Translations under genes and position numbers: made by a program | Notes under the pieces: model-generated | The model's database searches: none | Seen by the model: the letters and a program-made list of their open reading frames with translations, nothing else | What the model was told of the DNA's origin: nothing | Shown: positions 1 through 64,000 of the stretch, in pieces | Layout: every line of letters starts with the position of its first letter | How positions within the stretch are numbered: the stretch's first letter is position 1 | Source: a virus | Length of the DNA stretch: 64,000 nucleotides | Strand: one strand, 5' to 3' | Virus record (IMG/VR): IMGVR_UViG_3300028827_000129 | Span: 62,001-126,000 of that record

Positions 1-34
1 TTATATTTTGCAAAGTATGATGTATTCATTTTAT

Positions 35-574
35 TTACCTTTCTGTCAAGAATTCCATAATCCAGTTAAAATGTTGTTTAATGCCAAGATTCCATACATC
101 AATCCCAAGATATTTTGCTACCTTTATTGCAAATCCAGTTCCTCCGGTTTCATGCCCCCATGGAGTCCAGCATATTACCATACTACTTTTTTTGTTTAAA
201 TCCTTCCCAAGCAATTGGTTTATGTTTCTACTCATAAGGGCATGATACTTTGGATTTGAAAAAATCGCGGGGGGATTAGGATGAAACCGTGAAATCATTT
301 CATCTGCAAACTCACTTGGAAACTCTGGTACTATATATCCTTTATATACATTAGCTATTCTTTCATTATAACCATTCCATGGCAGATATATTTCTTTTTT
401 ATTCTCCCCATCTATACATCCTTTTTCAAATGCTGTATCTGCCCCTATAGCTCCTCCTGATCTTAACATTAAACCTTTTTTTGACAATTTGTATCCCAAT
501 TGATACATCATTTTTAATATTTCCTTTGGAGTTTGTCTTGAACCTATACCAGTATAAGCATTAACACGATCCAC
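35..574 (-). CDS. SLOG/DprA-like Rossmann-fold protein
   Basis: The 179-residue product has TGIGSR near residues 8-13 and LRSGGAIGAD near 37-46. This is the nucleotide-binding loop pattern of the SLOG superfamily (DprA/Smf, LOG, TIR-associated SLOG). A Gly-rich segment with HETGGTG follows near the C-terminus. A GGAGG lies 8 bases before a GTG at 574, and that GGAGG would fall inside the coding region if the upstream ATG at 589 were used, so GTG is preferred. The gene overlaps the end of the gene upstream by 14 bases. Free-standing phage members are usually described as DprA-like; whether this one binds DNA, a nucleotide signal or neither is not shown by sequence. The family call is good and the role is unknown. 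Confidence 0.7.
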   Translation of the reverse strand: MDRVNAYTGIGSRQTPKEILKMMYQLGYKLSKKGLMLRSGGAIGADTAFEKGCIDGENKKEIYLPWNGYNERIANVYKGYIVPEFPSEFADEMISRFHPNPPAIFSNPKYHALMSRNINQLLGKDLNKKSSMVICWTPWGHETGGTGFAIKVAKYLGIDVWNLGIKQHFNWIMEFLTER

Positions 575-773
575 AACATTTACCTCCATTTAATTTTCTT
601 ACTGCAACAGCTTCCTCTTTTGTGGGAGGCTTTCCAAGATCTACAAGTTCTTCAGCGTTTCTCTTTGCTTCTTCCATATCATTAGCATATACAGTGTATG
701 TATGATCTTCGATAGCGATTGTATCAGCATCGAGAAAAACTTGTTTTCTTATAACAATGTCAAATGCAGGCAT
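561..773 (-). CDS. Small hypothetical protein, Cys-rich C-terminus
   Basis: A 70-residue product preceded by AAGGAG six bases before the ATG. It looks like a beta-strand-rich N-terminal half followed by a helix, and ends in a short Gly/Cys tail (GGKCCGSC) that could bind metal. I do not recognise the family. It overlaps the SLOG-like gene by 14 bases, which suggests translational coupling, so the two probably work or are at least expressed together. Confidence 0.65.
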   Translation of the reverse strand: MPAFDIVIRKQVFLDADTIAIEDHTYTVYANDMEEAKRNAEELVDLGKPPTKEEAVAVRKLNGGKCCGSC

Positions 774-840
774 AATTTCTCCTTTTATAGAGAAATGTTG
801 CTATTATAAAAAATCGGGGGGAAAAATATTGAAAAATCAA

Positions 841-857
841 CGATTTTTGAAAAATCG
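841..857 (-). terminator. Weak AT-rich palindrome downstream of 419-residue gene
   Basis: CGATTTTTGAAAAATCG is a perfect palindrome that can fold as a 6-bp stem. It sits about 45 bases past the stop of the 901-2160 gene, in the gap before the 561-773 gene. On the minus strand it is followed by TTGATTTTTC. The stem is AT-rich, so termination would be inefficient. AAAATCG followed by a G-run recurs nearby (about 265 and 815) but I see no further structure in this gap. Confidence 0.3.
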
Positions 858-900
858 CGGGAAAAGAAATATTTTAGAAGATTTAAAGAGAAATTTTATT

Positions 901-2160
901 TCAAAAACCAAAATCTATAACTTTATCATTATTATTTTCTTTTTCACAATAAAATCTTTTTAATTCTTTTGCATCATTAAAAGCTTTCCATGCAATAAAA
1001 TGCAATCTTTTATTAAAACCTTTAAGATATTTATACATATCTTTTGGCATCAATATTTTCTTTTTATCAATCAATCTTCTGAAAACATTATAAATATCTT
1101 TTGTTTTATCAATTGCTTCAGGCTGAAAATATGCAAACTCATCTTCAAAGTAAAACGGTTCTTCAAGTTTTGCTTTACTTCTCACAATTTCGTTATGATA
1201 ATATATAGCAAAACTCGCAATATTCAGCAGAGAGAAAATCGCCATATCAATATTAGCGTTAAAATCGCGCAGAAAATTAAATCTCTCTTCTGTATTCATT
1301 TCTTCAAGCCTTAACATTTCTTCTTGACTTATTCTTTTAATATTTTTTGGCCAAATAAGAAATAAACTTTTATCTTTATTCTCAACAATCAAATTCAAGA
1401 TAAATTTTCTTTCTCTTTCTGTAACAGTCTTAAGTTTCTTAATGAAAATCTCTTTATAATATTCTTTTCTTTCTTCGCAATATATAATATAGTTTTCTAT
1501 TTCTTCTTTGACGTCTCTTGAATACATATAAAGATTCGGATTTGAAAATCGGAAAGTTGGATCTTCATCTTCGCCATAAACATAATGTCTTTCAACAAAT
1601 TCCGCGCAACACATTTCTGTTTTATTCTTATATTTTCTGATATTGTTTATAACAATGTCTTCATCAACATCATTCGGATCATAAAACTCATCAAATATCG
1701 TTTTTGCCATTTCTTCTTCATTGAAGAAATGATTTATAGCCTTTAAAGAATTCTCTTCACATTCGCCTCTGATGCTCTTCTCTTTGACAAATCCCTCATT
1801 TTCAAGTTCTTCAATAGCTTTTCCGTAAATGACAATTTCGCGGGGCGAAAGAGAAATGTTATTCAAAAAGAAAGAGACAAAACCATTTTTATCTCTTCTT
1901 ATAACACATCCCAATTTTTCAGCATAATCCAAAAGTCTTTTACACTCTTCTTCCGTAAACTCTTCATCTTTATATTGTAGTTCATTCACCATTCTTATAT
2001 ACTGTAATCTTTTCGCTTCTCTTGAGTAATAATTTGGTTTAGCAAACGGATGCTCTTCTCCGGTAATTTCTGATATCGTTGCCTGTGGATAAATTCCTTG
2101 CATATCTTCAATCTCAAGATGAAGCTTCTTAGGAGTAATGTCATTCGGTAAAGTGCTCAT
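901..2160 (-). CDS. Hypothetical acidic, helix-rich 419-residue protein
   Basis: A long protein rich in Glu, Lys, Phe and Tyr with no signal peptide, membrane segment or motif that I recognise. An excellent Shine-Dalgarno (AAAGGAGG, then six bases) fixes the ATG. The composition suggests a soluble cytoplasmic, largely helical protein. It is preceded by a strong terminator at 2187-2218, so it probably starts a new transcript or depends on read-through. The AT-rich codon use contrasts with the adjacent 2258-2821 gene, which is noticeably richer in G and C, so the two may have different origins. No function assigned. Confidence 0.75.
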   Translation of the reverse strand: MSTLPNDITPKKLHLEIEDMQGIYPQATISEITGEEHPFAKPNYYSREAKRLQYIRMVNELQYKDEEFTEEECKRLLDYAEKLGCVIRRDKNGFVSFFLNNISLSPREIVIYGKAIEELENEGFVKEKSIRGECEENSLKAINHFFNEEEMAKTIFDEFYDPNDVDEDIVINNIRKYKNKTEMCCAEFVERHYVYGEDEDPTFRFSNPNLYMYSRDVKEEIENYIIYCEERKEYYKEIFIKKLKTVTERERKFILNLIVENKDKSLFLIWPKNIKRISQEEMLRLEEMNTEERFNFLRDFNANIDMAIFSLLNIASFAIYYHNEIVRSKAKLEEPFYFEDEFAYFQPEAIDKTKDIYNVFRRLIDKKKILMPKDMYKYLKGFNKRLHFIAWKAFNDAKELKRFYCEKENNNDKVIDFGF

Positions 2161-2186
2161 TTTTGCCTCCTTTTTTATCTTAACAT

Positions 2187-2218
2187 AAAAAAAGCCGGCA
2201 ACGCAAAGCGTTGCCGGC
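2187..2218 (-). terminator. Strong intrinsic terminator
   Basis: An 11-bp perfect stem (GCCGGCAACGC paired with GCGTTGCCGGC, loop AAA) is followed on the minus strand by seven T. It lies 40 bases beyond the stop of the 2258-2821 gene, so it ends that leftward transcript. Confidence 0.9.
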
Positions 2219-2257
2219 CAAAGCCGAAGAAGGGAGAATATGTTTTAGTTTGCGTCA

Positions 2258-2821
2258 TTAAGACGCCAGCGGGAGAGAGCGGACCGTCAGTCCCATTGTG
2301 TACCACGTGTTCCGTCCGCCGTTCTTGTGCCTGATGAGGAATGCCTGAGCATCTTCCGGAATGTCAGGAGATGTCTTTGCATTGTTCTTGATGAAGTCTT
2401 TCGTGATATCAACGATTTCGCCATCGTGGTTCCTCTGAACCTTCCAGAGGCTGTATGCCCTGCTGTAGAGATTCTCGCCCGAAGCATCGACGAACGGAAG
2501 TGCCTGCTTGGGAATCCTTGCGCGGCCCTCTGCATCGGAAAGCACACGCAACAGCTTTTCCGTCTCATCCTTCACAGCCTGACTGAAGGACAGCGGGATG
2601 CGCTGCGTCTGAATCTCTCGCACATCGTCGAAGGGAAAGTCCTTCGTGAAGAAATTGCCTTCGTTGTCGATGATCTGCAGCTTTGCGATCTTTTCGTCAT
2701 CGTTTGTGGCGAGCAAAAGCCCGAACTCGCCGTCTTTGGTGACGCAGATCTTCTTCTTGGGAGTCTCTTCTTCTGTGATTTCTTCGACCTGCAGATTGAA
2801 AAGGTTGAGTCCGTGACGCAT
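2258..2821 (-). CDS. Hypothetical 187-residue protein
   Basis: The Shine-Dalgarno GGAGA lies shortly before the ATG. The N-terminal half looks strand-rich (alternating hydrophobic residues around ICVTKDGEFGLLL and KLQIID), and the C-terminal half carries RHKNGGRNTWYTMG. No recognisable family. It is more GC-rich than its neighbours and is transcribed as a unit closed by the terminator at 2187-2218. Two short hairpins (2833-2845 and 2854-2866) lie directly upstream of its Shine-Dalgarno. A 190-residue open frame on the opposite strand is a shadow of its codon bias. Confidence 0.7.
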   Translation of the reverse strand: MRHGLNLFNLQVEEITEEETPKKKICVTKDGEFGLLLATNDDEKIAKLQIIDNEGNFFTKDFPFDDVREIQTQRIPLSFSQAVKDETEKLLRVLSDAEGRARIPKQALPFVDASGENLYSRAYSLWKVQRNHDGEIVDITKDFIKNNAKTSPDIPEDAQAFLIRHKNGGRNTWYTMGLTVRSLPLAS

Positions 2822-2832
2822 TTTAACGTCTC

Positions 2833-2866
2833 CTTTCTGAGAAAGAAATTATACTCTCAAAGAGAG
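2833..2866 (-). promoter_or_regulatory. Two leader hairpins abutting the Shine-Dalgarno
   Basis: CTTTC-TGA-GAAAG (2833-2845) and CTCTC-AAA-GAGAG (2854-2866) are two 5-bp stems in the leader of the 187-residue gene. The first touches the AAGGAG ribosome binding site. The same arrangement, hairpin then Shine-Dalgarno, recurs before many leftward genes in this window. Confidence 0.5.
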
Positions 2867-2882
2867 CACTCAAAGATTTATA

Positions 2883-2897
2883 AGGCGCGAAGCGCCT
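2883..2897 (-). terminator. Possible terminator hairpin after 52-residue gene
   Basis: AGGCGC-GAA-GCGCCT forms a 6-bp GC-rich stem 26 bases past the stop of the 2923-3081 gene. The following minus-strand sequence is T-rich only in patches (TTATAAATCTTT), so this may be a weak terminator or another intercistronic hairpin. Confidence 0.4.
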
Positions 2898-2922
2898 AGC
2901 CTCTTGTTCGCCTTTTAAAGCC

Positions 2923-3081
2923 TCATTTTCTCCTTTCCCATACCTCATATTGGCCTTTTTTGCCGGGGAAAGAAATCTTGAATCCTGTTTTCATAAAAGG
3001 CTTACCCATCTTCTTTTCTCTCGCAATAAGAGACTTTTTCATCTTATGTAACTCTCTTAATAATTTCTTTTCAAGATTCAT
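2923..3081 (-). CDS. Small basic protein, 52 residues
   Basis: ATG at 3081 preceded by AAGGAG with seven bases spacing; stop TGA at 2923-2925. The product is strongly basic, with a helical Lys/Leu/Arg N-terminal half followed by FKISFPGKKGQYEVWERRK. No recognised family; the composition would suit a nucleic-acid-binding accessory protein. It lies 12 bases downstream of the NADAR-family gene on the same strand and is probably co-transcribed with it. Confidence 0.65.
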   Translation of the reverse strand: MNLEKKLLRELHKMKKSLIAREKKMGKPFMKTGFKISFPGKKGQYEVWERRK

Positions 3082-3093
3082 TGTTATCTCCTT

Positions 3094-3576
3094 TCAAAAT
3101 AAGTTTATTTGAATATTTTCTTTCTCTTTAAGTTCTTTTCTTACTTTCATAAGAATTTTACCCAAATAATTATACTTTTTCTTATTAATACATTTACTAC
3201 AAAGACAAGCGCCCCAATAATTATCGTGCCAATAATTACCTCCTATCAGAAGGTTTTCGCCTGTCATTAAAAGGTCTCTCTTGAGTGCTTTATGATTTAT
3301 TACTGATTTTGAAGTAAATTTTAACCGTACTAACTCCGTCATAATGCGGAGTTTATTTGCATTAAAGTCTTCTCTCATAATTACATATCGCCCGCGTTTT
3401 TTAGCCATTGCAGGCGTAACACAGCGCCGAATCTCACGCTTTTCTTTTTCATGCTTACACTTCATTGCCTGGTAAGCATGCTCTACAGTCTGCCATACAA
3501 GACCGTCATATATCAATCCTTTGCATTCAGCAAAGTTTGAGAGAAAGAAATATTTGCCTCTGAAAAAGCGTATCAT
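3094..3576 (-). CDS. NADAR-family protein (YbiA-like, DUF1768)
   Basis: The 160-residue length and motif order match the NADAR/YbiA family: FFRGKYFFLSNF (4-15), VEHAYQAMK (31-39), TGENLL (105-110), HDNYWG (117-122) and LGKILMKVR (138-146). Family members hydrolyse N-glycosidic bonds; some remove ADP-ribose from DNA guanine as antitoxins of DarT1-type toxins, while YbiA acts on riboflavin intermediates. The family assignment comes from sequence. A counter-defence role against DNA ADP-ribosylation is inference. A Cys-rich insertion (CLCSKC, 124-129) follows HDNYWG and is an oddity. AAGGAGG precedes the ATG, and the conserved block at 3591-3625 lies immediately upstream. Confidence 0.88.
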   Translation of the reverse strand: MIRFFRGKYFFLSNFAECKGLIYDGLVWQTVEHAYQAMKCKHEKEKREIRRCVTPAMAKKRGRYVIMREDFNANKLRIMTELVRLKFTSKSVINHKALKRDLLMTGENLLIGGNYWHDNYWGACLCSKCINKKKYNYLGKILMKVRKELKEKENIQINLF

Positions 3577-3590
3577 AAAGACCTCCTTCG

Positions 3591-3625
3591 AATTTTCGGC
3601 TTTTTTTGAAAAAAACTTACACTAT
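3591..3625 (+). promoter_or_regulatory. Conserved block shared with 19481-19514 (promoter or terminator-like)
   Basis: The block reads TTTTCGGC, a T-run, GA7, then CTTACACTAT. An almost identical block is found at 19481-19514. On the + strand TTCGGC and TTACACTAT are spaced (17-18 bases) like -35 and -10 elements feeding the structured element at 3631-3735. On the minus strand the same bases form a T-run/A-run hairpin and lie in the leader of the NADAR gene. The direction of action is not settled by sequence. Confidence 0.5.
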
Positions 3626-3630
3626 CCTGT

Positions 3631-3735
3631 AAGGAGTGAGTGAATGAAATTTTCTAGCATTGAAGTCAAGAACGTTTTAAGAAACTTCGGTTCTTAAAAC
3701 GCAAAGACGGAAATGCAAAAGAAAATTTCATTCAC
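3631..3735 (+). ncRNA. Nested-stem structured RNA element, copy 1
   Basis: Three perfect stems nest inside each other. P1 is 15 bp (3640-3654 with 3721-3735), P2 is GCATT/AATGC (3657-3661 with 3712-3716), and P3 is 11 bp (3673-3683 with 3691-3701) capped by ACTTCGG. They are separated by purine-rich internal loops containing AAGAACG and AAGACG. No gene uses this stretch. The second locus at 19515-19628 has the same upstream block and the same layout with different stem sequences. It could be a free small RNA on the + strand, where no sense gene follows, or a minus-strand leader of the NADAR gene. Function unknown. Confidence 0.5.
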
Positions 3736-3744
3736 GGCATTCAT

Positions 3745-3800
3745 TAAATTACAGTTTCCAGTTTACCATTTTCCAGTGTACCTCCTTCCTTTTTACCTCT
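3745..3800. repeat. CAGTTT-type degenerate repeat, no gene
   Basis: Short direct repeats of the type CAGTTTCCAGTTTACC followed by TTTTCCAGTG and TTTTTACCTCTTACC resemble the degenerate CAGTTT/TTACC intergenic repeats common in some bacterial chromosomes. The remainder up to 3879 has a second short repeat (TTATGTTATGC and TGATGTTATGCC, around 3841-3885). I see no convincing gene in 3736-3879. Confidence 0.35.
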
Positions 3801-3879
3801 TACCAAGCAAAGATAAAACAAAGAGGCCTTATATTAGCCTGATGTTATGCCGCGGAGTTACTTATTCGAAAGCCTTATG

Positions 3880-4215
3880 TTATGCAGATGAGCCGGGCTT
3901 AGAAAAAGAGTTGCGGAGTAAGAAAAGAAAAACCGTCCAGAAAGCAATCTCGTAAGCAGCAAAATAAACAAGTGCCCACAAGATGCCCGCAAAGCCATGA
4001 AGAACATATACAAGCGTAAACATCGCAAGAATCATCACTGACACAATAATAGTGTCAGGACGATCGTACCTAAAAAAGTTCTTTAACAACATCCACACAC
4101 CCTCCATCACAGCACAGAGCTTATCCTTCAAATACTTAAAGAAGCTCTTGCGCCTAAAAACACCATCCTTCTCCTCAAGCTCAATAACAACCAACTTCTT
4201 TCTTCTCTTACACAT
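3880..4215 (-). CDS. Small membrane protein, two transmembrane segments
   Basis: A 111-residue product with a basic N-terminus (MCKRRKK), an amphipathic middle, and two hydrophobic segments (around 58-75 and 78-98) connected by a tight Gly turn. Its C-terminus is short and polar. AGGAGGTAACTAAC precedes the ATG, and the TAA inside that spacer is the stop of the 31-residue gene upstream, so the two are coupled. No family recognised. It is the last of a run of small membrane-associated proteins. Confidence 0.65.
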   Translation of the reverse strand: MCKRRKKLVVIELEEKDGVFRRKSFFKYLKDKLCAVMEGVWMLLKNFFRYDRPDTIIVSVMILAMFTLVYVLHGFAGILWALVYFAAYEIAFWTVFLFLLRNSFSKPGSSA

Positions 4216-4216
4216 G

Positions 4217-4312
4217 TTAGTTACCTCCTTTAAAGAGATGTACTACCCAATACGAGTAGAAGACAAAGAAGTATATTACACCAATAGCAAGGTACTGAAG
4301 AAAAGCTTTCAT
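4217..4312 (-). CDS. 31-residue single-span membrane microprotein
   Basis: ATG at 4312 with AAGGAG eight bases upstream and stop TAA at 4217-4219. The product is MKAFLQYLAIGV followed by a hydrophobic aromatic helix to VVHLF and a short basic end (KGGN), so nearly the whole protein is one membrane span. The start overlaps the previous stop as ATGA and the stop falls within the Shine-Dalgarno spacer of the next gene. That arrangement is unlikely by chance in a non-coding stretch. No family recognised. Confidence 0.6.
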   Translation of the reverse strand: MKAFLQYLAIGVIYFFVFYSYWVVHLFKGGN

Positions 4313-4542
4313 TGTTTTTTCTCCTTTCTTTTAAGATATTCCTTAGCTACACCACTTAAAGGGTCTTTTTTATCCCGCGCAATTTTTCTAATGCACGGAA
4401 CAAGATCTCGTAAACGATGCATTCTCCCATCATCCGGTACACAACGAATCAAAAGATAATACTTCTCATAGCCGGTCAACTTATAGTCGGCTTCTGCAAC
4501 GCCGACTAACAACAACACAACCAAAAAAGCGCGCCAAAACAT
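4309..4542 (-). CDS. Secreted or periplasmic small protein
   Basis: A 77-residue product with a cleavable-type signal peptide: MFWRAFLVVLLLVGVAEA, with the A-E-A pattern suggesting cleavage before DYKL. The mature part is basic with two Cys (34 and 50), which could form a disulfide outside the cytoplasm. The stop overlaps the next ATG as ATGA. Phage proteins of this kind can act in superinfection exclusion or lysis timing, but nothing here identifies which. Confidence 0.65.
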   Translation of the reverse strand: MFWRAFLVVLLLVGVAEADYKLTGYEKYYLLIRCVPDDGRMHRLRDLVPCIRKIARDKKDPLSGVAKEYLKRKEKKQ

Positions 4543-4543
4543 A

Positions 4544-4771
4544 CTAAACCTCCTTAATCCTAACGGTCAAACCGTTATAGCAATTATGGTACTTTACATA
4601 AGTACCATTACGACTCCTTTTAAACAAAGAAAGTACAGAAATTAACCCATTCTTAATGGGTATATCAAAACCAAACAACCTCCTACAATAATCATCTAAA
4701 CATCCCTCCAGTGTTGGATAATAAACATCCAACACTTTCTTCTTGCCAAGATAATAAGTAACCTTGAACAT
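4544..4771 (-). CDS. Hypothetical 75-residue protein
   Basis: It starts one base beyond the stop of the 226-residue gene upstream and ends one base before the next start, so it is tightly packed in the leftward operon. The product has a short strand-rich N-terminus (MFKVTYYLGKKKVLDV) and a C-terminal YNGLTVRIKEV, and reads as a small alpha/beta cytoplasmic protein. No family recognised. Confidence 0.6.
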   Translation of the reverse strand: MFKVTYYLGKKKVLDVYYPTLEGCLDDYCRRLFGFDIPIKNGLISVLSLFKRSRNGTYVKYHNCYNGLTVRIKEV

Positions 4772-4772
4772 A

Positions 4773-5453
4773 CTAAATATCCTTCAAAATATCATAAGAA
4801 ACGCGCAAATGCCAATTACAAAACAAGCACTGCGTGATATAACTACCTCCATATTCTTTCTCATCCAAATTACCAAACACAGACTCACCGCAATTAGGGC
4901 AAAGTCCATCATCCGGCACACGAGGCATCAAATCATTTTCGGCACAAAACCGTTTTTGTGCCAAAACCTTTCTCTTCAAATCACCAAACATCTCCTCAAA
5001 TACCTCCAAAGAAATAACTCTCCTACCCATAATACACAAACAGTTCTTCAATGGCTCAGTGTAAGCATACATACACCTTCCCCAAGCCCAAAAGAACTGC
5101 TTATATCCCTTCAAAGCCGGGGCATAAAACTTCATCATAGTAGCCTCTTCTACATCCTTCGCAGGAATAATCATCTTAGAGGGCCAAAAATAAAGCCCAA
5201 AAGGCAACCTCTTAACAGGATATACTCCCTGCTTTATCCGCGCATACACACTATCTAACTTTGCTCTCATATCAGGTGCCACAAGAGCAAACTGCACAAG
5301 TTCATAATCACTATGCTTTCTCAGAAAATTCGATATGGAACCCCAAGAACCATATCTACCTTTCTGAGTAAAATAAAAAGGGTTACAACCCAAAGGGTAC
5401 TGTAACCCAATCGTCTCATTTTCCTTACTATACAACATAAACCGATAAGCCAT
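4773..5453 (-). CDS. Hypothetical protein with C-terminal zinc ribbon
   Basis: A 226-residue product. The C-terminal part carries CPNCG (around residue 185) and CLFCNW (around 209), a two-CxxC treble-clef or zinc-ribbon arrangement. The N-terminal 170 residues are rich in aromatic residues and Gly and match no family I know. An AAGGAGG-type Shine-Dalgarno precedes the ATG. It sits mid-operon among small membrane and zinc-binding proteins; a nucleic-acid or protein-binding role is possible but not shown. Confidence 0.65.
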   Translation of the reverse strand: MAYRFMLYSKENETIGLQYPLGCNPFYFTQKGRYGSWGSISNFLRKHSDYELVQFALVAPDMRAKLDSVYARIKQGVYPVKRLPFGLYFWPSKMIIPAKDVEEATMMKFYAPALKGYKQFFWAWGRCMYAYTEPLKNCLCIMGRRVISLEVFEEMFGDLKRKVLAQKRFCAENDLMPRVPDDGLCPNCGESVFGNLDEKEYGGSYITQCLFCNWHLRVSYDILKDI

Positions 5454-5464
5454 AACAAACCTCC

Positions 5465-5731
5465 TTAACGTCCGTTAAAAGGCGCGCGGTGATAAATTAT
5501 CACAATCTTACGCACAATAGGGCATATCTTCTCATAAACAAAATCATCTACCAAAGAAACAGAAGGCAAAATAACCTCCTCTATATCTTCTCTTTCCATT
5601 ATCTCAGCTATAGAACTAACTCCATAACCAAGACAAAAAGACAAATACATCCTCATAGCACTCTCTTTATCGCGATACACCAACCGCGACTCAACATTAT
5701 AGTCAAAATCACAAACATCAAAGATCCACAT
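5465..5731 (-). CDS. Hypothetical 88-residue protein
   Basis: It follows the 58-residue gene (5735-5911) with a three-base gap and is preceded by GGAGG. The N-terminus MWIFDVCDFDYNV is strand-like, followed by a helix and an Ile/Val-rich end. No motif beyond scattered Cys. No family recognised. Its operon position between two packed genes supports it being real. Confidence 0.6.
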   Translation of the reverse strand: MWIFDVCDFDYNVESRLVYRDKESAMRMYLSFCLGYGVSSIAEIMEREDIEEVILPSVSLVDDFVYEKICPIVRKIVIIYHRAPFNGR

Positions 5732-5734
5732 AAC

Positions 5735-5911
5735 TCAACCTCCATAAAAAGGTAGTTCCTGCACGGGAGAACTATAAGAATAATAAGGGATACGTAGAGT
5801 TTTAGCAAGGCGCTTGAGATCCCTTTCAGTCTTCCCGTTTTTTATCTGGCGTAAACCGTGCCGATTATGGTGTCTCCTGCGAATATTAGTTTTACTTGAA
5901 CTACGAGCCAT
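5735..5911 (-). CDS. 58-residue Arg/His-rich basic protein
   Basis: ATG at 5911 with AAGGAGG seven bases upstream; stop TGA at 5735-5737. The N-terminal 40 residues are very basic (MARSSSKTNIRRRHHNRHG and KTERDLKRLAKTLR), which suggests RNA or DNA binding, and the tail is Tyr/Pro-rich. Its stop lies three bases before the next ATG. No family recognised. Confidence 0.65.
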   Translation of the reverse strand: MARSSSKTNIRRRHHNRHGLRQIKNGKTERDLKRLAKTLRIPYYSYSSPVQELPFYGG

Positions 5912-5939
5912 CTCAAATTCCTCCTTAAACGATTCTTAG

Positions 5940-5954
5940 AGCCTCTTAGAGGCT
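5940..5954 (-). promoter_or_regulatory. Leader hairpin before 58-residue gene
   Basis: AGCCTC-TTA-GAGGCT is a 6-bp perfect stem about 12 bases upstream of the AAGGAGG of the 5735-5911 gene, on the leftward transcript. The same hairpin-then-Shine-Dalgarno order recurs along the leftward region. Confidence 0.5.
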
Positions 5955-6034
5955 ATTTAACCTTAAAGCAGTATATTGGTATTACTTATACCCTTAATAC
6001 GCTTATACGGTCTCTAAAGTACCTTAAAAGAGAT

Positions 6035-6196
6035 TTACTTCTTTTCGTACTTTTCCTTCAGACGCTGCCTTGCCTTGGCGTTGTTGACTCCCTCTTTGAA
6101 GCCTTCCACAATATCCCTCTTCAGGGCATTGTAGAAGTCTTTGCCAATAGACATGCCAATGGCAAAAACAATCCCATAAATAACAATGTGTACCAT
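6035..6196 (-). CDS. 53-residue protein, N-terminal membrane span
   Basis: ATG at 6196 preceded by AAAGGAGG with six bases spacing; stop at 6035-6037. A short hydrophobic N-terminus (MVHIVIYGIVFAIGMSIG) is followed by a charged amphipathic helix with a Lys/Arg-rich end (ARQRLKEKYEKK). The topology resembles small phage membrane-tethered proteins. No family recognised. Confidence 0.65.
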   Translation of the reverse strand: MVHIVIYGIVFAIGMSIGKDFYNALKRDIVEGFKEGVNNAKARQRLKEKYEKK

Positions 6197-6235
6197 GTTT
6201 TACCTCCTTTTTAACAAAAAGTTATTGATTTTACG

Positions 6236-6592
6236 TTACTTTTTCCAAAAAATAACGTATTTCTTTAACTTTTCTTGCCTTTTTCTCTTCATTGCTTCGA
6301 TATTACGGTTAATGTAACGGCAAAGAAGAGATGAGAACACAAAAGCATAAAACATGTTCTCAACACCTACCGTTTCTGCCAATCCCTTAAAGAGCCCAAA
6401 ATAATGCTCAATAAGATAGGCAAGGAATGTGATTCCTGTAGCCTGGACAATATCCTTAGCATGTAAAATTTGCCTCGGATATGTCACTTTGTGCAGATTG
6501 CCTGCGAGAATCCAACCAAGGACCTTATCCCAATTTGTGATAAAGATCCCGGCACGGATGCCCCATGCTGTACCGTTGAACCACTTTTTCAT
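6236..6592 (-). CDS. Membrane protein, 118 residues
   Basis: The product carries hydrophobic stretches around 9-32 and 52-70 and a third around 80-95, then a strongly basic C-terminal tail (NIEAMKRKRQEKLKKY). The size and tail resemble a holin or small phage inner-membrane protein, but I cannot assign one. Its ATG overlaps the stop of the 35-residue gene upstream as ATGA, and AAAGGAGGTAAG precedes it. Confidence 0.6.
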   Translation of the reverse strand: MKKWFNGTAWGIRAGIFITNWDKVLGWILAGNLHKVTYPRQILHAKDIVQATGITFLAYLIEHYFGLFKGLAETVGVENMFYAFVFSSLLCRYINRNIEAMKRKRQEKLKKYVIFWKK

Positions 6593-6696
6593 TTCTTACC
6601 TCCTTTACGCGGCCTATCGGAATCGATTATCCCATAGATAATCGCTTTGAGCATCACGAAGAAGACAATGATCGGAACACCACAGATCTCAAGCAT
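6589..6696 (-). CDS. 35-residue single-span membrane microprotein
   Basis: ATG at 6696 with GGGAG nine bases upstream; the stop TGA overlaps the next ATG. The product MLEICGVPIIVFFVMLKAIIYGII is followed by a polar basic end (DSDRPRKGGKK). It therefore has one membrane helix with a positive cytoplasmic tail. It also overlaps the end of the 6689-6994 gene by eight bases. The tight packing on both sides supports expression. Confidence 0.55.
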   Translation of the reverse strand: MLEICGVPIIVFFVMLKAIIYGIIDSDRPRKGGKK

Positions 6697-6994
6697 GCTT
6701 CGACTCCCTCATGAGCTTTTTTGCCTGGTTTTTCATCCAGGTTCGCACGATAATGCCGGCCAACCTCGTCTTATGGACGGCAAGGGAAAGGATTACACTT
6801 CCCATAGCGCCCATAAGCACCAGCTGTCCGGTTGCACCGAACAGCGTGGCAAGGACGAAGTTGATCAGCACCGACGAGACGATGGACGCCCAAGGGTTTC
6901 TGAGCGTCAAGTCCCGATAAAGCGCAAATTTGTACATGAGCTTGAGCTCAATGTACGTCCCGGCAATGGCCAACAATGCAGCAGCGATAAGCAT
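6689..6994 (-). CDS. Membrane protein, 101 residues
   Basis: A good AAAGGAGGTAAGTGAT spacer precedes the ATG. There are three hydrophobic segments (residues about 1-14, 36-55 and 58-75), the last two with small-residue packing (FGATGQLVLMGAMG), then a basic C-terminus. No family recognised. It is followed by two more membrane proteins, so this block may encode one membrane complex. Confidence 0.6.
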   Translation of the reverse strand: MLIAAALLAIAGTYIELKLMYKFALYRDLTLRNPWASIVSSVLINFVLATLFGATGQLVLMGAMGSVILSLAVHKTRLAGIIVRTWMKNQAKKLMRESKHA

Positions 6995-6995
6995 A

Positions 6996-7169
6996 TCACT
7001 TACCTCCTTTCACACCAATTTTCTCACGAATGTGAGATTCATAGCACTTTACGCAGAATACGTACTGACAGTACACATATCTGCCTTCATCATCCACAAT
7101 TACTTTTCCGCAGTAATTGCACTTTTCTCCGCCACTGCGGATGCCTTCTTCAACGATAAACGAAGACAT
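6996..7169 (-). CDS. 57-residue zinc-ribbon protein
   Basis: The start at 7169 (MSSFIVEEG) is chosen because AAAGGAGG lies seven bases upstream; the longer open frame would run through the neighbouring gene. The product has CNYC, then after about 16 residues an isolated Cys, then CVKC, a zinc-binding four-Cys arrangement. It follows a second zinc-ribbon gene (7183-7326) 13 bases away, so the two are likely to be expressed together. No family recognised. Confidence 0.65.
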   Translation of the reverse strand: MSSFIVEEGIRSGGEKCNYCGKVIVDDEGRYVYCQYVFCVKCYESHIREKIGVKGGK

Positions 7170-7182
7170 ACATTCCCTCCTT

Positions 7183-7326
7183 TCAAGCACGTGGAGCCTC
7201 TCCGCGAAGGAGCAAATGACTCTTCTTTTTGAAGCAATCATCACAGATGACAAAGTCACCGTAATGCCACCTCGACTCTTCCGTCAAGATATCCTTGTTA
7301 CAAAAGGGACACTTAACCTTAACCAT
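7183..7326 (-). CDS. 47-residue zinc-ribbon protein
   Basis: ATG at 7326 preceded by AAAGGAGGTAGC; stop TGA at 7183-7185. The product begins MVKVKCPFCNK and continues to ICDDCFKKK, so CxxC and CxxC are 18 residues apart, a classic zinc ribbon. The basic tail (KKKSHLLLRGEAPRA) would suit nucleic-acid contact. It is the first of two adjacent zinc-ribbon genes. Confidence 0.7.
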   Translation of the reverse strand: MVKVKCPFCNKDILTEESRWHYGDFVICDDCFKKKSHLLLRGEAPRA

Positions 7327-7379
7327 GCTACCTCCTTTGATTATTAATTACGATATAGCTAGCTGCTACATCACTTTGC

Positions 7380-7832
7380 TTACTCACCAGTAAGCTTGTA
7401 GAGCTTGAGCTTCAAGGCCGCAAGCTTGCTCGCCAAAACGAGATGTTGGGCCTTTTCTGTGCAGCTACAAAGCTCTTCAGAGACCTTTTCGATCTCTTTC
7501 TTTATTCTCTTTATACGCTTCTCCCTAATCTTATCAACGACTTCGTTGATAGGACCAGTAGAACACGTCTTATTGCACACGTCTGAGAGCTTCTCAGAGG
7601 CTTTCTGAGCCACTTTCTTCGTAGACTCGACTGTAACCTCCTTGATTGTCTCAGAAACGTCTCTCACGTCCTCTAAGGGCTTCTGAGAGGATTCCTTTAC
7701 TTTGGACACAATGTCATGTGCCTTCTTCTTGGCTTTCTTGTAGAAATCCGTCATAGCGATTTCTTCGAAAACCGTTTTGCTCTTATCAGTAAAGAGCACA
7801 CACCTCTTGTGCTTTTTCTTGGTAGGTACCAT
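7380..7832 (-). CDS. Lys-rich coiled-coil protein (YtxH/LEA-like composition)
   Basis: The start at 7832 (MVPTKKKHK) follows AAAGGAGG by nine bases. The 150-residue product has long amphipathic Lys/Glu/Val/Ser repeats (for example KKVAQKASEKLSD and KRIKKEIEKVSEEL), typical of coiled-coil or YtxH-like stress-type proteins. Two short Cys pairs (CNKTC and CSC) lie in the second half. No enzyme motif. A later in-frame start (MTDFYKK) is possible but lacks a good ribosome binding site. Confidence 0.6.
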   Translation of the reverse strand: MVPTKKKHKRCVLFTDKSKTVFEEIAMTDFYKKAKKKAHDIVSKVKESSQKPLEDVRDVSETIKEVTVESTKKVAQKASEKLSDVCNKTCSTGPINEVVDKIREKRIKRIKKEIEKVSEELCSCTEKAQHLVLASKLAALKLKLYKLTGE

Positions 7833-7855
7833 AGCACGTTCCTCCTTTCTGGCCA

Positions 7856-8306
<451 letters not shown>

Positions 8307-8314
<8 letters not shown>

Positions 8315-8465
8315 TTGCAACCTCCTTTTCTCTCTTAATTCTGCGCACCATCACATACGCAAAGTGTCTCTTCACGTATGAGGTATGCCACGAGCAAAGT
8401 GGCTGACGGTGTTTGCCGACAATAAAGTCGGCTTTTTCTTTGCACCCAAGATAGATGCACTTCAT
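8307..8465 (-). CDS. 52-residue Cys/His zinc-finger-like protein
   Basis: ATG at 8465 with AAGGAGG about ten bases upstream; stop TAA at 8307-8309. The product opens MKCIYLGCKEKAD and continues PLCSWHTSYVKRH, giving C-x4-C then C-x2-H, a plausible zinc site, with a basic C-terminus. Its stop lies inside the next gene's first codons (overlap of eight bases), so the genes are coupled. No family recognised. Confidence 0.6.
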
Positions 8466-8484
8466 AGTTTTTTATACCTCCTTA

Positions 8485-9051
8485 TTAGTTTTTGAGGCCG
8501 GCAATGACCAACCTCTTAAGCCTTTCGACTTCCTCCGCAACAATCTCAATTTCGTAGGTCGTCATAAAGGCCGTAAGTGTCACACGATACAACATCTCGT
8601 CCAACGGTTTGACTTCAATAGAAGTCAAATGCTGAACAGGAATCATAATCGTTCGACACTTATTGATAATCTCAAGAACGAAGCCGTCAATAAGGCCAAA
8701 TGTCGTTTCTTCCTTGAAAAGAAGAGCAATATTCTTCTTCTCTTCTCTTTCTTTTTTCTTGGCCTTCTTTCGGACTTCTTTTTCCACCTCCCTCAAAAGA
8801 GAGATCCACTTCTGGGAGATGTTGTAATAGCCGAGGAAGTTCCCGTACTTGTCCTTTTTCGGGATAAAAAATCCCTGCTTCCCGCAATAAGGACACTTCG
8901 GGACCTCCACTGCCGTCCCATCCTTTGAGACGATCACTTCTCGGTCTTCCCAATTGGCATTGTGGAGGGAAACCTTTTTGCCGCAACCAACCGCATGCGG
9001 CATGACCTTAGATTTTCTGTAACAATACTTAGTCACAGAGTAAACGTTCAT
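8485..9051 (-). CDS. Hypothetical protein with CPYCG zinc site
   Basis: A 188-residue product with AAAGGAGGTAGAG before the ATG. Cys/His residues cluster in the first 60 residues (YCYRK, GCGKKV, KCPYCGKQG), consistent with a zinc ribbon. A very charged helix (EVRKKAKKKEREEKK) follows, then a strand-rich C-terminal domain. It could be a nucleic-acid-binding adaptor. No family recognised. A hairpin (9075-9099) lies just upstream. Confidence 0.6.
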   Translation of the reverse strand: MNVYSVTKYCYRKSKVMPHAVGCGKKVSLHNANWEDREVIVSKDGTAVEVPKCPYCGKQGFFIPKKDKYGNFLGYYNISQKWISLLREVEKEVRKKAKKKEREEKKNIALLFKEETTFGLIDGFVLEIINKCRTIMIPVQHLTSIEVKPLDEMLYRVTLTAFMTTYEIEIVAEEVERLKRLVIAGLKN

Positions 9052-9074
9052 CTCTACCTCCTTTATTTAAAAGT

Positions 9075-9099
9075 GCCCCAGGGGATAAACCCCTGGGGC
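9075..9099 (-). promoter_or_regulatory. Leader/intercistronic hairpin, 10-bp stem
   Basis: GCCCCAGGGG paired with CCCCTGGGGC, loop ATAAA. It lies between the 9111-9380 gene and the Shine-Dalgarno of the 8485-9051 gene, and on the minus strand is followed by ACTTTTAAAT, so it may also terminate weakly. A near-identical stem is at 9412-9435. Confidence 0.6.
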
Positions 9100-9110
9100 T
9101 AAGATTTAGC

Positions 9111-9380
9111 TTACTTACGACTCACGTAATCGTCGTAGAGATTCTTGATCTCTTCGTCGATCCCCATAATATTGACGTCCTTGTACTTGTCACGAAGCTT
9201 GACAAGCTTCTCGAACGTCGCACGGGCCTTTTTGGAGGCGTTTACCATTTTCTTGGCACGACGTCTGCCACAGACGTCGTTCTTCGCCTCCTCCATCTTT
9301 GTCTTGATTTTGACCAGGGTGTTCCTGGTACGAAGTAAAGCGTCCTTTCCTTTGCTGAGGATGTTCTTCAGTCTGCTCAT
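9111..9380 (-). CDS. Basic coiled-coil protein, 89 residues
   Basis: TAAGGAGGTACTGTT precedes the ATG. The product is almost entirely helical and very basic (MSRLKNILSKGKDAL to GRRRAKKMVNASKKAR), ending in a more acidic helix (IDEEIKNLYDDYV). This would suit DNA or RNA binding or a structural coiled coil. No family recognised. It is flanked on both sides by similar GC-rich hairpins. Confidence 0.6.
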   Translation of the reverse strand: MSRLKNILSKGKDALLRTRNTLVKIKTKMEEAKNDVCGRRRAKKMVNASKKARATFEKLVKLRDKYKDVNIMGIDEEIKNLYDDYVSRK

Positions 9381-9411
9381 AACAGTACCTCCTTAAGTGG
9401 GTTAAAAGAGT

Positions 9412-9435
9412 GCCCCAGGGATAATTCCCTGGGGC
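9412..9435 (-). promoter_or_regulatory. Leader/intercistronic hairpin, 10-bp stem
   Basis: GCCCCAGGGA paired with TCCCTGGGGC, loop TAAT. It lies between the DHH-like gene and the Shine-Dalgarno of the 9111-9380 gene. It is almost the same stem as 9075-9099, so this may be a duplicated intercistronic element. Confidence 0.6.
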
Positions 9436-9465
9436 GTTAGGACTTTAGGTGAATACCTCTAAGGA

Positions 9466-10416
9466 TTAGTTACCTTCCCCCATGGGGCATTCACCGCTAG
9501 CGATGACCTCCTGGCAGTAAGGCGCATCGTTCCCGTATGTGCAAATGGCGATACGGTGATACTTGCACGTCTTCCCGCCCGCGAAGCCACGCTCCGGGTC
9601 GCCGTAGGAATCACGGAGCGGCCCGACAACGTAGCCATCAAGGAAGGCCTTGATGTGGTCGGGGCTCCCGGCCTGGCAGACCGTGCGGCCGTCCTGGAGG
9701 GTAGAAACGAAACAAACCCCCTCACGAGCCGCAGCCTCCGGCAACTCCGGAACGTGAATGTCCAGGAAGTTGGCGTAGCTAAGTACTTTGCCATCGAGAT
9801 CTTCCCGGTCTTCCGGATCAAAATAATGAACCAGAATCTTCCGAGACATTCTGATGGCGTCACGAGCCGCTTCCACGTCCCGAAGGATCTCCTCCTCCGA
9901 ACGGCCCTGGAACTTCGCCCTGGAACTGATGCGCCAGCGCATCAGTTCGTCGGGGTCCACCCCAGGACACTTCCCGCGATAAGCAGCGGCCAGACAGTGG
10001 TCCGCTGCCGCAACGAGCTTCAGATTCTCATGAAACTCGTTGCACCTCGGGTAGAGGAGCTTCAGAACCTGCCCCAGGGACGAGGCTTCCCAATACTTCT
10101 TGGGATCCTTCCCGTACCCAGGGTCCCCAGGCCGGTGGTGGTCGAGGAGCTTGCTGTCGTTGAGGCTAGCTGCCTCGCCAACAAACTCACACTCCACCCG
10201 AACGATCTGGGTCGTCGGGTCCTTTACGATCTCCGGGATCGTAGCCTCCGCCTTGTAAGCCTCGAAAGGCTTCACTCGGCAGAGGGTTTCGGCATCGCCA
10301 CAATTGCGAACGGCCGCGTAAGCCACCGGGATTCGGTGTGCTCGCAGCAGCTCTTCGATGGCTGCCATTTCGGGGTCAGGCGCCCCCAGAATGAAGAAGA
10401 GGGTGTTAGTACCCAT
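9466..10416 (-). CDS. DHH-superfamily phosphoesterase-like protein
   Basis: A 316-residue product with LLDHHRPGDPGYG (DHH at 92-94), ASSLGQ (111-116) and AAADH (136-140). The order of a DHH triad, a small-residue SLGQ helix and a later Asp-His resembles the metal-binding motifs of DHH-family phosphoesterases (RecJ, NrnA, GdpP types). Known relatives cleave phosphodiesters in single-stranded DNA, nanoRNA or cyclic dinucleotides; which substrate applies is not evident. A C-terminal Cys-rich part (CKYH, CTYG, CQEV, CPMG) is additional. AGAAGGAGG precedes the ATG. A 298-residue frame on the other strand is a shadow. Confidence 0.55.
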   Translation of the reverse strand: MGTNTLFFILGAPDPEMAAIEELLRAHRIPVAYAAVRNCGDAETLCRVKPFEAYKAEATIPEIVKDPTTQIVRVECEFVGEAASLNDSKLLDHHRPGDPGYGKDPKKYWEASSLGQVLKLLYPRCNEFHENLKLVAAADHCLAAAYRGKCPGVDPDELMRWRISSRAKFQGRSEEEILRDVEAARDAIRMSRKILVHYFDPEDREDLDGKVLSYANFLDIHVPELPEAAAREGVCFVSTLQDGRTVCQAGSPDHIKAFLDGYVVGPLRDSYGDPERGFAGGKTCKYHRIAICTYGNDAPYCQEVIASGECPMGEGN

Positions 10417-10448
10417 ATGTACCTCCTTCTCGTGTGTGTTTTAGCCCC

Positions 10449-10685
10449 TTAGAGGGCCAGAGACCGAATTTCGGTCTCGGTGACTTTGCCACCCAAAACG
10501 GAGACAATCTCCTGGATGGCGAGGAGCCTTTCGCTCTGAGTAGGCACCAACTCCTTGAGAAGGTACCTGTAGAACTCAGAGTCTTTGCCGCTAAACCAAG
10601 CGGCCTTTATCGCCAATTTGGCGTTCATACTCTCAACACAGTCTGTATCAAGAGTATTGATGGCGTTAAGCAACTTGTCAGCCAT
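10449..10685 (-). CDS. Small helical protein, paralogue of 14149-14487
   Basis: The start at 10685 (MADKLLNAINTLD) is the most plausible because the longer frame begins inside a leader hairpin, although the Shine-Dalgarno is weak. The pattern LxxLxTLDxD, then AIKAAWFSGKDSEFYRYLL, then SERLLAIQEIV matches the 112-residue protein at 14149-14487 along most of its length (TLDPD, AYCGGDIRRFKVLL, GERYCALRRLV). Both are therefore one phage-specific family. The function is unknown. It lies just downstream of a strong terminator, so it may have a separate promoter. Confidence 0.6.
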   Translation of the reverse strand: MADKLLNAINTLDTDCVESMNAKLAIKAAWFSGKDSEFYRYLLKELVPTQSERLLAIQEIVSVLGGKVTETEIRSLAL

Positions 10686-10711
10686 GTTTGTATTAACCGT
10701 TACTCTTAAGG

Positions 10712-10727
10712 GCGTACCTGAGTACGC
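10712..10727 (-). promoter_or_regulatory. Leader hairpin GCGTAC/GTACGC
   Basis: A 6-bp perfect stem with loop CTGA upstream of the 10449-10685 start and directly after the terminator T-run. It adds to the repeated hairpin-before-gene pattern in the leftward region. Confidence 0.45.
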
Positions 10728-10765
10728 AAAAAACAACGGCTACGACAAGAATGTCGTAGCCGTTG
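10728..10765 (-). terminator. Strong intrinsic terminator, 14-bp stem
   Basis: CAACGGCTACGACA pairs with TGTCGTAGCCGTTG (loop AGAA on the + strand), followed on the minus strand by six T. It terminates the leftward transcript carrying the two paralogous membrane-anchored genes at 10788-11462. Confidence 0.9.
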
Positions 10766-10787
10766 CAGCCCTTAAGACTTTCGAGAA

Positions 10788-11099
10788 TTATCTGCACTGA
10801 ATCTGGATTTCGACTGCATCCTCGCCAATATGACTGAGGAGGGTTTCGAAATCCTTATCCCCAGGCTTAATGACGAAGCCGGCAATCGTCTGCCAGCTGA
10901 CGTTAACCTTCTTTAGAAGGTCTCTGCTTGCCTGAACACCAATGACTTTACCGTTGTCCTTGCAACGGATTATGACGTTCTGCCCCGTCGTATAAAGCAT
11001 GACTTTGTGGGAACGAACCCACAGGGCAGAACCGATTGCCGCCGTGCCAATGGCAACGATGGCGACTTTTTTGATAACATTCACAATCTTCTTACTCAT
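10788..11099 (-). CDS. Membrane-anchored protein, paralogue of 11190-11462
   Basis: The start at 11099 (MSKKIVNVIKK) follows AAGGAGGACATT. The 103-residue product has one N-terminal membrane anchor (KKVAIVAIGTAAIGSALWV) and a soluble domain that aligns with the next gene upstream: VIIRCKDNGKVIGVQ against VIFRCEKGGEIVGIQ, DLLKK against ELLKK, and EIQIQC against EIRVNC. Two conserved Cys may form a disulfide. Function unknown. The duplication suggests selection for dosage or for a hetero-oligomer. Confidence 0.65.
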   Translation of the reverse strand: MSKKIVNVIKKVAIVAIGTAAIGSALWVRSHKVMLYTTGQNVIIRCKDNGKVIGVQASRDLLKKVNVSWQTIAGFVIKPGDKDFETLLSHIGEDAVEIQIQCR

Positions 11100-11116
11100 A
11101 ATGTCCTCCTTAAATC

Positions 11117-11133
11117 GGCGTACCTTATACGCC
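11117..11133 (-). promoter_or_regulatory. Leader hairpin GGCGTA/TACGCC
   Basis: A 6-bp stem with loop CCTTA about seven bases upstream of the AAGGAGG of the 10788-11099 gene. A second stem, AGCTGAAC/GTTCAGCT, lies just upstream of it (about 11141-11162). Confidence 0.5.
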
Positions 11134-11189
11134 ATTATTAGCTGAACTTAGATGTTCAGCTCTTTAGGGTTTTTGGAGATGTTTGTGGG

Positions 11190-11462
11190 TTATTTACAAT
11201 TAACCCTGATCTCCATAACGTCGTCTCCGACGTTTTTGACGAGGGTCGTGAACACCTCGTCTTCCGGCCGGATGATCAGTCCAAGGTAGGACTTCACTCC
11301 GGTCTTTTTGAGGAGTTCAGAGTCGGGCTGAATCCCGACAATTTCTCCTCCCTTTTCGCACCGAAAGATAACGGTGCGGTCGCTGGCGTAGAAGTCGAAC
11401 TTCCACGTCACGTACACCGAAATGGCGAGAAAAAGTGTCAGAACAACCAGAAACCTTTTCAT
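11190..11462 (-). CDS. Membrane-anchored protein, paralogue of 10788-11099
   Basis: A 90-residue product with an N-terminal signal/anchor (MKRFLVVLTLFLAISVYVTW) and a soluble domain homologous to its downstream neighbour, including paired Cys at the start and end of the domain. TAAGGAGGACACAG precedes the ATG. The anchor suggests the domain faces the periplasm or exterior. No family recognised. It forms a two-gene unit that ends at the 10728-10765 terminator. Confidence 0.65.
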   Translation of the reverse strand: MKRFLVVLTLFLAISVYVTWKFDFYASDRTVIFRCEKGGEIVGIQPDSELLKKTGVKSYLGLIIRPEDEVFTTLVKNVGDDVMEIRVNCK

Positions 11463-11480
11463 CTGTGTCCTCCTTAGTTT

Positions 11481-11516
11481 ACCCTTTAAAAGGGTTGTTT
11501 GTCCTTTAATAAGGAC
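11481..11516 (-). promoter_or_regulatory. Two leader hairpins before 90-residue gene
   Basis: ACCCTT/AAGGGT (11481-11495) and GTCCTT-TAAT-AAGGAC (11501-11516) stand one after another upstream of the AAGGAGG of the 11190-11462 gene. Confidence 0.5.
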
Positions 11517-11524
11517 TTTCTTTA

Positions 11525-11566
11525 GTCTTTTACGACTCCTCCTTAGAGGAGGTAGTCGTAAAAGAC
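11525..11566 (-). other. Long hairpin overlapping a stop codon
   Basis: GTCTTTTACGACT pairs with AGTCGTAAAAGAC, extended by CCTCC/GGAGG past a single bulged base. The 3' half includes the last codons and the stop of the 11543-12325 gene. There is no T-run after it on the minus strand, so it looks more like an mRNA-end or processing hairpin than an intrinsic terminator. Confidence 0.6.
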
Positions 11567-12325
11567 GAAGTAGGGCAGCTTGTCAAGTCGCCTCTTTCCC
11601 CCATCGGCGTACCCGACGATGGGGTATTCCGCCTCCTGGGCGTGGCCACCAAAGTATTCCCTGGTGACCAGGTGCCCAGACCAGGTATTATCCCCGTCAT
11701 ACCTGATCCGGAGGCGGAAGAGCTCCTCGTGCTGCGGCTTGTACAGCCGCTTTGCAATGAGCTCGACCTCCTCCCATTTCTTTTCCCCCTCCTCGTCGGA
11801 GAGGTTCCCTCCGAGGATGCCCTCCAGGATCTCTTCGATGAGACCCTTGACCCGGGCCATCGCCTCGGGAGTGTCCCACTCCCCTTCAGCGATGCCCAGC
11901 GAGGGCACCTCATCGAGGGAGATGACGTCACTCCCGCAGTCACGCGGGGTGACGTCCCCGAACCTCTCGACCTCGATGAGGTCGGGTTCCTCCCTCTTGT
12001 AGAGGAACTCTTTTTTGGGGTGGTCCTGGCGGAAGATCCGCTGGACCTCCCTGTCGGAGGAGACGAGGATCTCCCAGTCCTCGTCCCTGGGGTCAATAAT
12101 GACCGCCCTTCCGAGGATGCGGGAGATGGCCCTAACGGCCTTGATCTCCTCCTCCTTTCCAACCCGGAAGTCGAAAACGACCGGGTTGTGAGGGCTATCC
12201 TCGCCGAAGTACTCGGCGAGGTACCCCTCCGCCTCTTGAATGCCGAAGAGCTCATAGAGCTCCTCGGCCTTTGCCCGACTAACATGTCGGGACGCCTCGT
12301 GGATCGCCATTTCAAACTTTTCCAT
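11543..12325 (-). CDS. Hypothetical 260-residue protein from GC-rich block
   Basis: The start at 12325 (MEKFEMAIHEAS) follows AAAGGAGGATAGCC. The protein is acidic and mostly helical with an alpha/beta middle (RAVIIDPRDEDWEILVSSD). No catalytic motif recognised. Codons are strongly GC-ending, unlike the AT-rich genes at 0-8 kb, which also opens a 238-residue shadow frame on the opposite strand. It is flanked by hairpins at 11525-11566 and 12351-12365. Confidence 0.65.
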   Translation of the reverse strand: MEKFEMAIHEASRHVSRAKAEELYELFGIQEAEGYLAEYFGEDSPHNPVVFDFRVGKEEEIKAVRAISRILGRAVIIDPRDEDWEILVSSDREVQRIFRQDHPKKEFLYKREEPDLIEVERFGDVTPRDCGSDVISLDEVPSLGIAEGEWDTPEAMARVKGLIEEILEGILGGNLSDEEGEKKWEEVELIAKRLYKPQHEELFRLRIRYDGDNTWSGHLVTREYFGGHAQEAEYPIVGYADGGKRRLDKLPYFVFYDYLL

Positions 12326-12350
12326 GGCTATCCTCCTTTCCCTTTGTTTT

Positions 12351-12387
12351 GCCGGTGAAACCGGCGTCTTTAGGCCTTGTAGAGGCC
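12351..12387 (-). promoter_or_regulatory. Two leader hairpins before 260-residue gene
   Basis: GCCGGT-GAA-ACCGGC (12351-12365) and GGCCT/AGGCC (12373-12387) lie between the 51-residue gene and the Shine-Dalgarno of the 11543-12325 gene. The second overlaps the end of the upstream coding region. Confidence 0.5.
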
Positions 12388-12525
12388 CTTTACCCGCCAA
12401 ATGCGGGTATTGATCCTCTTAATGAGGATCTTTTCCCCCTTCTGACGGGGGTCATGGGAGGCCGTAGCCTCCCCCTTTTCGCGGGAGATCCACCTCCCGC
12501 CAATACGACAGGACCGGGCCTTCAT
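12370..12525 (-). CDS. 51-residue basic protein
   Basis: Its ATG at 12525 shares one base with the stop of the upstream gene (TAATG) and is preceded by GGGAGG. The product is highly basic (MKARSCRIGGRWISREKG to EKILIKRINTRIWRVKG) with a strand-like C-terminal half. It is probably a nucleic-acid-binding small protein; no family recognised. The tight coupling to the 60-residue gene supports it. Confidence 0.55.
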   Translation of the reverse strand: MKARSCRIGGRWISREKGEATASHDPRQKGEKILIKRINTRIWRVKGLYKA

Positions 12526-12707
12526 TAGAAGCCCTCCCGGTCCTTTTCGCCCTGAAGAATCAGGGCGGTGAGGTCGTGGATGTTGGGGCCGCGGTCCCCC
12601 TTCATCCACATCTCGTACTGGGAAATCCAGTACTTCCTTTCGCCGCTCTTGAAGCGGTCCTTTCCGTACTCGCTGAGTACGGTTTTGAGAAATCTCTTTT
12701 TCGTCAT
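12525..12707 (-). CDS. 60-residue hypothetical protein
   Basis: AAGGAGAGAGAAG precedes the ATG. The product (MTKKRFLKTVLSEYGKDRF to HDLTALILQGEKDREGF) is charged and helical with an aromatic middle (KYWISQYEMW). No family recognised. It ends in the TAATG overlap with the next gene. A 5-bp hairpin (12737-12750) lies upstream of its ribosome binding site. Confidence 0.6.
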   Translation of the reverse strand: MTKKRFLKTVLSEYGKDRFKSGERKYWISQYEMWMKGDRGPNIHDLTALILQGEKDREGF

Positions 12708-12736
12708 CTTCTCTCTCCTTTCCTTCCTTTCCTTTT

Positions 12737-12750
12737 CCCGCTCTAGCGGG
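12737..12750 (-). promoter_or_regulatory. Leader hairpin CCCGC/GCGGG
   Basis: A 5-bp GC stem with loop TCTA that overlaps the stop codon of the 12743-12898 gene and precedes a purine-rich leader with AAGGAG for the 12525-12707 gene. Confidence 0.45.
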
Positions 12751-12898
12751 TGCTGTTGGTCAGAGTGACCATGTTCTGACCAACCTTTGCCCAGTCACTT
12801 TCAAACTGGGCTTTGGCGGCGTCGAACAGGCGACATCCGCCGTAAATCATGACAACCATCGCCACGGCGATGGCGATGGCCGTCTTCTTCACAGTCAT
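12743..12898 (-). CDS. 51-residue putative lipoprotein
   Basis: ATG at 12898, stop TAG at 12743-12745. The N-terminus is a signal peptide (MTVKKTAIAIAVAMVVMIY) ending in a lipobox-like YGGC, so Cys22 would be lipidated after cleavage. The mature part is about 30 residues. Its size and design resemble outer-membrane spanin subunits (Rz1-type), but the Pro-rich character of Rz1 is missing. The Shine-Dalgarno is weak (GAAGAAG). The spanin role is a guess. Confidence 0.5.
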   Translation of the reverse strand: MTVKKTAIAIAVAMVVMIYGGCRLFDAAKAQFESDWAKVGQNMVTLTNSTR

Positions 12899-12937
12899 CT
12901 TCTTCTTCGTGGTCTTCTTGATCGTCTTCTTTGTGGT

Positions 12938-13882
12938 CTACTTCTTCGCCGTGGTCTTCTTGGCCTTCTTCGCGGCCTTGAAGGCCGCGGCCATCGGGCC
13001 GCGGCCCTTAGCCGCGATGGCCCCGGCCGGTTTGGCCGGGGCCTTTTTGGCCATGACCCAGGCCACGGCCTCGACCACGAGCCGAGGCAACGGCTCGTGG
13101 CCGGAGAGGGCCTTCCTGGCCCCCTCCAAGGCCCTGACGTCGTGCCGCCAGAGGCGGCCGACGCCAAGGCCCTTCATGGCCTGGCGCTGGGCCTCCTTGG
13201 AGGCCCGGCGGGTTTCCTGCAGCCGGGCCTCCTTCTTCTTGAGGGAGGCCTCCTCCTCCAGGAGGCCCTCCATGGCCTCCTGGAGGTCCTCAAGGAGACC
13301 CAGGGCATCCGCCCCGGCCTCCCCGGCCTCCCGGATCTCGGCGATGGCCTTCCAGCCCTCGCCGAGGAGCCGGCGGATGTACCGCCGCCGGCGGCTGACC
13401 TCCTTCAGCCGCTTTCCGGCGACGTAACCGCGCCAGTAGGCGCGGTCCACCGACTCAAACCACGTCGCCGGCCTTTCGGCCAGCGACGTGATGTCAATGA
13501 GGGCCTTCTGGGTCTTCCTGGCCCAGAAGGCCTTCTCCTCGCCCCTCTTGAGGGCGAGGAGAAGGGCCCTCTCCTCCCGGTTAAGGGAGGAGAGGGCCTC
13601 CCTGAAGGCCTTCTCGCCCTTCTTGATGGCCGCCTCAAGGGCGGCCTCCTCCTCAGCGGACCGCTGAGGAGGAACGACCTTCTCCCCCTCCTCCTTCATC
13701 CGCACCTTCTCGGTACGGATAAAAGACTTCGGCCGCGGCTTGTAGGCCTCGGCCTTCTTGGCCTCGGCCTTGGCCTTCCTGGCCGAGGCCTCGGCTTTGC
13801 GGGCCTCGGCCCTCCTGGCCGAGGCCTCTTCCTTTGCCTGCTCCAGGAGCAGGCGCACATCGTAGAGGTCCATGGTCTTCAT
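12938..13882 (-). CDS. Ala/Lys/Glu-rich coiled-coil protein with histone-H1-like tail
   Basis: A 314-residue product with AAGGAGGAGCC before the ATG. Residues about 10-50 are a long A/K/E/R helix, the middle is helical with LLALKRGEEKAF and RAYWRGYVAGKRL, and the last 35 residues are Ala/Lys/Pro-rich (KKAPAKPAG to KKAKKTTAKK), like bacterial histone-H1-type tails. DNA condensation or nucleoid binding is possible but inferred from composition alone. It is extremely GC-rich, and a 270-residue antisense frame is a by-product of that. Its ATG overlaps the stop of a 42-residue gene upstream. Confidence 0.65.
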   Translation of the reverse strand: MKTMDLYDVRLLLEQAKEEASARRAEARKAEASARKAKAEAKKAEAYKPRPKSFIRTEKVRMKEEGEKVVPPQRSAEEEAALEAAIKKGEKAFREALSSLNREERALLLALKRGEEKAFWARKTQKALIDITSLAERPATWFESVDRAYWRGYVAGKRLKEVSRRRRYIRRLLGEGWKAIAEIREAGEAGADALGLLEDLQEAMEGLLEEEASLKKKEARLQETRRASKEAQRQAMKGLGVGRLWRHDVRALEGARKALSGHEPLPRLVVEAVAWVMAKKAPAKPAGAIAAKGRGPMAAAFKAAKKAKKTTAKK

Positions 13883-14007
13883 GGCTCCTCCTTAAGCCCT
13901 ATCACGTAGCCAGGCAACGTCAAAGACGCCGTCCATGGCTTACGTTTCCCAGCGGTCGGGCTAAGCCGCTGGGCTCTTTCGGGCCTTATCGGCCCTTTTT
14001 CTGGCAT
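13879..14007 (-). CDS. Possible 42-residue protein coupled to next gene
   Basis: ATG at 14007 and stop TGA overlapping the next ATG as ATGA. The product is Pro/Arg/Lys-rich (MPEKGPIRPERAQRL to LKEEP). There is only a weak Shine-Dalgarno. Part of it covers two GC hairpins (GGGCC/GGCCC and CCCAGCGG/CCGCTGGG), so it may instead be a structured leader. The exact ATGA overlap is the main support. Confidence 0.35.
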   Translation of the reverse strand: MPEKGPIRPERAQRLSPTAGKRKPWTASLTLPGYVIGLKEEP

Positions 14008-14019
14008 CGTCTCAAGGAC

Positions 14020-14128
14020 GTGCCAAAGAATCCCTCCTACAAAAGCAGAAGAGATTCTTTGGCACCCCGAATCACTTCAGGGATGCCGTGTGGGGGCGGG
14101 CCGTACAGCATCGGGGCGGCCCGCCCCC
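14020..14128 (-). other. Two long inverted repeats after 112-residue gene
   Basis: GTGCCAAAGAATC pairs with GATTCTTTGGCAC (14020-14032 with 14053-14065, 13 bp, 20-base loop). GGGGGCGGGCC pairs with GGCCCGCCCCC (14092-14102 with 14118-14128, 11 bp, 15-base loop). Both lie past the stop of the 14149-14487 gene on the leftward transcript and lack a T-run. The larger loops distinguish them from the compact leader hairpins. Confidence 0.7.
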
Positions 14129-14148
14129 GGAGGTCCTCCGGTACCTGG

Positions 14149-14487
14149 CTATGCAGCCAGATACCGAAGGATCCGATCATCGTCGTCCTGGCAGCCCACC
14201 AGGACAACGAGTCGCCTGAGAGCGCAATAGCGCTCTCCAGACAACTGCAGATGCTCCCGAAGGAGCACCTTGAACCTCCTGATGTCGCCGCCGCAGTATG
14301 CGGCGGCCCGGAGGGCCATCAGTTCCTCCGGGCTCCTGGCCATGTCCGGATCCAGGGTTGCGAGGCCCTGGAGGACCGCCAAAACCATCTCCTCGAAGGA
14401 GACGACCACCTTCTCCTTCTGCGCCTCGGCCTTCTTGGCCGCCCTCCTGGCGGCCTTTTTCAGTTTCTTCTTTTCACGCTTTTTCAT
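14149..14487 (-). CDS. Helical protein, paralogue of 10449-10685
   Basis: A 112-residue product with AAAGGAGAGAG before the ATG. A very basic N-terminal 27 residues (MKKREKKKLKKAARRAAKKA) precedes the shared helical domain with TLDPD, AAAYCGGDIRRFKVLL and SGERYCALRRLVVLVG, aligned to the 78-residue protein at 10449-10685. The extra basic extension suggests nucleic-acid contact by this copy. Function unknown. It is the first gene of the leftward GC-rich unit, and the hairpin-dense region lies upstream. Confidence 0.65.
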   Translation of the reverse strand: MKKREKKKLKKAARRAAKKAEAQKEKVVVSFEEMVLAVLQGLATLDPDMARSPEELMALRAAAYCGGDIRRFKVLLREHLQLSGERYCALRRLVVLVGCQDDDDRILRYLAA

Positions 14488-14519
14488 GACGGTTCTCTCT
14501 CCTTTCTGGGCCTTTTTAT

Positions 14520-15060
14520 GACCTGCCCAGGTCTGATTATGGGGGTAAAACCCCCTCTATATACCCGATTGCTCGGGCATATAGAGGGGGCCTCTGCCAG
14601 AGCCAGAGGCCACATACGGTGGGTGCCTAGGCATACTAGGATATGCCCACTATGCCCCATCATGGGGCGTGGCATGGTCTCTGGCAGAGGCCCACCAGCC
14701 CAGGGATCGATGGACATCCACTCCCTGGGCATGGGGCGGGATATTTATCGCTACGCGCCTCCTTCTCCAGACACATACTCACCTCTAATCATGGCTCGTT
14801 AGAGCCATTGGGCTTTCGTGCCTATGGAGATTTTTCCGCCACAGGCGCGTGCCACCACCCGGGGATGCAGATGCCTGCAGAGCCCCGGGCTGCCAGGTAG
14901 CAGCTCGGTGGACTTGTACGCGATGCACGTGGCATCACTGGGGCGCTGGCAGTCCCCTCCTCCAGGAGCTGGGGTTACGATGGGTGGGGTAGAGAGGCTG
15001 GAGAACCTCTCTGAGACCCCCCGGGCTCGTAACTGCCCTTTAGCTCCCTTTGGAGCCTCA
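14520..15060. other. Gene-free, GC-rich, hairpin-dense region
   Basis: No convincing gene. Stems include a 12-bp plus 5-bp hairpin (14551-14590), a 15-bp pair 14588-14602 with 14679-14693 enclosing smaller stems, GCCCAGGGA/TCCCTGGGC (14698-14730), ATGGCTC/GAGCCAT (about 14791-14808), CCCGGGG/CCCCGGG (about 14858-14888) with an inner TGCAG/CTGCA, GATGC/GCATC (about 14922-14936), and AGAGAGG/CCTCTCT (about 14991-15011). Some pairings are mutually exclusive. It lies exactly where leftward and rightward transcription diverge, so it may be a leader RNA, an origin or a control region. Confidence 0.6.
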
Positions 15061-15139
15061 TTACACCAGGCCTTCTCCCCCTACCTCTCACCCCTGTCCT
15101 TCTTTTTGGTTGTTTCCTTATGTTCTTGTTTTGAGGGCT

Positions 15140-15223
15140 TTGCGAAAAAAATATATATATTTTTTAGGGTGTTATATAGGGTTATTTCCTTTATTTGTGA
15201 GGGATTATATTATACTTGTGGTT
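15140..15223 (+). promoter_or_regulatory. AT-rich divergent control region
   Basis: This stretch separates the leftward and rightward transcription units. It contains A7(TA)n T-run sequence (GAAAAAAATATATATATTTTTT), repeated in similar form at about 15605-15622, and TATATTATAC at about 15206-15215, which could act as a -10 element for the rightward genes. No clean -35 is visible. Confidence 0.35.
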
Positions 15224-15412
15224 ATGGATGATATAGAGAAGATATATATAATTGCCAAAGAGAGGGAATGTAGTGAATATGATGTATTTGTAAAGGCTGG
15301 TAAGATATGGGGTATTGATGATATAGATTATTATTTTAAGAATTATTTATTAAGAGATATAGTTCCTTATTTTGTAAGGGATTATATAAGGAAGGTGTTA
15401 TTAGATGGATAA
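15224..15412 (+). CDS. 62-residue hypothetical protein
   Basis: The frame from ATG 15224 gives MDDIEKIYIIAKERECSEY to VRDYIRKVLLDG, an acidic, aromatic, helix-rich small protein. The longer upstream frame translates a Pro-rich non-coding stretch and is not believed. There is no clear Shine-Dalgarno. Its stop overlaps the next gene by eight bases, supporting a real coupled pair. No family recognised. Confidence 0.55.
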   Translation: MDDIEKIYIIAKERECSEYDVFVKAGKIWGIDDIDYYFKNYLLRDIVPYFVRDYIRKVLLDG

Positions 15413-15578
15413 GGGGTATATATTAAAGAGGGTATTGGGTATAGAGGGGACGTGTAAGAGTTGTAGATATTGGAAGGGTGATTATGTATTTGATGAATGT
15501 GGGGAGTGTAGTATTAGAAATAATGAGATAGTAGATGGGAATGATTATTGTTGGGGGTATGATTGTAGGGATATATAA
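15405..15578 (+). CDS. 57-residue Cys-rich putative zinc protein
   Basis: ATG at 15405 with AAGGAAGG eight bases upstream; stop TAA at 15576-15578. The product has CKSCRYW, then DECGECSIRN, then YCWGYDC: at least six Cys in paired spacing, typical of small phage zinc proteins. Too short and divergent to name. It overlaps the preceding gene. Confidence 0.65.
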   Translation: MDKGYILKRVLGIEGTCKSCRYWKGDYVFDECGECSIRNNEIVDGNDYCWGYDCRDI

Positions 15579-15659
15579 TATAAAGGGAGGGGTTTGTTTT
15601 TTTAAAAAAAATATATATATCTTTGCCCCGCTTTTTTTGTAATTATGGAGATTATACAG

Positions 15660-15923
15660 ATGGCAGATTTATCTTGGGCTGAACATATAGACGTTCTTAA
15701 TATTCTTATCGGGCTTTTATTTTCCGGAGTTACATGGTTTGCTATAAGGGCATTGAGACTTATAGATAGAAATCAAACTGAGCTGTTTAGAAGGTTGAAT
15801 ACATTGGAAAAAGAGTTTTATGCTCTTAAGGGAGAGCATATGGCGCTTGGTACGATATGTAAATACAGAAGAGGGTATTCTGATTCTGTTTGTAAAGAAT
15901 TTAATGAGAATAATGGAGGGTGA
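15660..15923 (+). CDS. Small membrane protein, holin-like topology
   Basis: The start at 15660 (MADLSWAEH) is preferred because GGAG lies nine bases before it; ATG 15645 is an alternative. The 87-residue product has one membrane span (VLNILIGLLFSGVTWFAIRAL) followed by a charged coiled-coil-like helix. It stands directly upstream of a phospholipase-A2-like gene and a lipoprotein gene, so a holin or i-spanin-like role in envelope disruption is plausible but unproven. Confidence 0.6.
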   Translation: MADLSWAEHIDVLNILIGLLFSGVTWFAIRALRLIDRNQTELFRRLNTLEKEFYALKGEHMALGTICKYRRGYSDSVCKEFNENNGG

Positions 15924-15925
15924 AG

Positions 15926-16303
15926 ATGGCTCTTTTATACGCTCCTAAAGAGTACTGGTTATTATCTGATGAAGAGAGGGATGATATAGTTGGTGGGTGT
16001 GGGCCTGGCAAAGGCTGGAAAGAGTATTTGGTTCCTGACAAGATATGGGGATTGAATATTATTGAATGTTGTAAAATACATGATTATATGTATTTTGCTG
16101 GCAAGACACATTTAGATAAAGAACAAGCAGATAGAGTATTTTTATACAATATGCTCAGACTTATTGATTATGAGACGAATAGTGTGATATTAAAATTTCT
16201 TAGACAAAGAAGGGCCTGGTTATACTACCAGGCTGTAAGTAAATTTGGTGGGCCTGCTTTTTGGGCTAATAAGAATGAAGATGAGGAGATGAAAAGGGTA
16301 TGA
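15926..16303 (+). CDS. Phospholipase-A2-like protein
   Basis: The start at 15926 (MALLYAPKEY) has GGAGG six bases upstream. The 125-residue product has CGPG (25-28), then VPDKIWGLNIIECCKIHDYMY with the Cys-Cys-x-x-His-Asp core (48-53), then KEQADRVFLYNM. This is the order of the PLA2 superfamily: a Gly-rich calcium-loop-like motif, then an active-site helix with the catalytic His-Asp. Such enzymes cut the sn-2 acyl chain of phospholipids. Its setting between a membrane protein and a lipoprotein suggests host membrane attack at lysis or entry. The fold call is fairly secure; activity is inferred. Confidence 0.68.
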   Translation: MALLYAPKEYWLLSDEERDDIVGGCGPGKGWKEYLVPDKIWGLNIIECCKIHDYMYFAGKTHLDKEQADRVFLYNMLRLIDYETNSVILKFLRQRRAWLYYQAVSKFGGPAFWANKNEDEEMKRV

Positions 16304-16716
16304 GAAAATTTTTAATATTTCTTGCCGCGATTTTTTTGGTAATGTCTATTGGCTGTGCGACATTGGATAGTTTACAATCTTTGATTGCTGTCGACATCAC
16401 TACGAGGGTGGTTCTTGACAAATACCCACAATGGGCTGATGAAATAAGTTATGTATGCGATAATGCAATAAAAGCAATCGATGCCGGTCTTATTGAAAAT
16501 GTTGACCAATTGGAAGTTTGGATCCGAGATTATGTGAATTGGAATTCATTAGTTCCTTCAGAAAAGGCTATCGTTGATGAATTTATTAAAAATATAATCA
16601 TGGATATCAAAGCCAATGTCCCAGATATGGACGAACAAGATAAAGCATCGATTGAAAAGATGCGAACTGTTCTTGTTCTAATAAAAGAACTTGCAGAGCA
16701 AGAAATAAACAAATAA
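16300..16716 (+). CDS. Putative lipoprotein
   Basis: A 138-residue product beginning MRKFLIFLAAIFLVMSIGC, a signal peptide with lipobox SIGC, so Cys19 would be lipidated. The mature part is acidic and helical. The ATG overlaps the previous stop as ATGA. Given its neighbours, it may anchor a lysis or envelope-modifying complex, or serve as an outer-membrane spanin partner. Gene-end hairpin 16721-16746 closes the unit. Confidence 0.65.
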   Translation: MRKFLIFLAAIFLVMSIGCATLDSLQSLIAVDITTRVVLDKYPQWADEISYVCDNAIKAIDAGLIENVDQLEVWIRDYVNWNSLVPSEKAIVDEFIKNIIMDIKANVPDMDEQDKASIEKMRTVLVLIKELAEQEINK

Positions 16717-16720
16717 AAAT

Positions 16721-16746
16721 AAAAGGCCCCTTTTATGGGGCCTTTT
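16721..16746. terminator. Bidirectional terminator
   Basis: AAAAGGCCCC-TTTTAT-GGGGCCTTTT lies between two convergent genes, five bases from the + strand stop and seven from the minus strand stop. It has T-runs on both strands, so it can end both transcripts. Confidence 0.88.
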
Positions 16747-16752
16747 AAATTG

Positions 16753-17025
16753 CTACTCTGCCATTTTTAATAAAATCAAGTATCCTAAAAGATCTTCTAC
16801 TGTATCTTCGTTCTGATATTCATTGCCCCGCATCAATCTGGATAACTTGTCATCAATTCTTACCTTTAATTGTTCTGTTGTACTTGCTTTAGAAAATATT
16901 CGCACCGGGTTGAGTGCGGAATTACCGTAAGAACGGTTTTTAGATATCAACTTGTCCCTTATACGCCGTAATACTTTGTCTAGCTTATTTTCAAATTCAG
17001 AGTTGACATCTTTTGCTTTAGCCAT
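16753..17025 (-). CDS. DUF1599 / MazG-like nucleotide-associated protein
   Basis: A 90-residue product with the pattern SKNRSYGNSALNPVRIF (29-45), RIDDKLSRLMRG (56-67) and EDTVEDLLGYLILL (73-86). This matches the small phage family DUF1599 (also described as nucleotide modification-associated domain 1), which I recall as MazG-like. MazG-like enzymes hydrolyse NTPs; the exact substrate of DUF1599 is not settled. AAAGGAGGTTC precedes the ATG. It is in an operon with a thymidylate synthase, consistent with a role in nucleotide pool control. Confidence 0.72.
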   Translation of the reverse strand: MAKAKDVNSEFENKLDKVLRRIRDKLISKNRSYGNSALNPVRIFSKASTTEQLKVRIDDKLSRLMRGNEYQNEDTVEDLLGYLILLKMAE

Positions 17026-17290
17026 TTATTTTTGAACCTCCTTTATTTGTTTCTTTACTTGTTTCTGCTTCAAGTATGTCTTTTCGCGGTATACATAAGA
17101 AGTCTTTGTTTTCATGTGTCAAATAATTGAACATAATGATTTGCCCGGCCTTTAAGCCGTTTCTATAACCTAAAACAATGCCAGCCCTATATGCATCTGT
17201 GTATACCTTATTATACGTTTTATGACCAATGTAAAATAATGAAGTCATGACGAAAAGTGTTGAAAAAACAATAAGAATACGCTTATACAC
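17018..17290 (-). CDS. Small membrane-anchored protein
   Basis: A 90-residue product probably starting at GTG 17290, which overlaps the thymidylate synthase stop by eight bases; GAGG is about ten bases upstream. It has one N-terminal membrane span (ILIVFSTLFVMTSLFYIGH) and a soluble remainder containing DAYRAGIVLGYRNGLKAG. No family recognised. It overlaps the next gene by eight bases. Confidence 0.55.
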   Translation of the reverse strand: MYKRILIVFSTLFVMTSLFYIGHKTYNKVYTDAYRAGIVLGYRNGLKAGQIIMFNYLTHENKDFLCIPRKDILEAETSKETNKGGSKING

Positions 17291-18002
17291 TTCTGTTGAA
17301 CCTCGCTAAAATTTGATCTAATTGAAAGTCATAAATATGAAGACCTGAAGAATAGCAAAACATCCTCCCGTTCTTTAGTCCAGTCGTATCTGCAACAAAT
17401 TGCTTCAATATTTCAAACCCTCCAAGATTTGTAGGTAATCCAGCATACAAATCCCATGATCTAAAATATAACGAAATCGTTAACTCTTTAGGCGGTACAA
17501 CCTTGAAGTCAATCAAACGACAACAAGGAGGGTCATATTTGCCATCTTTGCCCCAACATTCATTGTAATCGTTCGGGGTTCCAATTTCTATGATTGCCTG
17601 ATTGGTAAACGGCGTTCTTTTTAATAAATCAATAACAAAATCAAATTGCGAACCAGTATATTTTCTATTCTCTAAATCAGACTTTAAATTACCTTGATGA
17701 TGAATTCTATGACCATATCTATACGTCTCATTCTCACTTACAGTAGAAGGATCCATTAAATAATTCGCAAAATAGTCCTCTATATACTCCATCGTTGTGG
17801 GCGGCATTAAACCACTGCCCTCCGGCATTATCGGCACTATATCATCCCAAGGCATCTCAATCTCTGCAGAAAAAGACGAAAGCTGAAGCCTATAATTACC
17901 CTCAAAGCTGCCCTGCTGAATCTCTTGCCTATACCCATGATTCAACATGTAAACAAGACTCCTAAACCATAAATCAGAAATCGTCTTGGCCTCTATGTGC
18001 AT
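17283..18002 (-). CDS. Thymidylate synthase family, archaeal-type
   Basis: The start at 18002 (MHIEAKTIS) has AAGGAGG just upstream. The 239-residue product has DPPCCRLIDF (157-166) with the catalytic Cys position at 160, RSWDLYAGLPTN (181-192) and SSGLHIYD (218-225). These are the ThyA signatures, in the form seen in archaeal thymidylate synthases, and the length is near theirs. ThyA methylates dUMP to dTMP using methylene-tetrahydrofolate. Asn192 is retained where dCMP hydroxymethylases carry Asp, which argues for a dUMP substrate; a dUMP hydroxymethylase cannot be excluded. PPCC replaces the common PPCH. It neighbours a DUF1599 gene. Confidence 0.85.
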   Translation of the reverse strand: MHIEAKTISDLWFRSLVYMLNHGYRQEIQQGSFEGNYRLQLSSFSAEIEMPWDDIVPIMPEGSGLMPPTTMEYIEDYFANYLMDPSTVSENETYRYGHRIHHQGNLKSDLENRKYTGSQFDFVIDLLKRTPFTNQAIIEIGTPNDYNECWGKDGKYDPPCCRLIDFKVVPPKELTISLYFRSWDLYAGLPTNLGGFEILKQFVADTTGLKNGRMFCYSSGLHIYDFQLDQILARFNRSV

Positions 18003-18003
18003 C

Positions 18004-18441
18004 TCATTCCTCCTTGATCCTAAACTTGATAAAGCTAACCTTCTTGTTCTCAATTAAACGCTTTACTAATACCTGCTCCTTCGATAACTTCGGAGAAGTT
18101 CCGGTTTTTACATCTATGAAATCTACACTACCACCGTTACCATCTTTGTCCGGGAATTTGATTCCTATAAAATCAACAACATTTCCTACCGTAAAAAGAC
18201 GATCATATACAACTTTAAGCTTTATATATCCGATCAGTTCTCCTAATTTCCCTTTATACGTATTGGAGACGCTCTGTGCGCTCATAATTACCCTCTGTGG
18301 GATAGAAGATACTAGTTCGAAAAGTTTTTGGCTCTCAGAGGCTCTCAGGGCCTCTGAGCGTCTTATGCTAAAAATTGCTATTAAAACGCTTACTGATGAT
18401 ATGATGGAGATTATGATTGCTGCAAGAAGTAAAGCGTTCAT
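18004..18441 (-). CDS. Membrane-anchored Holliday-junction-resolvase-like endonuclease
   Basis: A 145-residue product with an N-terminal membrane span (residues 3-25), then GKLGELIGY (64-72), DFIGIKF (90-96) and VDFIDVKTG (106-114), then SKEQ. The sequence E, D, D-x-K, Q follows the PD-(D/E)xK nuclease core of the family described as endonucleases related to archaeal Holliday junction resolvases. The membrane tether is common in that family. Branched-DNA cleavage is inferred. The start overlaps the previous stop (TAATG). Located in the ClpP-to-DUF1599 operon. Confidence 0.75.
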   Translation of the reverse strand: MNALLLAAIIISIISSVSVLIAIFSIRRSEALRASESQKLFELVSSIPQRVIMSAQSVSNTYKGKLGELIGYIKLKVVYDRLFTVGNVVDFIGIKFPDKDGNGGSVDFIDVKTGTSPKLSKEQVLVKRLIENKKVSFIKFRIKEE

Positions 18442-18737
18442 TATTTATTTGCTCCTGCTCCGCGTGTTGAACCTGATAAACTAACTACATTACCTCCTGC
18501 GTTATTCTCTTTTTTACTTTCATTGCCCGGCTCTTTATCGTTCTTTTCGCCGTGGATAATCTTTTGTACATCATCTGTGCTCAATACACTCTTCTCTACA
18601 AGGACCTCTAAAAATCTAGTGATAATCTCTTCGTAAGCCCCAAAAGCACGTTGCATCCCCATGATCGCTTGATAAAGAACGCCTAAGTCTTTAACAATAT
18701 CAGCTTTGCGAATCTTGTTCTCTTTTATCTTGTACAT
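18441..18737 (-). CDS. Hypothetical helical protein, 98 residues
   Basis: AAAGGAGGACTGAA precedes the ATG. A helical domain (KADIVKDLGVLYQAIMGMQRAF then ITRFLEVLVEKSVLSTDDVQKII) is followed by a disordered Asn/Lys/Glu tail. The second helix pair resembles that of the 20008-20310 protein (EGLAQLLVNKGIVNEGEIREVI), so the two may be distant paralogues. No known family. Confidence 0.65.
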   Translation of the reverse strand: MYKIKENKIRKADIVKDLGVLYQAIMGMQRAFGAYEEIITRFLEVLVEKSVLSTDDVQKIIHGEKNDKEPGNESKKENNAGGNVVSLSGSTRGAGANK

Positions 18738-18749
18738 TTCAGTCCTCCT

Positions 18750-19325
18750 TTAGATGATCTCATGAATAATGCCGCGATTTAAAGCTTCCCATGCAGTGAA
18801 CCAAAATTCTTTGCCCGACTTAATATAACTTAATTCCTCGTTAGAAAAATAATCACCGAAAAAATCATGAAGCCGCGCTTCTGTATTTGTTCTCAAAATA
18901 TCTATACATGACGTATGATGACTGATTTGATCTTGCCCCAGCGAAGTAGAAGCCTCATGTAACATGAAAGTAGAATACTTATAAGCCTTACGTGTCTTAC
19001 CAAGCATAAGAATATAAAGCCCGGCAGATAAACAATTGCCGCTTGCAACAGTTGTAAAATTATCAATTTCTCCTACTAGACCCTCTAAGAGGTCTAGTGC
19101 TGCTAAATCACCACCTGATGTCGTAATGTTTAAAATAACTTCATCATCACTATGTGCATCTTGTAAGATCTTCGTAACGTCAAGTATATTCTTTCTGTTT
19201 ACCTCGCCGCTAAAGAAAACTTCGTACCTCGTTTTCAGCGGCGTAACCTTTCCGAAAACTTCCTCGCCCCCCGCTTCCTCGCGGGGGTCTTCATCTTCTT
19301 CCAACCTAATACGGGGTAAAGTCAT
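18750..19325 (-). CDS. ClpP-like serine protease
   Basis: A 191-residue product near ClpP length. ITTSGGD (67-73) matches the ClpP oxyanion-strand region, GNCLSAG (96-102) carries the nucleophile Ser100, and MLHEAS (121-126) the catalytic His123. FWFTAWEALNRGII matches the C-terminal ClpP motif, but Glu173 stands where the catalytic Asp is usual. It could be a peptidase working with a host or phage unfoldase, or a head-processing enzyme, though the head block has its own protease. CAGGAGG precedes the ATG. It leads the operon from the promoter at 19358-19386. Confidence 0.85.
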   Translation of the reverse strand: MTLPRIRLEEDEDPREEAGGEEVFGKVTPLKTRYEVFFSGEVNRKNILDVTKILQDAHSDDEVILNITTSGGDLAALDLLEGLVGEIDNFTTVASGNCLSAGLYILMLGKTRKAYKYSTFMLHEASTSLGQDQISHHTSCIDILRTNTEARLHDFFGDYFSNEELSYIKSGKEFWFTAWEALNRGIIHEII

Positions 19326-19357
19326 ATAAAAACCTCCTGCCTTATGGGATATGTTTT

Positions 19358-19386
19358 ATTATACCACAGCGCAGCGCCATAAACAA
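19358..19386 (-). promoter_or_regulatory. Sigma70-type promoter for ClpP operon
   Basis: On the minus strand TTGTTT (19386-19381) and TATAAT (19363-19358) are separated by 17 bases. Transcription would begin near 19351 and read the ClpP-like gene leftwards to the terminator at 16721-16746. A 9-bp inverted repeat (19368-19376 with 19390-19398) overlaps the promoter and could be an operator. Confidence 0.7.
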
Positions 19387-19428
19387 AGCCGCTGCGCTTT
19401 CTATATTGGCTATTACCACAAAAATTAG

Positions 19429-19450
19429 CATATCGTCTTTGGACGATATG
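19429..19450. other. 9-bp hairpin in gene-free region
   Basis: CATATCGTC-TTTG-GACGATATG. On the minus strand it is followed by CTAATTTTTG, so it could terminate an upstream leftward RNA before the ClpP promoter. Confidence 0.5.
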
Positions 19451-19480
19451 TTTAGTAAGCAATAACCGTGCTAAAATTTT

Positions 19481-19514
19481 TTTTCGGCTTTTTCCGAAAA
19501 AAAACTTACACTAT
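19481..19514 (+). promoter_or_regulatory. Conserved block shared with 3591-3625
   Basis: TTTTCGGC, a T-run, CCGA8, then CTTACACTAT repeats the block at 3591-3625 almost base for base. As at the first locus it directly precedes a nested-stem element. It may be a phage-specific promoter (TTCGGC, 18 bases, TACACT) or, read on the minus strand, a CGG/CCG hairpin with T-runs. Confidence 0.5.
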
Positions 19515-19628
19515 ACGTTGACAAACGTAAAGGCGAGGAAAAGAACGGATAAAGCTTACGGTTAATATAAAACATGGTAATGTTCTTATATTTAAGCTTT
19601 AGACGTTCTTTGACGAGACTTTACGTTT
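19515..19628 (+). ncRNA. Nested-stem structured RNA element, copy 2
   Basis: Four stems nest: AAACGTAAAG/CTTTACGTTT (19523-19532 with 19619-19628), AAGAACG/CGTTCTT (19541-19547 with 19604-19610), AAAGCTTA/TAAGCTTT (19551-19558 with 19593-19600), and ATATAAAACAT/ATGTT-TTATAT (19565-19575 with 19580-19591, one bulged base). The overall layout, including AAGAACG placed before the inner stem, parallels 3631-3735 although the stem sequences differ. No gene lies here. This supports a structured RNA rather than a conserved protein or protein-binding site. Confidence 0.52.
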
Positions 19629-19650
19629 ATTAAAAATAATAAAACCATAA

Positions 19651-19931
19651 ATATCTCTCCCTTAAGGGGAGAGATATAAAACATAACCGTAAATATATAT
19701 ATAAAGCATAAATATATATATAAAACACACATAGGGATACGTTACTTAATATACCTTTAAGGTATATTAAGTAACGTATCCCGTATATAAAACATAAAAC
19801 ATAAAGGCCATAAGATATTCTTTAGAATATCTTATGGCCGTACCTAGGATATAAGATACTCTTTAATAGAGTATCTTATATCCGTAAAACATAAAAAACA
19901 TAGTAATAGAAAGTCGTCTTAAAAAGACGAC
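19651..19931. repeat. Array of perfect hairpins on A-rich linkers
   Basis: In order: an 11-bp stem (19651-19661 with 19667-19677), a 22-bp stem (19734-19755 with 19761-19782), a 15-bp stem (19806-19820 with 19825-19839), a 16-bp stem (19847-19862 with 19868-19883) and an 8-bp stem (19913-19920 with 19924-19931). All are perfect, with 3-6 base loops mostly of TTAA/TTTAA type, and unrelated stem sequences. Linkers repeat CCGTA, TATAAAACATAAA and AAATATATATATA. No gene. It may be a processed small-RNA precursor or an origin. Confidence 0.8.
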
Positions 19932-19942
19932 GATAAAAAGAG

Positions 19943-19970
19943 AAAAAAATAAGGCCCCCTGCCGGGGGCC
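19943..19970 (-). terminator. Intrinsic terminator
   Basis: GGCCCCC-TGCC-GGGGGCC (19953-19970), followed on the minus strand by TTATTTTTTT. It lies about 40 bases past the stop of the 20008-20310 gene and ends that leftward transcript. Confidence 0.85.
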
Positions 19971-20007
19971 ATGTAATTTTTCGTGGTAAACGGTAATATA
20001 AAGAACT

Positions 20008-20310
20008 TTAGTTCTTAACGGGCTTTTCATCGTCCCGCGCCGCGCTTTCTGATTTTACCTTCTCTACCATCTTGTCGATGACTTCTCTGATCTCACCTTC
20101 ATTAACGATTCCCTTGTTAACCAGTAACTGGGCTAAACCCTCGATCATAATGGCACAAGAGAGGAAGGTATGATTGTTTGTTTCTAGAATTGCTTTGTGT
20201 AGATCCTTGCCAAAGTCAGAGAGAATTGAATAGATCTCTCTTGTGATTCTTTGTAGGTCTTCTTGAGTGGGTGCTGTGTGAGAATTATTATCTTTTACTT
20301 GTTCCGCCAT
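20008..20310 (-). CDS. Hypothetical helical protein, 100 residues
   Basis: AGGAGGATCAA precedes the ATG. Three or four amphipathic helices (ITREIYSILSDFGKDLHKAI and FLSCAIMIEGLAQLLVNKGI) are followed by a charged tail. The second half resembles the 18441-18737 protein. No known family. It overlaps the 58-residue gene upstream by 16 bases, so the two form a short leftward unit that ends at 19943-19970. Confidence 0.65.
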   Translation of the reverse strand: MAEQVKDNNSHTAPTQEDLQRITREIYSILSDFGKDLHKAILETNNHTFLSCAIMIEGLAQLLVNKGIVNEGEIREVIDKMVEKVKSESAARDDEKPVKN

Positions 20311-20471
20311 TTGATCCTCCTGCTTGACTTGAAGCTTTTAATGCCTTCTTTGATGTGAGCTACTTTTATGAGCCCCATAAACGATTTGTCATCACACGTC
20401 TTTTCTAGCTGAGCTAGAAAGTTTTCATATTCCATCAAAAGATTTTTAAGTTTACTGTATGAGTTAGCCAT
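20295..20471 (-). CDS. 58-residue helical basic protein
   Basis: The start at 20471 (MANSYSKLKNLLMEYENFL) follows AAGGAGGTACTT. Helix-rich with a basic C-terminus (IKSFKSSRRIKWRNK). No family recognised. First gene of a two-gene leftward unit. TATACTATATTG about 40 bases upstream may serve as a -10 region, but a -35 is not evident. Confidence 0.6.
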   Translation of the reverse strand: MANSYSKLKNLLMEYENFLAQLEKTCDDKSFMGLIKVAHIKEGIKSFKSSRRIKWRNK

Positions 20472-20525
20472 AAGTACCTCCTTGAATGTATTTGGTCTAG
20501 CAATATAGTATAGCCATTGATTTTC

Positions 20526-20555
20526 TTGGATTTTAACGTTGTGGTATGGTATAAT
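20526..20555 (+). promoter_or_regulatory. Sigma70-type promoter for rightward genes
   Basis: TTGGAT (20526-20531), 18 bases, then a consensus TATAAT (20550-20555). Transcription would start near 20562, 35 bases before the 20597 start codon. It lies in a divergent region facing the leftward 20295-20471 gene. Confidence 0.75.
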
Positions 20556-20596
20556 ACAAGTAGGAAGTAATATTTTTGCCATGCGGAGGTAGGCAT

Positions 20597-21088
20597 ATGA
20601 AAGACATCGATGCATATTATGACGATATGATCGAAGACGACTCTGTCGACTACAGAGTCGAGCTCAGAAAAGACAAGAACATAAGCGTTAAAACAATCAC
20701 CGGAACAACATTCAATAACTCATGTAAACGCCAAATCGACGGAGTGTGTAAGAATCATAAGCAAATTCCAATGCGCATAAACGATAAAATCGTGCATATA
20801 GACCAAGGAATAGCCAATATCGTATACGCCATGAATAACATCGACGGCATTACTACCAAGTATAGTTGCGAAGGAGATGATGCAGCTGGACAAAAGCCCT
20901 ACATTCTGTTTTCTGCGAAGTCTATAAACGCCATCAAAACCGTATGTAATCTATTTCGAGACAATGCACAAGAGGTAGATATAGTTTTAGAATGCCTTAG
21001 AGCCTCACAGAGCAGTTTTTCTAAAGAACTTGACCTAGCGGTCATATTTCATAAGAAATCGTCTCTACGGGGCTCTAAGATGCCTTAG
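20597..21088 (+). CDS. Hypothetical protein with GITTxxSCEG motif
   Basis: The start at 20597 (MKDIDAYYDDM) has GGAGGTAGGCAT upstream. The 163-residue product has a disordered acidic N-terminus and a C-terminal domain with IDQGIANIVYAMNNIDGITTKYSCEGDD followed by PYILFSAK. A helix leading to GIxTxxSCxG and then a YI-F strand is a recurrent phage domain that I have seen only as uncharacterised. First gene of the rightward transcript. Function unknown. Confidence 0.65.
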   Translation: MKDIDAYYDDMIEDDSVDYRVELRKDKNISVKTITGTTFNNSCKRQIDGVCKNHKQIPMRINDKIVHIDQGIANIVYAMNNIDGITTKYSCEGDDAAGQKPYILFSAKSINAIKTVCNLFRDNAQEVDIVLECLRASQSSFSKELDLAVIFHKKSSLRGSKMP

Positions 21089-21112
21089 AATCGAAAATGG
21101 AGGTACATGGAC

Positions 21113-21250
21113 ATGGTAAATTCTTATAGCTGCCCTAAATGTGGAAAAGAAGACATTGTACATCTATGGTTTCTGGACCAACAAGGAGAAGTTTGGCTAC
21201 AATGTTCTGTCTGCGAGCACGTGTGGTATCTTATTCAGAAAAATTGTTGA
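21113..21250 (+). CDS. 45-residue zinc-ribbon protein
   Basis: ATG at 21113 with GGAGG eight bases upstream; an in-frame ATG six bases earlier is too close to the Shine-Dalgarno. The product has CPKC and, 20 residues on, CSVC, a zinc ribbon with an aromatic-rich middle (HLWFLDQQGEVWLQ). This resembles transcription-factor-type or terminase-associated zinc ribbons in form only. Stop TGA at 21248-21250. Confidence 0.65.
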   Translation: MVNSYSCPKCGKEDIVHLWFLDQQGEVWLQCSVCEHVWYLIQKNC

Positions 21251-21256
21251 TATAAT
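21251..21256 (+). promoter_or_regulatory. TATAAT eight bases before a start codon
   Basis: TATAATATAAAGC directly precedes the ATG at 21264. If this is a -10 element, transcription would begin at or one base before the ATG, giving a leaderless mRNA. There is no Shine-Dalgarno. Similar TATAATATA or TATATT boxes precede 25343, 40029 and 58942. Confidence 0.4.
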
Positions 21257-21263
21257 ATAAAGC

Positions 21264-22091
21264 ATGAGCAACGAAAAACCAAACAAGAAACAAATCGAAG
21301 ATTTGTTGGGCGAAGACATGAAAGATGTAAAGTTTTATAGTCCTGAAGGTTATGGCAGAGCAAAGAAGGCGCTTGTAACGCTTAGTGGGCTAGCTTTGAC
21401 TCAAGATGGAAAGCTAACAAAGCACGATTGGTTTGACTTTCTTGATGTTAAGCTAGACAATTATGACGATATCATTTTGTCAGCTGATGATGCTAGACGA
21501 TTACAACATTATTTCAAGAAGTTGTCTACCGGCACTGTTTCTACGATACCCATGTATTGCGGAGGAGAAAAACATTGCCCACAAGCTGACTTTTGTGAGT
21601 TTGTAAAGTTAGGTAAAATACCTTTGGGTAGAAGATGTTTAGTGGAAGTTGAGTTAGTTGATTTTTGGACCAAACGGTATCTTGAAGAATATGATGTCGA
21701 TGTAAATGACCAGACGGATGTTTATATGATTGGTGAGCTAGCTGAGCTTAATGTCTTAGAAATGCGGATTAATAACATTTTAGCCAAATTTGAAAACTCA
21801 GAATTATCTGAAGTTACAATAGCTGGTCAGGACCAAGATGGCAGACCGATAGAAACGGTAAAAATTAGCCGTTTTTGGGAAATTAAAGAGTCGATTAAAA
21901 ACCGCAGACTTAAAATACTTGAGGCATTAGTAGGAACAAGAAAAGATAAGTATAAGAGGGATGCTGCACTAAAGCGGATGGACAGTAGTGATGGAAAGAC
22001 TTCGCTTGCAGAATTAAAACGTACTATCGATGAATATTTAAAGCAGCAAGAAATTGTAATAGACCAAGCAGAAGATATTACAAGGAAGTAA
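21264..22091 (+). CDS. Putative terminase small subunit or packaging-linked protein
   Basis: A 275-residue product with a helical N-terminus, a Cys cluster (MYCGGEKHCPQADFCEF and GRRCLVE, roughly 96-130) and a long charged C-terminal helix region (IKNRRLKILEALVG to EYLKQQEIVIDQ). The position upstream of the terminase large subunit and the helical oligomer-like C-terminus would suit a small terminase, but four genes intervene and no clear helix-turn-helix is visible, so this is tentative. No Shine-Dalgarno; a TATAAT lies eight bases before the ATG. Confidence 0.4.
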   Translation: MSNEKPNKKQIEDLLGEDMKDVKFYSPEGYGRAKKALVTLSGLALTQDGKLTKHDWFDFLDVKLDNYDDIILSADDARRLQHYFKKLSTGTVSTIPMYCGGEKHCPQADFCEFVKLGKIPLGRRCLVEVELVDFWTKRYLEEYDVDVNDQTDVYMIGELAELNVLEMRINNILAKFENSELSEVTIAGQDQDGRPIETVKISRFWEIKESIKNRRLKILEALVGTRKDKYKRDAALKRMDSSDGKTSLAELKRTIDEYLKQQEIVIDQAEDITRK

Positions 22092-22092
22092 A

Positions 22093-25000
22093 ATGTTACA
22101 TAGTAATAATTTTTTTAGGAATGCTTGGTTTCTTGATTTTGAGACGACTGGTCTTAACCCATCCCAGCATTATATCTGGGAAGTTGGTTATGCCAGATTC
22201 AGTGATTTAGTTTCTCCTAAAGGTAAATATAGACATTTCTTCATTAAGCCCCCGGGTGAATACAACACGGGGGCTCAAGAATTTTTAGCACATTATCGAT
22301 CTATCACTTCCCCAAAAGTTCTTGATCTTTTTGGCGTCAGAGGCTCTGAGAAGCCGTTTGTCGAGCATACACGACATCTCTTATCGAAACTATCTCAAGA
22401 CGAAAGAGAACGCCTTGGATTGCATGAGAGACGTCCGTGGCAGGAAGAAATTTCATTTATTAAAGAAAGACAGAAAGGCCGCGTTACTGGGTTTGCTGCT
22501 TTAGAGCATGCTTTAAGAGGACAGAAAGGTGCTAGTCATGTTAGGTCGTTAGAAGAGTTTTGGAATAGATTTTTTATAGAAGTCCCAATGAGAGGGTCAG
22601 ATGTCTGGGTTCAAAACTTATACTTTGAATCTAGCTTTGCTGCACAACATATCCCGAATAATTTATGGACTCAACATAAGCGTTCAATAGAGCGGTTTGA
22701 CCCAATAAGCCGTCGATTTCAACAACCTCTAGAGTTATTACAGGCAAGATCAAAAGCTTTTACTGCAGGCGATCAAATTTCCGCATGGGCTGATTATTAC
22801 AAGACATTAAGAGATGTTGTAGCAGCCGGGCCACAGAAGGGACAAATGCGGTTTTTTGACCTTATGGACCTTAGCCGCAGCATGGTAGCTCTTGCTAAGC
22901 AAAGAGGATATATAAATCCTAATCAGGGTATAGGTCTTTCAGTTGAGAGCTTCTTAAGGGCTGCTACTGCATCTGGAGATAAGCAATTTGAGTCTTTTAG
23001 GGGGAAGCTTGATGAGATTTTATCATTGGGCTATGGTGATTTAGAGAAGCATAGAGCCGTAAGTGACATTAGAGTCGAAGCGTTAATGGCCCAAAGATAT
23101 CAGCGCATAGCTGAAGCTTTATACCAAGGCCATGCTTTATCTGAAGAAGACGCCGCATTGTTAAATGCTTTACAAGATAAAAAGTTACATAGAGACATAC
23201 ACATAGAAAGGTTCAAGAATACAATTAGTGAAGCATATGAAATTGCTAAGAGTCCAGCTGGATATAAGCTGCTTGTTGGTAAGTATCCAGACTTATTCCC
23301 CGAATTTGGTACATTCAGGCCTGTTGTTGAGAAAACAAGGCCAAGTTTACGTGGACAAACATTAGAGTTGGAGCAATTTAATTACAGCTATTTTCATTCA
23401 GAGGTTGCTACAGAAAAAGATTTAAAGTCTATTTTGAAGTATCATATTCATGAGCTTAAACAGTATGTCGATATCGGAAACGAAGAATTACGGGATATTA
23501 TTAAGAAAGCTATTCCAAGAGACGTTGATGTCTCTGGCATTGTAGAAAAGCCTTCATTTGCAGAGAGCGCAGCTGGTGGACTTAAAAGATTTATTCGAGC
23601 ATCGGCAAGAGACTTGAAGGGCATTAGGTATGGTAATTTACTCGGAGTGCCGCTTGGACTTCTTGCTGTTGCATATGGCGTGCGTTCATATATGATGAAA
23701 AATGAAGATGACTTTGAAGCTATTGTATCAGACGCGCAAATTTCTAGCGATGATGAGGATTATATCCAGGTAGAAGCATTAAGTCACAAGGGCCTATCTC
23801 ATATCTCCAGAAGACAGTTGACTGATTTTGGGAGTGGCTGGCAAGGATTGCCAAAGAAGATTTTCCATGGTGCTCATGTTGGGATTTTAGAAAAAGAATT
23901 CAAAGGCTTATTAGCTAGAACAACAAAGCATATTCATGAAGGTGTTGCTGAAAGAATTTATGGCGTTTGGTTTACATCAAGCTTTAAGGAAGCAGAGGAG
24001 ATAGCTCAATTAAGAGCAGCAGCAAGAGGTACAGAGCCAGCAATCTTTGAAATTGATACAGAAGTCTTGCAGAAATATCATGTGCCTTTCCAGTCGTTTA
24101 AGGCTGAAGATGATATTATGCATTATGCTGTACAAAGAGATATCCCTATATCATTTTTGAAGATGCATAAATTAAAGACGCGCAGCCTTGAGAAAGAAGA
24201 GAAGGTTTTTGAGCTTGATATTGATGATGTATTAAAAGATTCAAAAATATCAGCCAAAGATGATGATTACAATACTATCGAATCCCTAAAACATGAAGGC
24301 GTAGCCGGAAAAAAGCGTAAAAAGAATACTGATTTCGGTAGTGGATATAGAGGTTTGCTTAGTGCACATAATTGGGAAGGCAGAAATATAGCAGAAGAGA
24401 TATTGGATTTTAGAAATGAATATATTCTTGACAAGCGCAATAGAGATGATTTGCGAGGTAGATTGCACCAAGAGCAGATTAAGGCATTAGCGAGACTTGG
24501 GCGATTCAAAGGGAAAGAAGTGCATTTAGCGACCGATCTGCCTGAATTTATTCATACAAACAAGAAGTTATATTATGTAAACACTGATGATTTTAAAGTA
24601 ACTATTGAAGACGCAGACACGTTGATTCTTAAAAGACGAGGGCTTTTAAATATATTCGACAAGCCAATCTATATCCGCGTTGCTGGCCTTGACGCCCCTG
24701 AAACTGAAGCCCACGATTTAGATCCACTATCTTTTGTTAGATGGCACCAGTCACAACCTATGGGCGAAGAGACGACAGAATTATCTAGAGATGTATACAA
24801 AAATTTGTCTCGCATCTATTTCAATCCTAGCAGACTGACATATGGTAGATATGTTGGAGTCTTAACGGACGATGAAGGAACTAATTTAAACATAAAGGCC
24901 CTAGAGGCAGGCTTGGGTACAGAGCTTTATTGGAGCAGAGATAGTTTATTTAATAAATCAGATCTTAAAAATGCGGAAGATTTTGCGAAGATAAGAGGCA

Positions 25001-25323
25001 ATGGGTTATGGCAAAGTACATATTGGCTTGCAGAAGATTATATTAATCATAACATTACGCATAACACATTGACTAGGATAGACAAGCTTGCTGAGGATGC
25101 AAACTATGCCGAGCTTGAAACTTTGCTTTATGACATAGAGAATCGTGGTAAAATCACAAAGGAAGATAGGGCTAAATTACGTATTTTGAGTGATAGTATT
25201 GTTGCAGATAAGGCATATAGGAAACGTTCGATGTCTTATTATGCTTATAAAAAATATTATTCTGGGCATGTAGGGACTGTCCAGGGGCTGCACGATAGGA
25301 AAATAAGCCACACAAAGTATTAA
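22093..25323 (+). CDS. Multidomain protein: DEDDh exonuclease, membrane segment, thermonuclease
   Basis: A 1076-residue product. Residues 12-22 give LDFETTGLNP (Asp15, Glu17) and HRAVSDIRVEA (His320, Asp325), the ExoI and ExoIII motifs of DEDDh exonucleases. Residues about 515-532 are hydrophobic (LLGVPLGLLAVAYG). DYIQVEALSHKG to TDFGSGWQGL (about 556-586) and DYNTIESLKHEG to TDFGSGYRGL (about 725-755) are two copies of one motif. Between them, HGA, GVWFTSSFKEAEEIA and DIPISFLK faintly recall ADP-ribosyltransferase folds. Residues about 830-1000 match staphylococcal nuclease: DADT, IRVAGLDAPET, YGRYVGVL. It is probably a virion or injected protein. Confidence 0.75.
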   Translation: MLHSNNFFRNAWFLDFETTGLNPSQHYIWEVGYARFSDLVSPKGKYRHFFIKPPGEYNTGAQEFLAHYRSITSPKVLDLFGVRGSEKPFVEHTRHLLSKLSQDERERLGLHERRPWQEEISFIKERQKGRVTGFAALEHALRGQKGASHVRSLEEFWNRFFIEVPMRGSDVWVQNLYFESSFAAQHIPNNLWTQHKRSIERFDPISRRFQQPLELLQARSKAFTAGDQISAWADYYKTLRDVVAAGPQKGQMRFFDLMDLSRSMVALAKQRGYINPNQGIGLSVESFLRAATASGDKQFESFRGKLDEILSLGYGDLEKHRAVSDIRVEALMAQRYQRIAEALYQGHALSEEDAALLNALQDKKLHRDIHIERFKNTISEAYEIAKSPAGYKLLVGKYPDLFPEFGTFRPVVEKTRPSLRGQTLELEQFNYSYFHSEVATEKDLKSILKYHIHELKQYVDIGNEELRDIIKKAIPRDVDVSGIVEKPSFAESAAGGLKRFIRASARDLKGIRYGNLLGVPLGLLAVAYGVRSYMMKNEDDFEAIVSDAQISSDDEDYIQVEALSHKGLSHISRRQLTDFGSGWQGLPKKIFHGAHVGILEKEFKGLLARTTKHIHEGVAERIYGVWFTSSFKEAEEIAQLRAAARGTEPAIFEIDTEVLQKYHVPFQSFKAEDDIMHYAVQRDIPISFLKMHKLKTRSLEKEEKVFELDIDDVLKDSKISAKDDDYNTIESLKHEGVAGKKRKKNTDFGSGYRGLLSAHNWEGRNIAEEILDFRNEYILDKRNRDDLRGRLHQEQIKALARLGRFKGKEVHLATDLPEFIHTNKKLYYVNTDDFKVTIEDADTLILKRRGLLNIFDKPIYIRVAGLDAPETEAHDLDPLSFVRWHQSQPMGEETTELSRDVYKNLSRIYFNPSRLTYGRYVGVLTDDEGTNLNIKALEAGLGTELYWSRDSLFNKSDLKNAEDFAKIRGNGLWQSTYWLAEDYINHNITHNTLTRIDKLAEDANYAELETLLYDIENRGKITKEDRAKLRILSDSIVADKAYRKRSMSYYAYKKYYSGHVGTVQGLHDRKISHTKY

Positions 25324-25342
25324 ATTTATATTATATTACAGC

Positions 25343-25933
25343 ATGAGACAGAATCAAATATATAAATTCGCTAGACGGGCTCAAAGGTCAGTTCAACGTT
25401 TTGGTTCTAGGGTTGCTAGAGATTCAGAGCGTTTTGTTGTTGGTAACCCGATCAAGAGGGGGCTGACTTGGGGCGCATTTACGTTTGGGATTGAAGCCCC
25501 TTTTATGAAGAGCCCATTTATGAAAGCAGCTATATTGGGCGGAGGGATATTGACAGCTAATCAAGTTCTTAACAGCGAAAGGGGCGTAATTGTAGAATCT
25601 GCAGATATTATGTTTTCAGGCTTTGGTGCAGGTTTTGGATCGTCTGCTTTTGCAATGCTTGGCGGTGCTGTTATGCCTGGATTAGGTCATGTGATTGGGT
25701 GGGCGGCAGGAGCTTTAATTGGTGGCGGTTTAGGATCAGAAGTTGTTGATGAGATCCATAGAGCTGCTATAAAGGGTCATTCGTTAGCAGTGCCTACCTT
25801 TAGAGGTGGTAATAAATTTATAGATTCTGAAATGACGTATACAATGAGACAGAGGGCAGTTGCTGCTATTCAAAAATCACATATGAATGCTAGGTTTATG
25901 TTAGGCAATGAAGCAAGAATTATGCATGTTTAA
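25343..25933 (+). CDS. Glycine-zipper membrane-active protein
   Basis: A 196-residue product with a basic N-terminus and a long small-residue hydrophobic core (AAILGGGILTANQ, GAGFGSSAFAMLGGAVMPGLGHVIGWAAGALIGGG written in parts here), typical of glycine-zipper domains that insert into membranes. Given its place between the nuclease fusion and the terminase, it may form part of the DNA ejection channel. No Shine-Dalgarno; TATATT precedes the ATG by a few bases. Confidence 0.6.
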   Translation: MRQNQIYKFARRAQRSVQRFGSRVARDSERFVVGNPIKRGLTWGAFTFGIEAPFMKSPFMKAAILGGGILTANQVLNSERGVIVESADIMFSGFGAGFGSSAFAMLGGAVMPGLGHVIGWAAGALIGGGLGSEVVDEIHRAAIKGHSLAVPTFRGGNKFIDSEMTYTMRQRAVAAIQKSHMNARFMLGNEARIMHV

Positions 25934-25945
25934 GGGGAATATAAC

Positions 25946-26530
25946 ATGGCTAATATAAGGTCTAATGAAGGGTTTAATAGCTGGGATGCAATAAGACTTG
26001 GTACCGGGCTTATGTTAGGCGGATGGGGTATCCGCATAGCGTCTAAAGCGATGTCTCGCTTTGTTGGAGATACTCTTTTCGGTACTTTAAAAGGTGCTGG
26101 TAGTTATGCTATGAGAAAGGGGACAAAGCTTGCTGGTAGGTCTTATGAGTTCTCTAAGAATGCAGCGACTTCTGCATATTCTGGGTTTCTTTCTGGCTAT
26201 AGAGGTGAGGCTGGTGTAGGTACAGCTTTTATGGCAGGTAGTCGCGCAAGGGCTTTAAGTGCTGCAGCAAGGAGGAGCGCTTCTGCTTTTTCTTATGGTT
26301 TTTCTGGACGTGGGCCAATGTCTGCTTTTGGCGGCACTAAATATACCCGCGCTGCTGCTAGTCTTGGCAATTATTTTGGCGGTGGTGCGGCTGGCCTGGG
26401 AGCTTCTAAAACTTTATATAGCAGATTGCAGCCTCATCTTGGTGATATTTCTCAAAGGGCTTTTACTAGAGCTATGAGGGTTGGAGGAGCATCTCTAGGC
26501 GCTTATATGCTAAACCCGTTTAGTGATTGA
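25946..26530 (+). CDS. Gly/Ala/Ser-rich virion-type protein
   Basis: A 194-residue product starting MANIRSNEGFNSWDAIR. AAGGGG lies nine bases before the ATG. The N-terminal part has a hydrophobic Gly-rich stretch (LGTGLMLGGWGIRIASKAM) and the rest is low-complexity Gly/Ala/Ser/Arg with helical character. It resembles ejection or inner-virion proteins in composition. No family recognised. It directly precedes the terminase gene. Confidence 0.55.
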   Translation: MANIRSNEGFNSWDAIRLGTGLMLGGWGIRIASKAMSRFVGDTLFGTLKGAGSYAMRKGTKLAGRSYEFSKNAATSAYSGFLSGYRGEAGVGTAFMAGSRARALSAAARRSASAFSYGFSGRGPMSAFGGTKYTRAAASLGNYFGGGAAGLGASKTLYSRLQPHLGDISQRAFTRAMRVGGASLGAYMLNPFSD

Positions 26531-26538
26531 GGCAATTT

Positions 26539-28425
26539 ATGGCAGACAATGATTCTCAACGCTATGTAAAGAATGGTCCAAACTTCGACAATCCTATCTG
26601 TCAGGAATGTCTTAAAGAAGAGAGGAACCATTATGTAAAATGCAGAGGGATTATAGACCCGGAGAAGTTTATACCTCCGGGTCTTGCTACTTCACTTGAT
26701 GAGGATCAATTGCTTGAGTTAAAGGCAGCTTATGACCCTGTTACTTGGGCCAATTTATATCTTGGCTGGTCTCCAAGGTCTAGTAGGGAGTATCATTTTT
26801 ACGATAGAGATTCAAATATACCAGATATACATATAGAGGCGGGGATTGAGTATCAAAAGACAATGTTAAACTGTTCTGCCTACAGGACTATGTATCGCGT
26901 CGGTAGGCGTGCAGGTAAAACAGATGCTTTATGCGTGTTTACTCTATATAAGCTTGTAACAAATAGTGATTATAAGGTCTTGTTTATTGCCCCGCAAAAA
27001 TCTCATGTAGATAACTTTTTCGAGAGATTTGATAAGTTAATAGAAAGTAGTGATAGAATTTCTGCTGATGTTGTCAGAAATGTATCGTCGCCACATAAGA
27101 GGATAGAGTTTAGTAACGGCAGTCGTATTGTAGGCTTTACGTCTGGGTCTTCTTCTGGCTCGCAAGCCACCAATGTTCGAGGGCAGTCAGCTGATTTAAT
27201 TGTTATAGACGAGTGGGATTATCTTAATCCTGAAGACATGAAAGCTATCCGGGCTATTTTGATGACAACCCCGGATACTATTTTAAAAGGGGCGTCTACC
27301 CCTTCTGGGCGTAGAGATCTTTTCTATGTTGAGTGCAACACGATTGGCCACAAAGAATTTCATTATCCATCACAGGTTTTACCATTCTGGAATGATGACA
27401 TGGAGCGCGAAATGCGCTCTATGTATACGGCAAATGAATATAGACAAGAGATTCTTGCCGAATGGGGCTTTGATAATGTTGGTGTCTTCCAGAAAGAACA
27501 TGTAGATAAATGTCTTTTAGATTATTCATATGAAGATATAAAGCCTGAGTCAAAGTTTTTATATGGAATAGGCGTTGACTGGAATGACGATAAAATAGGG
27601 ACGCAAATTTATGTAATAGGTTATAGTACTGAAGATTGTTTATTTTATGGAGCTGCTAAATATAATGTTGCTAAAGCTGGATGGACCCAAGCTTTAGCCA
27701 TAAAGAAAATTATAGAACTAAACAGAATATGGAATCCAGTTTTTATTTACGTAGACGAAGGATATGGAGCGACGCAGATTCAATTATTACGGCAATATTC
27801 TTATGAAAAGATAGGTAAAGTTTCGCCTAGCGATCCAGATGTCAAGTTAAAGGATATAGTAAAGGGCATCAATTTTTCGTCTAAGGTAGATGTTAGAGAT
27901 CCTATTACAAGGCAGCCTGACAGAAAAGATATGAAGCAATTTTTAGTTCAGAATGCTGTTAGGCGGGTAGAAGATGCTACTGTCAGAATACCATCGACTG
28001 ACAAGGAGTTAATTGGACAATTACTTAATTATATTATTTTAAGGCGTAGCGCTACTGGCAAGCCTATTTATAGCCCGAATAGTACTAAGATAGGCGACCA
28101 TTTATTAGATGCATTTATGCTTGCTTTACTTGGGTTTACTTTAGAATATGGAGACCTTATTAAAACCAAGGCCGTGTCTACTGTCAGCTTTGTGAATACT
28201 GGTGATAGCACTAGAGAAGATTTAATCCAAAAAAGATATCCAGAAGAAAGATCGGTTGATAGAACCAATTATTTTGCTATTGGAAGAACAGGGACTGGCA
28301 AAGTAACAAGGGATAATATTTGGAAATGGCCAGGGTTTTTGAGAGATGAACCATTACCTAGACCTAACAGAATGTTTCTTGGTCGTGGTAGACGCAACCA
28401 TATAAATAGAAGGAGCGTTTGGTAA
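26539..28425 (+). CDS. terL: Terminase large subunit (DNA packaging motor)
   Basis: The start at 26539 (MADNDSQRY) follows GAGG by six bases. The 628-residue product has Walker A GRRAGKTD (122-129), Walker B LIVIDEW (220-226) with the catalytic Glu, and a C-terminal RNase-H-fold nuclease with GIGVDWND near residue 350, IYVDEGYGATQ, and IGDHLLDAFMLALLG. It pumps DNA into proheads and cuts concatemers. An N-terminal CQEC plus Cys35 may bind zinc. Located immediately before the head genes, as usual. Confidence 0.95.
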   Translation: MADNDSQRYVKNGPNFDNPICQECLKEERNHYVKCRGIIDPEKFIPPGLATSLDEDQLLELKAAYDPVTWANLYLGWSPRSSREYHFYDRDSNIPDIHIEAGIEYQKTMLNCSAYRTMYRVGRRAGKTDALCVFTLYKLVTNSDYKVLFIAPQKSHVDNFFERFDKLIESSDRISADVVRNVSSPHKRIEFSNGSRIVGFTSGSSSGSQATNVRGQSADLIVIDEWDYLNPEDMKAIRAILMTTPDTILKGASTPSGRRDLFYVECNTIGHKEFHYPSQVLPFWNDDMEREMRSMYTANEYRQEILAEWGFDNVGVFQKEHVDKCLLDYSYEDIKPESKFLYGIGVDWNDDKIGTQIYVIGYSTEDCLFYGAAKYNVAKAGWTQALAIKKIIELNRIWNPVFIYVDEGYGATQIQLLRQYSYEKIGKVSPSDPDVKLKDIVKGINFSSKVDVRDPITRQPDRKDMKQFLVQNAVRRVEDATVRIPSTDKELIGQLLNYIILRRSATGKPIYSPNSTKIGDHLLDAFMLALLGFTLEYGDLIKTKAVSTVSFVNTGDSTREDLIQKRYPEERSVDRTNYFAIGRTGTGKVTRDNIWKWPGFLRDEPLPRPNRMFLGRGRRNHINRRSVW

Positions 28426-28841
28426 TGCTTGGTTTATATGAAAAATCGACAGCAAGTGGGGATTATATTCCGTTTTCATTTAATGATGACATTTCTAACG
28501 TAATTAAAGAATCTTTTAATAGTTCTACTGGAGCAATAAAAGAGCGCCAGTTTTTTATCAGAAATGACGACGCTAACGTTTCTTACTCGTCAATTACTCT
28601 AACTCCACTTCCGAATGAATTAGTTAATGTAAGTGCTGATATAAATATCAAGTTGAAATTAGGTGATATGCGCCCTAGCCAAGATGAATGGTCTAATGTG
28701 GTAGCTGGTGCCTCATTGTCTATTCCTGATATTTCAGACACGCTTTATCATAGTTTTTGGGTTAGGATCGAAGTGAGGCAAAATGCAGCTATTAGAGTCG
28801 AAGATGATATATATTTTGAATTGAGGGCAATAGAGGCATGA
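28425..28841 (+). CDS. Hypothetical structural-region protein
   Basis: The ATG at 28425 overlaps the terminase stop (TAATG) and AAGGAG lies nine bases upstream. The 138-residue product is strand-rich with no signal or membrane segment (SYSSITLTPLPNELVNVSADI, VRIEVRQNAAIRVEDDIYFEL in two parts). It could be a head decoration or neck-type beta protein, but no family is recognised. Confidence 0.6.
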   Translation: MLGLYEKSTASGDYIPFSFNDDISNVIKESFNSSTGAIKERQFFIRNDDANVSYSSITLTPLPNELVNVSADINIKLKLGDMRPSQDEWSNVVAGASLSIPDISDTLYHSFWVRIEVRQNAAIRVEDDIYFELRAIEA

Positions 28842-29212
28842 ATAAGAGTCTCTTTGGTAAAAAGAATGTTACATGGCAAGATCCATATGTAGCTCCGTCT
28901 TTATATAGAAGCAAAAGTAAGAAAAAAGCTGCTGAACCTGTAACACCTGATGATGTTAAGAGTAAGGTGGAAGAAGCTATTCGTCAAACTCAAGAAAATA
29001 TAAAGATTATAGATTCGAGAGGCTCTGGTATATTTTATGAGTTTTCTTATGATAAAAACCCTGAAGTTGCTGATGCAGTTGATATGCTTTTTGATGGGGC
29101 TAAAAATATTATTTCATACGAAATGTATAAGACTGCACTTGGTTATGCGATAAAAATTTTAAAGAATAAGGTTTCCGATTCTAGTACAGTTGGGGATATT
29201 GTTGATTGGTAG
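28838..29212 (+). CDS. Hypothetical protein, 124 residues
   Basis: ATG overlaps the previous stop by four bases; GAGG is adjacent. A basic, Lys-rich N-terminus (SLYRSKSKKKAAE) is followed by two helices. No family recognised. Its position between the terminase and portal suggests a head or packaging accessory. Confidence 0.6.
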   Translation: MNKSLFGKKNVTWQDPYVAPSLYRSKSKKKAAEPVTPDDVKSKVEEAIRQTQENIKIIDSRGSGIFYEFSYDKNPEVADAVDMLFDGAKNIISYEMYKTALGYAIKILKNKVSDSSTVGDIVDW

Positions 29213-29221
29213 GTGAGAGTT

Positions 29222-29635
29222 ATGGCAGGCGGCGTAGATTTAGTAGATAAAGTCGACTTTGAAGGTGAAAATGTAATACAACAAAATATTAAGGATTTAT
29301 ATGGGAGACTGTATCAATATATTATGAAAGATTTTAGGCATGTTGAAGACTGTAAAAAATGCCATGAAAAATTAAACGATCTATTTAATGGACATACACA
29401 CAATATAGACCATGAGCACCGCTTTGATTGGTATTGGAGTCATCCTGGTGGGTCTGCAACAGGAGTTACAAATATCATACTATCTGAAAGCGCATCCCCG
29501 ACTCAGCGTTCTACAGTTATTGCATTGCCAGCCAACGCCGAAAGTAAGAAGACTTTTGATGTTTTGAGAGGGAATCAGATTGTACATAAAAACTTTATTG
29601 CTAAGGGCATTAAACCATTTAAGGTGGTTTTTTAA
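29222..29635 (+). CDS. Hypothetical protein with CxxC and His cluster
   Basis: The start at 29222 (MAGGVDLVDKVDF) has AGGTGAG upstream; an in-frame GTG at 29213 is possible. The 137-residue product has DCKKCHEKL and a dense His stretch (NGHTHNIDHEHRFDWYWSH), which suggests a metal site. The C-terminal half is strand-like. No family recognised. Confidence 0.6.
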   Translation: MAGGVDLVDKVDFEGENVIQQNIKDLYGRLYQYIMKDFRHVEDCKKCHEKLNDLFNGHTHNIDHEHRFDWYWSHPGGSATGVTNIILSESASPTQRSTVIALPANAESKKTFDVLRGNQIVHKNFIAKGIKPFKVVF

Positions 29636-29637
29636 TT

Positions 29638-29835
29638 ATGTTTGGTGTAGAAGATAAGCATCTTGGAGCATGTTTGGCAATTATTAACTTTTTCGAAGAA
29701 AAACTATCTAAGGATAATCGAGATGTTGCTACTGATGTTTTAATGCTAAAGCCAAGCTTTAGAAGTTTAGAGAATTTATATGCAATGAGAAGTGTTTTAA
29801 ACTCTTACGTAGACCAAAGTGAAGAAGATGAGTAG
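29638..29835 (+). CDS. 65-residue helical protein
   Basis: It begins two bases after the previous stop and has no Shine-Dalgarno, so translation is probably coupled. Helical with an acidic end (YVDQSEEDE). It overlaps the next gene by eight bases. No family recognised. Confidence 0.55.
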   Translation: MFGVEDKHLGACLAIINFFEEKLSKDNRDVATDVLMLKPSFRSLENLYAMRSVLNSYVDQSEEDE

Positions 29836-31072
29836 TAAGTTTATAAAAGAATGCGTTCCATGTTCAGAGCGGCTAAATTTGTCTGAAGAGTTTAATGTAT
29901 CAGATGATTTAGTAAATATTTTTATGCATTGGGCTGATTTTTCTTTAGAAAATGCTAAGGCTATCAATAGACTTCTTAATAGCACTGATGTCTATGACTC
30001 ATATTGTGAGTTGTTAGATTTTTTTGATTCCCAATGCGTCGTAGATCTAAAGGCCATTTTTAGCCTTCTTGCATGGCAACTTGCTAATCTTAATACTGCT
30101 TTATTGTATAATTTACGTTCTGGTATTTTTAGCTTATTATCTCCATTTTTTATGCCGCTAACTGGCAAGTTAACTGATCTTTTAAATAAGTATATAAGTT
30201 TGGTTTTGCCTAAGATTGACTGTTCTATAAATTCCCTTATTGATGTTCTAGATAAGATCCCAGGGGAAACAGAGATAGAAGAGATTGTTTATAGATATAA
30301 ACTTGCAAAAGAGGAACTGTCTACGCATGAGTACAATATAAAAAATCGTATTTTAGAAAGGGACCATGCAATTTTATCTGGTAGTGACTTATCTTCACTT
30401 AAGACGTCTTCTTATGCATCTGCTGATAATTACGGAGATGCTATAGAGATGATAAAGCAGGTAGGGAAGCGGAGTAAGTCACTGCCGAGAGACAAGTATT
30501 TCAATTTTATTGTTAAACCAATGGCTGATGCTAGAAATAAGATTAATAATAAACTACAAGAGCTTAAGAATGACCTAGAAGGATTCATTAGACTTGACGC
30601 ATCATCGTCCAGTGATTTTGCATTTTTAATCCAACAGATTACATCTGTTAAGCGCATATTGTCTTTTTTAGAGCCAGTAATAAATGGGCAATTCTCTCGT
30701 TCTGCAGCTGGATGTGATGGTACTTCCTTTTTTAGAAAGAAGCCTGATGTTGGACAAAGTGTGCCAAAAAATACCACAAATAACAAAGGGGATACATTCG
30801 GAGATAATACTGATAATACTGCAGAAGTTATGTCAAGAAATGTCGCCAAGAATGAAAAAACTATAATATCTGATGAGATAGTTTTACAAAATTTGAATGC
30901 TATTTTGGAAGATTCTGGCTTTGAAGTTGTAACAGAGAATAATAAAATAACGTTAAAAACTAAAGACTTAGATAAAAATGTTGTTTCAAGTGTACAGGCG
31001 AATTTTGGATTTTTTGCACGTTTGAGTAATGGAATTGATGCTAAGACAGATTCTAAGGATTTTTGTACATGA
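29828..31072 (+). CDS. Hypothetical helix-rich protein upstream of portal
   Basis: The ATG at 29828 (MSSKFIKEC) lies inside the end of the preceding gene. The 414-residue product is mostly helical with a long middle coiled-coil-like part (YRYKLAKEELSTHEYNIKNR) and an Asn/Thr/Asp-rich linker near residues 300-330 before a small alpha/beta end. No family recognised. The position suggests a head-vertex or packaging accessory. Confidence 0.6.
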   Translation: MSSKFIKECVPCSERLNLSEEFNVSDDLVNIFMHWADFSLENAKAINRLLNSTDVYDSYCELLDFFDSQCVVDLKAIFSLLAWQLANLNTALLYNLRSGIFSLLSPFFMPLTGKLTDLLNKYISLVLPKIDCSINSLIDVLDKIPGETEIEEIVYRYKLAKEELSTHEYNIKNRILERDHAILSGSDLSSLKTSSYASADNYGDAIEMIKQVGKRSKSLPRDKYFNFIVKPMADARNKINNKLQELKNDLEGFIRLDASSSSDFAFLIQQITSVKRILSFLEPVINGQFSRSAAGCDGTSFFRKKPDVGQSVPKNTTNNKGDTFGDNTDNTAEVMSRNVAKNEKTIISDEIVLQNLNAILEDSGFEVVTENNKITLKTKDLDKNVVSSVQANFGFFARLSNGIDAKTDSKDFCT

Positions 31073-32856
31073 GCAATATTAATAATATTAAAAAACGCAA
31101 CACAAGAAGAAAAAAGCGTGGCGCTGGCACTAATATGAATCCTGATCGTCAGTTGAAAGTTGTCAGGTCATCTCATATTCCTTTATATTACGAGGCCGGT
31201 AGGGACTCTTTTGTAGTTGCAGAATATGACTTGCGAGAAATTTCTACTATTGAAGATGTCGAGTCTTTCGTAAGACAAGCTTTTAGAAAAAAAACATCTT
31301 TAATGTTCAAGGAAGGATATGATCTTGTAGGTGAAAATATCGAAACTATAAATTATATTAAGGAGAGATTCAGGCAAATTTCATATGTTTCCGATAAGCC
31401 GATCGATTTGCTGTTGCGAGAGATTGGTGCTGACTTAATAAAGTTCTCTAATGCGTTTTTGTATAAAGCTAGAAGCGCTAGATCTTCAGGCGGGCGTGTT
31501 AGGGTTTCAAAAACGGGCAAACGTAAGTTAGACCCTGTTGCTGCATACTTTAGAATCCCACCTGAAACTGTTCAAATAAGACTTAGTAAGTCTAATAAGA
31601 TTACACATTACAGACAAATGATGCCGGATGGTAGATATAAAGATTTTGCTGCTGAAGATATTATTCATATCTATCATGATCGCAAGGCTGGGTTTATCAT
31701 GGGAACTCCGGCATTAATCCCAGTTATTGACGACATTAAGGTTTTGCGTAGGATTGAAGAAAATGTAGAGTTAATGGTATATAAAGACCTTTTCCCTCTT
31801 TATCATTATAAGGTTGGGACTGAAGATGCTCCGGCGATGACATATGGGGATGGCACTACGGAAGTTGACATAGTGCGTGATGCCATAGAACAAATGCCAT
31901 TAGAAGGTACTGTAGTAACTTCTGAACGTCATAATATTAATGTGATAGGCGCTGAAGGTCATGCATTAAAGGCTAGTGAATATCTTGATTATTTTAAAAA
32001 GCGTGTCTATGCTGGACTAGGGTGTTCTTCAATTGACTTTGGAGAAAGTGGTACTTCTAACAGATCTACGTCTGAGACTCTATCGAAAGCTCTTATAGAT
32101 GATGTGAAGGGCTATCAGAAAGTATTGTCAATCTTTATTAATCATTATATCATTAAGGAACTTTTATTAGAAAGTCCGTTTGTTGTAGGATGGAATGTTA
32201 ATACGAAGGATGAGGTTTACTTTAAGTTTAAAGAGATAGATGTAGATACAAATATTAAGAAGAGCGCTGATGCTGTTAATCTTTTTAACTCTAATTTGAT
32301 AGAAGAAAATGAGGCGCGTGAAATGATTGGATATGAGCCAATGACTGAAGAGCAGCGCAAACGGACTTTCAGTGAACTTGTTGGCAAACCAATGGCTGAA
32401 CATGAATCTTTACTTAAAAACAAAGTAGAAGGTTCTGTTTCATCTGCAAAGAATAGGGTGCAGCCTGAGAATCAACATGGGAAGAAAACAGGACCTCAGA
32501 AGTCAGTTAAAGATCTCGTATCTTTTGTTTTTGACGGATTAAAGGCAGGTAAAAATAAAGATATTAATGCCATATTAGCTTCAATGTTCAGCGATATGTT
32601 TATTGTTAAATATACTATACTTCTTGAGGAAGAAGTTAAAGATAAATTAAAACTTGAAGAATATTCTACTTTGTTAGTTAATACTGTTAATGAATCTATT
32701 AATGATTTATCTGTTATTGCTTTAGATTCACTTAATAGAGATTTAAGCAGAAATAGAGAAGATTTGCCAAGTTTAGATGTTTTAAAGAAAGTGTTTGTAA
32801 AGCATATACAAGCTACTAAAGATGGGTTCAGTGCTGCTTGTGAGCTTTTGCAATAA
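31069..32856 (+). CDS. Portal protein
   Basis: The start at 31069 (MSNINNIKKRN) overlaps the previous stop as ATGA. The 595-residue product has a basic N-terminus and typical portal features: VAAYFRIPPETVQIRL, then DIIHIYHDRKAGFIMGTPALIPVIDDI, then a long helix region and YAGLGCSSIDFGESGTSNRSTSE. It forms the dodecameric DNA gate at the head vertex and docks the terminase. Position between the terminase and the prohead protease agrees. Confidence 0.9.
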   Translation: MSNINNIKKRNTRRKKRGAGTNMNPDRQLKVVRSSHIPLYYEAGRDSFVVAEYDLREISTIEDVESFVRQAFRKKTSLMFKEGYDLVGENIETINYIKERFRQISYVSDKPIDLLLREIGADLIKFSNAFLYKARSARSSGGRVRVSKTGKRKLDPVAAYFRIPPETVQIRLSKSNKITHYRQMMPDGRYKDFAAEDIIHIYHDRKAGFIMGTPALIPVIDDIKVLRRIEENVELMVYKDLFPLYHYKVGTEDAPAMTYGDGTTEVDIVRDAIEQMPLEGTVVTSERHNINVIGAEGHALKASEYLDYFKKRVYAGLGCSSIDFGESGTSNRSTSETLSKALIDDVKGYQKVLSIFINHYIIKELLLESPFVVGWNVNTKDEVYFKFKEIDVDTNIKKSADAVNLFNSNLIEENEAREMIGYEPMTEEQRKRTFSELVGKPMAEHESLLKNKVEGSVSSAKNRVQPENQHGKKTGPQKSVKDLVSFVFDGLKAGKNKDINAILASMFSDMFIVKYTILLEEEVKDKLKLEEYSTLLVNTVNESINDLSVIALDSLNRDLSRNREDLPSLDVLKKVFVKHIQATKDGFSAACELLQ

Positions 32857-32867
32857 GGAGATATGAA

Positions 32868-34781
32868 ATGGCTCATATATCGTTTAAAGATTTTTTCCAT
32901 TTTGATGCTAGCGCAATTAAAGATAATGTAAAGTTTTTTCATGAAACAAAGGATAGTGCTTCTGAAACTGGGCATTCAATAAAATGTCAAATCAGAGCTA
33001 CATTTTCTGCTGTTATAAATAAAAATAATAGATTTGATATGCCTCATGCTGTTAAAAAGGGCGCTGCATCATTACTTGACGAGTACCCAAAACCTATATT
33101 AGTAGGTCATTATGATGAAATTGATCCTATTGGTCGCGTCTCCGATTATGAATATGTAGATATTTCTTCACAGTTCCAAATTCCTAAAATAAAATCATTT
33201 CTTGACCCTAAGACATCTTATATATCTAAGTTAAAAGTTGTTGATTTCATTGTCGAAAACTTGATTCCGCTAAAAGGTTATAAAGGCCTTGGCTATATAG
33301 ATGTCATAGCAGACATAAGCGACCCGAGGGCTATAAGAAAGATATTAGATGGCAGGTATTTAACTGTGTCAATTGGCGGTAGATCCGACAAAATGGTCTG
33401 CTCAGTATGCAAGACGGATTGGGTTAGCGAAGATTATTGTGAACATACTCCTGGCGTCGTTTATGACGGGAAAAGGGCTTTTCTTATAAGTGGCAATATA
33501 TTATATAACGAAATATCATTTGTGAATAAGCCCGCCAATCCACATAGTCAGGTAGTGAAGATTGACGAAGCAAATAATGTGAGGGATGAAGTAAGAATTG
33601 GTTCTAATGATGATTTTAATGATCATTGCTTAGTGAGTTTTGATTTAACAGATTCTTGTCAAGGAGAAGAAGAGATGGCGGTAAAGAAGAAGAGAAAGAA
33701 GAAGGTTGAAGATATTGAAAAAGACATCAAAGATAAAGATGTCAATACTGAAGATAAAGAAGAGGTAAAAGATTCTAAAGCCAATGATGACGTAAAAGAT
33801 AATAATGTTGATGAAGAGCAGAAAGAGCATGAGAATGTAAAAGCTTCTTCTGAAGATAACGAAAATAATGGTAATGTAGTTGACGAAGAAGAAAAAGAGG
33901 ATAGTTCTAAAGAAGAAGAGCTTCCTGCTATTGAAGAAATTATCAAAGACGAAGAGGCTAATTATGAGGCGATTGCTGCTGTTTTAGATGAATTAGAGTT
34001 AAGCGATGCAAAATTAAGCGCAGAACAGCGTAAAAAGTTAAAGGGTTCTACATTCTGCGGCCCTAATAGATCTTTTCCTGTTCCTGATTGCGCTCACGTA
34101 ACTGCTGCGAAGCGTCTTTTAGGGAGATATAAAGGAAGCGGTTCTAAGTCTGCTATTCTTGCTTGCGTTGAAAGAAAGGCAAAGAAACTTGGATGTAATA
34201 AAGATGCTGAAGAAGAAAAGAGTAACAATCAAGCTACTAATGAAACTAAAGTAACTGATAAAGAGCTTCTTGAGCAATTTAATGGTCTAGTTGAGCAATT
34301 GAAAGAGCGCGGTATTTATAAGTGCCCAGAGTGTGAATCGCTCCAGAAGGATCTAGAAGATAAAAATAATGAGTTATTTGTTGTTAATTCAAGGAATACA
34401 GTTCTTGAAGATGAGATTAACGCTGTAGAAGAAAGTTATGTTGAATTAAAAGATAAATTTAATGAATATAAAAAAGACGTGTTAAAGGTATACAAGAAGG
34501 CTTTAGGAGAAGATGAGAGTATTACAGATAAAGAAGTTGAGGATTTAGATAACATTTTAGATAGCTATAAGGAGAAGATTAATAATCCTCAGTCAAAGAC
34601 AGAAGATAAGGATTTCGAAAAAATAGAAGACCCGACTCTGAAAGATGACAACAACAGTGAAGACAAGAGTAAAGTTGCTGCAGTTAAAGACATTATGGAT
34701 AAATATCATTTAATCCGTAGATTATATGGACTGAAGGCTGCTAGCGATTTTATTCAAAAATCGATCAAGAGTAACAAATAA
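32868..34781 (+). CDS. Prohead protease fused to scaffold
   Basis: A 637-residue product; AAGGAG lies before the ATG. Residues 1-235 look like a head maturation serine protease, with VGHYDEIDPIGRV (His81) and LTVSIGG (Ser168), plus a zinc-like CSVC and CEH (178-193). Residues about 270-370 are a very acidic/basic disordered linker. Residues about 390-445 hold the FCGPNRSFPVPDC element seen in phage head proteases and scaffolds, then coiled coil to the end. A second start with a strong ribosome binding site lies in frame at 33675. The protease would process scaffold and capsid during maturation. Confidence 0.82.
   Translation: MAHISFKDFFHFDASAIKDNVKFFHETKDSASETGHSIKCQIRATFSAVINKNNRFDMPHAVKKGAASLLDEYPKPILVGHYDEIDPIGRVSDYEYVDISSQFQIPKIKSFLDPKTSYISKLKVVDFIVENLIPLKGYKGLGYIDVIADISDPRAIRKILDGRYLTVSIGGRSDKMVCSVCKTDWVSEDYCEHTPGVVYDGKRAFLISGNILYNEISFVNKPANPHSQVVKIDEANNVRDEVRIGSNDDFNDHCLVSFDLTDSCQGEEEMAVKKKRKKKVEDIEKDIKDKDVNTEDKEEVKDSKANDDVKDNNVDEEQKEHENVKASSEDNENNGNVVDEEEKEDSSKEEELPAIEEIIKDEEANYEAIAAVLDELELSDAKLSAEQRKKLKGSTFCGPNRSFPVPDCAHVTAAKRLLGRYKGSGSKSAILACVERKAKKLGCNKDAEEEKSNNQATNETKVTDKELLEQFNGLVEQLKERGIYKCPECESLQKDLEDKNNELFVVNSRNTVLEDEINAVEESYVELKDKFNEYKKDVLKVYKKALGEDESITDKEVEDLDNILDSYKEKINNPQSKTEDKDFEKIEDPTLKDDNNSEDKSKVAAVKDIMDKYHLIRRLYGLKAASDFIQKSIKSNK
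33675..34781 (+). CDS. Nested in-frame scaffold protein (internal start)
   Basis: Inside the protease gene, AAGGAG (33661-33666) stands eight bases before an in-frame ATG (MAVKKKRKKKVEDIEKD). Initiation here would give a separate 368-residue scaffold with the charged linker, FCGPN element and coiled coil but no protease. Lambda C/Nu3 and similar phages use exactly this overlapping arrangement to make excess scaffold. Seen in sequence; expression is inferred. Confidence 0.6.
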   Translation: MAVKKKRKKKVEDIEKDIKDKDVNTEDKEEVKDSKANDDVKDNNVDEEQKEHENVKASSEDNENNGNVVDEEEKEDSSKEEELPAIEEIIKDEEANYEAIAAVLDELELSDAKLSAEQRKKLKGSTFCGPNRSFPVPDCAHVTAAKRLLGRYKGSGSKSAILACVERKAKKLGCNKDAEEEKSNNQATNETKVTDKELLEQFNGLVEQLKERGIYKCPECESLQKDLEDKNNELFVVNSRNTVLEDEINAVEESYVELKDKFNEYKKDVLKVYKKALGEDESITDKEVEDLDNILDSYKEKINNPQSKTEDKDFEKIEDPTLKDDNNSEDKSKVAAVKDIMDKYHLIRRLYGLKAASDFIQKSIKSNK

Positions 34782-34805
34782 TCTTGTTAGGAGGAGTTTA
34801 AAGAA

Positions 34806-35792
34806 ATGGCTCAACAATATAATGCTAATTTTAAACCTTGGGACCACCAGGGAACATTAACTCCTAACCTCGAAGTAATGGAGGGTGTTCGGCCTGGTAT
34901 TTATAAGGTGGCCGATTATCTTCCATTGGTTAGGTTTGATAAGTACTTTGAAGAGTTTTATGTAATTCACCGTGGTAAGGCAGTTGCTTTAGACCATGGC
35001 AACGCTATGGTTCCTGCTGGCCTGAAGGCCCAGATTGATTGGGCTGTAGATGGGGCTGGTGCTGCTATTATTCAGACTGGTTCTGATACAGCTGCAACGC
35101 AGGTAGCTAATCTTCGTGCAGCTGCTGCAGCTAATAATCTTACAGTTTACACTCAAACAGATGTTGATGAAGGTGTTGTCAATGCTGCCGGTAACGCTGT
35201 TGTTGCTGGAGAATGTGTTATTGAAAGCTTTTTGGACTTAGTAGACTCTCAGCCGCCAGCTCGCAGTTCTGTTCGTACAGTTTCAGAGGCTATCGGTGTC
35301 AATTTCCAGAATGCTTGGCGTTGGGTTGGTGGAGACGGTGTGAATCCTGCTAACTTCCGTCAGCATAACCACAATCTACAGCATGGCGTTGGCTTGCTGT
35401 GTGACTATGTTATTGAACTTCCTGCTGTGACAGATACTGATTATGCAAATGCCGCTATGACTGGTGTTGCTGCTGCTATTTACACTTCTGGGTCTCCGTT
35501 CAAGCCCGGAGATTTCTTGAAGTACGATTTCAATTCTAATTGGGTTAAGGCAGATCTTTCTGCTGATACTATTGGGAATATTTTAGGCCAGATTATTAAG
35601 GTTGACACTGACTTCCCGAAGGATTATCTTGATAGAGTTAAGACTGCTTATGATAATCTTGGCTCTACTGCAGCTCAGCGTGCCCTGAACCAAATGCCTG
35701 GTTCTGCTTCAAGCGGTATGCCTGATGCAATTAATTTCGCTGGCGGTTCATCCGCACCGACTCTGCTGTGGGTGAACTTGATCAACCGCTAA
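34806..35792 (+). CDS. Head-associated protein upstream of capsid
   Basis: AGGAGGAGTTTAAAGAA precedes the ATG, one of the strongest sites in the late region, implying high expression. The 328-residue product has an Ala/Thr-rich middle (TAATQVANLRAAAAANN) and otherwise strand-rich segments. Position between scaffold and major capsid suggests a capsid decoration, stabilisation or vertex protein. No family recognised. Confidence 0.6.
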   Translation: MAQQYNANFKPWDHQGTLTPNLEVMEGVRPGIYKVADYLPLVRFDKYFEEFYVIHRGKAVALDHGNAMVPAGLKAQIDWAVDGAGAAIIQTGSDTAATQVANLRAAAAANNLTVYTQTDVDEGVVNAAGNAVVAGECVIESFLDLVDSQPPARSSVRTVSEAIGVNFQNAWRWVGGDGVNPANFRQHNHNLQHGVGLLCDYVIELPAVTDTDYANAAMTGVAAAIYTSGSPFKPGDFLKYDFNSNWVKADLSADTIGNILGQIIKVDTDFPKDYLDRVKTAYDNLGSTAAQRALNQMPGSASSGMPDAINFAGGSSAPTLLWVNLINR

Positions 35793-35824
35793 GCAAGATA
35801 TATCAAATAGGAGGAAAACATTCA

Positions 35825-37051
35825 ATGGAATTTAAAGATTTTCATGAATATGAGTATGTATGGCGTAGCGGTGGTCATACACCCGATGGCGATAAGGTTC
35901 CTATTACTGACGCCATTAACATCGCTAGCGCTCCTGAATATTTACCGAAAGTGATTTCAAATATTGTCAAAGAGGCTGTGGAGCCATTGCTGGTTGGCAC
36001 TAGCCTTTTACAGCGCATTAATTATAAGGCTGGACAAGTTATTTCTTTCCCTGCAACTGGTGCCTTGTCTGCAGCCGATATCCCAGAGGGTGGTGAGTAC
36101 CCAGAAACTCAACTGAACATCGCTGGTGGGACAGTTGTGGCTAACATCGGGAAGAGCGGTATTGCAGTGAAAGTTACAGAAGAAATGATCCGCTATTCTC
36201 AGTATGATGTGATTGCTATGCATCTGCGTGCAGCAGGTCGTGCATTAGCTCGCCATAAGGAAAAGAAGATTTTTGATTACATTACATCCATGGGAACTGT
36301 CTGCTTCGATAATGATAATATTTCTAATGGTATTTTTGGTCGGCCTACAACTGGTCGTGGTTTTGACGGTTCAGCTAATGGTTCTATTACAATGGATGAC
36401 ATTTTTGATACTTATGGTCAGATTGTGGCCCAGGGCTTTATTCCTGATACTCTGATTATGCATCCTCTTACTTGGACAATGTTTGTTAAGGACCCCACCC
36501 TTCGTGCTTTTGCAATGCAGGCAGGAGGCGGGACAATGTTTGCTAGCTACTCTGGTAATCCTGCTGGCAGAACTCCTTGGGATAATATGGGCGGTCTTGG
36601 TATGGGCACTGGTCAGAATGTGACTCCAAGCTCTCCTGTGAATGAGTATTCACAGACAATCACTTCTGCTCCTCAGCTGCCTAGCTATCTACCAACTCCT
36701 TTCCGGATTATTGTGTCACCTTTTGTGCCTTATAATCCTACTGGCGGGCCTAATTCCAGCCCTGTTACTGATATTTATATGGTTGATAGCCGCGAAGTTG
36801 GTGCTCTTATTGTTGACGAGGATGTGACAACTGACGAATGGAATGATCCTTCTGTGGATATCCGCAAAATTAAGCTTCGTGAGCGTTATGGCATTGCTAT
36901 TCTTAACGAGGGGCAGGCCATTGGAGTGATCAAGAATGTTGTTAATGTCCAGAATCATTGGGATTCTGGCCCGGCACAGAAGACTGGCGGTGTCCAGCTT
37001 GCTGCTGGTGAGATTTCTGAGATCAACGCTTCTACTGGCGATATCTTCTAA
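35825..37051 (+). CDS. Major capsid protein (HK97 fold)
   Basis: The start at 35825 (MEFKDFHEYEYVW) follows AGGAGGAAAACATTCA. The 408-residue product has HK97-fold features: N-terminal helix, AGQVISFPATGALSAADIPEGGEYP (in two parts an E-loop-like segment), VKVTEEMIRYSQYDVIAMHLRAAGRALA for the spine helix, and DTLIMHPLTWTMF in the P-domain. C-terminal SREVGALIVDEDVTTDEW and RERYGIAILNEGQAI are typical. It builds the icosahedral shell. A 12-bp hairpin follows the gene. Confidence 0.9.
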   Translation: MEFKDFHEYEYVWRSGGHTPDGDKVPITDAINIASAPEYLPKVISNIVKEAVEPLLVGTSLLQRINYKAGQVISFPATGALSAADIPEGGEYPETQLNIAGGTVVANIGKSGIAVKVTEEMIRYSQYDVIAMHLRAAGRALARHKEKKIFDYITSMGTVCFDNDNISNGIFGRPTTGRGFDGSANGSITMDDIFDTYGQIVAQGFIPDTLIMHPLTWTMFVKDPTLRAFAMQAGGGTMFASYSGNPAGRTPWDNMGGLGMGTGQNVTPSSPVNEYSQTITSAPQLPSYLPTPFRIIVSPFVPYNPTGGPNSSPVTDIYMVDSREVGALIVDEDVTTDEWNDPSVDIRKIKLRERYGIAILNEGQAIGVIKNVVNVQNHWDSGPAQKTGGVQLAAGEISEINASTGDIF

Positions 37052-37073
37052 AGATACGGCTACTGCATATAAC

Positions 37074-37101
37074 AAAGGGCGAGGGGCAACCCTCGCCCTT
37101 T
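37074..37101 (+). terminator. Hairpin after major capsid gene
   Basis: AAAGGGCGAGGG-GCAA-CCCTCGCCCTTT, a perfect 12-bp stem 22 bases after the capsid stop. Only three T follow, so it may be a partial terminator or a 3'-end stabiliser that raises capsid mRNA over the downstream bS21 gene. Confidence 0.65.
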
Positions 37102-37115
37102 AACGAGAGGTAACT

Positions 37116-37304
37116 GTGGAAGTAAAAGTAGAGAACGGGAACGTAGATAAAGCATTAAGGAAGTTGGCTAAGAAATTAGATAAAGACGGTCTTTTCAGAG
37201 ATTTGGCTGACCGGATAAAATATCCTACTGTCAAAGAAAGGAGACGTCTAAAGAAACGTCGAGCTGCTTTAAAGCAAAAATATCGCAAAACTATAGAAGA
37301 TTGA
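37116..37304 (+). CDS. rpsU: Ribosomal protein bS21 (phage-encoded)
   Basis: A 62-residue product starting at GTG 37116 with AGAGGT upstream. It matches bS21 along its length: EVKVENGNVDKALRKLAKK at the N-terminus, KDGLFRDLADRIKYP in the middle, and VKERRRLKKRRAALKQKYR in the basic C-terminal helix, with the order and spacing of bacterial S21. bS21 sits near the anti-Shine-Dalgarno on the 30S subunit and affects mRNA selection. Phage copies are known from metagenomic genomes. It is placed right after the capsid gene, so it is probably made late and abundantly. Confidence 0.9.
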   Translation: MEVKVENGNVDKALRKLAKKLDKDGLFRDLADRIKYPTVKERRRLKKRRAALKQKYRKTIED

Positions 37305-37312
37305 GGTCTACT

Positions 37313-37753
37313 ATGAAAATTAAATTAAAGCCTAATTGTCCAGCTTGGGGGTTATTAGATCAAGATGGCAAGAAGGCTATCTTTTTTTTAAATCGCAGAA
37401 ACCCTGAAGTTGAAATTGATTATTTTTCTTTACCAGAACATTTGAGAGGTGTAATCAATAGAGGTGTGGCTTTAGATTTTATTGAAGTTAGTGAAGAGCC
37501 AAAGGTAGAAGTTGTAGAGCCTGAAAAAGTTGAAACTGTTAAAGACGACCGCGTGATTAAACCAGCTGAATTAAATAGACGGGCCAAGGATTTATTGCGT
37601 GGTAATATTACTAAAATTCGCAAGAATATTAAGGACGAAACTCTTACTTGCACGATTGTAAAAAGAGCGCTTTATTTAGAAAAATCTAGAAAGAAGCCTC
37701 GTAAGATGGTTGTTAGTGTTTTAAGCGGATGGTTAGAAAAAAATGAATGTTAG
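37313..37753 (+). CDS. Hypothetical protein, 146 residues
   Basis: The start at 37313 (MKIKLKPNCPAWG) has GAGG five bases upstream, overlapping the bS21 stop region. A small N-terminal domain (GLLDQDGKKAIFFLNRRN) is followed by an acidic Val/Glu/Lys-Pro linker and a basic helical end. The form suggests a small head-tail or decoration-type structural protein. No family recognised. Confidence 0.55.
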   Translation: MKIKLKPNCPAWGLLDQDGKKAIFFLNRRNPEVEIDYFSLPEHLRGVINRGVALDFIEVSEEPKVEVVEPEKVETVKDDRVIKPAELNRRAKDLLRGNITKIRKNIKDETLTCTIVKRALYLEKSRKKPRKMVVSVLSGWLEKNEC

Positions 37754-38642
37754 TTTTTTTTATCCATCAGATGGAACTACTGGTGTGCCGATTGGAGAGA
37801 CTATTTATGCAGACTTTGACGCTATAGTTGATCCAGGATCAATTAATGCTTCAACCTTTATTGTTGTAGATACTTCTGATAATAATCGTGTGGTTGAGGG
37901 TTCATATGATATTACAGATACATCGTCTGGAAGTAGAGTATCATTCACCCCATCTTTTGATTATAATTCATTAACTACATACAAAATAATTTTATCAAAA
38001 TATATTACTGCTGATACATTAATTAATTTTACAGGAGATGCGTCTAAAGTTTCTTTTAGTGGGCCTTATTTGGGGTCTTCTGCTGATACGTATCATATTA
38101 CCATAGCTGATCCTGGAGGTGCCGTCGGCGAAGCTCAATTCACGTGGTATAAAGCTTCGGCTCCATTGACGATAGAAGGTCCATTTACTGCAGATGGAAC
38201 TGTCATTTTAGATTCAGGCATTGTAGTAAATTTTTGGGGTGGGACTTTAGCTTCAGGAGAAACTTTTTCTATAGATGTTATCCCTGCCGATTATTTACCC
38301 CAAACTTATTCTTGGACATTTACAACGGGTTCTGGGGATGCAACATCTGCTCCTCCAGCGCCATCTACATCTATTTCTAATGTTGATGCGATTGTCAGTA
38401 AGTTATTGTCGGTTATTAATATTACACCAGAGTTTGGGTCTTATAACGTAGTCCCTAGTAGCAATGGTACTTTAGATATAAGAATAAAATTATCTGATGA
38501 CATAGACCAAGCAACAGTCAATAGTGATAATATTTCTATTTCAGTAAAAGACATTGAAACTGGTGTAATAAAGACTGCTACCTTTACGCTTTCTGTAGAG
38601 AACAATGATACAATTTTAATTAGTATTTCTGATATCAGTTGA
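37743..38642 (+). CDS. Ig-like (Big_5-type) virion protein
   Basis: A 299-residue, strand-rich, Ser/Thr/Asp-rich product. The N-terminus FYPSDGTTGVPIGETIYADFD and later TPEFGSYNVVPSSNGTLDIRI have the Pro-x-(D/F)G-x-x-x-V-P pattern of bacterial Ig-like Big_5 domains, probably two copies. Such domains occur on phage surfaces, where they may bind host glycans. It overlaps the previous gene by 11 bases. Confidence 0.65.
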   Translation: MNVSFFYPSDGTTGVPIGETIYADFDAIVDPGSINASTFIVVDTSDNNRVVEGSYDITDTSSGSRVSFTPSFDYNSLTTYKIILSKYITADTLINFTGDASKVSFSGPYLGSSADTYHITIADPGGAVGEAQFTWYKASAPLTIEGPFTADGTVILDSGIVVNFWGGTLASGETFSIDVIPADYLPQTYSWTFTTGSGDATSAPPAPSTSISNVDAIVSKLLSVINITPEFGSYNVVPSSNGTLDIRIKLSDDIDQATVNSDNISISVKDIETGVIKTATFTLSVENNDTILISISDIS

Positions 38643-38650
38643 GGTGTTTT

Positions 38651-39025
38651 ATGGGTGATTTGACGGTTAATTTTTCACGTAAAGAATTTGCATGTAAATG
38701 CGGCTGCGGTGCTGATCATATAGATCTTGGGTTAGTGTATAGGCTACAAGCAGCTAGGTTTATTGCTGGTGTTCCATTTGTAATTAATTCTGGCGTTAGA
38801 TGTAAAGAACATAATTCAGCATTTAGTTCTCCTACTAGTTCTCATATTCCTGGGTATGCTGTGGATATTGCCTGCAATGAAAGTCGCAGTAGATTCAAAA
38901 TTATAGATGCTCTTTTAAAAGCTGGATTTGAAAGGATAGGTATTCGTCACGATTTTATTCATGCTGATGTTGACCCAGAGAAACCAGCGGAGGTAATGTG
39001 GGACTATAACAGAAAGGAGAAATAA
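38651..39025 (+). CDS. Peptidase M15A endopeptidase (endolysin candidate)
   Basis: The start at 38651 (MGDLTVNFSRKEF) follows GAGGT by five bases. The 124-residue product matches M15A: FSRKEFACKCGCG at the N-terminus, INSGVRC (45-51), SSHIPGYAVD with zinc ligands His65 and Asp72, and FIHAD with His104. These enzymes cut peptide cross-links in peptidoglycan. There is no signal peptide, so release would need a holin, and a two-span membrane protein follows at once. Confidence 0.85.
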   Translation: MGDLTVNFSRKEFACKCGCGADHIDLGLVYRLQAARFIAGVPFVINSGVRCKEHNSAFSSPTSSHIPGYAVDIACNESRSRFKIIDALLKAGFERIGIRHDFIHADVDPEKPAEVMWDYNRKEK

Positions 39026-39029
39026 TAAG

Positions 39030-39314
39030 ATGACAAAGCAACTTGAATATATAATGAAAGCAGTTTTACTCTTTAAAAATATTTCTGAAGAAGCAGAATT
39101 TAAGGATAAAGAAAAGCCGTTATGGCTTCGGCGTCGTGTATTAGGTAGCATTGTTGGTTTATTCGGAGTTGTCTCTGTTGCCTTTTTTGGCAGGGAAATT
39201 TCTCCAGAGGTGATATCAAGTTTAACCAATAATCTAGAAGTTGTTGTTGGTGGCGTTGTGGCCATTTGGGGGACTGTACTCACAATAGTTGGGCATACTA
39301 ATAAGAAGGAATAA
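39030..39314 (+). CDS. Holin-like membrane protein
   Basis: A 94-residue product, AAGGAG ten bases before the ATG. An amphipathic N-terminus is followed by two hydrophobic spans (LGSIVGLFGVVSVAFFG and VVVGGVVAIWGTVLTIVG) and a basic end. Size, topology and position right after the M15 endopeptidase fit a class II-type holin. Confident as a membrane protein, moderate as a holin. Confidence 0.68.
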   Translation: MTKQLEYIMKAVLLFKNISEEAEFKDKEKPLWLRRRVLGSIVGLFGVVSVAFFGREISPEVISSLTNNLEVVVGGVVAIWGTVLTIVGHTNKKE

Positions 39315-39319
39315 TACAA

Positions 39320-39853
39320 ATGGCTTTGGGGTATTCTATCAGCAAGCCAATAGTTTTTTATAAGGCATTTTGGGAAGGTTTAACGAATTTTGTTTTAGAC
39401 GGTTATCCTATAGACCTTGGCAAAGATAAAATATTTTGCATGCTTTTAACCAGCGATTATGAGCCTAGTGTCGAGAACCATCAGTATTTACTTGACGTAA
39501 GTAATTATGAAGTCAATACAAGTTCTCGATATTCAGAAGGCGGCTTCTTGATGAGAATATACCCAGTTATTTATGATGGTAAAGATTCTAAGACAGGTGA
39601 CACTGTTTCAAATATACTGTGGAAAGCTAGTCCAATAGTTTTTTACCCCGTAGAGCAAGGAGACGAAGCAAACGCTTTTGACAATGCAAGGTTTGCTATT
39701 TTGTATAAAGAGGTCAGAGATCAATCTGGATCTCTGTTAACCGCTAGTTCACCTCTTATAGGTTATTTGGATTTTGGTTATGAATATACTAACCTTAATG
39801 CTGTATTGAGGGTTGACTTTGAAGATAGTGGGTTTTTAAAGATCTCTAGGTGA
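39320..39853 (+). CDS. Virion structural protein, 177 residues
   Basis: A strand-rich product without membrane segments (ISKPIVFYKAFWEGLTNFV, then FCMLLTSDYEPSVENHQYL). I do not recognise the family; it resembles small phage tail or decoration proteins that precede neck genes. It is the last gene before a terminator and promoter region. Confidence 0.55.
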   Translation: MALGYSISKPIVFYKAFWEGLTNFVLDGYPIDLGKDKIFCMLLTSDYEPSVENHQYLLDVSNYEVNTSSRYSEGGFLMRIYPVIYDGKDSKTGDTVSNILWKASPIVFYPVEQGDEANAFDNARFAILYKEVRDQSGSLLTASSPLIGYLDFGYEYTNLNAVLRVDFEDSGFLKISR

Positions 39854-39899
39854 GAAAAGAATATTTAGGGGGCGTATTTTTTTGTTTTTTATATTTGTT

Positions 39900-39975
39900 C
39901 ATGTCGTAAGTTTGGTCCCCTGACTCCGACATGATAAATGAAGATTTAAAGCCCCTCTTACAAGAGGGGTTTTTT
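39900..39975 (+). terminator. Structured intergenic region ending in intrinsic terminator
   Basis: CATGTCG pairs with CGACATG (39900-39906 with 39927-39933) around a 20-base loop. Then CCCCTCT-TACA-AGAGGGG (39952-39969) is followed by six T, a strong terminator for the upstream head genes. The first stem may be a regulatory or processing structure. Confidence 0.85.
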
Positions 39976-40003
39976 GTGTCGGGTTTTTATAGTATTCTAT
40001 AAT
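39974..40003 (+). promoter_or_regulatory. Promoter for neck/tail genes
   Basis: A consensus TATAAT at 39998-40003 lies just beyond the terminator, with a weak TTGTGT 18 bases upstream. It would start a new transcript near 40010 covering the neck and tail genes. Confidence 0.6.
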
Positions 40004-40028
40004 ATAATATGACTGGAGATTTACTACC

Positions 40029-40715
40029 TTGAGTATACTAGAAGCGAAAATAGGTTCTTATTCTGCAAATGGGACAACTGAAGATGATCCCTTTAAGAAT
40101 TTAGTCATAGAAGTAGAAATAAAGAATATTAAAAATTCTGAAGGGTTTGTATATCCTGAAGTAAAGACAGTTTTTTTAACTGGGTTATACCCATATTACG
40201 GTAATGCAGAAAAGGTAATGTCAGATATTGGTTCACAACGTTCTGACGTTACGTATGCTGATGTCGCTAAGTTTATTTTTGACAATAGTGCATATGCTCT
40301 ATATCAATTTAGAGCAGAGCAGATTACTGATGATTATTTAAAATTTGCTTTGAAGCAATGGGTTAATTGTAAGACTGCATATGATTTATTAATTTATGGC
40401 AATTCGTTTTCTAATAAAATTTTTAAATCATTAGCAGATTTTTCTGTTTCTAAAGCAATTGGTACAGGTGGAGGCAATATTGCAGGAGATTTAGCAGAGA
40501 GATTACTTGATTGCATAAATAAATGGGCCGATGTATTATTATTTAAGGTTGCAGATGCAAATACTGGTTTTGCTACTGCAGTAAGATCTAAGGATGCTAT
40601 AGAAAGTGCTGGTATAGGCAGGACTTATATTATGAATCCAACTCACCCTGGTGCCAATACAAAAATCGTTGTTAAAAAGCGTAGATATGGTAGGACATAT
40701 CAGAGACGTTTTTAG
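40029..40715 (+). CDS. Neck or head-tail connector protein
   Basis: A 228-residue product using a TTG start at 40029 with GGAG ten bases upstream; no ATG start gives a comparable frame. The C-terminal end is basic (KKRRYGRTYQRRF). Predicted alpha/beta with no named motif. Position as the first gene before the zinc-containing neck protein and sheath supports a connector role. Confidence 0.5.
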   Translation: MSILEAKIGSYSANGTTEDDPFKNLVIEVEIKNIKNSEGFVYPEVKTVFLTGLYPYYGNAEKVMSDIGSQRSDVTYADVAKFIFDNSAYALYQFRAEQITDDYLKFALKQWVNCKTAYDLLIYGNSFSNKIFKSLADFSVSKAIGTGGGNIAGDLAERLLDCINKWADVLLFKVADANTGFATAVRSKDAIESAGIGRTYIMNPTHPGANTKIVVKKRRYGRTYQRRF

Positions 40716-40717
40716 AT

Positions 40718-41215
40718 ATGGATATTAGAAAAGAATTTAATGAATTAATGGATGAGATTGCTCATCTAGTAATATATCGCCGTTTTAGAAGAAATAATAA
40801 TGGGAAAAGAATAAGATGTGTGTGCTTTAGCGATCTTACGAGAGAAGGTGATAAAGATACAGGATGTCCATATTGTAATGGTGAAGGTTATTTATATGAT
40901 GAAGAATGGGCTCATGCTTATGATGTCCTAGCAACGAGTGGTCAGAAGGCTAAGGATCCAAGATTTTTTTTAGAGGCAGGTGTTTTGACTAAGCCTTACA
41001 AAACATATTATTTTAAATATAATTTTAATCCTGTCAGAAATGATGTTATTTTAGAAGTTAATTTAGACAGCGATGGTGTCCCAGTAAATCCTGTGCAAAT
41101 TGTTGAAACACATGATATTGTCTTGACAGACCCTGTTAGAGGCAAGAACGGACGGATAGAATACTGGAGATGTTTTGTTAGAGGTTATGGGGATGCCTTA
41201 AATAGCGCATTATGA
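40718..41215 (+). CDS. Neck protein with zinc-ribbon motif
   Basis: A 165-residue product with RCVCFSDLTREG and then GCPYCNGEGYLYDEEW, a two-Cys-pair site characteristic of many phage head-closure or neck proteins. The C-terminus is strand-rich. It begins two bases after the previous stop and overlaps the next ATG, so it lies in a tight neck cassette. Confidence 0.6.
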   Translation: MDIRKEFNELMDEIAHLVIYRRFRRNNNGKRIRCVCFSDLTREGDKDTGCPYCNGEGYLYDEEWAHAYDVLATSGQKAKDPRFFLEAGVLTKPYKTYYFKYNFNPVRNDVILEVNLDSDGVPVNPVQIVETHDIVLTDPVRGKNGRIEYWRCFVRGYGDALNSAL

Positions 41216-41889
41216 TTCATAATATTTCAAAAACATTAAAGGAAAGTGCTAGACATAACTTGGGGATAGAAGTAATAACCCAATATATTGCTAGTAAGCT
41301 AGATGTCAGCAACCAAGAAAAAAGATCTGGGGATATTGATAAATTTTATGAACTATTAAAGGAGATCGTTAAAGAAAAGCAAATAGATGAAAATATTAAA
41401 ACCCCGATAGAAATTATAGAAGCTGTAAACCCTGAAGAATTTAATGGTGAAATAATAACATTTCATTTGAAATCAAGACGACCTGGGGTATTTGGCAAAG
41501 GCGAGCCAATGAGCGATGTGCCGCCAAAAGCTTATCGTGCTGTTTATAGAGGTAGCGAGCCGGACAAGGTGAACCCAGGTTACAGTAAGATGACTTTTAG
41601 TTTATTTTATGATAATATTATAGAAATAACATGTTGGGCTGGGACGAATAAACAAGCAAATTATAGAGCTTTATGGTTTGAAGAGTTAATGAATGAATAT
41701 ATTTGGCTTTTTAAACTAAATGGGTTGATTCAGGTTTTATATTTAGGGAGAGAAGAGGATGTTACTGAGTCGGGTATGGGTATACATGGCAGGCCTCTTC
41801 GGTATTATGTCAGAAGCGAGAGAATATTCTCAGTTTCTGAAAAGAATGTCGATAAGTATATTTTAAAATTAAAACCAATGAAGGAGTGA
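41212..41889 (+). CDS. Tail-completion or terminator-like protein
   Basis: A 225-residue product with an N-terminal helix region and an alpha/beta C-terminal domain (EIITFHLKSRRPGVFG, FSLFYDNIIEITCWAGTNKQA). It lies just upstream of the sheath gene, the usual slot for a tail terminator or neck-tail joining protein. The family was not recognised directly, so the role rests on position. Confidence 0.5.
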   Translation: MIHNISKTLKESARHNLGIEVITQYIASKLDVSNQEKRSGDIDKFYELLKEIVKEKQIDENIKTPIEIIEAVNPEEFNGEIITFHLKSRRPGVFGKGEPMSDVPPKAYRAVYRGSEPDKVNPGYSKMTFSLFYDNIIEITCWAGTNKQANYRALWFEELMNEYIWLFKLNGLIQVLYLGREEDVTESGMGIHGRPLRYYVRSERIFSVSEKNVDKYILKLKPMKE

Positions 41890-41896
41890 ATAAGTA

Positions 41897-43678
41897 ATGG
41901 CTGATTTTACAAATCTTCCAGGTTTAACAGTCACTAGGGCTGATGGCAACTTGAACCTTCCTGGTCAAGATATTCGCCCTCGTGTTCTTATTCTTGGTAC
42001 TGCTTCAAAAGGAACTTCTTTTGGACTTTATCGAGTCGACCGTTCCGATGAAGCTGAATACGTTTTTGGGTCTGGTGACCTAATTAAGGGAATGTATGAG
42101 GTGGGTGCTGCTGGAGCTAGAACAATTTATCTTATGAGATTAGGGCGGCCAGCTACATTAACTGGTTTTTTGAGTGCTAATACTTCAGCTAAGGTCACTA
42201 TTTTAAACGAAGATCAGACTTATGTCGATAATGTCACTATTAGCTGGGATGACACTAATGGATATCTTACTGTAACGCATACTAACCCAAATACTGGTGC
42301 TAGTGACGTTTTATACGATAATGGTTCTTCTGTTTATCAAACTGATAAAGTGGCAGTTGATGAAGGAGCTGGTTTTGCTGCTGGAGATAATGGTGGCTCT
42401 GATATTACAGCCACTGCGTTTCCAAGTGTTTCTGGTACATATACTCCTGTAGTTACTTCATCTAATGCTTCTAAGATGGCACTTTATGAAATGTTAGACG
42501 AGGCTTTTAAAGAATTAGAAGCTGCTGATATGGATATGATTGTACCAATGAATGTGCACTTAGATGACCCAAATATTGCCGAAGGCGCTACTGGTGTTTC
42601 TATGACAGATTATCCTGCAGCTGGTGGCTCTAATGATATTCTTGGTAAGGTTTACAAGCAAGAATATCAAGGCAAGACGTATTATTGGTGGGATACAGAT
42701 AACGATGGTTCAGCTGACATTTTCCCATCAGTTGGTTCAGCTTCTGCTACTACTGATATTGATGGCAATACCATCGCAGCTTCAGCATATGAGTCTGTTA
42801 ACTTCGCTCATCTATTAGCAAGTTATTGCTACAACTTGTCTAGAAATGAAAATGAGGCAAGGGGCTTTATTGCAGTTAAGCCACCGACTTCATATGCTAT
42901 TAAGGATTTAGTTGCATGGATCGGATCAGCTCCGACACGCGATAGCAATGGTAATGTGACGGCAAATGGGACAGGACTTCTTGGTAATAAATGGATGGTT
43001 GGCACTACTGACGTTGGAACCCCTGGCTTTTTTGCCACAGACAATGATATGCCTAGCGGGAGCCCAATCCTGGACTCGAATGATCAGAAGATTGATATTG
43101 GTCAGTATATTTCTGTTGTAGCTTCTCCTGTGACATTTTATAATTCTTCTGACAGTACTGGTCTTGGATATACTGGCACTGGTCATACTGCGTATGCAGG
43201 CCTTGCTGCAACGCTGGACAGTAAAGAAGCTCCTACATATAAAACTGTTCCTGGAGTATCGTTGCATTACGCGCTCCATAAAGACAAGTTGGATGCGTTA
43301 GTGGGTGCTGGTTATGTTACTTTTTCAACAAAGACAAATCGAGTCGCTGTCTTGGATGGCATCACCGCCGCATTGTCAACATCTGACTATAAGCGTTATT
43401 CTACTTTCGCTATTGCTTCTGATGTGATTACTGATATTCGCAGAGTATGTGAGCCGTTTATTGGTCGCGTACTTGCTTCTGTTGAGCGCGCGGCGATCAA
43501 TACCGCAGTTGAAGGCGTTCTAAATACGCGTCGTGAACAGAATTATATTTCTAACTATGAATATCAAGTTACTTCTACTGCGGCAGAATTGACTGCAGGA
43601 ATTGTTAATGTAGAGGTTATTATTGTTCCTGCTTTTGAGATTAAGAAGATTCAGCTTACAATTTCTATGAGTGTTTAA
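41897..43678 (+). CDS. Contractile tail sheath protein
   Basis: AAGGAGTGAATAAGTA precedes the ATG. The 593-residue product has a sheath N-terminus (NLPGLTVTRADG, then RPRVLILGTASKG) and the conserved C-terminal region (ALHKDKLDALVGAGYVTF, RRVCEPFIGRVLAS, RREQNYISNYEYQV), followed by a strand used in sheath interlocking. Middle domains are variable and Thr/Ser-rich. It forms the contractile outer tail and defines this phage as a myovirus. Confidence 0.9.
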   Translation: MADFTNLPGLTVTRADGNLNLPGQDIRPRVLILGTASKGTSFGLYRVDRSDEAEYVFGSGDLIKGMYEVGAAGARTIYLMRLGRPATLTGFLSANTSAKVTILNEDQTYVDNVTISWDDTNGYLTVTHTNPNTGASDVLYDNGSSVYQTDKVAVDEGAGFAAGDNGGSDITATAFPSVSGTYTPVVTSSNASKMALYEMLDEAFKELEAADMDMIVPMNVHLDDPNIAEGATGVSMTDYPAAGGSNDILGKVYKQEYQGKTYYWWDTDNDGSADIFPSVGSASATTDIDGNTIAASAYESVNFAHLLASYCYNLSRNENEARGFIAVKPPTSYAIKDLVAWIGSAPTRDSNGNVTANGTGLLGNKWMVGTTDVGTPGFFATDNDMPSGSPILDSNDQKIDIGQYISVVASPVTFYNSSDSTGLGYTGTGHTAYAGLAATLDSKEAPTYKTVPGVSLHYALHKDKLDALVGAGYVTFSTKTNRVAVLDGITAALSTSDYKRYSTFAIASDVITDIRRVCEPFIGRVLASVERAAINTAVEGVLNTRREQNYISNYEYQVTSTAAELTAGIVNVEVIIVPAFEIKKIQLTISMSV

Positions 43679-43689
43679 TTGGTGTATAT

Positions 43690-43712
43690 AACTAAAGCCT
43701 ATTGCTTTAGTT
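43690..43712 (+). promoter_or_regulatory. Hairpin before tube gene
   Basis: AACTAAAGC-CTATT-GCTTTAGTT, a perfect 9-bp stem between sheath and tube genes, followed by GGGAGG for the 43734 gene. It repeats the hairpin-then-Shine-Dalgarno order seen in the leftward genes. Confidence 0.55.
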
Positions 43713-43733
43713 AATTTTAGGGAGGAAATTAAT

Positions 43734-44351
43734 ATGCCTAGCAATACTGGATATGAGCGGCAAACATATAATAGCTTTTCTGGTGTAGATATTAGAGCTT
43801 CTTTTGGTGACCAGATTATTGGAGAAATCCAGGCTATTAGCTATTCTGTAACAAGAGAAAAGGCTCCTATCTATACCATGGGCGATCCAAATCCACGCTC
43901 TTTTTCTCGTGGAAAGCGCGGTATCGCCGGTTCATTAATCTTTATCATGTTTGATACGAATGCTCTCCTTGATGCATTTAAGGACAAGGATAATTATCGT
44001 TTTTATGATTGGCCTAATTCTGTTAAGCCACCTCGTACAGAGGGGCAACTACTTGGTGGAACTAGTTTAACAAGTTCGCAGCTTGCATTAATTAATAATC
44101 AGAAGGCCTCGGACGCTACTGTTGCTAAAGAATTGACAAATCCTTATTTTACTGACCAAATTCCGCCTTTTGATATTACGTTGACTGGCGAGAATGAATA
44201 CGGCGCTGTTACTTCTATGAAAATTTGGGGCGTTGAGCTATTGAATGAGGGCTCTGGAGTAAGCGTTGATGATATGGTTATTGAGCAACAATATACCTTT
44301 GTTGCAAGAAATATTTCACAGTGGACTAAAGGAACAGCTAGAGTAGCTTAA
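43734..44351 (+). CDS. Tail tube-like protein 1
   Basis: A 205-residue product with GGGAGGAAATTAAT before the ATG, directly after the sheath gene. SGVDIRASFGDQIIGEIQAISYSV, then REKAPIYTMG, then KRGIAGSLIF match the two following proteins in order and spacing. Position and small beta-rich fold fit the inner tail tube. The strong ribosome binding site suggests this copy is the major tube subunit. Confidence 0.7.
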   Translation: MPSNTGYERQTYNSFSGVDIRASFGDQIIGEIQAISYSVTREKAPIYTMGDPNPRSFSRGKRGIAGSLIFIMFDTNALLDAFKDKDNYRFYDWPNSVKPPRTEGQLLGGTSLTSSQLALINNQKASDATVAKELTNPYFTDQIPPFDITLTGENEYGAVTSMKIWGVELLNEGSGVSVDDMVIEQQYTFVARNISQWTKGTARVA

Positions 44352-44358
44352 AGAGGGT

Positions 44359-44378
44359 GGCCCCGCGAAAGCGGGGCC
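44359..44378 (+). other. Very stable GNRA hairpin between tube genes
   Basis: GGCCCCGC-GAAA-GCGGGGCC has an 8-bp GC stem closed by a GAAA tetraloop, right after tube gene 1. No T-run follows. It may stabilise the tube-1 mRNA end and reduce expression of the next gene, which has no Shine-Dalgarno. Confidence 0.75.
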
Positions 44379-44388
44379 ATAAAATAGT

Positions 44389-45135
44389 ATGTCAGGTAAA
44401 TTACCTTATTCTAACAATACTGAACCTTTATTATCTCAATTTGATCCCTATCGCGAACAATCTTCTGGTATCACAGAAGATAAGCACAAGCTTGATAAAA
44501 TAGACGATGTTATTATTTATGACAAGGCTTCATATTCAGGAGTCGACATTAAATGTTTGGTCATGGGACCTCCAGGTGCAGCTGAAGGAGCAGAAGAGGG
44601 ATGGATAAAAGTACTGGGGGAAGTACAGACTGTTTCTTATCAAATCCATAGAGAGAAGGTCCCAGTTAGAACATTAGGCAGAAGTGCGCCAAAAACGTAT
44701 ACGAAAGGTACTAAGACCGTTGCAGGGTCAATGATATTCACGCTATTTGATCGTCATGTTTTTAATTCAATGTTATTAGGATCTAAGCTTTATGGTTCTG
44801 CTAAGGATACAGCAAATCCTTATGTTACTGTAGACCAATTACCGAGATTTGATTTTGTATTATATTTTGCCAATGAACGTGGTAGTGAGTCGTTGCTTGC
44901 TATCTTAGATTTAGAAATTGTCAATGAGGGTGGTGTATTTAGTGTGAATGACATGATATCTGAAGCAACTATGAATTGGGTTGCGCAGCATATTATGCCA
45001 TTAAGGTCTTTAGATGAATATAAACGAGCAATTAATAGTAAGCAAGGGGCGGTTCAGAAGGGGAAGAGATTTTCAGACATAGTTAACCAATTAGGCTATA
45101 AAGAAGTTTTAGCCAGCAATAATCCATTTATTTAA
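44389..45135 (+). CDS. Tail tube-like protein 2
   Basis: A 248-residue paralogue of the neighbouring tube-like proteins: SGVDIKCLVMGPP, a short insertion, then LGEVQTVSYQIHREKVPVRTLG, then TKTVAGSMIFTLFDRHVFNSM. No Shine-Dalgarno is present and a GNRA hairpin lies just upstream, so it is likely made in smaller amounts, perhaps as a tube-initiating or baseplate-proximal ring. Confidence 0.65.
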   Translation: MSGKLPYSNNTEPLLSQFDPYREQSSGITEDKHKLDKIDDVIIYDKASYSGVDIKCLVMGPPGAAEGAEEGWIKVLGEVQTVSYQIHREKVPVRTLGRSAPKTYTKGTKTVAGSMIFTLFDRHVFNSMLLGSKLYGSAKDTANPYVTVDQLPRFDFVLYFANERGSESLLAILDLEIVNEGGVFSVNDMISEATMNWVAQHIMPLRSLDEYKRAINSKQGAVQKGKRFSDIVNQLGYKEVLASNNPFI

Positions 45136-45142
45136 TCAAATT

Positions 45143-45886
45143 ATGACAGACGTAGTTAAGAGAGATATACCTGCAGCTAGATGGGATAACGACTTTTTTA
45201 CTGGTGCCCAAGTAAATGTGTATTTTGGAGACGTTTGGGTAGACGACATTGTATCTCTAAGCTTTAGTTTAGAACAAACAAAGAGACCTATTTATGGTTA
45301 TGCTTCTCAATATTATGATGCTGTTGCTAAGGGTAAAATTTCAGTAAGAGGCAATTTTACAATTAATTTTAAAGAAAATGGATATTTATATGTTATACTA
45401 GATTATCTGAAGAATAATTTTTATACTAAAGAAGAAAAAGGTGGTTCTTCAGAAACTTTGCAAAAAGCATTTTTTATGGAAAAGGCAGAGTCTGGTCGAG
45501 GTGATGCAAAGGTAATTTCTAGGAATATAGAAAATATTCTTGAGAAAAAATCTTCAGGAGCCGAAGGATTTGATAGATTAACATATTTTTTAAATGCCGA
45601 TATGTCTAAATTTGAAGATTTAGCTGAAGCATATGAAGATAGTGTATGGTCAGATGAAGGGGTTTCTGTAAAGACTATTGGAGGCATCAATAAAAAATAC
45701 AAAAGACCAGATGAATTTGGCCCTTTTGATATTATTATTACTTACGGCGATATTAATGCCAGCAAGGAAGATCATACAGTAAAGAGGATTACAGGTGTTG
45801 AGTTATTGGGGGCGTCTCAAATAGTAAATTCGGACAGTGAGCCGATATATGAAGCATACCAATTTATAGCTCGCAATATTCTTTAG
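45143..45886 (+). CDS. Tail tube-like protein 3
   Basis: A 247-residue product with the same order of motifs (AQVNVYFGDVWVDDIVSLSFSLEQTKRPIYGYASQ, in two parts, then VRGNFTINF) but more divergent, with a longer insertion of about 80 residues in the middle. No Shine-Dalgarno. It is probably a specialised tube-related ring such as a tail-tip or baseplate component. Confidence 0.6.
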   Translation: MTDVVKRDIPAARWDNDFFTGAQVNVYFGDVWVDDIVSLSFSLEQTKRPIYGYASQYYDAVAKGKISVRGNFTINFKENGYLYVILDYLKNNFYTKEEKGGSSETLQKAFFMEKAESGRGDAKVISRNIENILEKKSSGAEGFDRLTYFLNADMSKFEDLAEAYEDSVWSDEGVSVKTIGGINKKYKRPDEFGPFDIIITYGDINASKEDHTVKRITGVELLGASQIVNSDSEPIYEAYQFIARNIL

Positions 45887-45895
45887 GAGGTTTTT

Positions 45896-46318
45896 ATGTC
45901 TAAAGCAGAAAAAGATTTAGATGTCCAGGCTGAAGAGCAGGTAGAAGGTAGTAAAGAGGCAGTAGATCCTATTATGGCTGCATTTGAGAAGATGGAGAAT
46001 GGTCCATCTAAAGAGCAAATAGAGCTATGGAAAAATGAACATAATGGGGAGGTTTATATCTCCGCTTTTGATGAAGATGAAATTTATGTTTGGAGACCAT
46101 TGTACCGTCTTGAGTATAAGAATATTATCAAGATGGTTAAGGACCCAATTATGGCAGACGAGAAGATGCTAGAGAAGTGTTTACTTTTTCCTAGAGTCAC
46201 TCCAGAGTTTTTATCTATGACTAAAGCAGGTACTATTGAAACTATGGCTGCACAAATTAGGGAAGTTTCTAATTTTGTTAATCCAGAAACTGCCATTGGG
46301 CTTGTACGTAAGCTTTAA
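45896..46318 (+). CDS. Tail assembly chaperone-like protein A
   Basis: A 140-residue acidic product with AGGAGGTTTTT before the ATG. Placement between tube and tape-measure-sized genes is the classic site of tail assembly chaperones, and its small, acidic, helical character fits. No homology motif is visible. There is no clear slippery heptamer to join it to the next gene. Confidence 0.55.
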   Translation: MSKAEKDLDVQAEEQVEGSKEAVDPIMAAFEKMENGPSKEQIELWKNEHNGEVYISAFDEDEIYVWRPLYRLEYKNIIKMVKDPIMADEKMLEKCLLFPRVTPEFLSMTKAGTIETMAAQIREVSNFVNPETAIGLVRKL

Positions 46319-46328
46319 AATGTAAAGG

Positions 46329-46838
46329 ATGCGTTTATTTGAAGAAAGGTATGGTATAGAATTCCAGGACGGGGAGTTTATAGTTTTTAAACTCCTCTCC
46401 TGGGGTCAATATAGGCGCTACAGAGAAATTTATTTTTCTAATCCTGATGCTCTTCCTGAAATAGAGGAAGAGATTTTTGATTTATGCGTATATAACGCTC
46501 ATTTATATGATAAAAACTATCTAAAAGCTGGGACTGTCTCTACTGTCGCATATGCAATACTTAAATTATCAGGCCCAAATAGTTTAAAAGACGTAGAAGA
46601 ATCTTTAACAATAGCTAGAAATAATATTAGTGATGTTGGGTATCAATTGGCTGGATTTGTTTGCAAGGCATTTCCTGCATATAAATTAAGCGATATTGAC
46701 GACTTAACGTGGCATGAATTTATGAATCTCGTTGCATTATCGGAGCAGATATTAGGTAAGGACATAGATTTTAATCAAAACCAATCTATGCAGAACCAAC
46801 ATCAATACAACTATGTAAATAAGAAATTTCATAGGTAG
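46329..46838 (+). CDS. Tail assembly chaperone-like protein B
   Basis: A 169-residue product whose start lies 11 bases after the stop of protein A (TAAAATGTAAAGG; AAAGG as Shine-Dalgarno). Helical, with a Gln/Asn-rich end (NQNQSMQNQHQYN). The pair A/B occupies the chaperone slot, but a separate start is present, so frameshift fusion is not needed. Confidence 0.5.
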   Translation: MRLFEERYGIEFQDGEFIVFKLLSWGQYRRYREIYFSNPDALPEIEEEIFDLCVYNAHLYDKNYLKAGTVSTVAYAILKLSGPNSLKDVEESLTIARNNISDVGYQLAGFVCKAFPAYKLSDIDDLTWHEFMNLVALSEQILGKDIDFNQNQSMQNQHQYNYVNKKFHR

Positions 46839-46849
46839 GATTTTTTGTT

Positions 46850-49800
46850 ATGCCTCAACCTACTCCTTTAATCCCTGTTGATCCTGAAGAAAGAAAAAAG
46901 AAAGGGATGCCGTGGGGGGCTGCTACTACAGCAGCCCTTATTGCTGGGCATGATCTAATAGAGATTCCTCTTATTAAGAGGTGGTTTTCTGCTAGATCTG
47001 GAATAAGGAGCTCAAGATTAACTTATCTTAATTTAGGTCTTTTTATAGCCCCCAATCAGCGTCCTGCTGGTATACAAAGTTTTAGAGATTTAACTGGCCG
47101 TTCAGAAGCTCTCGTTAAAGATGTTATTTATGAGGGCATAAGGCGACTAGAAGAGACTCCTACTAGAATTTTCCGCACTTTTGAATTATCTTCTTTATTT
47201 TCGACCATTGTATTTAGGGACACTAGCGGTGCAGTTGCTAGGTTTTCTGGAGAAGAAGCCTTAAAGTTACGTAAATATGTTACTCGTTTAGCCGGCAGAG
47301 ATATTGGAGTAGAAGAAATAGCTGGCGGCATGAGAGTTATTAAAGGCTCTTTATACGGAGTCAATGTCAATGGAGAAATAGGCAAAGAGCCACTCGTCAA
47401 ATTTGTAACATTCATGCAGCGCAAATGGACTCCGTATCATGAGAAAATTAAAGGAGCCAGGCAAGAAAGACTTTCTCATTACAGCAAATTAGCCAAAGAA
47501 TACGAGGCTATGATTGCTGGAGAGGACTTTGGCAGAATAGCTGCACACAGGGGCGAAAGCGACTTTTTACTTTTGGTAGGTGGACGTAATCGCTCTGAAA
47601 GTTCTATGCGCACAATCAATGCCTTTTTGAGAGTGCAAAGTAAGAAATTTTTTCATTTGCTTGACGATCCTTTTGAAGCTTTACAAGAGATTACAGGCGT
47701 TGTTAGCAAAAGGTTAGGTCGCGGTTCTCGTCTTTGGGAAAAAATAGGCATTAGGGGTAAATTAGGTCTAGCAGGTGATTATTCTGGGTCTCTAGCTGAA
47801 ATGTGGGCCAGATGGCTTTTGCCTGGCAAAGGTAAAATGGGATGGAGGCTTGGTGCAATTGGAAGCTTTGTAGCGCTGCCTTTTATTTATAAAATAGCAG
47901 AAGCGCATTTAAAGGTCCCTAACACCATTCTGGAGGAAGGCCCGACAGCAGCATTGGCCACCTTATATGCTAAGGGGGATATTTTAAGAGGTCAAGTTAG
48001 TGAAGCTTTAGGAATACAAAGCTTCATTGAAAAACAAGAAGAATTAGCGCCGGGATCTACAAAGGGCATAATGTCTTACTTAGCATTCCCTGCCTCGTTC
48101 GCTATGACGGGCGCTGTGGCCTCCGGAGCCCTTACCATGACCCATCGGTTAAGTAAGGGTATGTTAGGGGCTAGAGAGGAGGCTCAGGCCCTCAGAAGGC
48201 TTTCTGGGCCGCTAGGTAAGCTTATAAAGAAGAGTTTGCCGAGAGCTCATCGTTGGGCATATTACGGAGCTGCTATTGGAGCTATTGCTGCTGCTCCATT
48301 TGCTTTGGGTGCTGCCTTAGCGACAGTATTTGGACGCAAGCCAGTGCAGCAGCGAAAAGAAGAATATGCAGGAATTAGAGAAATACCAATCCGTAAAGGC
48401 AGATGGTGGGAAGCTGGAAGAACTCCTTATGAAGGCGGGCGCATTCTTACATATGCACCGCACTTTGTCGTAAGGGCCAGAACTCACGCTAAAGAGAAGG
48501 CATTGTATGGAGAGTACTGGGATAAACCGATTACTCGACTATTTAAATCTATAGTTGATCCTTATTGGCTTGAGCGTATGCATAATGAAGATAGACCATA
48601 TCCAATATGGGGGCCATCTGATCCAGGGTTAGGATTTTTGGGTACAATATGGCAGCATACATTAGGGGCTCTATTCAAGCCGCCAGTTTATGTAAATCAG
48701 GACAAGTATATTACTGAATCAGGAGAATATATCGATAGAGACACTAATTTAAAATATGAACCATCCTATCGTTTAGGTGGAGAATTACCAGATATGCCTG
48801 AGCCTAAGACTGGCTGGAAATATGCACTCTCAGAGATAAAGAGAAGGCTAGCTGATACATTTGGATTGACTGGTTTTGCCTTAGAGTCTGTAGAAGAGAA
48901 AATGACTGGCAGCACAGACCTATTTGAAGATAAAAGGTTTTTAGCTTCTTCTGCAGAACTAGATTCAACAGCTGCAGATTTCTGGGGATTGCACCTTGGC
49001 GGAGGTCTTACAACAACTGAAGCATTACGTAGGATCTATTTTAAAGAACGTCCTAATATAGAAGTTGTTAATCCTGCTGAAAACAATATGCCATCATGGC
49101 TGCCAGGTGACGATTATATGGTTAATTTCCATACTGGAAATCCTTATACAAAAATCCCTATGGGTGAATATGTTTTGCCAGGACCAGCATATGAGGAACT
49201 TCACCCAGAGTTAAAAGGTGTCCCTTATGAAGACTACCCGCTAATCCATAAATTGAATATTCTTAAGAATGTAGCTGTTTATAGTAAAGAATTTACTGAA
49301 TATGCAAAGACGGCTAAACGTATTATAGCTGAAGGGAAAGAGGACCAGGCATATATAGAGCAGCTTAATAGTATTTTGGAGCAAGCTGCTCAAATGAAAA
49401 AACTTGAAGTGCAAGAGATCCCTGATGATAATATTATATCTTCTTATTGGAGTCTTTTAAATGAATCTGCTGCTAACCCTACAGAATATTTAACTCCTAT
49501 TGCCCCTATTCATAAATTTGTCCATACAATGGGGCCTATAGATACATATAGAGATACGCAGATTCTTTCAAGTGAAGTTACTTTGTGGAATAAGCCTTAT
49601 GAGCATTTTATAAAGCCTGCTATTAGACATTTGTTTGGTGTAGCATATGATGATTATGTTCCTAAAGAAGTAAGAGAAAGGCAGAATTTATCTGATTATT
49701 TTGAAGCTTTAAAATATATCAAATATAAAAATCTTCTTAACATTGCTAAAGAACGTGGGCTGCCAAGTTACTTATATGAAAGAAGAGTAAAATCTAATTT

Positions 49801-50395
49801 ATTTGGCATTAGCTCTGCATCAAGAGAAGATGATTTATATTATGCATTACCAAGGATTGATAAAAAATTCTTTGAATTTTTTATCAATGCGGAAGGGGAA
49901 GAACGCGAGGAGATCAGTAATTTAGTTTCTCCCATGATAGCTAGGGCCTATAATATATTTTGGGCAAAGCATGATGGAAAATCTTCGTATATTCCGGCAT
50001 TTACAGCATCTGACGTAGAAGAATATTTGGAAGATAAACCGATTCCTGGACCTAATTGGATAGGCTGGGACAGTGATGTAGATTTAGAAGATATAAAACT
50101 AAAGCTTCTAGAAAGAAATTTTGAAGATTTTACGGAGTATGACATTTGGGGGGACCAGATTAGAGCATCTAAAAGGAAGCCTTATTTAGAAAGGGCTTTA
50201 GATGAGTTTAATGTCAAGAGGTCGAAAGCAGAAGTAAAGAAGCAAATAGAACAAATGTTATATGGCAATGGTTTAGAAAATGTAGAAGTTTTAGTCGATG
50301 ATTATACTGGGGAAAATGTTATATTTTTTGAAGGGAAGGATTCTCAAGAAAAGTACCTGAGATCGCAGATGAGAGATATGGGATTTTTTAGTTAA
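46850..50395 (+). CDS. Giant virion protein 1 (tape-measure slot)
   Basis: A 1181-residue product. It has at least three hydrophobic Gly/Ala-rich segments (near 345-360, 405-425 and 470-490, for example YYGAAIGAIAAAPFALGAALA), a basic region (GRKPVQQRKEEY), and a large soluble C-terminal half with PSWLPGDDYMVNFHTGNPY. It lacks the long repeated helices of a classic tape measure. With its partner at 50398 it may serve as a two-part tape measure or as injected channel proteins. No family named. Confidence 0.6.
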   Translation: MPQPTPLIPVDPEERKKKGMPWGAATTAALIAGHDLIEIPLIKRWFSARSGIRSSRLTYLNLGLFIAPNQRPAGIQSFRDLTGRSEALVKDVIYEGIRRLEETPTRIFRTFELSSLFSTIVFRDTSGAVARFSGEEALKLRKYVTRLAGRDIGVEEIAGGMRVIKGSLYGVNVNGEIGKEPLVKFVTFMQRKWTPYHEKIKGARQERLSHYSKLAKEYEAMIAGEDFGRIAAHRGESDFLLLVGGRNRSESSMRTINAFLRVQSKKFFHLLDDPFEALQEITGVVSKRLGRGSRLWEKIGIRGKLGLAGDYSGSLAEMWARWLLPGKGKMGWRLGAIGSFVALPFIYKIAEAHLKVPNTILEEGPTAALATLYAKGDILRGQVSEALGIQSFIEKQEELAPGSTKGIMSYLAFPASFAMTGAVASGALTMTHRLSKGMLGAREEAQALRRLSGPLGKLIKKSLPRAHRWAYYGAAIGAIAAAPFALGAALATVFGRKPVQQRKEEYAGIREIPIRKGRWWEAGRTPYEGGRILTYAPHFVVRARTHAKEKALYGEYWDKPITRLFKSIVDPYWLERMHNEDRPYPIWGPSDPGLGFLGTIWQHTLGALFKPPVYVNQDKYITESGEYIDRDTNLKYEPSYRLGGELPDMPEPKTGWKYALSEIKRRLADTFGLTGFALESVEEKMTGSTDLFEDKRFLASSAELDSTAADFWGLHLGGGLTTTEALRRIYFKERPNIEVVNPAENNMPSWLPGDDYMVNFHTGNPYTKIPMGEYVLPGPAYEELHPELKGVPYEDYPLIHKLNILKNVAVYSKEFTEYAKTAKRIIAEGKEDQAYIEQLNSILEQAAQMKKLEVQEIPDDNIISSYWSLLNESAANPTEYLTPIAPIHKFVHTMGPIDTYRDTQILSSEVTLWNKPYEHFIKPAIRHLFGVAYDDYVPKEVRERQNLSDYFEALKYIKYKNLLNIAKERGLPSYLYERRVKSNLFGISSASREDDLYYALPRIDKKFFEFFINAEGEEREEISNLVSPMIARAYNIFWAKHDGKSSYIPAFTASDVEEYLEDKPIPGPNWIGWDSDVDLEDIKLKLLERNFEDFTEYDIWGDQIRASKRKPYLERALDEFNVKRSKAEVKKQIEQMLYGNGLENVEVLVDDYTGENVIFFEGKDSQEKYLRSQMRDMGFFS

Positions 50396-50397
50396 TC

Positions 50398-53300
50398 ATG
50401 ACTGAAAATAATGACTCTGGGCTAAGAAGTAGAATTCGTAATACTGCTGTTTTAGGTGCTGCTGTTGGCGGCAGTTGGCTTAGCTTGCAGTATCTTGCCA
50501 CAAGAGGGGTACATCTTGGCAGAGCTTCAGTCGCTAGCAAAAGTGCAAAGAAAATTAAGACAGCTGTAGAAAGCTTTGATGCTAAAAAGGCCTCTGAAGA
50601 GATCTTAGCGCTTTTAGAGCACCCAGATTTGTTTGAGTATCAAAAAACTGCTGCTCATGCAGCAGCTATCAGCATGGCCAAAAAACGATCTGGTGTTGTG
50701 CGAGAGTTTTCTACATTATCTGACGCTATAGCTTATGGCGAAACTAATGTTTCATTCCAGAAAAACTTGTTAAGTGCTTCAAGAGAATTAGAGAAGACGT
50801 TATTTGAAGAAGTAAGACATAGGGAAAAGTATTTAAAATCTCCTTTACGTTTCGCTACTACAGATTATATTTCTAAGCCGTTAGTAAAGCAATCTTCTGG
50901 ATTTTATCTTTTTGCCGAAAGGCGCGGATCTTGGTTTAACGATATAACTAAAGCTATTTCAGATATACCAGGGCTTAAGAATAGACAGGATATTAGCGCT
51001 TTAGCGCAAAGTATGGCGGATGTTGCAGCTTCTATAGCTGGCACGAGTAATATTTCTGTAAAGTTTTATGCTGCTGATATGCTGCACGGTGGTCAGATAC
51101 AGAGAGAAATTATTGGTGTCGGGTTTCTCAGAAATAATACCAATGAAGCATATTTTCCTATTTTAACTGCTAGCAATAAATATGTTGTTGGTAGAAACCA
51201 AACAACTATATATGCTCCCAAGCGTGTAGTAGTAGACCCAGATATGTTTGTAGAAACTCTTGGGGCTAAAGGACATGTAGGTTTAGACGTGTACCACATG
51301 TCTAAGTTTGTCGAACAATATAAGACTAATACCAATATAAACAAGCTCGCGCGAAGCACTCAATTAGATGTAATGAGGCATGCTGTTTATTCTGATGATT
51401 ATGGTAGATTTAAGCCTTCTTTTACAAGAAATAGTGTACGTGACGTTATAAGGTCGTCAGGATTTGTTTTCCCGACAATTTCACAGACTGCCTTTATTCA
51501 AAAAGCTGAGGAGTTAATAGAGAGGGGGGTTGACATTGGCGGGATTCCTGGTCAGCATATTGCTAAAAATACGTTATTCTTAAATTTGAATAAATATTAT
51601 ATGTTTGGTGATACTGGCGATCGTGATAAGTTCATGCGAATGATAACGCGCGATGTATCTTTTGACCCAGGTCGAGCTCAGAGGCTAATGCAGCATGGAG
51701 TAGATATGAGACCTATTGTCATGTCTGCTGATTTAGCTAATTTGATGAAGCAAGAAAATGATTTTTTGCCTCGGTTTACTAGACTTGGGGTTTCTGAAGA
51801 TAGATTAAGGGAACTTTTAAAGAGACATGGGCTTGAAGACTTTATGCCCACTGAAGATGAGTTTATTGCTCCGCAAAGTATTAGAGGTCGCTATATTGCC
51901 GAATCTGCTGGTACATACACTCTTTCTTCTGATACGCCGATTAGAGAAGAGCTTATTAAGGTAGCGAAGGGAGAGCAGAGCGGCGATATCTTCTTGCATG
52001 AAGGTGCTTTTCTTGGGGTTTCTCCGGAGGGTCGGGCTGTCACAACTAAAACAGCTGGAGAAAAAATAGAGAGCGTTGTCATGAATGACGACGGGACTGT
52101 TAAGATAGTGACGCGTAGAAAAAATGTTGGTACAGATATAAAGTTTTATGGGATGAATACCAAGCTTACTGGAGGCCACCAGGGCTTTATATCTAACAAG
52201 AAGTTTCGCGCTTTAGTTAAAGATATTTTAAGGGAAGATGTCGGCATAGAAAGTGGCCATGTTATATCTAGATTAGCCAGAAACATAGAGGGTATTTCTA
52301 TAGGTGCCCCTAAATCATCGTATGGTCATGCCCAAGTTGAAATGCGTCTTGCTAATATACTGAGGATAATGGAGACGTCTGAATTGAGCAAAGAACAGTT
52401 TGAGCATGTTAGCAGACAGTTATATGCCCTTGGGATTAAGGCTTCAAGTGACAACTTAGTTTCTAAGTATGTTGTTGAGAATAGTAGGCTTAATACAGAC
52501 CAGATAGCGCAACGCCTAAATGCGATTGAATCGTCCTTAGAAGAATATACAGGCATTAAAATGGCTAAATTAAGTAATGTTCTTTTCCATGATATTGTCA
52601 CACGCGGCGAACATCTTGTTTTGCAGGGCGCTGGTAAGCGTGCTACTCTTAGTAGGCAGACTCAGGCTGTCTTAGACACTCTAGCAAGAGACGAAGAGCT
52701 GGGGCAATATTATGCTGCTATTAAAGAAGATGTAGCATCTAGGATGAACCTTAAACCTGAGAATTTGCGTGAGGTAGCAAAATCTTATTTAGCTGTGGAT
52801 CGCATAGATGCTACTCCTGTGACGAGCGCTTATGAAAAGTATAAAAAAATGTTTGGTGGCGATATTGATGAATTTTTAGACTATATTTATGATCAGGATA
52901 TAGATGTAAGGCGCGAAAATTTGGCGGCGTTAGGTATTAAGGATGAAATGATTGGCCTTGGCACTACGCTAAGGACAGAAACAGGTGTATCATTATCGGC
53001 CCTTAGAATTAGTACAGATCCATCAGGGTATACTGGAATGATGTCGATAAGTAGCGGCCGTCCGTTTCATAAGTCTCTCGATAAGGCTGGTAGATCTTTG
53101 TTGAGGGCTGTACTTGTCGAAGGTGTTGAGGGCGAAATGCCATTTGCTGTAGAAGAGGCATTAACTAATTATATTGATGAGCTAACGAATGTAGCTGGCA
53201 AGAATTTGTTAAAAAGTGCTTATTCAGGGAAAGTGTTTGGGTCTGCGTTACTGAAGGCAGCTGGCTATAGAGGAGGCCGTATAGAAGGGTTTAATCAGGA

Positions 53301-54789
53301 TTATGCGATTATTGTACATAGAGATATTTACCGTAAAATGCTTGAAGATATGGGGCTGCAAAGGGGTGAAATAGCGAGGAGGCTTAAGCAAGCTTCTAAG
53401 ACTGGGGATTACGCGTTGTTAACAAAAGACCCTACATGGGGAAGGATGAAAACTCCAGTTGTTAGAGTTTATACAAATAAGGCTGCAGGCCTTAAAAAGA
53501 TGTCGAAGCATAATGTATTGGTCAGCGAACGCATATTAGGGTTAATTGAATCAGAAGTGCCAGTAGGGACACATATTGATACAGACGGTGACATTTTAAA
53601 TATTTTGCCGTTAAAAACTGCAACATCAAGAAATGCTGCAAAGGTATTACTTGGTCAAAAAGGTCAAGGTAAGCTGTTTGAAATGATGGATGAATTCTAT
53701 AAAAACATTCATGTTTCTACATTTGATGCTAAAAAGAGCGTGCAGTATTTTGATCCTGAAACTGGCCTGGTAAGGAAGGAAATTTTAAAAGGGCAGTTTA
53801 GAAAAGCATTAATGTCAAAGTCTGAAGTTGGTAAGATTACAAACAAAATTGAGCTATTAAGGGCGTCATTATTAAATTCTCCTTCTGTAACGCCGAGACA
53901 ACTTAGTTTGCTTGATGCTTGGTCAACCGAAATGATTGAGCGCGGTATTCTTGCTAAGCATATTTCACCTGAAGAGATTAGTAAGTACAATATTTTAAAC
54001 GACCTAGAGTCTGCTGTTGAATCTTATAGAGACCCAGATCAGGCATTTAAGCATTTAGTTTCTGCTACTCGCAAGGTGTACAATATCGCAGATATGCCAG
54101 AAGAGACAATTAGAAGTGCTTCTGTCATTAAAGATGCGAAAGGCAAATTGTTTAATATGGCTGCCTATAGAGAGCAAGAGGTAATGCTCAGAGAGATGGC
54201 TAAGCAGATGGTTGCGTTTAAGAGTTCCGCTGAATACAGAGCATTAGAAGAAGTGCATAGCTTAGCTGGCAGTAATTTTAAGAGTAAGCAAAGATTTTTT
54301 GAGAGAGTTGCTGATCTATCTGATACATCTTCTGTTGGCGCTAGGGCAAGAGCTTTTGTTGGCATTCCTGAAGAAGGTGTTGGGGCGGCAAAGAAAGTCA
54401 CGAAAGCCTTAGAAAAAGAAGCTGGCCTTTTTCAAGGTATAGCTATTTCTACTTTGCGCAAGTATAAGCGGCCTATAGGATTGGCTGTTGGTGTTTTGGC
54501 TGGTTTAGGAATGATGATGTCTAAACCAAGCGATTTAGATATAGATACTTTACAAACAGAACACGCTGAGCCTATGCCTGCTAAAGTTCCTATGGGTGGG
54601 CATAATCTACCTGTTGGACAACGTAACGGATATAAGATACGCATTCGTGCCAAAGGGGATGGGCATGATTTTGGTCATTTAGGTAGAAAAGCTGCAGATA
54701 TTGCAGGTGGTGGGAGAGTTCATGTCTCCGTAAGTGATACAAGAAGAAAACTTTATAAAGAAGATTTAGAGAAGCTTATTTATGCATAA
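50398..54789 (+). CDS. Giant virion protein 2 (tape-measure slot)
   Basis: The product is 1463 residues, starting two bases after the preceding stop with no Shine-Dalgarno (translational coupling likely). A hydrophobic Gly/Ala stretch sits near each end (AVLGAAVGGSWLSLQYLA and PIGLAVGVLAGLGMMM); between them are long charged helical and alpha/beta segments. The C-terminus ends in a His/Gly-rich and Arg-rich tail. Hydrophobic ends could insert into the host membrane at ejection. Eight-base overlap with the next gene. Confidence 0.6.
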   Translation: MTENNDSGLRSRIRNTAVLGAAVGGSWLSLQYLATRGVHLGRASVASKSAKKIKTAVESFDAKKASEEILALLEHPDLFEYQKTAAHAAAISMAKKRSGVVREFSTLSDAIAYGETNVSFQKNLLSASRELEKTLFEEVRHREKYLKSPLRFATTDYISKPLVKQSSGFYLFAERRGSWFNDITKAISDIPGLKNRQDISALAQSMADVAASIAGTSNISVKFYAADMLHGGQIQREIIGVGFLRNNTNEAYFPILTASNKYVVGRNQTTIYAPKRVVVDPDMFVETLGAKGHVGLDVYHMSKFVEQYKTNTNINKLARSTQLDVMRHAVYSDDYGRFKPSFTRNSVRDVIRSSGFVFPTISQTAFIQKAEELIERGVDIGGIPGQHIAKNTLFLNLNKYYMFGDTGDRDKFMRMITRDVSFDPGRAQRLMQHGVDMRPIVMSADLANLMKQENDFLPRFTRLGVSEDRLRELLKRHGLEDFMPTEDEFIAPQSIRGRYIAESAGTYTLSSDTPIREELIKVAKGEQSGDIFLHEGAFLGVSPEGRAVTTKTAGEKIESVVMNDDGTVKIVTRRKNVGTDIKFYGMNTKLTGGHQGFISNKKFRALVKDILREDVGIESGHVISRLARNIEGISIGAPKSSYGHAQVEMRLANILRIMETSELSKEQFEHVSRQLYALGIKASSDNLVSKYVVENSRLNTDQIAQRLNAIESSLEEYTGIKMAKLSNVLFHDIVTRGEHLVLQGAGKRATLSRQTQAVLDTLARDEELGQYYAAIKEDVASRMNLKPENLREVAKSYLAVDRIDATPVTSAYEKYKKMFGGDIDEFLDYIYDQDIDVRRENLAALGIKDEMIGLGTTLRTETGVSLSALRISTDPSGYTGMMSISSGRPFHKSLDKAGRSLLRAVLVEGVEGEMPFAVEEALTNYIDELTNVAGKNLLKSAYSGKVFGSALLKAAGYRGGRIEGFNQDYAIIVHRDIYRKMLEDMGLQRGEIARRLKQASKTGDYALLTKDPTWGRMKTPVVRVYTNKAAGLKKMSKHNVLVSERILGLIESEVPVGTHIDTDGDILNILPLKTATSRNAAKVLLGQKGQGKLFEMMDEFYKNIHVSTFDAKKSVQYFDPETGLVRKEILKGQFRKALMSKSEVGKITNKIELLRASLLNSPSVTPRQLSLLDAWSTEMIERGILAKHISPEEISKYNILNDLESAVESYRDPDQAFKHLVSATRKVYNIADMPEETIRSASVIKDAKGKLFNMAAYREQEVMLREMAKQMVAFKSSAEYRALEEVHSLAGSNFKSKQRFFERVADLSDTSSVGARARAFVGIPEEGVGAAKKVTKALEKEAGLFQGIAISTLRKYKRPIGLAVGVLAGLGMMMSKPSDLDIDTLQTEHAEPMPAKVPMGGHNLPVGQRNGYKIRIRAKGDGHDFGHLGRKAADIAGGGRVHVSVSDTRRKLYKEDLEKLIYA

Positions 54790-57700
54790 TAACTACTTCA
54801 AAATAAACGATATTGAATTAGCAGTTTCACCGTCCAATATTCGTGTAGATAAAAGTACAAAGAATATAAAAATTCCCATTGTACGCGAGTCAGAAGCGGT
54901 AAAGAACCGTAGTGGACACGGTGACATAAACGTGTCTTTTGATGTAATATTTTCATACAACGAAAATATTACATCATCATCTAAACATAATGACATCAAG
55001 AATGACTTATTGAAGATAGTAGCTCAGCTACAGTTAACTCCATTTTTCATAGTAGAAAATGAATTTGTTACTAAATCTATAAAGCCAGAGTACCAAGATT
55101 CAGAGCCTTTAATGTTGGTGCTCAATAATATGTCTATCTCTACTTCTCCTGAGTTACACAATTCCATCATTGCCCAATTTAATTGTTTTTATGTAGAGCA
55201 TTCTGCATTTACTCCATTTTTGTTTTTCAAAAGAACGGAGACATCTGGGGCGGATGAGAAGCCAGTAAAAATCAGCGAAAGTGGGGCATGGAAGGCATTT
55301 TACAAACCGTATTGGGATCGATTGAGAAGTATGGCTCCGTCATCCTTTAATGGGAGTTGTCATTTTCTTTTTCCTGTATTAATAAACGAGGATGGTAATG
55401 TAACTTTTGGCACAACAGGGTTTGATATCGATGGGACACAGGTCCCGGTGTCTGTTACTGTGAATTTCTATAATCGCCTAGCAGTAATGCCTTTTATAGG
55501 TCTTGAATATCCAGCTTATCAGTACATGGGTGGATCAGATAGAGAGGTTTTTATAACAATTGAAGATGTTAGTGGGCGAGACCAAAAGTTTAAAGACTTG
55601 CTTAAGTTGTTACAGCATTTTAATCAACTTGCTATAAATGATAGACAAACAGCTGGCAATGATGCAATAGTTGTAAAAAATGATATTCTAAATATGCTTG
55701 GAATAGAAGAGGTTATTTGTGAAAGCGTTTCAGTAGAGACTCATCCGTCTGAACCAGAGACTTCAATCATTAATTTACATTTATTGTCTCATAACATAGA
55801 TAAAGTAAAAGAAGCAGAAAGTCTCGAACGCGAAGAATATAATACTGTTGAGTCATTAGTTGAAGAGATTATAGATAACTTCATTAATTATACAGACGCA
55901 TCTATTGTAAGGCGTAAAGTGACAGATTCTGTATATGATGATACGTTTTTGTTAAATTATGATTTTGAAAGAAGTGTTTTTGTGATGACATCTGGCATAC
56001 CAGATTTGCCAGCTCCATTAGACTCATTATTTGAAGATTTTAAGAAGACTTTATCAAACATATATTCAGGATCTATAGTTTATAAATTGCGTGATGATTT
56101 TTATGATTTTATGAATCATGTTGACGACGCTGTTTTTGGGATTAAGACTAAATTAGGCGTTGGTCCTTCTATTTATAAAAATAAAGATAATGAAGCAAAT
56201 AGTGCGGCAAGACGTGTTCTTACTGATTTTGCCTTTAAGGCATTTCATGTTTTGAAGGATTACCCAGATGCTTATCCTGAAATGAAAATTATAGCAGAGA
56301 AAGTCGACTATGAACTGAAGCATGGGATGAGAAAAAATGTCCAGCCGTGCTATCCTGATATAGTCCCAGATGATATCAATAAAAACCCAGACGATTACTT
56401 TTTTTACAGTGGTTCGCTGAAAGAAATAATTAAAGAAGCGAAATTGTTTGGTGCAGATGCTATTTCTAAAACATTTGATGCAGTTGAAGACTTTACTGAC
56501 AAGAATGGCATCCACTGGGATTTTTCTGGTCTTTCTAGTGGTGACAAGGCGTCGATTAATAATATTAAGAGTTCATTAAGCGGCGATGGCGTAACAATTA
56601 CAGATGGTAGGCCGGCTGAATTTATTTCTAAGCATAAGAATCAGGGTAGATTTACAAAAACTTCCATTGTCGATAAGGAGTTATTCCTTGACGGCTATAA
56701 TGACACATCTATGTCATTAAAAGCTGAAATGAATGCTACCCATCGATTCGATAAGGCTTCATTTAAATCACAGTTTGAATTAATTGATTTCCCGGATGAT
56801 TTTATGACCTTTAGAAAGGCATACCCAACATTTCGTTTATATTTTATTGAAGAATATTCTCAAAAAACAAGAATGCGTAAATTAGACGATAAGTTTGTCT
56901 ATAGAGCAATAAAAGAAATTAGAGTTATAAGATCTAGGAAAAACCCGATAGATACTGCAATTATCCAATTGAGTAATGTAGATGGATCATTTTATATTAG
57001 AAATTTTAAGCGCAATGACCTAAAGGGTACATATGCAAAAGAGCTTGTCCGTGGGAAATATGACTATAGAGGGCATGACGTTTATTCATCCGACAATAAA
57101 AAAGACAATTTATTAGATGAAAAGCCTATCTTCCAAGAGGGTTCTGTAATCCAGATACGATTGGGATATGATAACAACCCAGATAAATTGACTACGGTTT
57201 TAAATGGCAAAATAACAGAAATAGACGGTGACGGGTTTGGTATTATTACGATTGTTGTTCAAAGTTTTGGGTATGAACTCTTGGAAGATACTTGGGGGAC
57301 TCCTGGCGATGGCATGAGTCTTGGCGGATGGTTTAATAATACAACTCCTTCTATTATCACGGAGATTTTGAGCAGTCCTTCTATTACACACTTTGGCAGG
57401 TGGACTTATGGATATACTAAAGAAGTAGATCCTGATGAAATTGAGCGTAAAGCAAGGCATTCTATGTTGCCGAACTTTATCGTAAGGCATATTTACAGAT
57501 GGATCGATACGCCCAAGGATGACAATATCTTCGCTCCTTATGAAAGCTTTTATCGTAAGTATATAGAAGATTTTGCTATATTGCGTGGTTGGAAAGATTA
57601 TTATTCATATGGATATACAACTTGGGATATATTGAAAGACATGGAGCGTAGGTGGCCTGGGTATGTATGTCAGCCAGTACCTTATGAAAACAGAATGACA

Positions 57701-58912
57701 TTGTTTTTCGGTATCCCTAGCATGGGGTATTGGTTTAGGGATGACAGCTATATAGATAAAATGGAACGAGAGTCTACGTTAGCATCTTTACAAAGGAAAT
57801 ACAAGTCTATCAGGTCATCAATTGAGGCTGCTGACTCTTTTAGTAAGAAAGGTATTCATGGGGTTTCGGAAGAGGCGTATAAAATCGCCGATAGAGTTAT
57901 TAGAAAAGTAGGGCGGTGGAAATCTTTCCGAGATTATCATATGTTAACTTCTGAACATGATATTTTATCGAATGGAGTTAAGACTTCTTCAAAAAATACA
58001 TACAACGGCGTAAGAATTATATATGATAATGATTTTTGGAGAGAGGAAGAATTTGATATAAACAATTTACAATCAGAATTTACCCTTAAGCCAAATAAGC
58101 ATATTCCTGATGAGGAGATAACATATCAAGACTTTTTTGAGGCTAATGTTATTGGAGATGATGGGGCAAGAGTTTGTGCAATTTCAAGGTTATTAGATGG
58201 TCTAAGAGACTTGTATACAGGAGAAATAGCTTTAATAGGCAACCCAAGAATTAAACCTTACGACATATGTTTTATTTACGATTCATATAACGACATAGCT
58301 GGTCCAGTCGAAGTCGAGCAGGTTGTTCATATATTTAATCAAGAGGATGGGTTTATTACATTATTAACTCCTGATTTATGCGCGTATGCAACAGAATATG
58401 CATCTAGTACTTTTATAAGCGGTGTTGGTACAACGTTTATGAAAGTCTGGGATAAATTAGCGAATGCTACCGACAAACTAATAGACAAGTATAAAACTGC
58501 GATAGTTAATGACGATACTTTTCTCAAGACTGGGATGATTGGTGTAGGTGCCTTTACTGGAGATAGGGTGATACAAACTTCGTTAGCTGCTATGTTTACT
58601 CCATCCTCGATGGCTATCTTGAGTATAGGCAGTTTATTTATGCTTAATGTGCTTTATGATTGGGATGTTGGTCGTTATCCTATTCAGGTATTTCCTCTGT
58701 TATTTAAAGATAAACCTTATATTTTAGGTCTCCCAGATTGGTCAGAAACTAGCTTGTGGCAAGATATTTCTGGTGAATGGAAGTTCCTTACCTCTGGCGT
58801 TAAGAAGTTTTGGGAATCTGAGATTAAAGAGCCTTCTAAACAATTTGGTGCGTTTAATATTTTAAGTGAAAGGTTCAAGAGATTTCTTGGCGAGATGTTT
58901 CTTGGTAACTAG
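54782..58912 (+). CDS. Baseplate hub/tail protein (gpD-like domain)
   Basis: A 1376-residue product starting with a strand-rich domain (FKINDIELAVSPSNIRVDKS). In the second half, IQIRLGYDNNPDKLTTVLNGKITEID resembles the conserved strand pair of tail hub proteins of the gpD/gp27 type. The rest combines large beta and helical segments and ends with a hydrophobic Met/Leu-rich stretch near 1290-1310. Between tape-measure and baseplate genes, it most likely forms the central hub at the tail tip. Confidence 0.6.
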   Translation: MHNNYFKINDIELAVSPSNIRVDKSTKNIKIPIVRESEAVKNRSGHGDINVSFDVIFSYNENITSSSKHNDIKNDLLKIVAQLQLTPFFIVENEFVTKSIKPEYQDSEPLMLVLNNMSISTSPELHNSIIAQFNCFYVEHSAFTPFLFFKRTETSGADEKPVKISESGAWKAFYKPYWDRLRSMAPSSFNGSCHFLFPVLINEDGNVTFGTTGFDIDGTQVPVSVTVNFYNRLAVMPFIGLEYPAYQYMGGSDREVFITIEDVSGRDQKFKDLLKLLQHFNQLAINDRQTAGNDAIVVKNDILNMLGIEEVICESVSVETHPSEPETSIINLHLLSHNIDKVKEAESLEREEYNTVESLVEEIIDNFINYTDASIVRRKVTDSVYDDTFLLNYDFERSVFVMTSGIPDLPAPLDSLFEDFKKTLSNIYSGSIVYKLRDDFYDFMNHVDDAVFGIKTKLGVGPSIYKNKDNEANSAARRVLTDFAFKAFHVLKDYPDAYPEMKIIAEKVDYELKHGMRKNVQPCYPDIVPDDINKNPDDYFFYSGSLKEIIKEAKLFGADAISKTFDAVEDFTDKNGIHWDFSGLSSGDKASINNIKSSLSGDGVTITDGRPAEFISKHKNQGRFTKTSIVDKELFLDGYNDTSMSLKAEMNATHRFDKASFKSQFELIDFPDDFMTFRKAYPTFRLYFIEEYSQKTRMRKLDDKFVYRAIKEIRVIRSRKNPIDTAIIQLSNVDGSFYIRNFKRNDLKGTYAKELVRGKYDYRGHDVYSSDNKKDNLLDEKPIFQEGSVIQIRLGYDNNPDKLTTVLNGKITEIDGDGFGIITIVVQSFGYELLEDTWGTPGDGMSLGGWFNNTTPSIITEILSSPSITHFGRWTYGYTKEVDPDEIERKARHSMLPNFIVRHIYRWIDTPKDDNIFAPYESFYRKYIEDFAILRGWKDYYSYGYTTWDILKDMERRWPGYVCQPVPYENRMTLFFGIPSMGYWFRDDSYIDKMERESTLASLQRKYKSIRSSIEAADSFSKKGIHGVSEEAYKIADRVIRKVGRWKSFRDYHMLTSEHDILSNGVKTSSKNTYNGVRIIYDNDFWREEEFDINNLQSEFTLKPNKHIPDEEITYQDFFEANVIGDDGARVCAISRLLDGLRDLYTGEIALIGNPRIKPYDICFIYDSYNDIAGPVEVEQVVHIFNQEDGFITLLTPDLCAYATEYASSTFISGVGTTFMKVWDKLANATDKLIDKYKTAIVNDDTFLKTGMIGVGAFTGDRVIQTSLAAMFTPSSMAILSIGSLFMLNVLYDWDVGRYPIQVFPLLFKDKPYILGLPDWSETSLWQDISGEWKFLTSGVKKFWESEIKEPSKQFGAFNILSERFKRFLGEMFLGN

Positions 58913-58922
58913 AAGAGCCTTC

Positions 58923-58928
58923 TATAAT
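58923..58928 (+). promoter_or_regulatory. TATAAT box before baseplate genes
   Basis: TATAATATACC lies between the hub stop and the 58942 start, 14 bases from the ATG. It may be a -10 element giving a very short leader with AGAGG. Similar boxes precede 21264, 25343 and 40029. Confidence 0.4.
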
Positions 58929-58941
58929 ATACCTAGAGGTT

Positions 58942-59355
58942 ATGATGTTGAAAAAAGAGAATTTTTCGATAAAAAATGATAATAATGATGTTGTTCGTGC
59001 TGTTTTTGGCAGGGTTTATGATTATAAATTTGACGACGAGGGTCATGCTGTTAAAGTAGCAGCATCAAACCCGCCATTAGATTGGGATCACAAAAAGCAT
59101 GGACCGTACTTAATCGGGGCGGAATTTACTAATAGGGAAGGGTTGTGGATACCGTTTTATAAGAATATTACAGAGGTTTTGAAGGATTGGCAACCAGCTA
59201 AGGGTGATGGTGTTATTGTATGGATTTTTGGCAAGCCAAACAGCAATCCAAATAAATATAGAGCAGAAAGTTTTAATTTAAGTCACACGAAACAAAATAA
59301 AAAAGATGCAGAATTATTTCAAAATGGCGGGATGATGTTTTGGGCTAATTTATGA
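58942..59355 (+). CDS. Baseplate/spike-region protein
   Basis: A 137-residue product with AGAGG three bases before the ATG. Strand-rich (VVRAVFGRVYDYKFDDEG, VIVWIFGKPNSNPNKY), consistent with an OB-type spike or hub-adaptor domain between the hub and gp25-like genes. No direct family match. Confidence 0.5.
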   Translation: MMLKKENFSIKNDNNDVVRAVFGRVYDYKFDDEGHAVKVAASNPPLDWDHKKHGPYLIGAEFTNREGLWIPFYKNITEVLKDWQPAKGDGVIVWIFGKPNSNPNKYRAESFNLSHTKQNKKDAELFQNGGMMFWANL

Positions 59356-59687
59356 GCGGATATGAAAACAGTGCCTTAATTTGGAAGAAACCAGGACGCA
59401 ATGCTGGCATGGCAGTCGGTGATAATTTTGCTCTCATGCAAGGCGACCCTAGTCATGGTTTTATATCTTCTGAACAAGGAAATGTAATAAAAGGAAATAC
59501 TCATTTTGTTGGTGCGCCACATGAGTTTTCGTTTAGTGGTTTATGGACCTTTAACCCGTTGTTATTATCAACTGTGCCATCTACGATAATGACGCCTATG
59601 AGCGTTTTAGTTTTTAATAAAAATGCTTTATCTGGGTTCGACCATATAGCTAAGAGCGTTTCAGAGCACATGAGTTTATTGTTATAA
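59352..59687 (+). CDS. Small baseplate or spike-tip protein
   Basis: A 111-residue product overlapping the previous stop as ATGA. Gly/Ser/His-rich with short hydrophobic strands (FSFSGLWTFNPLLLSTVPSTI). Position immediately before the gp25-like gene suggests a spike or PAAR-like tip, but the PAAR motif itself is not seen. Confidence 0.45.
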   Translation: MSGYENSALIWKKPGRNAGMAVGDNFALMQGDPSHGFISSEQGNVIKGNTHFVGAPHEFSFSGLWTFNPLLLSTVPSTIMTPMSVLVFNKNALSGFDHIAKSVSEHMSLLL

Positions 59688-59689
59688 TT

Positions 59690-60085
59690 ATGGCAAATAT
59701 AGATCTTTATTCAAACGAATTCGGTGATATCCTAGTCTCTAATGGAGATTTTGTATCTACGTCAGAAAATGAAGAGAGGACTTACATACAACAAGTTATT
59801 GCTCGTATGTTATCTTATCCTGGCGATTGGACTGTATATCCTTGGCTTGGGGCTGGGCTTTCTTCTTATCACGGGAGGTTAAATACCAGAGAAACTGCTC
59901 GTGACATGGAGTCCGATATAACAAGGGCCTTAACGGAAGATGGGCTAATTCCTAAAGTAGCATTAACTGTGAAAGTTGTACCTTTAACACATACTTCAGT
60001 AGGTGTTTTCATTAAAATTAAGGGCATTACAAATGCTCTTGCTTTTATGTTTAACCTTGAAGATGGGGAGATTAAATTAAATTGA
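59690..60085 (+). CDS. gp25-like baseplate wedge protein
   Basis: A 131-residue product. NEEERTYIQQVIARMLSYPGDWTVYPWLGAGL and RETARDMESDITRALTEDGLI follow the gp25/W family layout: N-terminal strands, a helix, Pro-Gly turn, then a second helix and strand. gp25-type proteins form the baseplate wedge that links to the sheath. The start has no Shine-Dalgarno; the stop overlaps the next start. Confidence 0.75.
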   Translation: MANIDLYSNEFGDILVSNGDFVSTSENEERTYIQQVIARMLSYPGDWTVYPWLGAGLSSYHGRLNTRETARDMESDITRALTEDGLIPKVALTVKVVPLTHTSVGVFIKIKGITNALAFMFNLEDGEIKLN

Positions 60086-61293
60086 AGCTTATAGGTAAAA
60101 ATTTTGATGAATTAACTGCGGAATCTATTAATGATTTAGTAGGCAATACCGTATTTTCTCATATTTCTCCTGCTTCTAATGTAAGAGCGATTTTAGATGT
60201 TATAAATAGACAATTAGAAACTAATTATGTGATTCTAGATACTGGGATCGCTTTGTCATTTTTATCTACTGCGTCTGGTGAATATTTAGATAATATTGGC
60301 GAAATGTTTGGGCTTAGCCGTAAGCAGGCCACCAAGTCAAGTGTTAGTAAAGCTTCGAAAATCCAGAAGTTTTATGTTGAATCAGGTACATTTGGCGGCA
60401 TTAATAATTCGCAAGATATAACTATTCCTATTGGCACAGTAATATCTTCTGAACCTAATCAGGGTGGTGTTAGGTATGTTACGACAGAAGCTGTTACATT
60501 AAATGCTAGTGATAGCGAAGGATGGGTAAGTATAAAGAGCATAGATGAAGGTTCTGCTTCTCATGTTGGTAAAGAGATTTTATCATTCCATAACTTTACA
60601 GGTTATGCAGACTCAAATAATGATTCATTGTTAACATCTAATATAGCTAGCATTAATAATGGCAGCGATGCAGAAACTGATAACAATTATAGATATAGAA
60701 TAAGTAAATATGTAACATCTTCTGAGGGAGCTAACGAAACTGCTATTCGTTTGGCTATGTTAAGTATTCCTGGGGTTAGTGATGTAAAGATTGTTCCATA
60801 CGTAAGAGGACTCGGCTCTTTTGATGTTTTTATCAAGTCGACTACTCCTGAAGTGCCAGATGATCTAATTAGCACTTGTCAAGAAATATTAAATCAAGTA
60901 GCTGCTTATCCAGTAGATGCTCAGGCTAAGAAGCCTATTACAGTTGGGGTATCTTTTGAGTTGACTATAGTTTATAATGTAAGTACTGTTACAGATTCAA
61001 TAAAGCGAGAAGTTGAGAATAATGTAAAATTGGCATTGGAAGATTATGTTAATAATCTTGATATAGGTGAGCAATTAGTTTTGAACCAGGCCTTGTCTAA
61101 GGCGATAGAGGCAGACGATAGGGTTTTATCTATCGGTAAATATGGGAAGGCATTCGACAATTTAACTTTATACCGAGAATCTAAATTTTCAACAAATAAG
61201 TTGGCAGTTAGATTAATGAATGACTATAAACCGCTTTTTAACGAAAAGCTAATTATTGAACCGACGTTAGAAAATCCTATTATTTTTAATTAG
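60082..61293 (+). CDS. Baseplate J-like protein
   Basis: A 403-residue product from a TTG start overlapping the previous stop, with GGGGAG about 11 bases upstream. The sequence GEYLDNIGEMFGLSRKQATKS, then IPIGTVISSEPNQGGVRYVTTEAVT and the central EGANETAIRLAMLSIPGVSDVKIVPYVRGLGSFDV match the conserved Baseplate_J layout. This protein forms the baseplate wedge that carries fibres. Position after the gp25-like gene is typical. Confidence 0.88.
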   Translation: MKLIGKNFDELTAESINDLVGNTVFSHISPASNVRAILDVINRQLETNYVILDTGIALSFLSTASGEYLDNIGEMFGLSRKQATKSSVSKASKIQKFYVESGTFGGINNSQDITIPIGTVISSEPNQGGVRYVTTEAVTLNASDSEGWVSIKSIDEGSASHVGKEILSFHNFTGYADSNNDSLLTSNIASINNGSDAETDNNYRYRISKYVTSSEGANETAIRLAMLSIPGVSDVKIVPYVRGLGSFDVFIKSTTPEVPDDLISTCQEILNQVAAYPVDAQAKKPITVGVSFELTIVYNVSTVTDSIKREVENNVKLALEDYVNNLDIGEQLVLNQALSKAIEADDRVLSIGKYGKAFDNLTLYRESKFSTNKLAVRLMNDYKPLFNEKLIIEPTLENPIIFN

Positions 61294-61309
61294 GTTTGGA
61301 GGTTTTTTC

Positions 61310-61945
61310 ATGGCCATTTATAAAATTGTAGGAGCCTGCAATAATGGTGGAGGCAAGAATGTTTTTAAGGTTACATTCCAGGGCGCTCCTCTTACAGCTC
61401 CTCCTGTTTTGGAAGCGTGGGATGATGTAAGTATGACATCAACCTCAAATGAGATTTTTACTGGGACTGTTGGGAATGCATTTCAGCCAATGGTTGCAGC
61501 CATTGATACTAGTGACACTATTTCTGCCCCTGGGGCAGGGTGGGTCGATTCTATAGTGCCTGGAGCTGGAAGTCAGTCTAGTAATCTACTTAAGGGAAAT
61601 GACCAGACTGTTGTTCTTGATGGTGGCACAGGCAGAGTCCCTGCGGCTAATGAATATGTTTTGTTTAATTTAAATTTACGCATACCATCTGATACGTCTG
61701 TTCCGTCAAATGGTGCTTTAGATTGTGTTTTTGTTGTGCGATATTATTATTCAGATAACACTCCAGTAATAGAATGGGCAGCTAATAATGGAGGTACTGA
61801 TACCGTCCCGAGCTGGACTGCTATCAATACTGGCACTGAGGTATTGCGCTTTACTGATACTGGCGTCAATTCGTCTAATCTCACACTAACTCTTCCAGTA
61901 TCTGGAACTAAAGATTCTGGAGAAGCATGGATAGACAATGCATAA
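61310..61945 (+). CDS. Tail fibre or baseplate-attached protein
   Basis: A strong site (TTGGAGGTTTTTTC) precedes the ATG. The 211-residue product is Thr/Gly/Asn/Asp-rich and strand-like throughout (VFKVTFQGAPLTAPPVLEAWDD), typical of distal tail proteins. No family recognised. It overlaps the next gene by eight bases. Confidence 0.55.
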   Translation: MAIYKIVGACNNGGGKNVFKVTFQGAPLTAPPVLEAWDDVSMTSTSNEIFTGTVGNAFQPMVAAIDTSDTISAPGAGWVDSIVPGAGSQSSNLLKGNDQTVVLDGGTGRVPAANEYVLFNLNLRIPSDTSVPSNGALDCVFVVRYYYSDNTPVIEWAANNGGTDTVPSWTAINTGTEVLRFTDTGVNSSNLTLTLPVSGTKDSGEAWIDNA

Positions 61946-62270
61946 GCTAAATGGATGGGAAGTAAAAGCAAAAGATGGCACAATGTTGTCGTCGAACTTT
62001 TGTTCATGGAGAGATATTAATAAAGACATAGATAAACTATTTATTAAGATAGATGATGAAGTTTTCACAATTTCTGGATATGATAAATACTTTTATGTAG
62101 TAGAGGGGATTGCCTTTGTTGGGATGCAAGGTGTCCCAAATAGAGTGTTATTCGGTGGAATAAAAAATAATATCTGCGATATATATTCAATTGACATCAA
62201 TACTTCTCAGTTACGGGTGATAGAGCATCGCAATGTTAACTTCCCATTTACTGCGGATATACTTAAGTAA
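61938..62270 (+). CDS. Small distal tail-region protein
   Basis: A 110-residue product, likely coupled to the preceding gene. Strand-rich (DKLFIKIDDEVFTISGYDKYFYV), no signal or membrane segment. Probably a fibre-associated or baseplate accessory protein. No family recognised. Confidence 0.5.
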   Translation: MHKLNGWEVKAKDGTMLSSNFCSWRDINKDIDKLFIKIDDEVFTISGYDKYFYVVEGIAFVGMQGVPNRVLFGGIKNNICDIYSIDINTSQLRVIEHRNVNFPFTADILK

Positions 62271-62281
62271 GGAATCTAAAA

Positions 62282-64000
62282 ATGGCTTTAGTTGGGCTTG
62301 GAGGAAATACTTCTGCTCTTGCATCTAATTCTGGCCTATTAATTAATTTCGGCAAAATTAGTGGAGATGTTTATGGTCTAGGGAATATAAATGGTGCTTT
62401 AAAGATTTCGTTGGTTGGATCTGTTTCTGCTTCAGGTGATATAGAGACGGCAACCGGCGGCCTTGGGTCTGTAGTAGCTCTTGATCAAGGGCAGACGCAG
62501 GCCTTTTTATTTATAGATGGCATAGTTAGGAAGAATGAATTTTATAATATTGATGGTGCCGTTAAGGCCACTAGCAACACAGATGCGTCTCAAAGTGTAA
62601 AGCTATTTATTCAAAATAATACCTTTTATGGCACTTCTAGAGCTATTTGTAGATATTTAAGGTCTGGCGAATTTACATCGTGGAGCTTAAATGATGTACC
62701 GCAAAATAAATTGAGTGGTGTCAGCAAAGGTCTCCATAGATCTACATCAGTTTATATTAATGGGAATGGTTCATTAAATAATGGCTGGCAACTGACAGAT
62801 ATTTATAGCAAAAATGACGGCAGCAGTATAGTTGTATCAGAAAGTAGCAATACTCCTGGATTCACAGTAGAGATTCTATTTTCTGATGTTAAATACTTTG
62901 ATTCCGTAGCTGCATATGTTTATTATGACGGCACAAGTGGGCATAATATTAATGTAGATATTTATGACTATTCTCAGTCTTTGTGGCATAATTTAGGAAG
63001 CTTTTCTGACCAAAGTTCTTTTACTGATTTAAGCTATCAAATACAGAATTGTAGCGACTATATTAGTTCAAGTGGCACAGTATTACTTAGGTTCAATCAT
63101 TCATCTACCGGCGATAATACACATACGTTGTCTATAGACTTTGTTGTTCTAGGAGATTCGTCTGATACGGTCCTTGAATGTGACAGTAATGCTTTAGGAT
63201 ATTTTGGCGCAACTAGTGCGCATCAAAATATCGGAGGCAAATGGTATTGGGAAATATATATAGATAGAATAGGCGGTAGCCAAGAAATAAGTGTAGGAGT
63301 TGTAAACAAAGATTTCTTATTTAATGGACATGTTGGAGTATCAAGCGCTAGCTGGGGATACATAGCTAAAACAGGTAATTCCTATCATGACTCAGTGTTG
63401 TCGGCATATGGTCAGACTTTTACCGAGGGTGATGTTGTTATGGTCGCCCTGGATGCTGATAATCATAAGATATGGTTTGGTAAGAACGGGGTATGGCAAA
63501 ATGGTGGTGACCCGAGCAATGGCATCAATGAAGCATTTAACGATGTCAGTGGAGAAATATATGCAGCCGTTGTTTTCAGAGAACAAGACGATAAAGTTAC
63601 CGCAAACTTTGGTTCTGGTGTATTATCTTTTGTATATTCACCTCCAACAGGATTTAATGCTGGGTTTATAGGAGAGCCTCCATTTGAATATCTAGATAGC
63701 AACGTAGCTTCATTAGGTGGGATTTATTCTGATAGAATATTTATTGATTATAGTATTGGTGGTGATGTTTCTGCATCTGGGTATTTTTTTGATACTAATG
63801 CTAGGCCGCTTGGAGAGGCTGCTACTAGTGCTACTGCTAGTTTTGAACCTGCGCTTGGTAAAATTTTTACTTTAGGGTTATCAGAAACAGCTTCTATATG
63901 CAATGGTGATGGAGCTTTAGGTCTATCAATTAATCTTATTAATGGCTTTGTTACATCAAATGCTTCTACTCTTGGGGACTTGGGGCTTTTTGGGGCATAT
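62282..64000 (+). CDS. Tail fibre with SPRY-like domain (incomplete at window edge)
   Basis: Starts at 62282 with TAAGGA upstream and is open for 573 codons to the end of the window, so the C-terminus is missing. The N-terminal part is Ser/Gly/Asn-rich beta sequence. Residues about 310-460 contain GKWYWEIYIDRIGG, EISVGVVNKD, GVSSASWGYIAKTG, GDVVMVALDADNHKIWFGKNGVW and GEIYAAVVF, which is the SPRY/B30.2 pattern often seen in phage fibres. A host-binding role is likely. Confidence 0.78.
   Translation, partial: MALVGLGGNTSALASNSGLLINFGKISGDVYGLGNINGALKISLVGSVSASGDIETATGGLGSVVALDQGQTQAFLFIDGIVRKNEFYNIDGAVKATSNTDASQSVKLFIQNNTFYGTSRAICRYLRSGEFTSWSLNDVPQNKLSGVSKGLHRSTSVYINGNGSLNNGWQLTDIYSKNDGSSIVVSESSNTPGFTVEILFSDVKYFDSVAAYVYYDGTSGHNINVDIYDYSQSLWHNLGSFSDQSSFTDLSYQIQNCSDYISSSGTVLLRFNHSSTGDNTHTLSIDFVVLGDSSDTVLECDSNALGYFGATSAHQNIGGKWYWEIYIDRIGGSQEISVGVVNKDFLFNGHVGVSSASWGYIAKTGNSYHDSVLSAYGQTFTEGDVVMVALDADNHKIWFGKNGVWQNGGDPSNGINEAFNDVSGEIYAAVVFREQDDKVTANFGSGVLSFVYSPPTGFNAGFIGEPPFEYLDSNVASLGGIYSDRIFIDYSIGGDVSASGYFFDTNARPLGEAATSATASFEPALGKIFTLGLSETASICNGDGALGLSINLINGFVTSNASTLGDLGLFGAY

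Follow-up and report, generated by a model that had tools for sequence, protein, structure and literature searches.

Two loci of an uncultured large phage carry the same short sequence block directly in front of a long, rod-shaped hairpin. They lie in a window of 64,000 nucleotides, which is positions 62001-126000 of a virus record of 170,083 bases. The arrangement supports a shared control element in front of two structured, probably rightward RNAs, and, judged from its sequence, each locus is a good candidate for a new phage RNA. The best explanation that we can offer, tentatively and at a little below even probability, is that both loci specify rightward non-coding rod-shaped RNAs, for which the block would be a private promoter-like start element on the plus strand. 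If true, this would give a well-defined case, open to testing, of dedicated non-coding RNA that a phage makes counter to the direction of the surrounding genes. To our knowledge, only a small number of free structured RNAs have been described from large phages, and most of them were found through covariation in big families.

The block is located at 3593-3625 (TTTTCGGCTTTTTTTGAAAAAAACTTACACTAT) and at 19481-19514 (TTTTCGGCTTTTTCCGAAAAAAAACTTACACTAT), both on the plus strand, and 31 of the 34 aligned columns are identical. The local alignment score between the copies is 51, while the same query reaches at most 30 elsewhere in the record. The similarity is thus far above chance, and the sharing of a block by two distant loci, reported in an earlier note on this DNA, is confirmed. 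An exact 17-mer common to both copies ranks third in length among the distant repeats of the window, and AAAAAACTTACACTAT occurs in only two copies, both on the plus strand, in all 170,083 bases. With its identical 54-base ends, the record is most likely circular and complete, so absence from it is meaningful. In the block, a T/A-tract spacer 15-16 bases long separates the TTTTCGGC box from the CTTACACTAT that follows, and the similarity between the loci stops exactly at the final T of CTTACACTAT. No further sites above the reversed control were found by a degenerate record-wide scan for TTTTCGGC-N14-19-CTTACACTAT.

Several known types of control element were compared with the block. It is absent from the sigma-70 promoter-like sites found (TTGACA/TATAAT hexamers, 16-18 bases apart). 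It is not an intrinsic terminator, where a G+C stem is followed by a T-run, as the order is T-tract, stem, A-tract on both strands and the block is not among the terminator-like sites listed. A T7-type single-subunit promoter was considered for the likeness to CACTAT, and no such polymerase was found among the long proteins scanned. In favour of a promoter for a phage sigma factor, the phage has a protein with a weak match to sigma-70 region 4 (L119:10500-11339, E 1.5e-4, below the Pfam cut-off), and phage sigmas with odd bipartite promoters exist. The sigma of phage 7-11 uses the bipartite promoter GTAAtg-16-aCTA, present in eight copies that all precede late genes (PMC8948821). The block resembles these promoters in having two boxes about one spacer apart, a downstream box containing ACTA and a sigma-region-4-like protein in the phage; however, it has no GTAATG box, and neither of its two copies precedes a sense gene. 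As a member of a phage-sigma promoter set, a motif found before several transcription units, the block was rejected, given its two copies and a degenerate scan at control level. The lack of further copies, which would be odd for a phage sigma promoter, weakens this general reading.

Rod 1 (3634-3742, plus strand) has helices of 5/16/5/3/11 bp, purine-rich internal loops and a cUUCGg terminal loop, and the hairpin at this locus folds with -52.2 kcal/mol (z -6.83). Rod 2 (19518-19633, plus strand) has helices of 4/10/8/9/7/5 bp, a purine-rich 7x7 loop, a GA/GA tandem mismatch and a GGUA terminal loop, with -49.4 kcal/mol (z -8.79) for the hairpin at locus 2. The outermost helix begins 9 bases past the block at locus 1 and 4 at locus 2; the main helices, of 16 and 10 bp, begin 15 and 9 bases past it. 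Nested stems behind each block had been described before, and the strong hairpins stand while the helix lengths given for them had to be corrected to those above. Outside the G+C-rich 11.5-14.7 kb, the strongest 150-nt windows of the record are the two rods, the hairpin array behind rod 2 and a site at G000:22041. A third rod without a block was seen at G000:22110-22171 (L115:2110-2171), where an 11-bp helix, a GTA/GTA loop, a 13-bp helix and a GTTA loop adjoin a two-way terminator hairpin. At window positions 11500-14700 the G+C content rises to as much as 62%, against about 37%, and this G+C-rich island contains numerous strong hairpins and open frames on both strands. Perfect hairpins of 13-15 bp are also present within long late ORFs (window 54940-54976, L118:6138-6173 and window 49856-49888), which is unusual for coding sequence.

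That the two rods form one RNA family is not supported. Their alignment score of 18 is reached by 132 of 500 shuffles and their helices do not correspond, which lends no support to the covariation of stems suggested by the earlier note. Nor is the kept layout supported that had also been claimed: the helices differ, and AAGAACG lies in an internal loop apart from two stem bases at locus 1 (3668-3674) but wholly within a stem at locus 2. What the two rods do share is an extended, unbranched form with internal loops of purines, rather than a common layout.

The unpaired bases differ in composition between the strands. On the plus strand 24 of 29 unpaired bases in rod 1 and 20 of 26 in rod 2 are purines, whereas in the minus-strand folds no more than 4 of 24 and 5 of 24 are. 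The pooled plus-strand count, 44/55, has by our own arithmetic a probability of about 1e-5 against an expectation of one half. In the array, 71% of the unpaired bases on the plus strand are purines, mostly A. Purine-rich loops are typical of structured RNAs, and the bias therefore favours a rightward RNA. The C(UUCG)G closing loop of rod 1 exists on the plus strand only, and for rod 2 the fold on this strand is the better one by 7 kcal/mol. Minus-strand folds exist too, with -46.4 at locus 1 and -36.2 at locus 2. The strand asymmetry is thus an argument in favour of rightward RNA, short of proof as both strands fold.

Directly behind rod 2 we found a row of five hairpins (19651-19934, plus strand) that the earlier note does not contain. 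They are located at 19651-19677, 19734-19782, 19806-19839, 19847-19883 and 19911-19934. The second has perfect arms of 24 bp and forms a 49-bp palindrome. Another assembly of this phage, L088, is broken two bases from the centre of the palindrome, where an assembler is expected to break. As a protelomerase telomere site the palindrome was rejected, since protelomerase (PF16684) is absent from the record. Hairpins 3 and 4 resemble diverged copies of each other, with three stem differences, at positions 3, 4 and 13, each matched in the opposite arm and none unmatched. This compensation, the only covariation found, shows that pairing has been kept and fits an RNA and a DNA level alike. The hairpins are joined by A-rich linkers (19678-19894, plus strand) in which AAAACATAA stands at 19678, 19789, 19796 and 19886; these are all its plus-strand copies in the window, which has a single minus-strand copy elsewhere. 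A G+C hairpin at 19953-19970 has a TTATTTTTTT tail on the minus strand, where it is a leftward intrinsic terminator, and a weaker ATGTAATTTTT tail on the plus strand, which makes it a candidate for the end of the predicted locus 2 RNA.

Rightward RNAs under the block are favoured because the block is unique and stands directly before both rods, the loops on the plus strand are purine-rich and locus 1 ends in cUUCGg. We infer promoter activity, transcript ends and every function, be it decoy, scaffold or antisense. The block would act as a private plus-strand promoter-like control element, and transcription would begin at the base of the rod, no more than about 15 bases past the block. The product of locus 1 would be a rod of about 110-115 nt. 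The product of locus 2 would be a rod of about 120 nt, most likely running on through the hairpin row to 19953-19970 and then reaching about 440-460 nt. Its recurring U/A-rich loops, AAAACAUAA linkers and variable stems could make this RNA multivalent, and it would most likely titrate or dock a host or phage RNA-binding protein. It can be speculated further, although we consider the full picture improbable, that locus 2 specifies a multivalent RNA of 440-460 nt, built from start element, rod, variable perfect hairpins and constant AAAACAUAA linkers, which together with the locus 1 rod would be an undescribed decoy or scaffold under a promoter that has no other use in this phage. Against the explanation by rightward rods stand a block without sigma-70 consensus, the absence of an intrinsic terminator on the plus strand after either rod, the lack of common sequence between the rods and the weakness of the sigma match; that no relative carrying block or rods was found in the viral and bacterial collections searched also counts against it.

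The genes around both loci all run leftward. The gene direction of the window is leftward to about 20.6 kb and rightward beyond, where the gene block includes the terminase gene. In line with the earlier note, a NADAR-domain gene (3094-3576, minus strand; PF08719, E 3e-22) lies to the left of locus 1, and its start is 17 bases beyond the block, with its Shine-Dalgarno sequence at the left edge of copy 1. Beside locus 2 lies a gene for a ClpP-like protease (18750-19325, minus strand). No sense gene on the plus strand lies directly downstream of either rod, also in agreement with that note. The main rival explanation, which we hold to be unlikely, is a role in leftward mRNA: the rods would be intergenic leader hairpins upstream of NADAR and ClpP (a processing or RNase III site, a stabiliser or an attenuator), and the block, ATAGTGTAAG-T7/8-...-GCCGAAAA in this direction, would be their U-tract part. 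The gene direction and the short distance to the NADAR start agree with such leaders, as do the minus-strand folds of both rods and several array hairpins that resemble leftward terminators. A weak 6-bp hairpin, CTTACA/TGTAAG, directly before T7 on the minus strand also fits; however, it is present at locus 1 only. Moreover, ClpP has a separate leftward promoter-like sequence, TGTGGTATAAT, near 19360-19375, and between this and block copy 2 stands a terminator-like hairpin at 19450-19429. The T-tract, stem and A-tract of the block are the inverse of an intrinsic terminator, and the loops on the minus strand are pyrimidine-rich.

A role at the DNA level has in our view a rather low probability; the loci would then be sites prone to form hairpins, at which replication starts, single strands are primed, recombination occurs or a DNA-binding protein attaches. 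The cumulative GC skew is lowest at about 20 kb, where the array behind locus 2 lies near the switch in gene direction, and the array stems are almost perfect palindromes of up to 24 bp, which template switching could also keep perfect. However, the skew seems to follow gene direction, as the positive skew at 14-16 kb accompanies plus-strand genes at 15.6-16.7 kb within the leftward arm. Locus 1 is 16 kb from the switch, there are no iterons, the record contains no protelomerase, and a DNA-level role gives no reason for the purine bias of the unpaired bases. More doubtful still, and indeed quite improbable, is a reading of the block as a duplicated promoter or operator unrelated to the hairpins, which would then be accidental or relic palindromes. 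The rods are non-homologous, strong hairpins are abundant elsewhere in the phage, and terminase relatives at 41-44% identity are without them in the stretches examined, all of which such a reading would accommodate. It does not account well for hairpins with z -6.8 and -8.8 directly behind both of only two block copies in 170 kb, for a loop composition that is consistent in strand or for the compensated changes in the array.

Among known systems, CUUCGG hairpins are common in phage intergenic RNA, as in T4 and phage 7-11 (PMC8948821). Rod 1 resembles these in its cUUCGg end and its position between phage genes, but it is opposite in strand to the surrounding genes, long and interrupted by purine internal loops, and the loop of rod 2 is GGUA. 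GOLLD, ROOL and OLE are large structured orphan non-coding RNAs of bacteria and phages (PMC12286853); the rods are likewise candidates for orphan structured non-coding RNAs, although much smaller, unbranched and without any Rfam match. The array recalls yet another type. RNAs of the CsrB/RsmZ type titrate proteins through multiple hairpins, with GGA motifs in several of the loops. The array is similarly made up of hairpins in a row, in which loop and linker motifs recur; however, its stems are variable and nearly perfect and its loops are U/A-rich and contain no GGA, so by the GGA-loop criterion a CsrB/RsmZ-like titrating RNA was rejected.

In Rfam 15, the window had no match at the gathering threshold, and the matches at relaxed E-values were far below it, many of them to microRNA models with long hairpins. 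An exact 16-mer of the block occurs in 83 stretches of viral contigs, none with the same flanks plus a rod behind, and only chance matches came from looser block patterns, two of them run against viral contigs and one against bacterial genomes. At close range, a search with the terminase found only an identical assembly of this phage, and the next best terminases share 41-44% identity. In the stretches examined from 79 distant terminase relatives (33-44% identity) there was neither the block nor a row of perfect hairpins. Bacterial genomes yielded no terminase relatives and the ClpP-like protein no relative, while NADAR as query found 25 relatives with 34-48% identity. The block is absent from the 92 kb examined of Moorella phage MTATph1 (record 85000-176639, about half). 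The strong hairpins of this phage at L121:34.6-36 kb, and those at L163:51-700, were rejected as relatives, as they partly overlap annotated or apparent small ORFs. By these comparisons, the phage is isolated among the collections searched. L163, a distant relative (terminase 35%), has a 35-base direct repeat of its own at 77-111 and 504-538, upstream of the first late gene; behind each copy stand strong hairpins, which overlap with small leftward ORFs.

The phage also encodes a 520-aa reverse transcriptase (G000:27649-29211; L115:7649-9211, minus strand), the C-terminal half of which matches retron RT type II-A (E 3.8e-28). The approximately 240 residues ahead of this half have no Pfam match, and hairpin-rich non-coding DNA lies directly upstream of the gene. 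Thus, the phage may carry a retron-like unit around this gene. The rods were rejected as its non-coding RNA, as the reverse transcriptase is at least 36 kb from both loci and not adjacent to either. Finally, several NAD-linked functions and a DprA-like protein are found together in this one phage, with the DprA-like protein at window positions 35-589, NADAR at 3094-3576 and a nicotinate phosphoribosyltransferase at G000:36644-37981.

Follow-up and report, generated by a model that had tools for sequence, protein, structure and literature searches.

Why does the complete 170-kb genome of a tailed phage carry nearly ten DNA hairpins packed into one non-coding stretch? The stretch lies in a window of 64,000 nucleotides, bases 62001–126000 of a 170,083-base virus record, and coordinates below are those of the window unless a genome position or another record is named. 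Both ends of the record share 55 identical bases, and the genome was therefore assembled as closed, with a length of about 170,028 bp. A first-pass annotation of the letters alone had singled out five hairpins and offered three guesses as to their role: a multi-RNA precursor, a decoy for double-stranded-RNA or cruciform sensors, or a replication origin. The analysis described here points to a putative control site, probably for the copying or packaging of phage DNA.

Hairpins and linkers of the spacer

The hairpins exist and greatly exceed what chance would produce. With stems of 8 bp or longer counted, the 281 bp between 19651 and 19931 contain six perfect stems (8–24 bp, 85 arm bp in total). 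Under the same threshold, 2000 dinucleotide shuffles of the segment gave a mean of 0.19 perfect stems and a maximum of 2, and the longest arm in any shuffle was 12 bp against the 24 bp observed. In a hairpin screen of 1.84 Mb, comprising the phage's own genome and its distant relatives, this array ranks first. All five hairpins originally listed (19651–19677, 19734–19782, 19806–19839, 19847–19883 and 19913–19931) are present, and the sixth stem is that of an AT-tract hairpin. The five stems are perfect, as had been stated, with zero mismatches and zero wobble (G-U) pairs, and those of 16–24 bp consist mostly of A/T base pairs; the upper length of 22 bp given earlier has to be corrected, since the longest stem, taken as far as its 1-nt centre, measures 24 bp. 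The limits of 19651–19931 likewise enclose hairpins as described but are too narrow, as further hairpins occur on either side within the same spacer (19429–19970). This structured non-coding spacer of ∼540 bp is almost wholly folded, and the RNA fold of the interval between the ClpP-like gene and a 100-aa gene has a z of about −20. The features of the region are as follows.

19325–18750, minus strand: ClpP-like gene, left of the spacer
19386–19358, minus strand: predicted leftward sigma-70-type promoter upstream of the ClpP-like gene, from sequence reading and an extended −10 scan; −35 TTGTTT at 19386–19381, 17-nt spacer, extended −10 TGGTATAAT at 19366–19358
19368–19398: operator-like 9-bp inverted repeat AGCGCAGCG-N13-CGCTGCGCT, which overlaps the predicted ClpP-like gene promoter; read from the sequence and paired in the fold
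19429–19450: perfect 9-bp hairpin on the outer side of the cluster
19477–19504: 11-bp A/T-rich hairpin
19518–19633 (116 nt): long imperfect inverted repeat with 41-nt arms, 78% complementary, fold z −7.9; its loop contains the linker motif ATATAAAACAT
19651–19677: hairpin 1, 11 bp, loop 5
19678–19692, plus strand: linker AAAACATAACCGTAA
19693–19722: two AT tracts that pair into an AT hairpin of 10 bp
19734–19782: hairpin 2, perfect stem of 24 bp around a 1-nt centre
19783–19805, plus strand: linker GTATATAAAACATAAAACATAAA
19806–19839: hairpin 3, 16 bp with a 2-nt centre, tandem relative of hairpin 4
19847–19883: hairpin 4, 16 bp, loop 5, with three compensated differences from hairpin 3
19884–19912, plus strand: linker GTAAAACATAAAAAACATAGTAATAGAAA
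19913–19931: hairpin 5, 8 bp, loop 3
19970–19953, minus strand: intrinsic-terminator-like hairpin GGCCCCCGGCAGGGGGCC-TTATTTTTTT, closing a small minus-strand operon
20471–20008, minus strand: two small genes of 58 and 100 aa with no assigned function, located after the array and before the right-arm promoter; the 100-aa gene is 20310–20008
20547–20555, plus strand: predicted rightward extended −10 TGGTATAAT at the start of the virion-gene arm, from the extended −10 scan

The re-use of linkers that had been noticed is borne out by counts over the whole genome. Four of the five copies of TAAAACATAA in the 170 kb lie inside the array, and this linker is array-specific, with hardly any occurrence outside the spacer; two AT tracts and the motif CCGTA also recur. 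A CRISPR array and REP or BIME elements, both already set apart from this locus in the first-pass annotation, are indeed rejected, as the linkers are 7–29 nt long with no regular period, and a DNA search of the phage's own genome returns the array alone, with no stem dispersed elsewhere. The description of the array as a constant linker with variable hairpins holds within the array with one qualification, which applies equally to the statement that the stems are unrelated: most of them differ from one another, but hairpins 3 and 4 are kin. These two are tandem copies with 85% identity over 20 nt, and what distinguishes their stems are positions 3, 4 and 13, with all three differences compensated on the opposite arm. 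The pair shows a way in which a stem can change and yet stay perfect.

Position between the gene arms

The array lies at 81.65–81.97 kb of the genome, where the left and right gene arms diverge, and the spacer is bounded by outward-facing promoter-like sequences at 19366 (minus strand) and 20547 (plus strand). Among the three roles initially guessed, a replication-type DNA site fits this location best, and the arm divergence, the AT-richness and the GC skew all agree with it: the cumulative skew forms a single V with its broad minimum at 76–82 kb, inside which the array falls, and its maximum at about 169 kb. However, the skew appears to follow the coding strand, with plus-strand genes inside the left arm (G000 77.6–78.7 kb) having plus-type skew, and the minimum is thus no proof of an origin. 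There are also no DnaA boxes near the array, although the phage may use a different initiator.

Terminase identities of 31–37% to ME3, MTATph1 and KLEB27-3, together with synteny, indicate that the phage belongs near these three, and its virion-module gene order is common to dozens of metagenomic contigs. ME3 genes are annotated as homologous to those of Bacillus phage 0305phi8-36, to which the carrier of the array is distantly related. In 0305phi8-36, the member of the lineage that has been studied, most genes point towards the middle of the genome (PMC2147016). Its DNA is linear and non-permuted and carries a terminal repeat of 6479 bp (PMC4113786). On a circularised map, the point of divergence therefore corresponds to the physical ends. 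In position the array matches a genome end of this lineage, as it lies at an arm divergence upstream of the virion genes. The virion module starts with a 275-aa gene (21264–22091) that has matches in 35 of the fetched loci, and divergent gene arms are found upstream of its homologue in many relatives. The KLEB27-3 and ME3 records begin and end at the arm divergence, although their depositors may have picked those ends.

Breaks in assembled contigs fall in the same region. Contig IMGVR_UViG_3300003542_000139 derives from the same virus (100% identical over the 18,663 bases compared). Its first base corresponds to 19760, which is 2 nt beyond the midpoint of the 24-bp hairpin; this start can be either a genuine end or the result of a break in assembly at the palindrome. 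Among the relative contigs of at least 20 kb that carry the 275-aa gene (n = 26, among L098–L126), 16 stop in the 5 kb upstream of this gene, where 2.7 would be expected, and none in the 5 kb downstream, a hot spot that could also stem from strain-variable sequence.

Searches for close relatives with the ClpP-like protein, the terminase, DNA polymerase III and exact DNA patterns returned only the identical second contig, and the next relatives, at about 40% protein identity, have no array. It is absent as well from every relative sampled through terminase and junction-side gene alignments, all of them distant; bacterial genomes contributed one distant MAG contig. The relatives screened and the DNA-pattern searches yielded no similar hairpin array in other phages, and the cluster is apparently lineage-specific. 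At the same arm junction, the distant relative L123 has a 751-bp AT-rich gap (L123:3560–4310) that is rich in palindromes and packed with TTAACTTCAG-like repeats of either orientation. When 29 junction gaps were compared with 11 other gaps, no excess of structure was seen (median z −2.7 versus −2.4), and hairpins are thus not a conserved part of the junction.

Two further features of the genome were recorded alongside these comparisons. The DNA polymerase III alpha gene (G000:5093–8690, minus strand) is represented by two overlapping open reading frames, with the PHP part apart from the finger part. A GC-rich island at window positions 9400–15000 reaches 70% GC against about 35% for the genome and is dense in GC-rich palindromes; it is largely coding by codon-phase composition, encodes K/A/E-rich proteins without Pfam or PHROG matches, and may have been imported recently or reflect a chimeric assembly.

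A DNA-level site and its alternatives

Our preferred reading, to which we assign a probability of roughly 0.4, is that the cluster is a DNA-level cis element for the start of replication or for end or concatemer processing, with stems that are made and kept perfect by template switching. All three components, namely action at the level of DNA, function in origin or end processing, and template switching, are ones that we infer. The AT-rich, hairpin-rich spacer would open, or would extrude hairpins on single strands or as cruciforms, and phage or host proteins could use it to initiate replication outwards through the two arms; alternatively, they could use it to process the concatemer junction into the packaged genome ends. 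The data fit a replication start and end processing alike and do not separate the two. Template switching at stalled forks would create the stems and keep them perfect. During DNA replication this process can generate perfect stems and compensated changes in single events (PMC8794818), which would explain why the stems are perfect yet differ from one another on a re-used linker, as well as the compensated changes in the sister hairpins, and such an account would need no function at the level of RNA.

Template switching also underlies the rival that survives best, which we consider doubtful: that the array is a functionless mutational by-product, in which short palindromes are made and kept perfect by this process in a replication-stressed non-coding spacer without selection. 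That single events can give rise to perfect stems and compensated changes (PMC8794818) serves this explanation equally, and the stems, perfect and variable, are conserved in no sampled relative. The cluster is nonetheless the extreme of 1.84 Mb, and its linker is re-used four times. Long perfect palindromes, moreover, are usually unstable and tend to be deleted, which counts further against accumulation as a by-product.

It is unlikely that the array is a transcription barrier, that is, a tandem series of terminator-like hairpins on the minus strand insulating the small operon (20471–20008) from the ClpP-like operon. A scan of 18700–21200 did find 14 terminator-like sites where 1.7 would be expected, several of them on the minus strand within the spacer, a strong terminator opens the series, and the linkers are T-rich when read on the minus strand. 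A GC-rich stem with a proper U tract is nevertheless found only at this first hairpin (19970–19953); the combination is partial in hairpins 1, 3 and 5 and lacking in hairpins 2 and 4, which are followed by TATGTGTG and TAGGTACG, respectively. Stems of 16–24 bp made mostly of A/T base pairs would be atypical of terminators, and a single good terminator would suffice.

A structured non-coding RNA or multi-hairpin precursor on the minus strand, cut for instance by RNase III, is rather improbable. Its attractions are the very strong folding energy (z about −20) and the 24-bp stem, a length that would suit RNase III. The transcription signals around the spacer are set against it, as a strong terminator precedes the spacer, the next promoter follows rather than precedes it, and neither the sigma-70 scan of 18700–21200 nor the extended −10 scan of 19300–20660 gave a convincing promoter pointing into it. 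Zero sigma-70-like matches fall in the hairpin linkers, and promoter-like matches in the region are near the shuffle expectation; the linker may be a promoter for a phage-specific polymerase, and a role as a general promoter of the phage is ruled out by the near restriction of the motif to the spacer. Rfam covariance models gave no match to the spacer at the gathering score, which leaves no known RNA family assigned, and those below threshold were mostly unrelated miRNA or sRNA models. The perfect stems without G-U pairs are a further point against an RNA product. The guess of a multi-RNA precursor is accordingly not supported, and both an RNA and a terminator series are less supported because of the terminator before the spacer, the promoter after it and the several hairpins without U tracts.

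Distinctly improbable, in our estimate, is a further proposal that builds on rapid stem turnover: an array of units, each a variable perfect hairpin plus a constant GTA-(TAT)AAAACATAAA linker, in which template switching would renew the stems while the linker and format are kept, the whole serving as a replication or end-processing site. A decoy or counter-defence element titrating a double-stranded-RNA or cruciform sensor, suggested by the format alone (several mostly unrelated hairpins), is very improbable, given that no test run yielded a positive sign and no similar array was found in other phages.

Further observations concern other places in the genome. The GC-rich, hairpin-dense stretch at 12.5–14.6 kb is ruled out as a giant RNA, being largely coding by codon-phase composition. 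On the minus strand of G000:45000–55100, seven tRNA-type predictions, in all but one of which the anticodon is clear, form a cluster with an RNA ligase gene. A reverse transcriptase of 520 aa (G000:27649–29211, minus strand; L008:7649–9211) has a 240-aa N-terminal extension and a C-terminal half that matches retron- and defence-type enzymes (PADLOC RT_II-A, E = 4e-28; NCBIfam retron St85, E = 2e-28, below the curated cut-off), and several hairpins just upstream of it, at about L008 9190–9310, constitute a candidate retron RNA.

For most large uncultivated phages, little is known of where the genome ends and origins lie, and a compact hairpin cluster at an arm junction provides a specific place for the inspection of read data. 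The sister hairpins with their three compensated changes offer, in addition, a natural test case for template switching as a builder of palindromes in a phage.

Comparison with known systems

The PeSL cassettes of T4-type phages (promoter plus stem-loop) and the TATA-plus-inverted-repeat motifs of HGTV-1, as described in papers that cite the PeSLs (PMC4503421, PMC3950731), resemble the array in that variable stem-loops are interspersed with a constant AT-rich segment. Measured against those same descriptions, the constant segment of the array contains no recognisable promoter and is confined essentially to the spacer, and its units are not scattered among the genes. Assignment to the PeSL cassettes was rejected, the constant part not being a sigma-70-like promoter and the linker being nearly limited to the spacer.

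With N15-type protelomerase target sites the array shares a perfect palindrome of nearly 50 bp, surrounding inverted repeats and a contig break at the centre. Unlike those sites, its palindrome has an odd centre and no protelomerase gene was found here; a protelomerase target or hairpin telomere was rejected on the absence of PF16684 from the genome. AT-rich, inverted-repeat-rich replication origins resemble the array in their AT tracts, repeated short motifs, hairpins and position at a skew minimum, and differ from it in that the array has no nearby DnaA boxes, identified initiator or regular iterons.

The remaining comparison is with the terminal junction of 0305phi8-36, made through the published genome description. 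A difference is that the record ends of KLEB27-3 and ME3, which are of the same lineage, carry no hairpin array. The likeness lies in descent and position: the phage appears to share a distant lineage with 0305phi8-36, linked through terminase, capsid and gene order with ME3, KLEB27-3 and MTATph1, and on the circularised map the gene arms diverge at this junction.

Follow-up and report, generated by a model that had tools for sequence, protein, structure and literature searches.

What is a protein with two nuclease domains doing just ahead of the terminase gene of a phage? What is known of polyvalent phage proteins comes mostly from their sequences, and their route into the host is the question addressed here. 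Such proteins, found in phages and conjugative elements (PMC5512222), carry ADP-ribosyltransferase (ART), kinase, GNAT and peptidase domains and have been proposed to be packaged in the capsid and injected (Iyer et al. 2017, PMC5512222), a proposal restated in work on jumbo phages (PMC7824862). The protein that concerns us, P0001, is encoded in the window, by which we mean the whole 64,000-nucleotide stretch analysed (bases 62001-126000 of a 170,083-base virus record), and both a terminase and a portal are present there by profile match. The reading frame of P0001 is open throughout, its ATG falls one base past the stop codon of the preceding gene, and AAGGAAG stands directly upstream of that ATG. 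The features needed for the argument are as follows.

21264-22091, plus strand: upstream neighbour of 275 residues that marks the slot; homologues are ME3_9 and proteins in KLEB27-3 and MTATph1
22093-25323, plus strand: P0001, modular protein of 1076 residues, the entire gene (translated reading frame)
22111-23127, plus strand: predicted DEDDh-type exonuclease domain, residues about 7-345 (phrog_192, invariant residues, model and fold matches)
23638-23694, plus strand: weak hydrophobic segment containing Gly and Ala, residues 516-534 (hydropathy)
23737-23850, plus strand: 38-residue linker motif, copy 1, diverged, residues 549-586 (own-genome E 1.5e-13)
23851-24243, plus strand: possible ART-like domain, residues 587-717 (PF18760, below cut-off)
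24244-24357, plus strand: 38-residue linker motif, copy 2, canonical, residues 718-755 (own-genome E 1.0e-24)
24598-25020, plus strand: staphylococcal-nuclease (SNase) domain, residues about 836-976 (PF00565, phrog_8809, catalytic motifs aligned)
25264-25320, plus strand: C-terminal tail of P0001, GHVGTVQGLHDRKISHTKY, resembling the tails of small neighbour proteins in relatives
25343-25933, plus strand: glycine-rich small protein of the gz1 family with a conserved C-terminus (comparison of relatives)
25946-26530, plus strand: second glycine-rich small protein, gz2 (reading frame, comparison of relatives)
26527-28425, plus strand: large terminase subunit, bounding the slot on the right (phrog_2, E 2e-29)
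32868-34781, plus strand: probable prohead protease/scaffold, 637 residues (family and position of ME3_20 and of KLEB27-3 gp014, 'prohead protease')
46850-50395, plus strand: tape-measure protein of 1181 residues without the 38-residue motif (homology); its homologues in the relatives L002, L006 and L007 carry the motif module N-terminally

An earlier note on this DNA had read DEDDh residues at the N-terminus of P0001 and SNase motifs (DADT, RVAGLDAPET, YGR...) at its C-terminus, and profile searches of the parts bear out both, the exonuclease through PHROGs and the SNase above the Pfam cut-off. In the N-terminal part, phrog_192 (DNA polymerase exonuclease subunit) matches residues 7-62 at E 7e-9, and Pfam adds weak RNase_T and RNase_H_2 matches. 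An alignment of 11 sequences, P0001 and ten relatives at 14-20% identity, leaves D15, E17, H320 and D325 as its sole invariant columns, exactly the residues that had been named, and these supply the DxE of ExoI and the HxxxxD of ExoIII expected of a DEDDh exonuclease. E179, within NLYFES, occupies a plausible place for the ExoII Asp and is likewise Glu in ME3_11 and L007, in a region where the alignment is uncertain. From the same alignment, residues 1-420 were modelled with AF2 (pTM 0.62, mean pLDDT 54); the top Foldseek matches of this model are all DEDD exonucleases, the best being the PolC exonuclease 2p1j (E 3.3e-3), and its best VIA match is T4 DexA (Z 8.5, modestly over background). The confidence of the model is modest, yet the predicted RNase H-like exonuclease fold agrees with the conserved residues and the profile match. 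Some relatives have lost the exonuclease residues, as in the N-terminal part of L004, so exonuclease activity is presumably not essential in all of them. The SNase domain matches PF00565 at E 1.4e-7 (32.4 bits, where the cut-off is 21), phrog_8809 spans residues 836-976, and the catalytic motifs are intact (DADT at 840-843, IRVAGLDAPE at 861-870, YGRYV at 917-921) and align with those of L002, L027 and L035.

The membrane segment that the same note had placed between these nucleases, near 515-532, fared less well: a hydrophobic segment is indeed present, peaking at residues 516-534, but with a mean hydropathy of 1.39 it is only weakly so. It resembles a weak Gly/Ala helix rather than a classic transmembrane segment, and a true membrane anchor is doubtful.

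The main feature of P0001 was overlooked at that stage: the protein contains two copies of a 38-residue motif with the consensus xISGKDDDYNTIEGLxHxGxAGxxRKxxTDFGSG. A tblastn search of P0001 against 50,697 phage records gave no match, nor did its middle stretch against phage records, and the viral contigs found in the search for relatives match mainly two short stretches, which are the copies of this motif. A profile search, with a score above 18 bits taken as a clear copy, found 47 copies in 22 distinct viral proteins, at most five per protein, confined to a single protein in each phage record searched; no confirmed match appeared in GTDB genome contigs, and the motif is absent from the ME3, KLEB27-3 and MTATph1 records. 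The copies stand at borders between differing cargo domains. What had been taken for a single odd fusion belongs to a modular family whose members have a linker motif in common.

Is the motif maintained as protein or as DNA? Copies within one protein share 59% amino acid identity and 40% identity at four-fold sites, and copies from different phages share 60% and 40%. The DNA is randomised at synonymous sites while the peptide is kept, which indicates selection on the protein and a function for the peptide. A recombination repeat at the DNA level, or the trace of a recent duplication, would explain why the motif recurs in tandem within one gene and at module borders and would give it no protein role; yet copies within a protein are no closer than copies between phages, which argues against both, and we consider this origin very improbable indeed. 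We also considered a strong transmembrane segment ahead of every motif and rejected it, since upstream hydropathy exceeds 1.6 for only 2 of the 22 first copies; most first copies are preceded by a weaker hydrophobic stretch. Cleavage by the prohead protease at the motif would predict common sites, and a search for T-I-E and FGSG in the other head genes of the window found nothing convincing, so this role is unsupported by shared sites. The motif would instead act as a spacer or recognition element at the level of the protein, permitting cargo exchange at domain borders, and perhaps as a site of processing or unfolding for passage. One could go further and speculate that the motif serves a system devoted to exchange and release: some phage factor, such as a protease or a loading factor, would recognise it as a universal spacer, and large phages could thereby string any effector domains together in a single polypeptide carried by the virion, whether as a protein of its own or as the N-terminus of a tape-measure protein expelled through the tail. 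We hold this extension to be rather unlikely.

What lies between the motif copies? When compared with one another, the motif-delimited pieces fall into recurring module families in differing orders, together with many singletons. By profile, the cargo includes a DEDD exonuclease, a Cas4/RecE-like nuclease in L005 and L007, SNase in L002 as well as P0001, and an ABC1/protein-kinase-like domain in L004 and L022. DnaJ cargo in L018 scores E 1.9e-4, below the cut-off, and phrog_13942, a family of unknown function, matches L018 at E 8e-11; the J-domain-like piece (L018:4665-5156) has an HPD motif and lies between linker motifs. GNAT-like, HExxH and caspase/CHAT-like stretches are possibly present in L024, L026, L018 and L025, as read from sequence motifs, and Pfam did not confirm them in these four. 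The L025 stretch (3662-4969), possibly caspase/CHAT-like, has FSGHG and later ESC, with no Pfam match. In P0001 itself, residues 587-717 match the ART-PolyVal family PF18760 below threshold (E 0.021, 16 bits against a curated cut-off of 31.2); run over the 170-kb record, PF18760 has this stretch between the motifs as its sole match (E 0.0014), and a Tpt1-type family also matches it weakly (0.052). We take both families to be ART-type folds, and the stretch is a possible ADP-ribosyltransferase domain; a single-sequence model of it (pLDDT 43) is too poor for a fold or catalytic triad to be read. The family looks like an exchangeable toolkit of enzymes between constant spacers, and P0001 has two sure nuclease domains and one weak ART-like stretch.

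As had been remarked before, two glycine-rich frames (25343-25933 and 25946-26530) and then the large terminase follow P0001. In relatives, too, a homologue of the 21264-22091 protein precedes the motif protein, and small Gly-rich proteins and then the large terminase come after it; this slot is conserved within the packaging and head gene block of ME3/0305phi8-36-like phages. Its flanking families recur in cultured phages as ME3_9 and ME3_12 (the latter through its C-terminus), KLEB27-3 gp005 and gp009, and MTATph1 CDS0247 and CDS0252, and in ME3 the slot is occupied by ME3_11, which has the tail FVNFNNRNKHYMY and, besides the DEDDh residues, a hydrophobic segment towards its C-terminus.

Several other genes have peculiarities of their own. 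The body of the gz1 family varies while its C-terminus, TMRQRS..AIQ.S..NGR.ALGNEA, is kept; ME3_9 (L037:4078-5373) has an intein-like insert and is annotated as an RNA methyltransferase; large terminase frames of more than 900 and up to 1123 residues in L003, L004, L023, L025, L026, L027, L033, L035 and L036, against 632 in the window, suggest inteins or inserts; and a bacterial Ig-like (Big_5) protein is encoded at 37743-38642, directly after the major capsid gene.

Short tails also recur in the cluster. The small protein beside the motif protein ends in STxGLxQGLHxGRH in 12 relatives, and a profile of this tail run against 548 C-termini gave as its three best untrained matches the L029 motif protein, P0001 and KLEB27-3 gp008, all weak at 7-8 bits and with a rank probability near 1e-4 for 26 candidate proteins picked afterwards. 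The C-terminal tail may be a loading signal, which we offer as a lead. Tails conserved in this way, and the adjoining terminase and Gly-rich head-block proteins, might also be expected of a structural or packaging accessory whose nucleases trim or process DNA at the terminase or portal and whose motif attaches to a component of the head. Conservation would be expected of a packaging nuclease, whereas the cargo is highly variable among relatives, and in one phage, G001, the slot lacks the protein; we regard such an accessory role as distinctly improbable.

G001 is the phage of L002, and its terminase region is complete, with no P0001-type protein in the slot: after a homologue of the 21264-type protein (E 4.6e-58) come small proteins, two HNH-like genes and the large terminase. 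It is the one phage with a slot seen complete and empty among three that carry the module elsewhere, as a fusion with the tape-measure protein. The motif shares one open frame with the homologue of the 46850-50395 protein in L002 and L007 (1839 and 2411 residues), and in L006 a motif-bearing frame of 895 residues holds the first part of that homologue, the remainder lying in an overlapping frame. The window's 46850-50395 protein matches ME3_35, which GenBank ties to YP_001429636 of 0305phi8-36; by the numbering of the records, where p112 is YP_001429602, this is orf146, which was assigned as the tape-measure protein from tail length (PMC2147016). Together, the fusions and the empty slot of G001 indicate that the module is either a separate gene or part of the tape-measure protein. 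The L007 fusion (L007:7841-15073) also contains an intein-like insert, at about residues 1300-1720, that matches by tblastn an intein-bearing ribonucleotide reductase gene of Tenacibaculum phages.

Does P0001 act from within the virion at all? It could instead be a membrane-associated nuclease, made late, that stays in the infected cell and degrades either the host's DNA or that of a superinfecting phage during its entry. The hydrophobic segment adjoins two nuclease domains, and a location among head genes is by itself no proof of packaging, but the segment is weakly hydrophobic, three relatives have the module joined to the tape-measure protein, itself part of the virion, and kinase-like and J-domain cargo elsewhere fit poorly with pure DNA exclusion. 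We consider a nuclease outside the virion unlikely.

We think it probable that a lytic-type phage with a contractile tail, from the ME3/0305phi8-36 lineage, uses P0001 as a polyvalent effector: virions would carry the protein and release it together with the DNA, its nucleases would attack nucleic acids, and its motif would allow cargo to be exchanged. That the protein is a virion-carried effector had been suggested earlier, and it is the best-supported reading given the head-block slot, the tape-measure fusion in three phages and the ME3 slot protein; a true membrane anchor is doubtful, and candidate targets are host DNA, RNA, signalling nucleotides and defence factors. P0001 would be synthesised alongside head and packaging proteins, be taken up into the virion, perhaps by means of its C-terminal tail, and enter the new host along with the phage DNA, a delivery step that we infer from gene position and the tape-measure fusion. 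Passage through the tail tube requires folded domains this large to unfold, which counts against delivery. Once inside, the DEDDh exonuclease and SNase endonuclease would, judging by domain identity, attack host DNA or RNA or a nucleic-acid-based defence, the region flanked by the two motif copies may modify some host protein, and the other cargo domains would act on host proteins.

How does this family compare with known systems? By its architecture P0001 fits best in the polyvalent class: it joins multiple enzymatic domains in one polypeptide of a phage with portal and terminase, the family's cargo overlaps that of polyvalent proteins (ART-like, kinase-like, possibly acetyltransferase and peptidase), and delivery with DNA is proposed for both. 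Unrelated activities in one polypeptide are clear in L018, with its kinase-like and J-domain cargo; P0001 has two nucleases and the weak ART match. The common 38-residue linker and the DEDDh N-terminus in a fixed pre-terminase slot set the family apart. Neither SNase nor J-domain, both cargo here, appears as a word in the main text of PMC5512222, which does not mention fusion to a tape-measure protein either; no mention of the linker motif, the fixed slot or the tape-measure fusion was found in the published texts searched, and these would be new traits of the class. ME3_11 of Acinetobacter phage ME3 shares with P0001 the pre-terminase slot, N-terminal DEDDh residues, a hydrophobic segment (near the C-terminus in ME3_11) and a short basic, His-containing tail; unlike P0001 it has 529 residues and neither the 38-residue motif, SNase nor extra cargo. 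T4 Alt, an injected ADP-ribosyltransferase, is a head-packaged enzyme delivered with DNA (PMC5512222), the mode proposed for P0001, but it has a single activity and an unrelated sequence, and in P0001 an ART is weakly assigned. Where head proteins with a MuF domain are fused to effectors, a virion protein likewise carries exchangeable enzymes (PMC5512222), whereas P0001 gave no MuF match and in three relatives the tape-measure protein acts as carrier.

In conclusion, a marker peptide singles out one polyvalent-type protein per phage, and the variable cargo between its copies is a source of candidate anti-host or anti-defence enzymes. The natural relocation of the module, from a gene of its own ahead of the terminase into the tape-measure protein, is a direct clue to the route of delivery, and the cultured phage ME3 makes the carrier testable.
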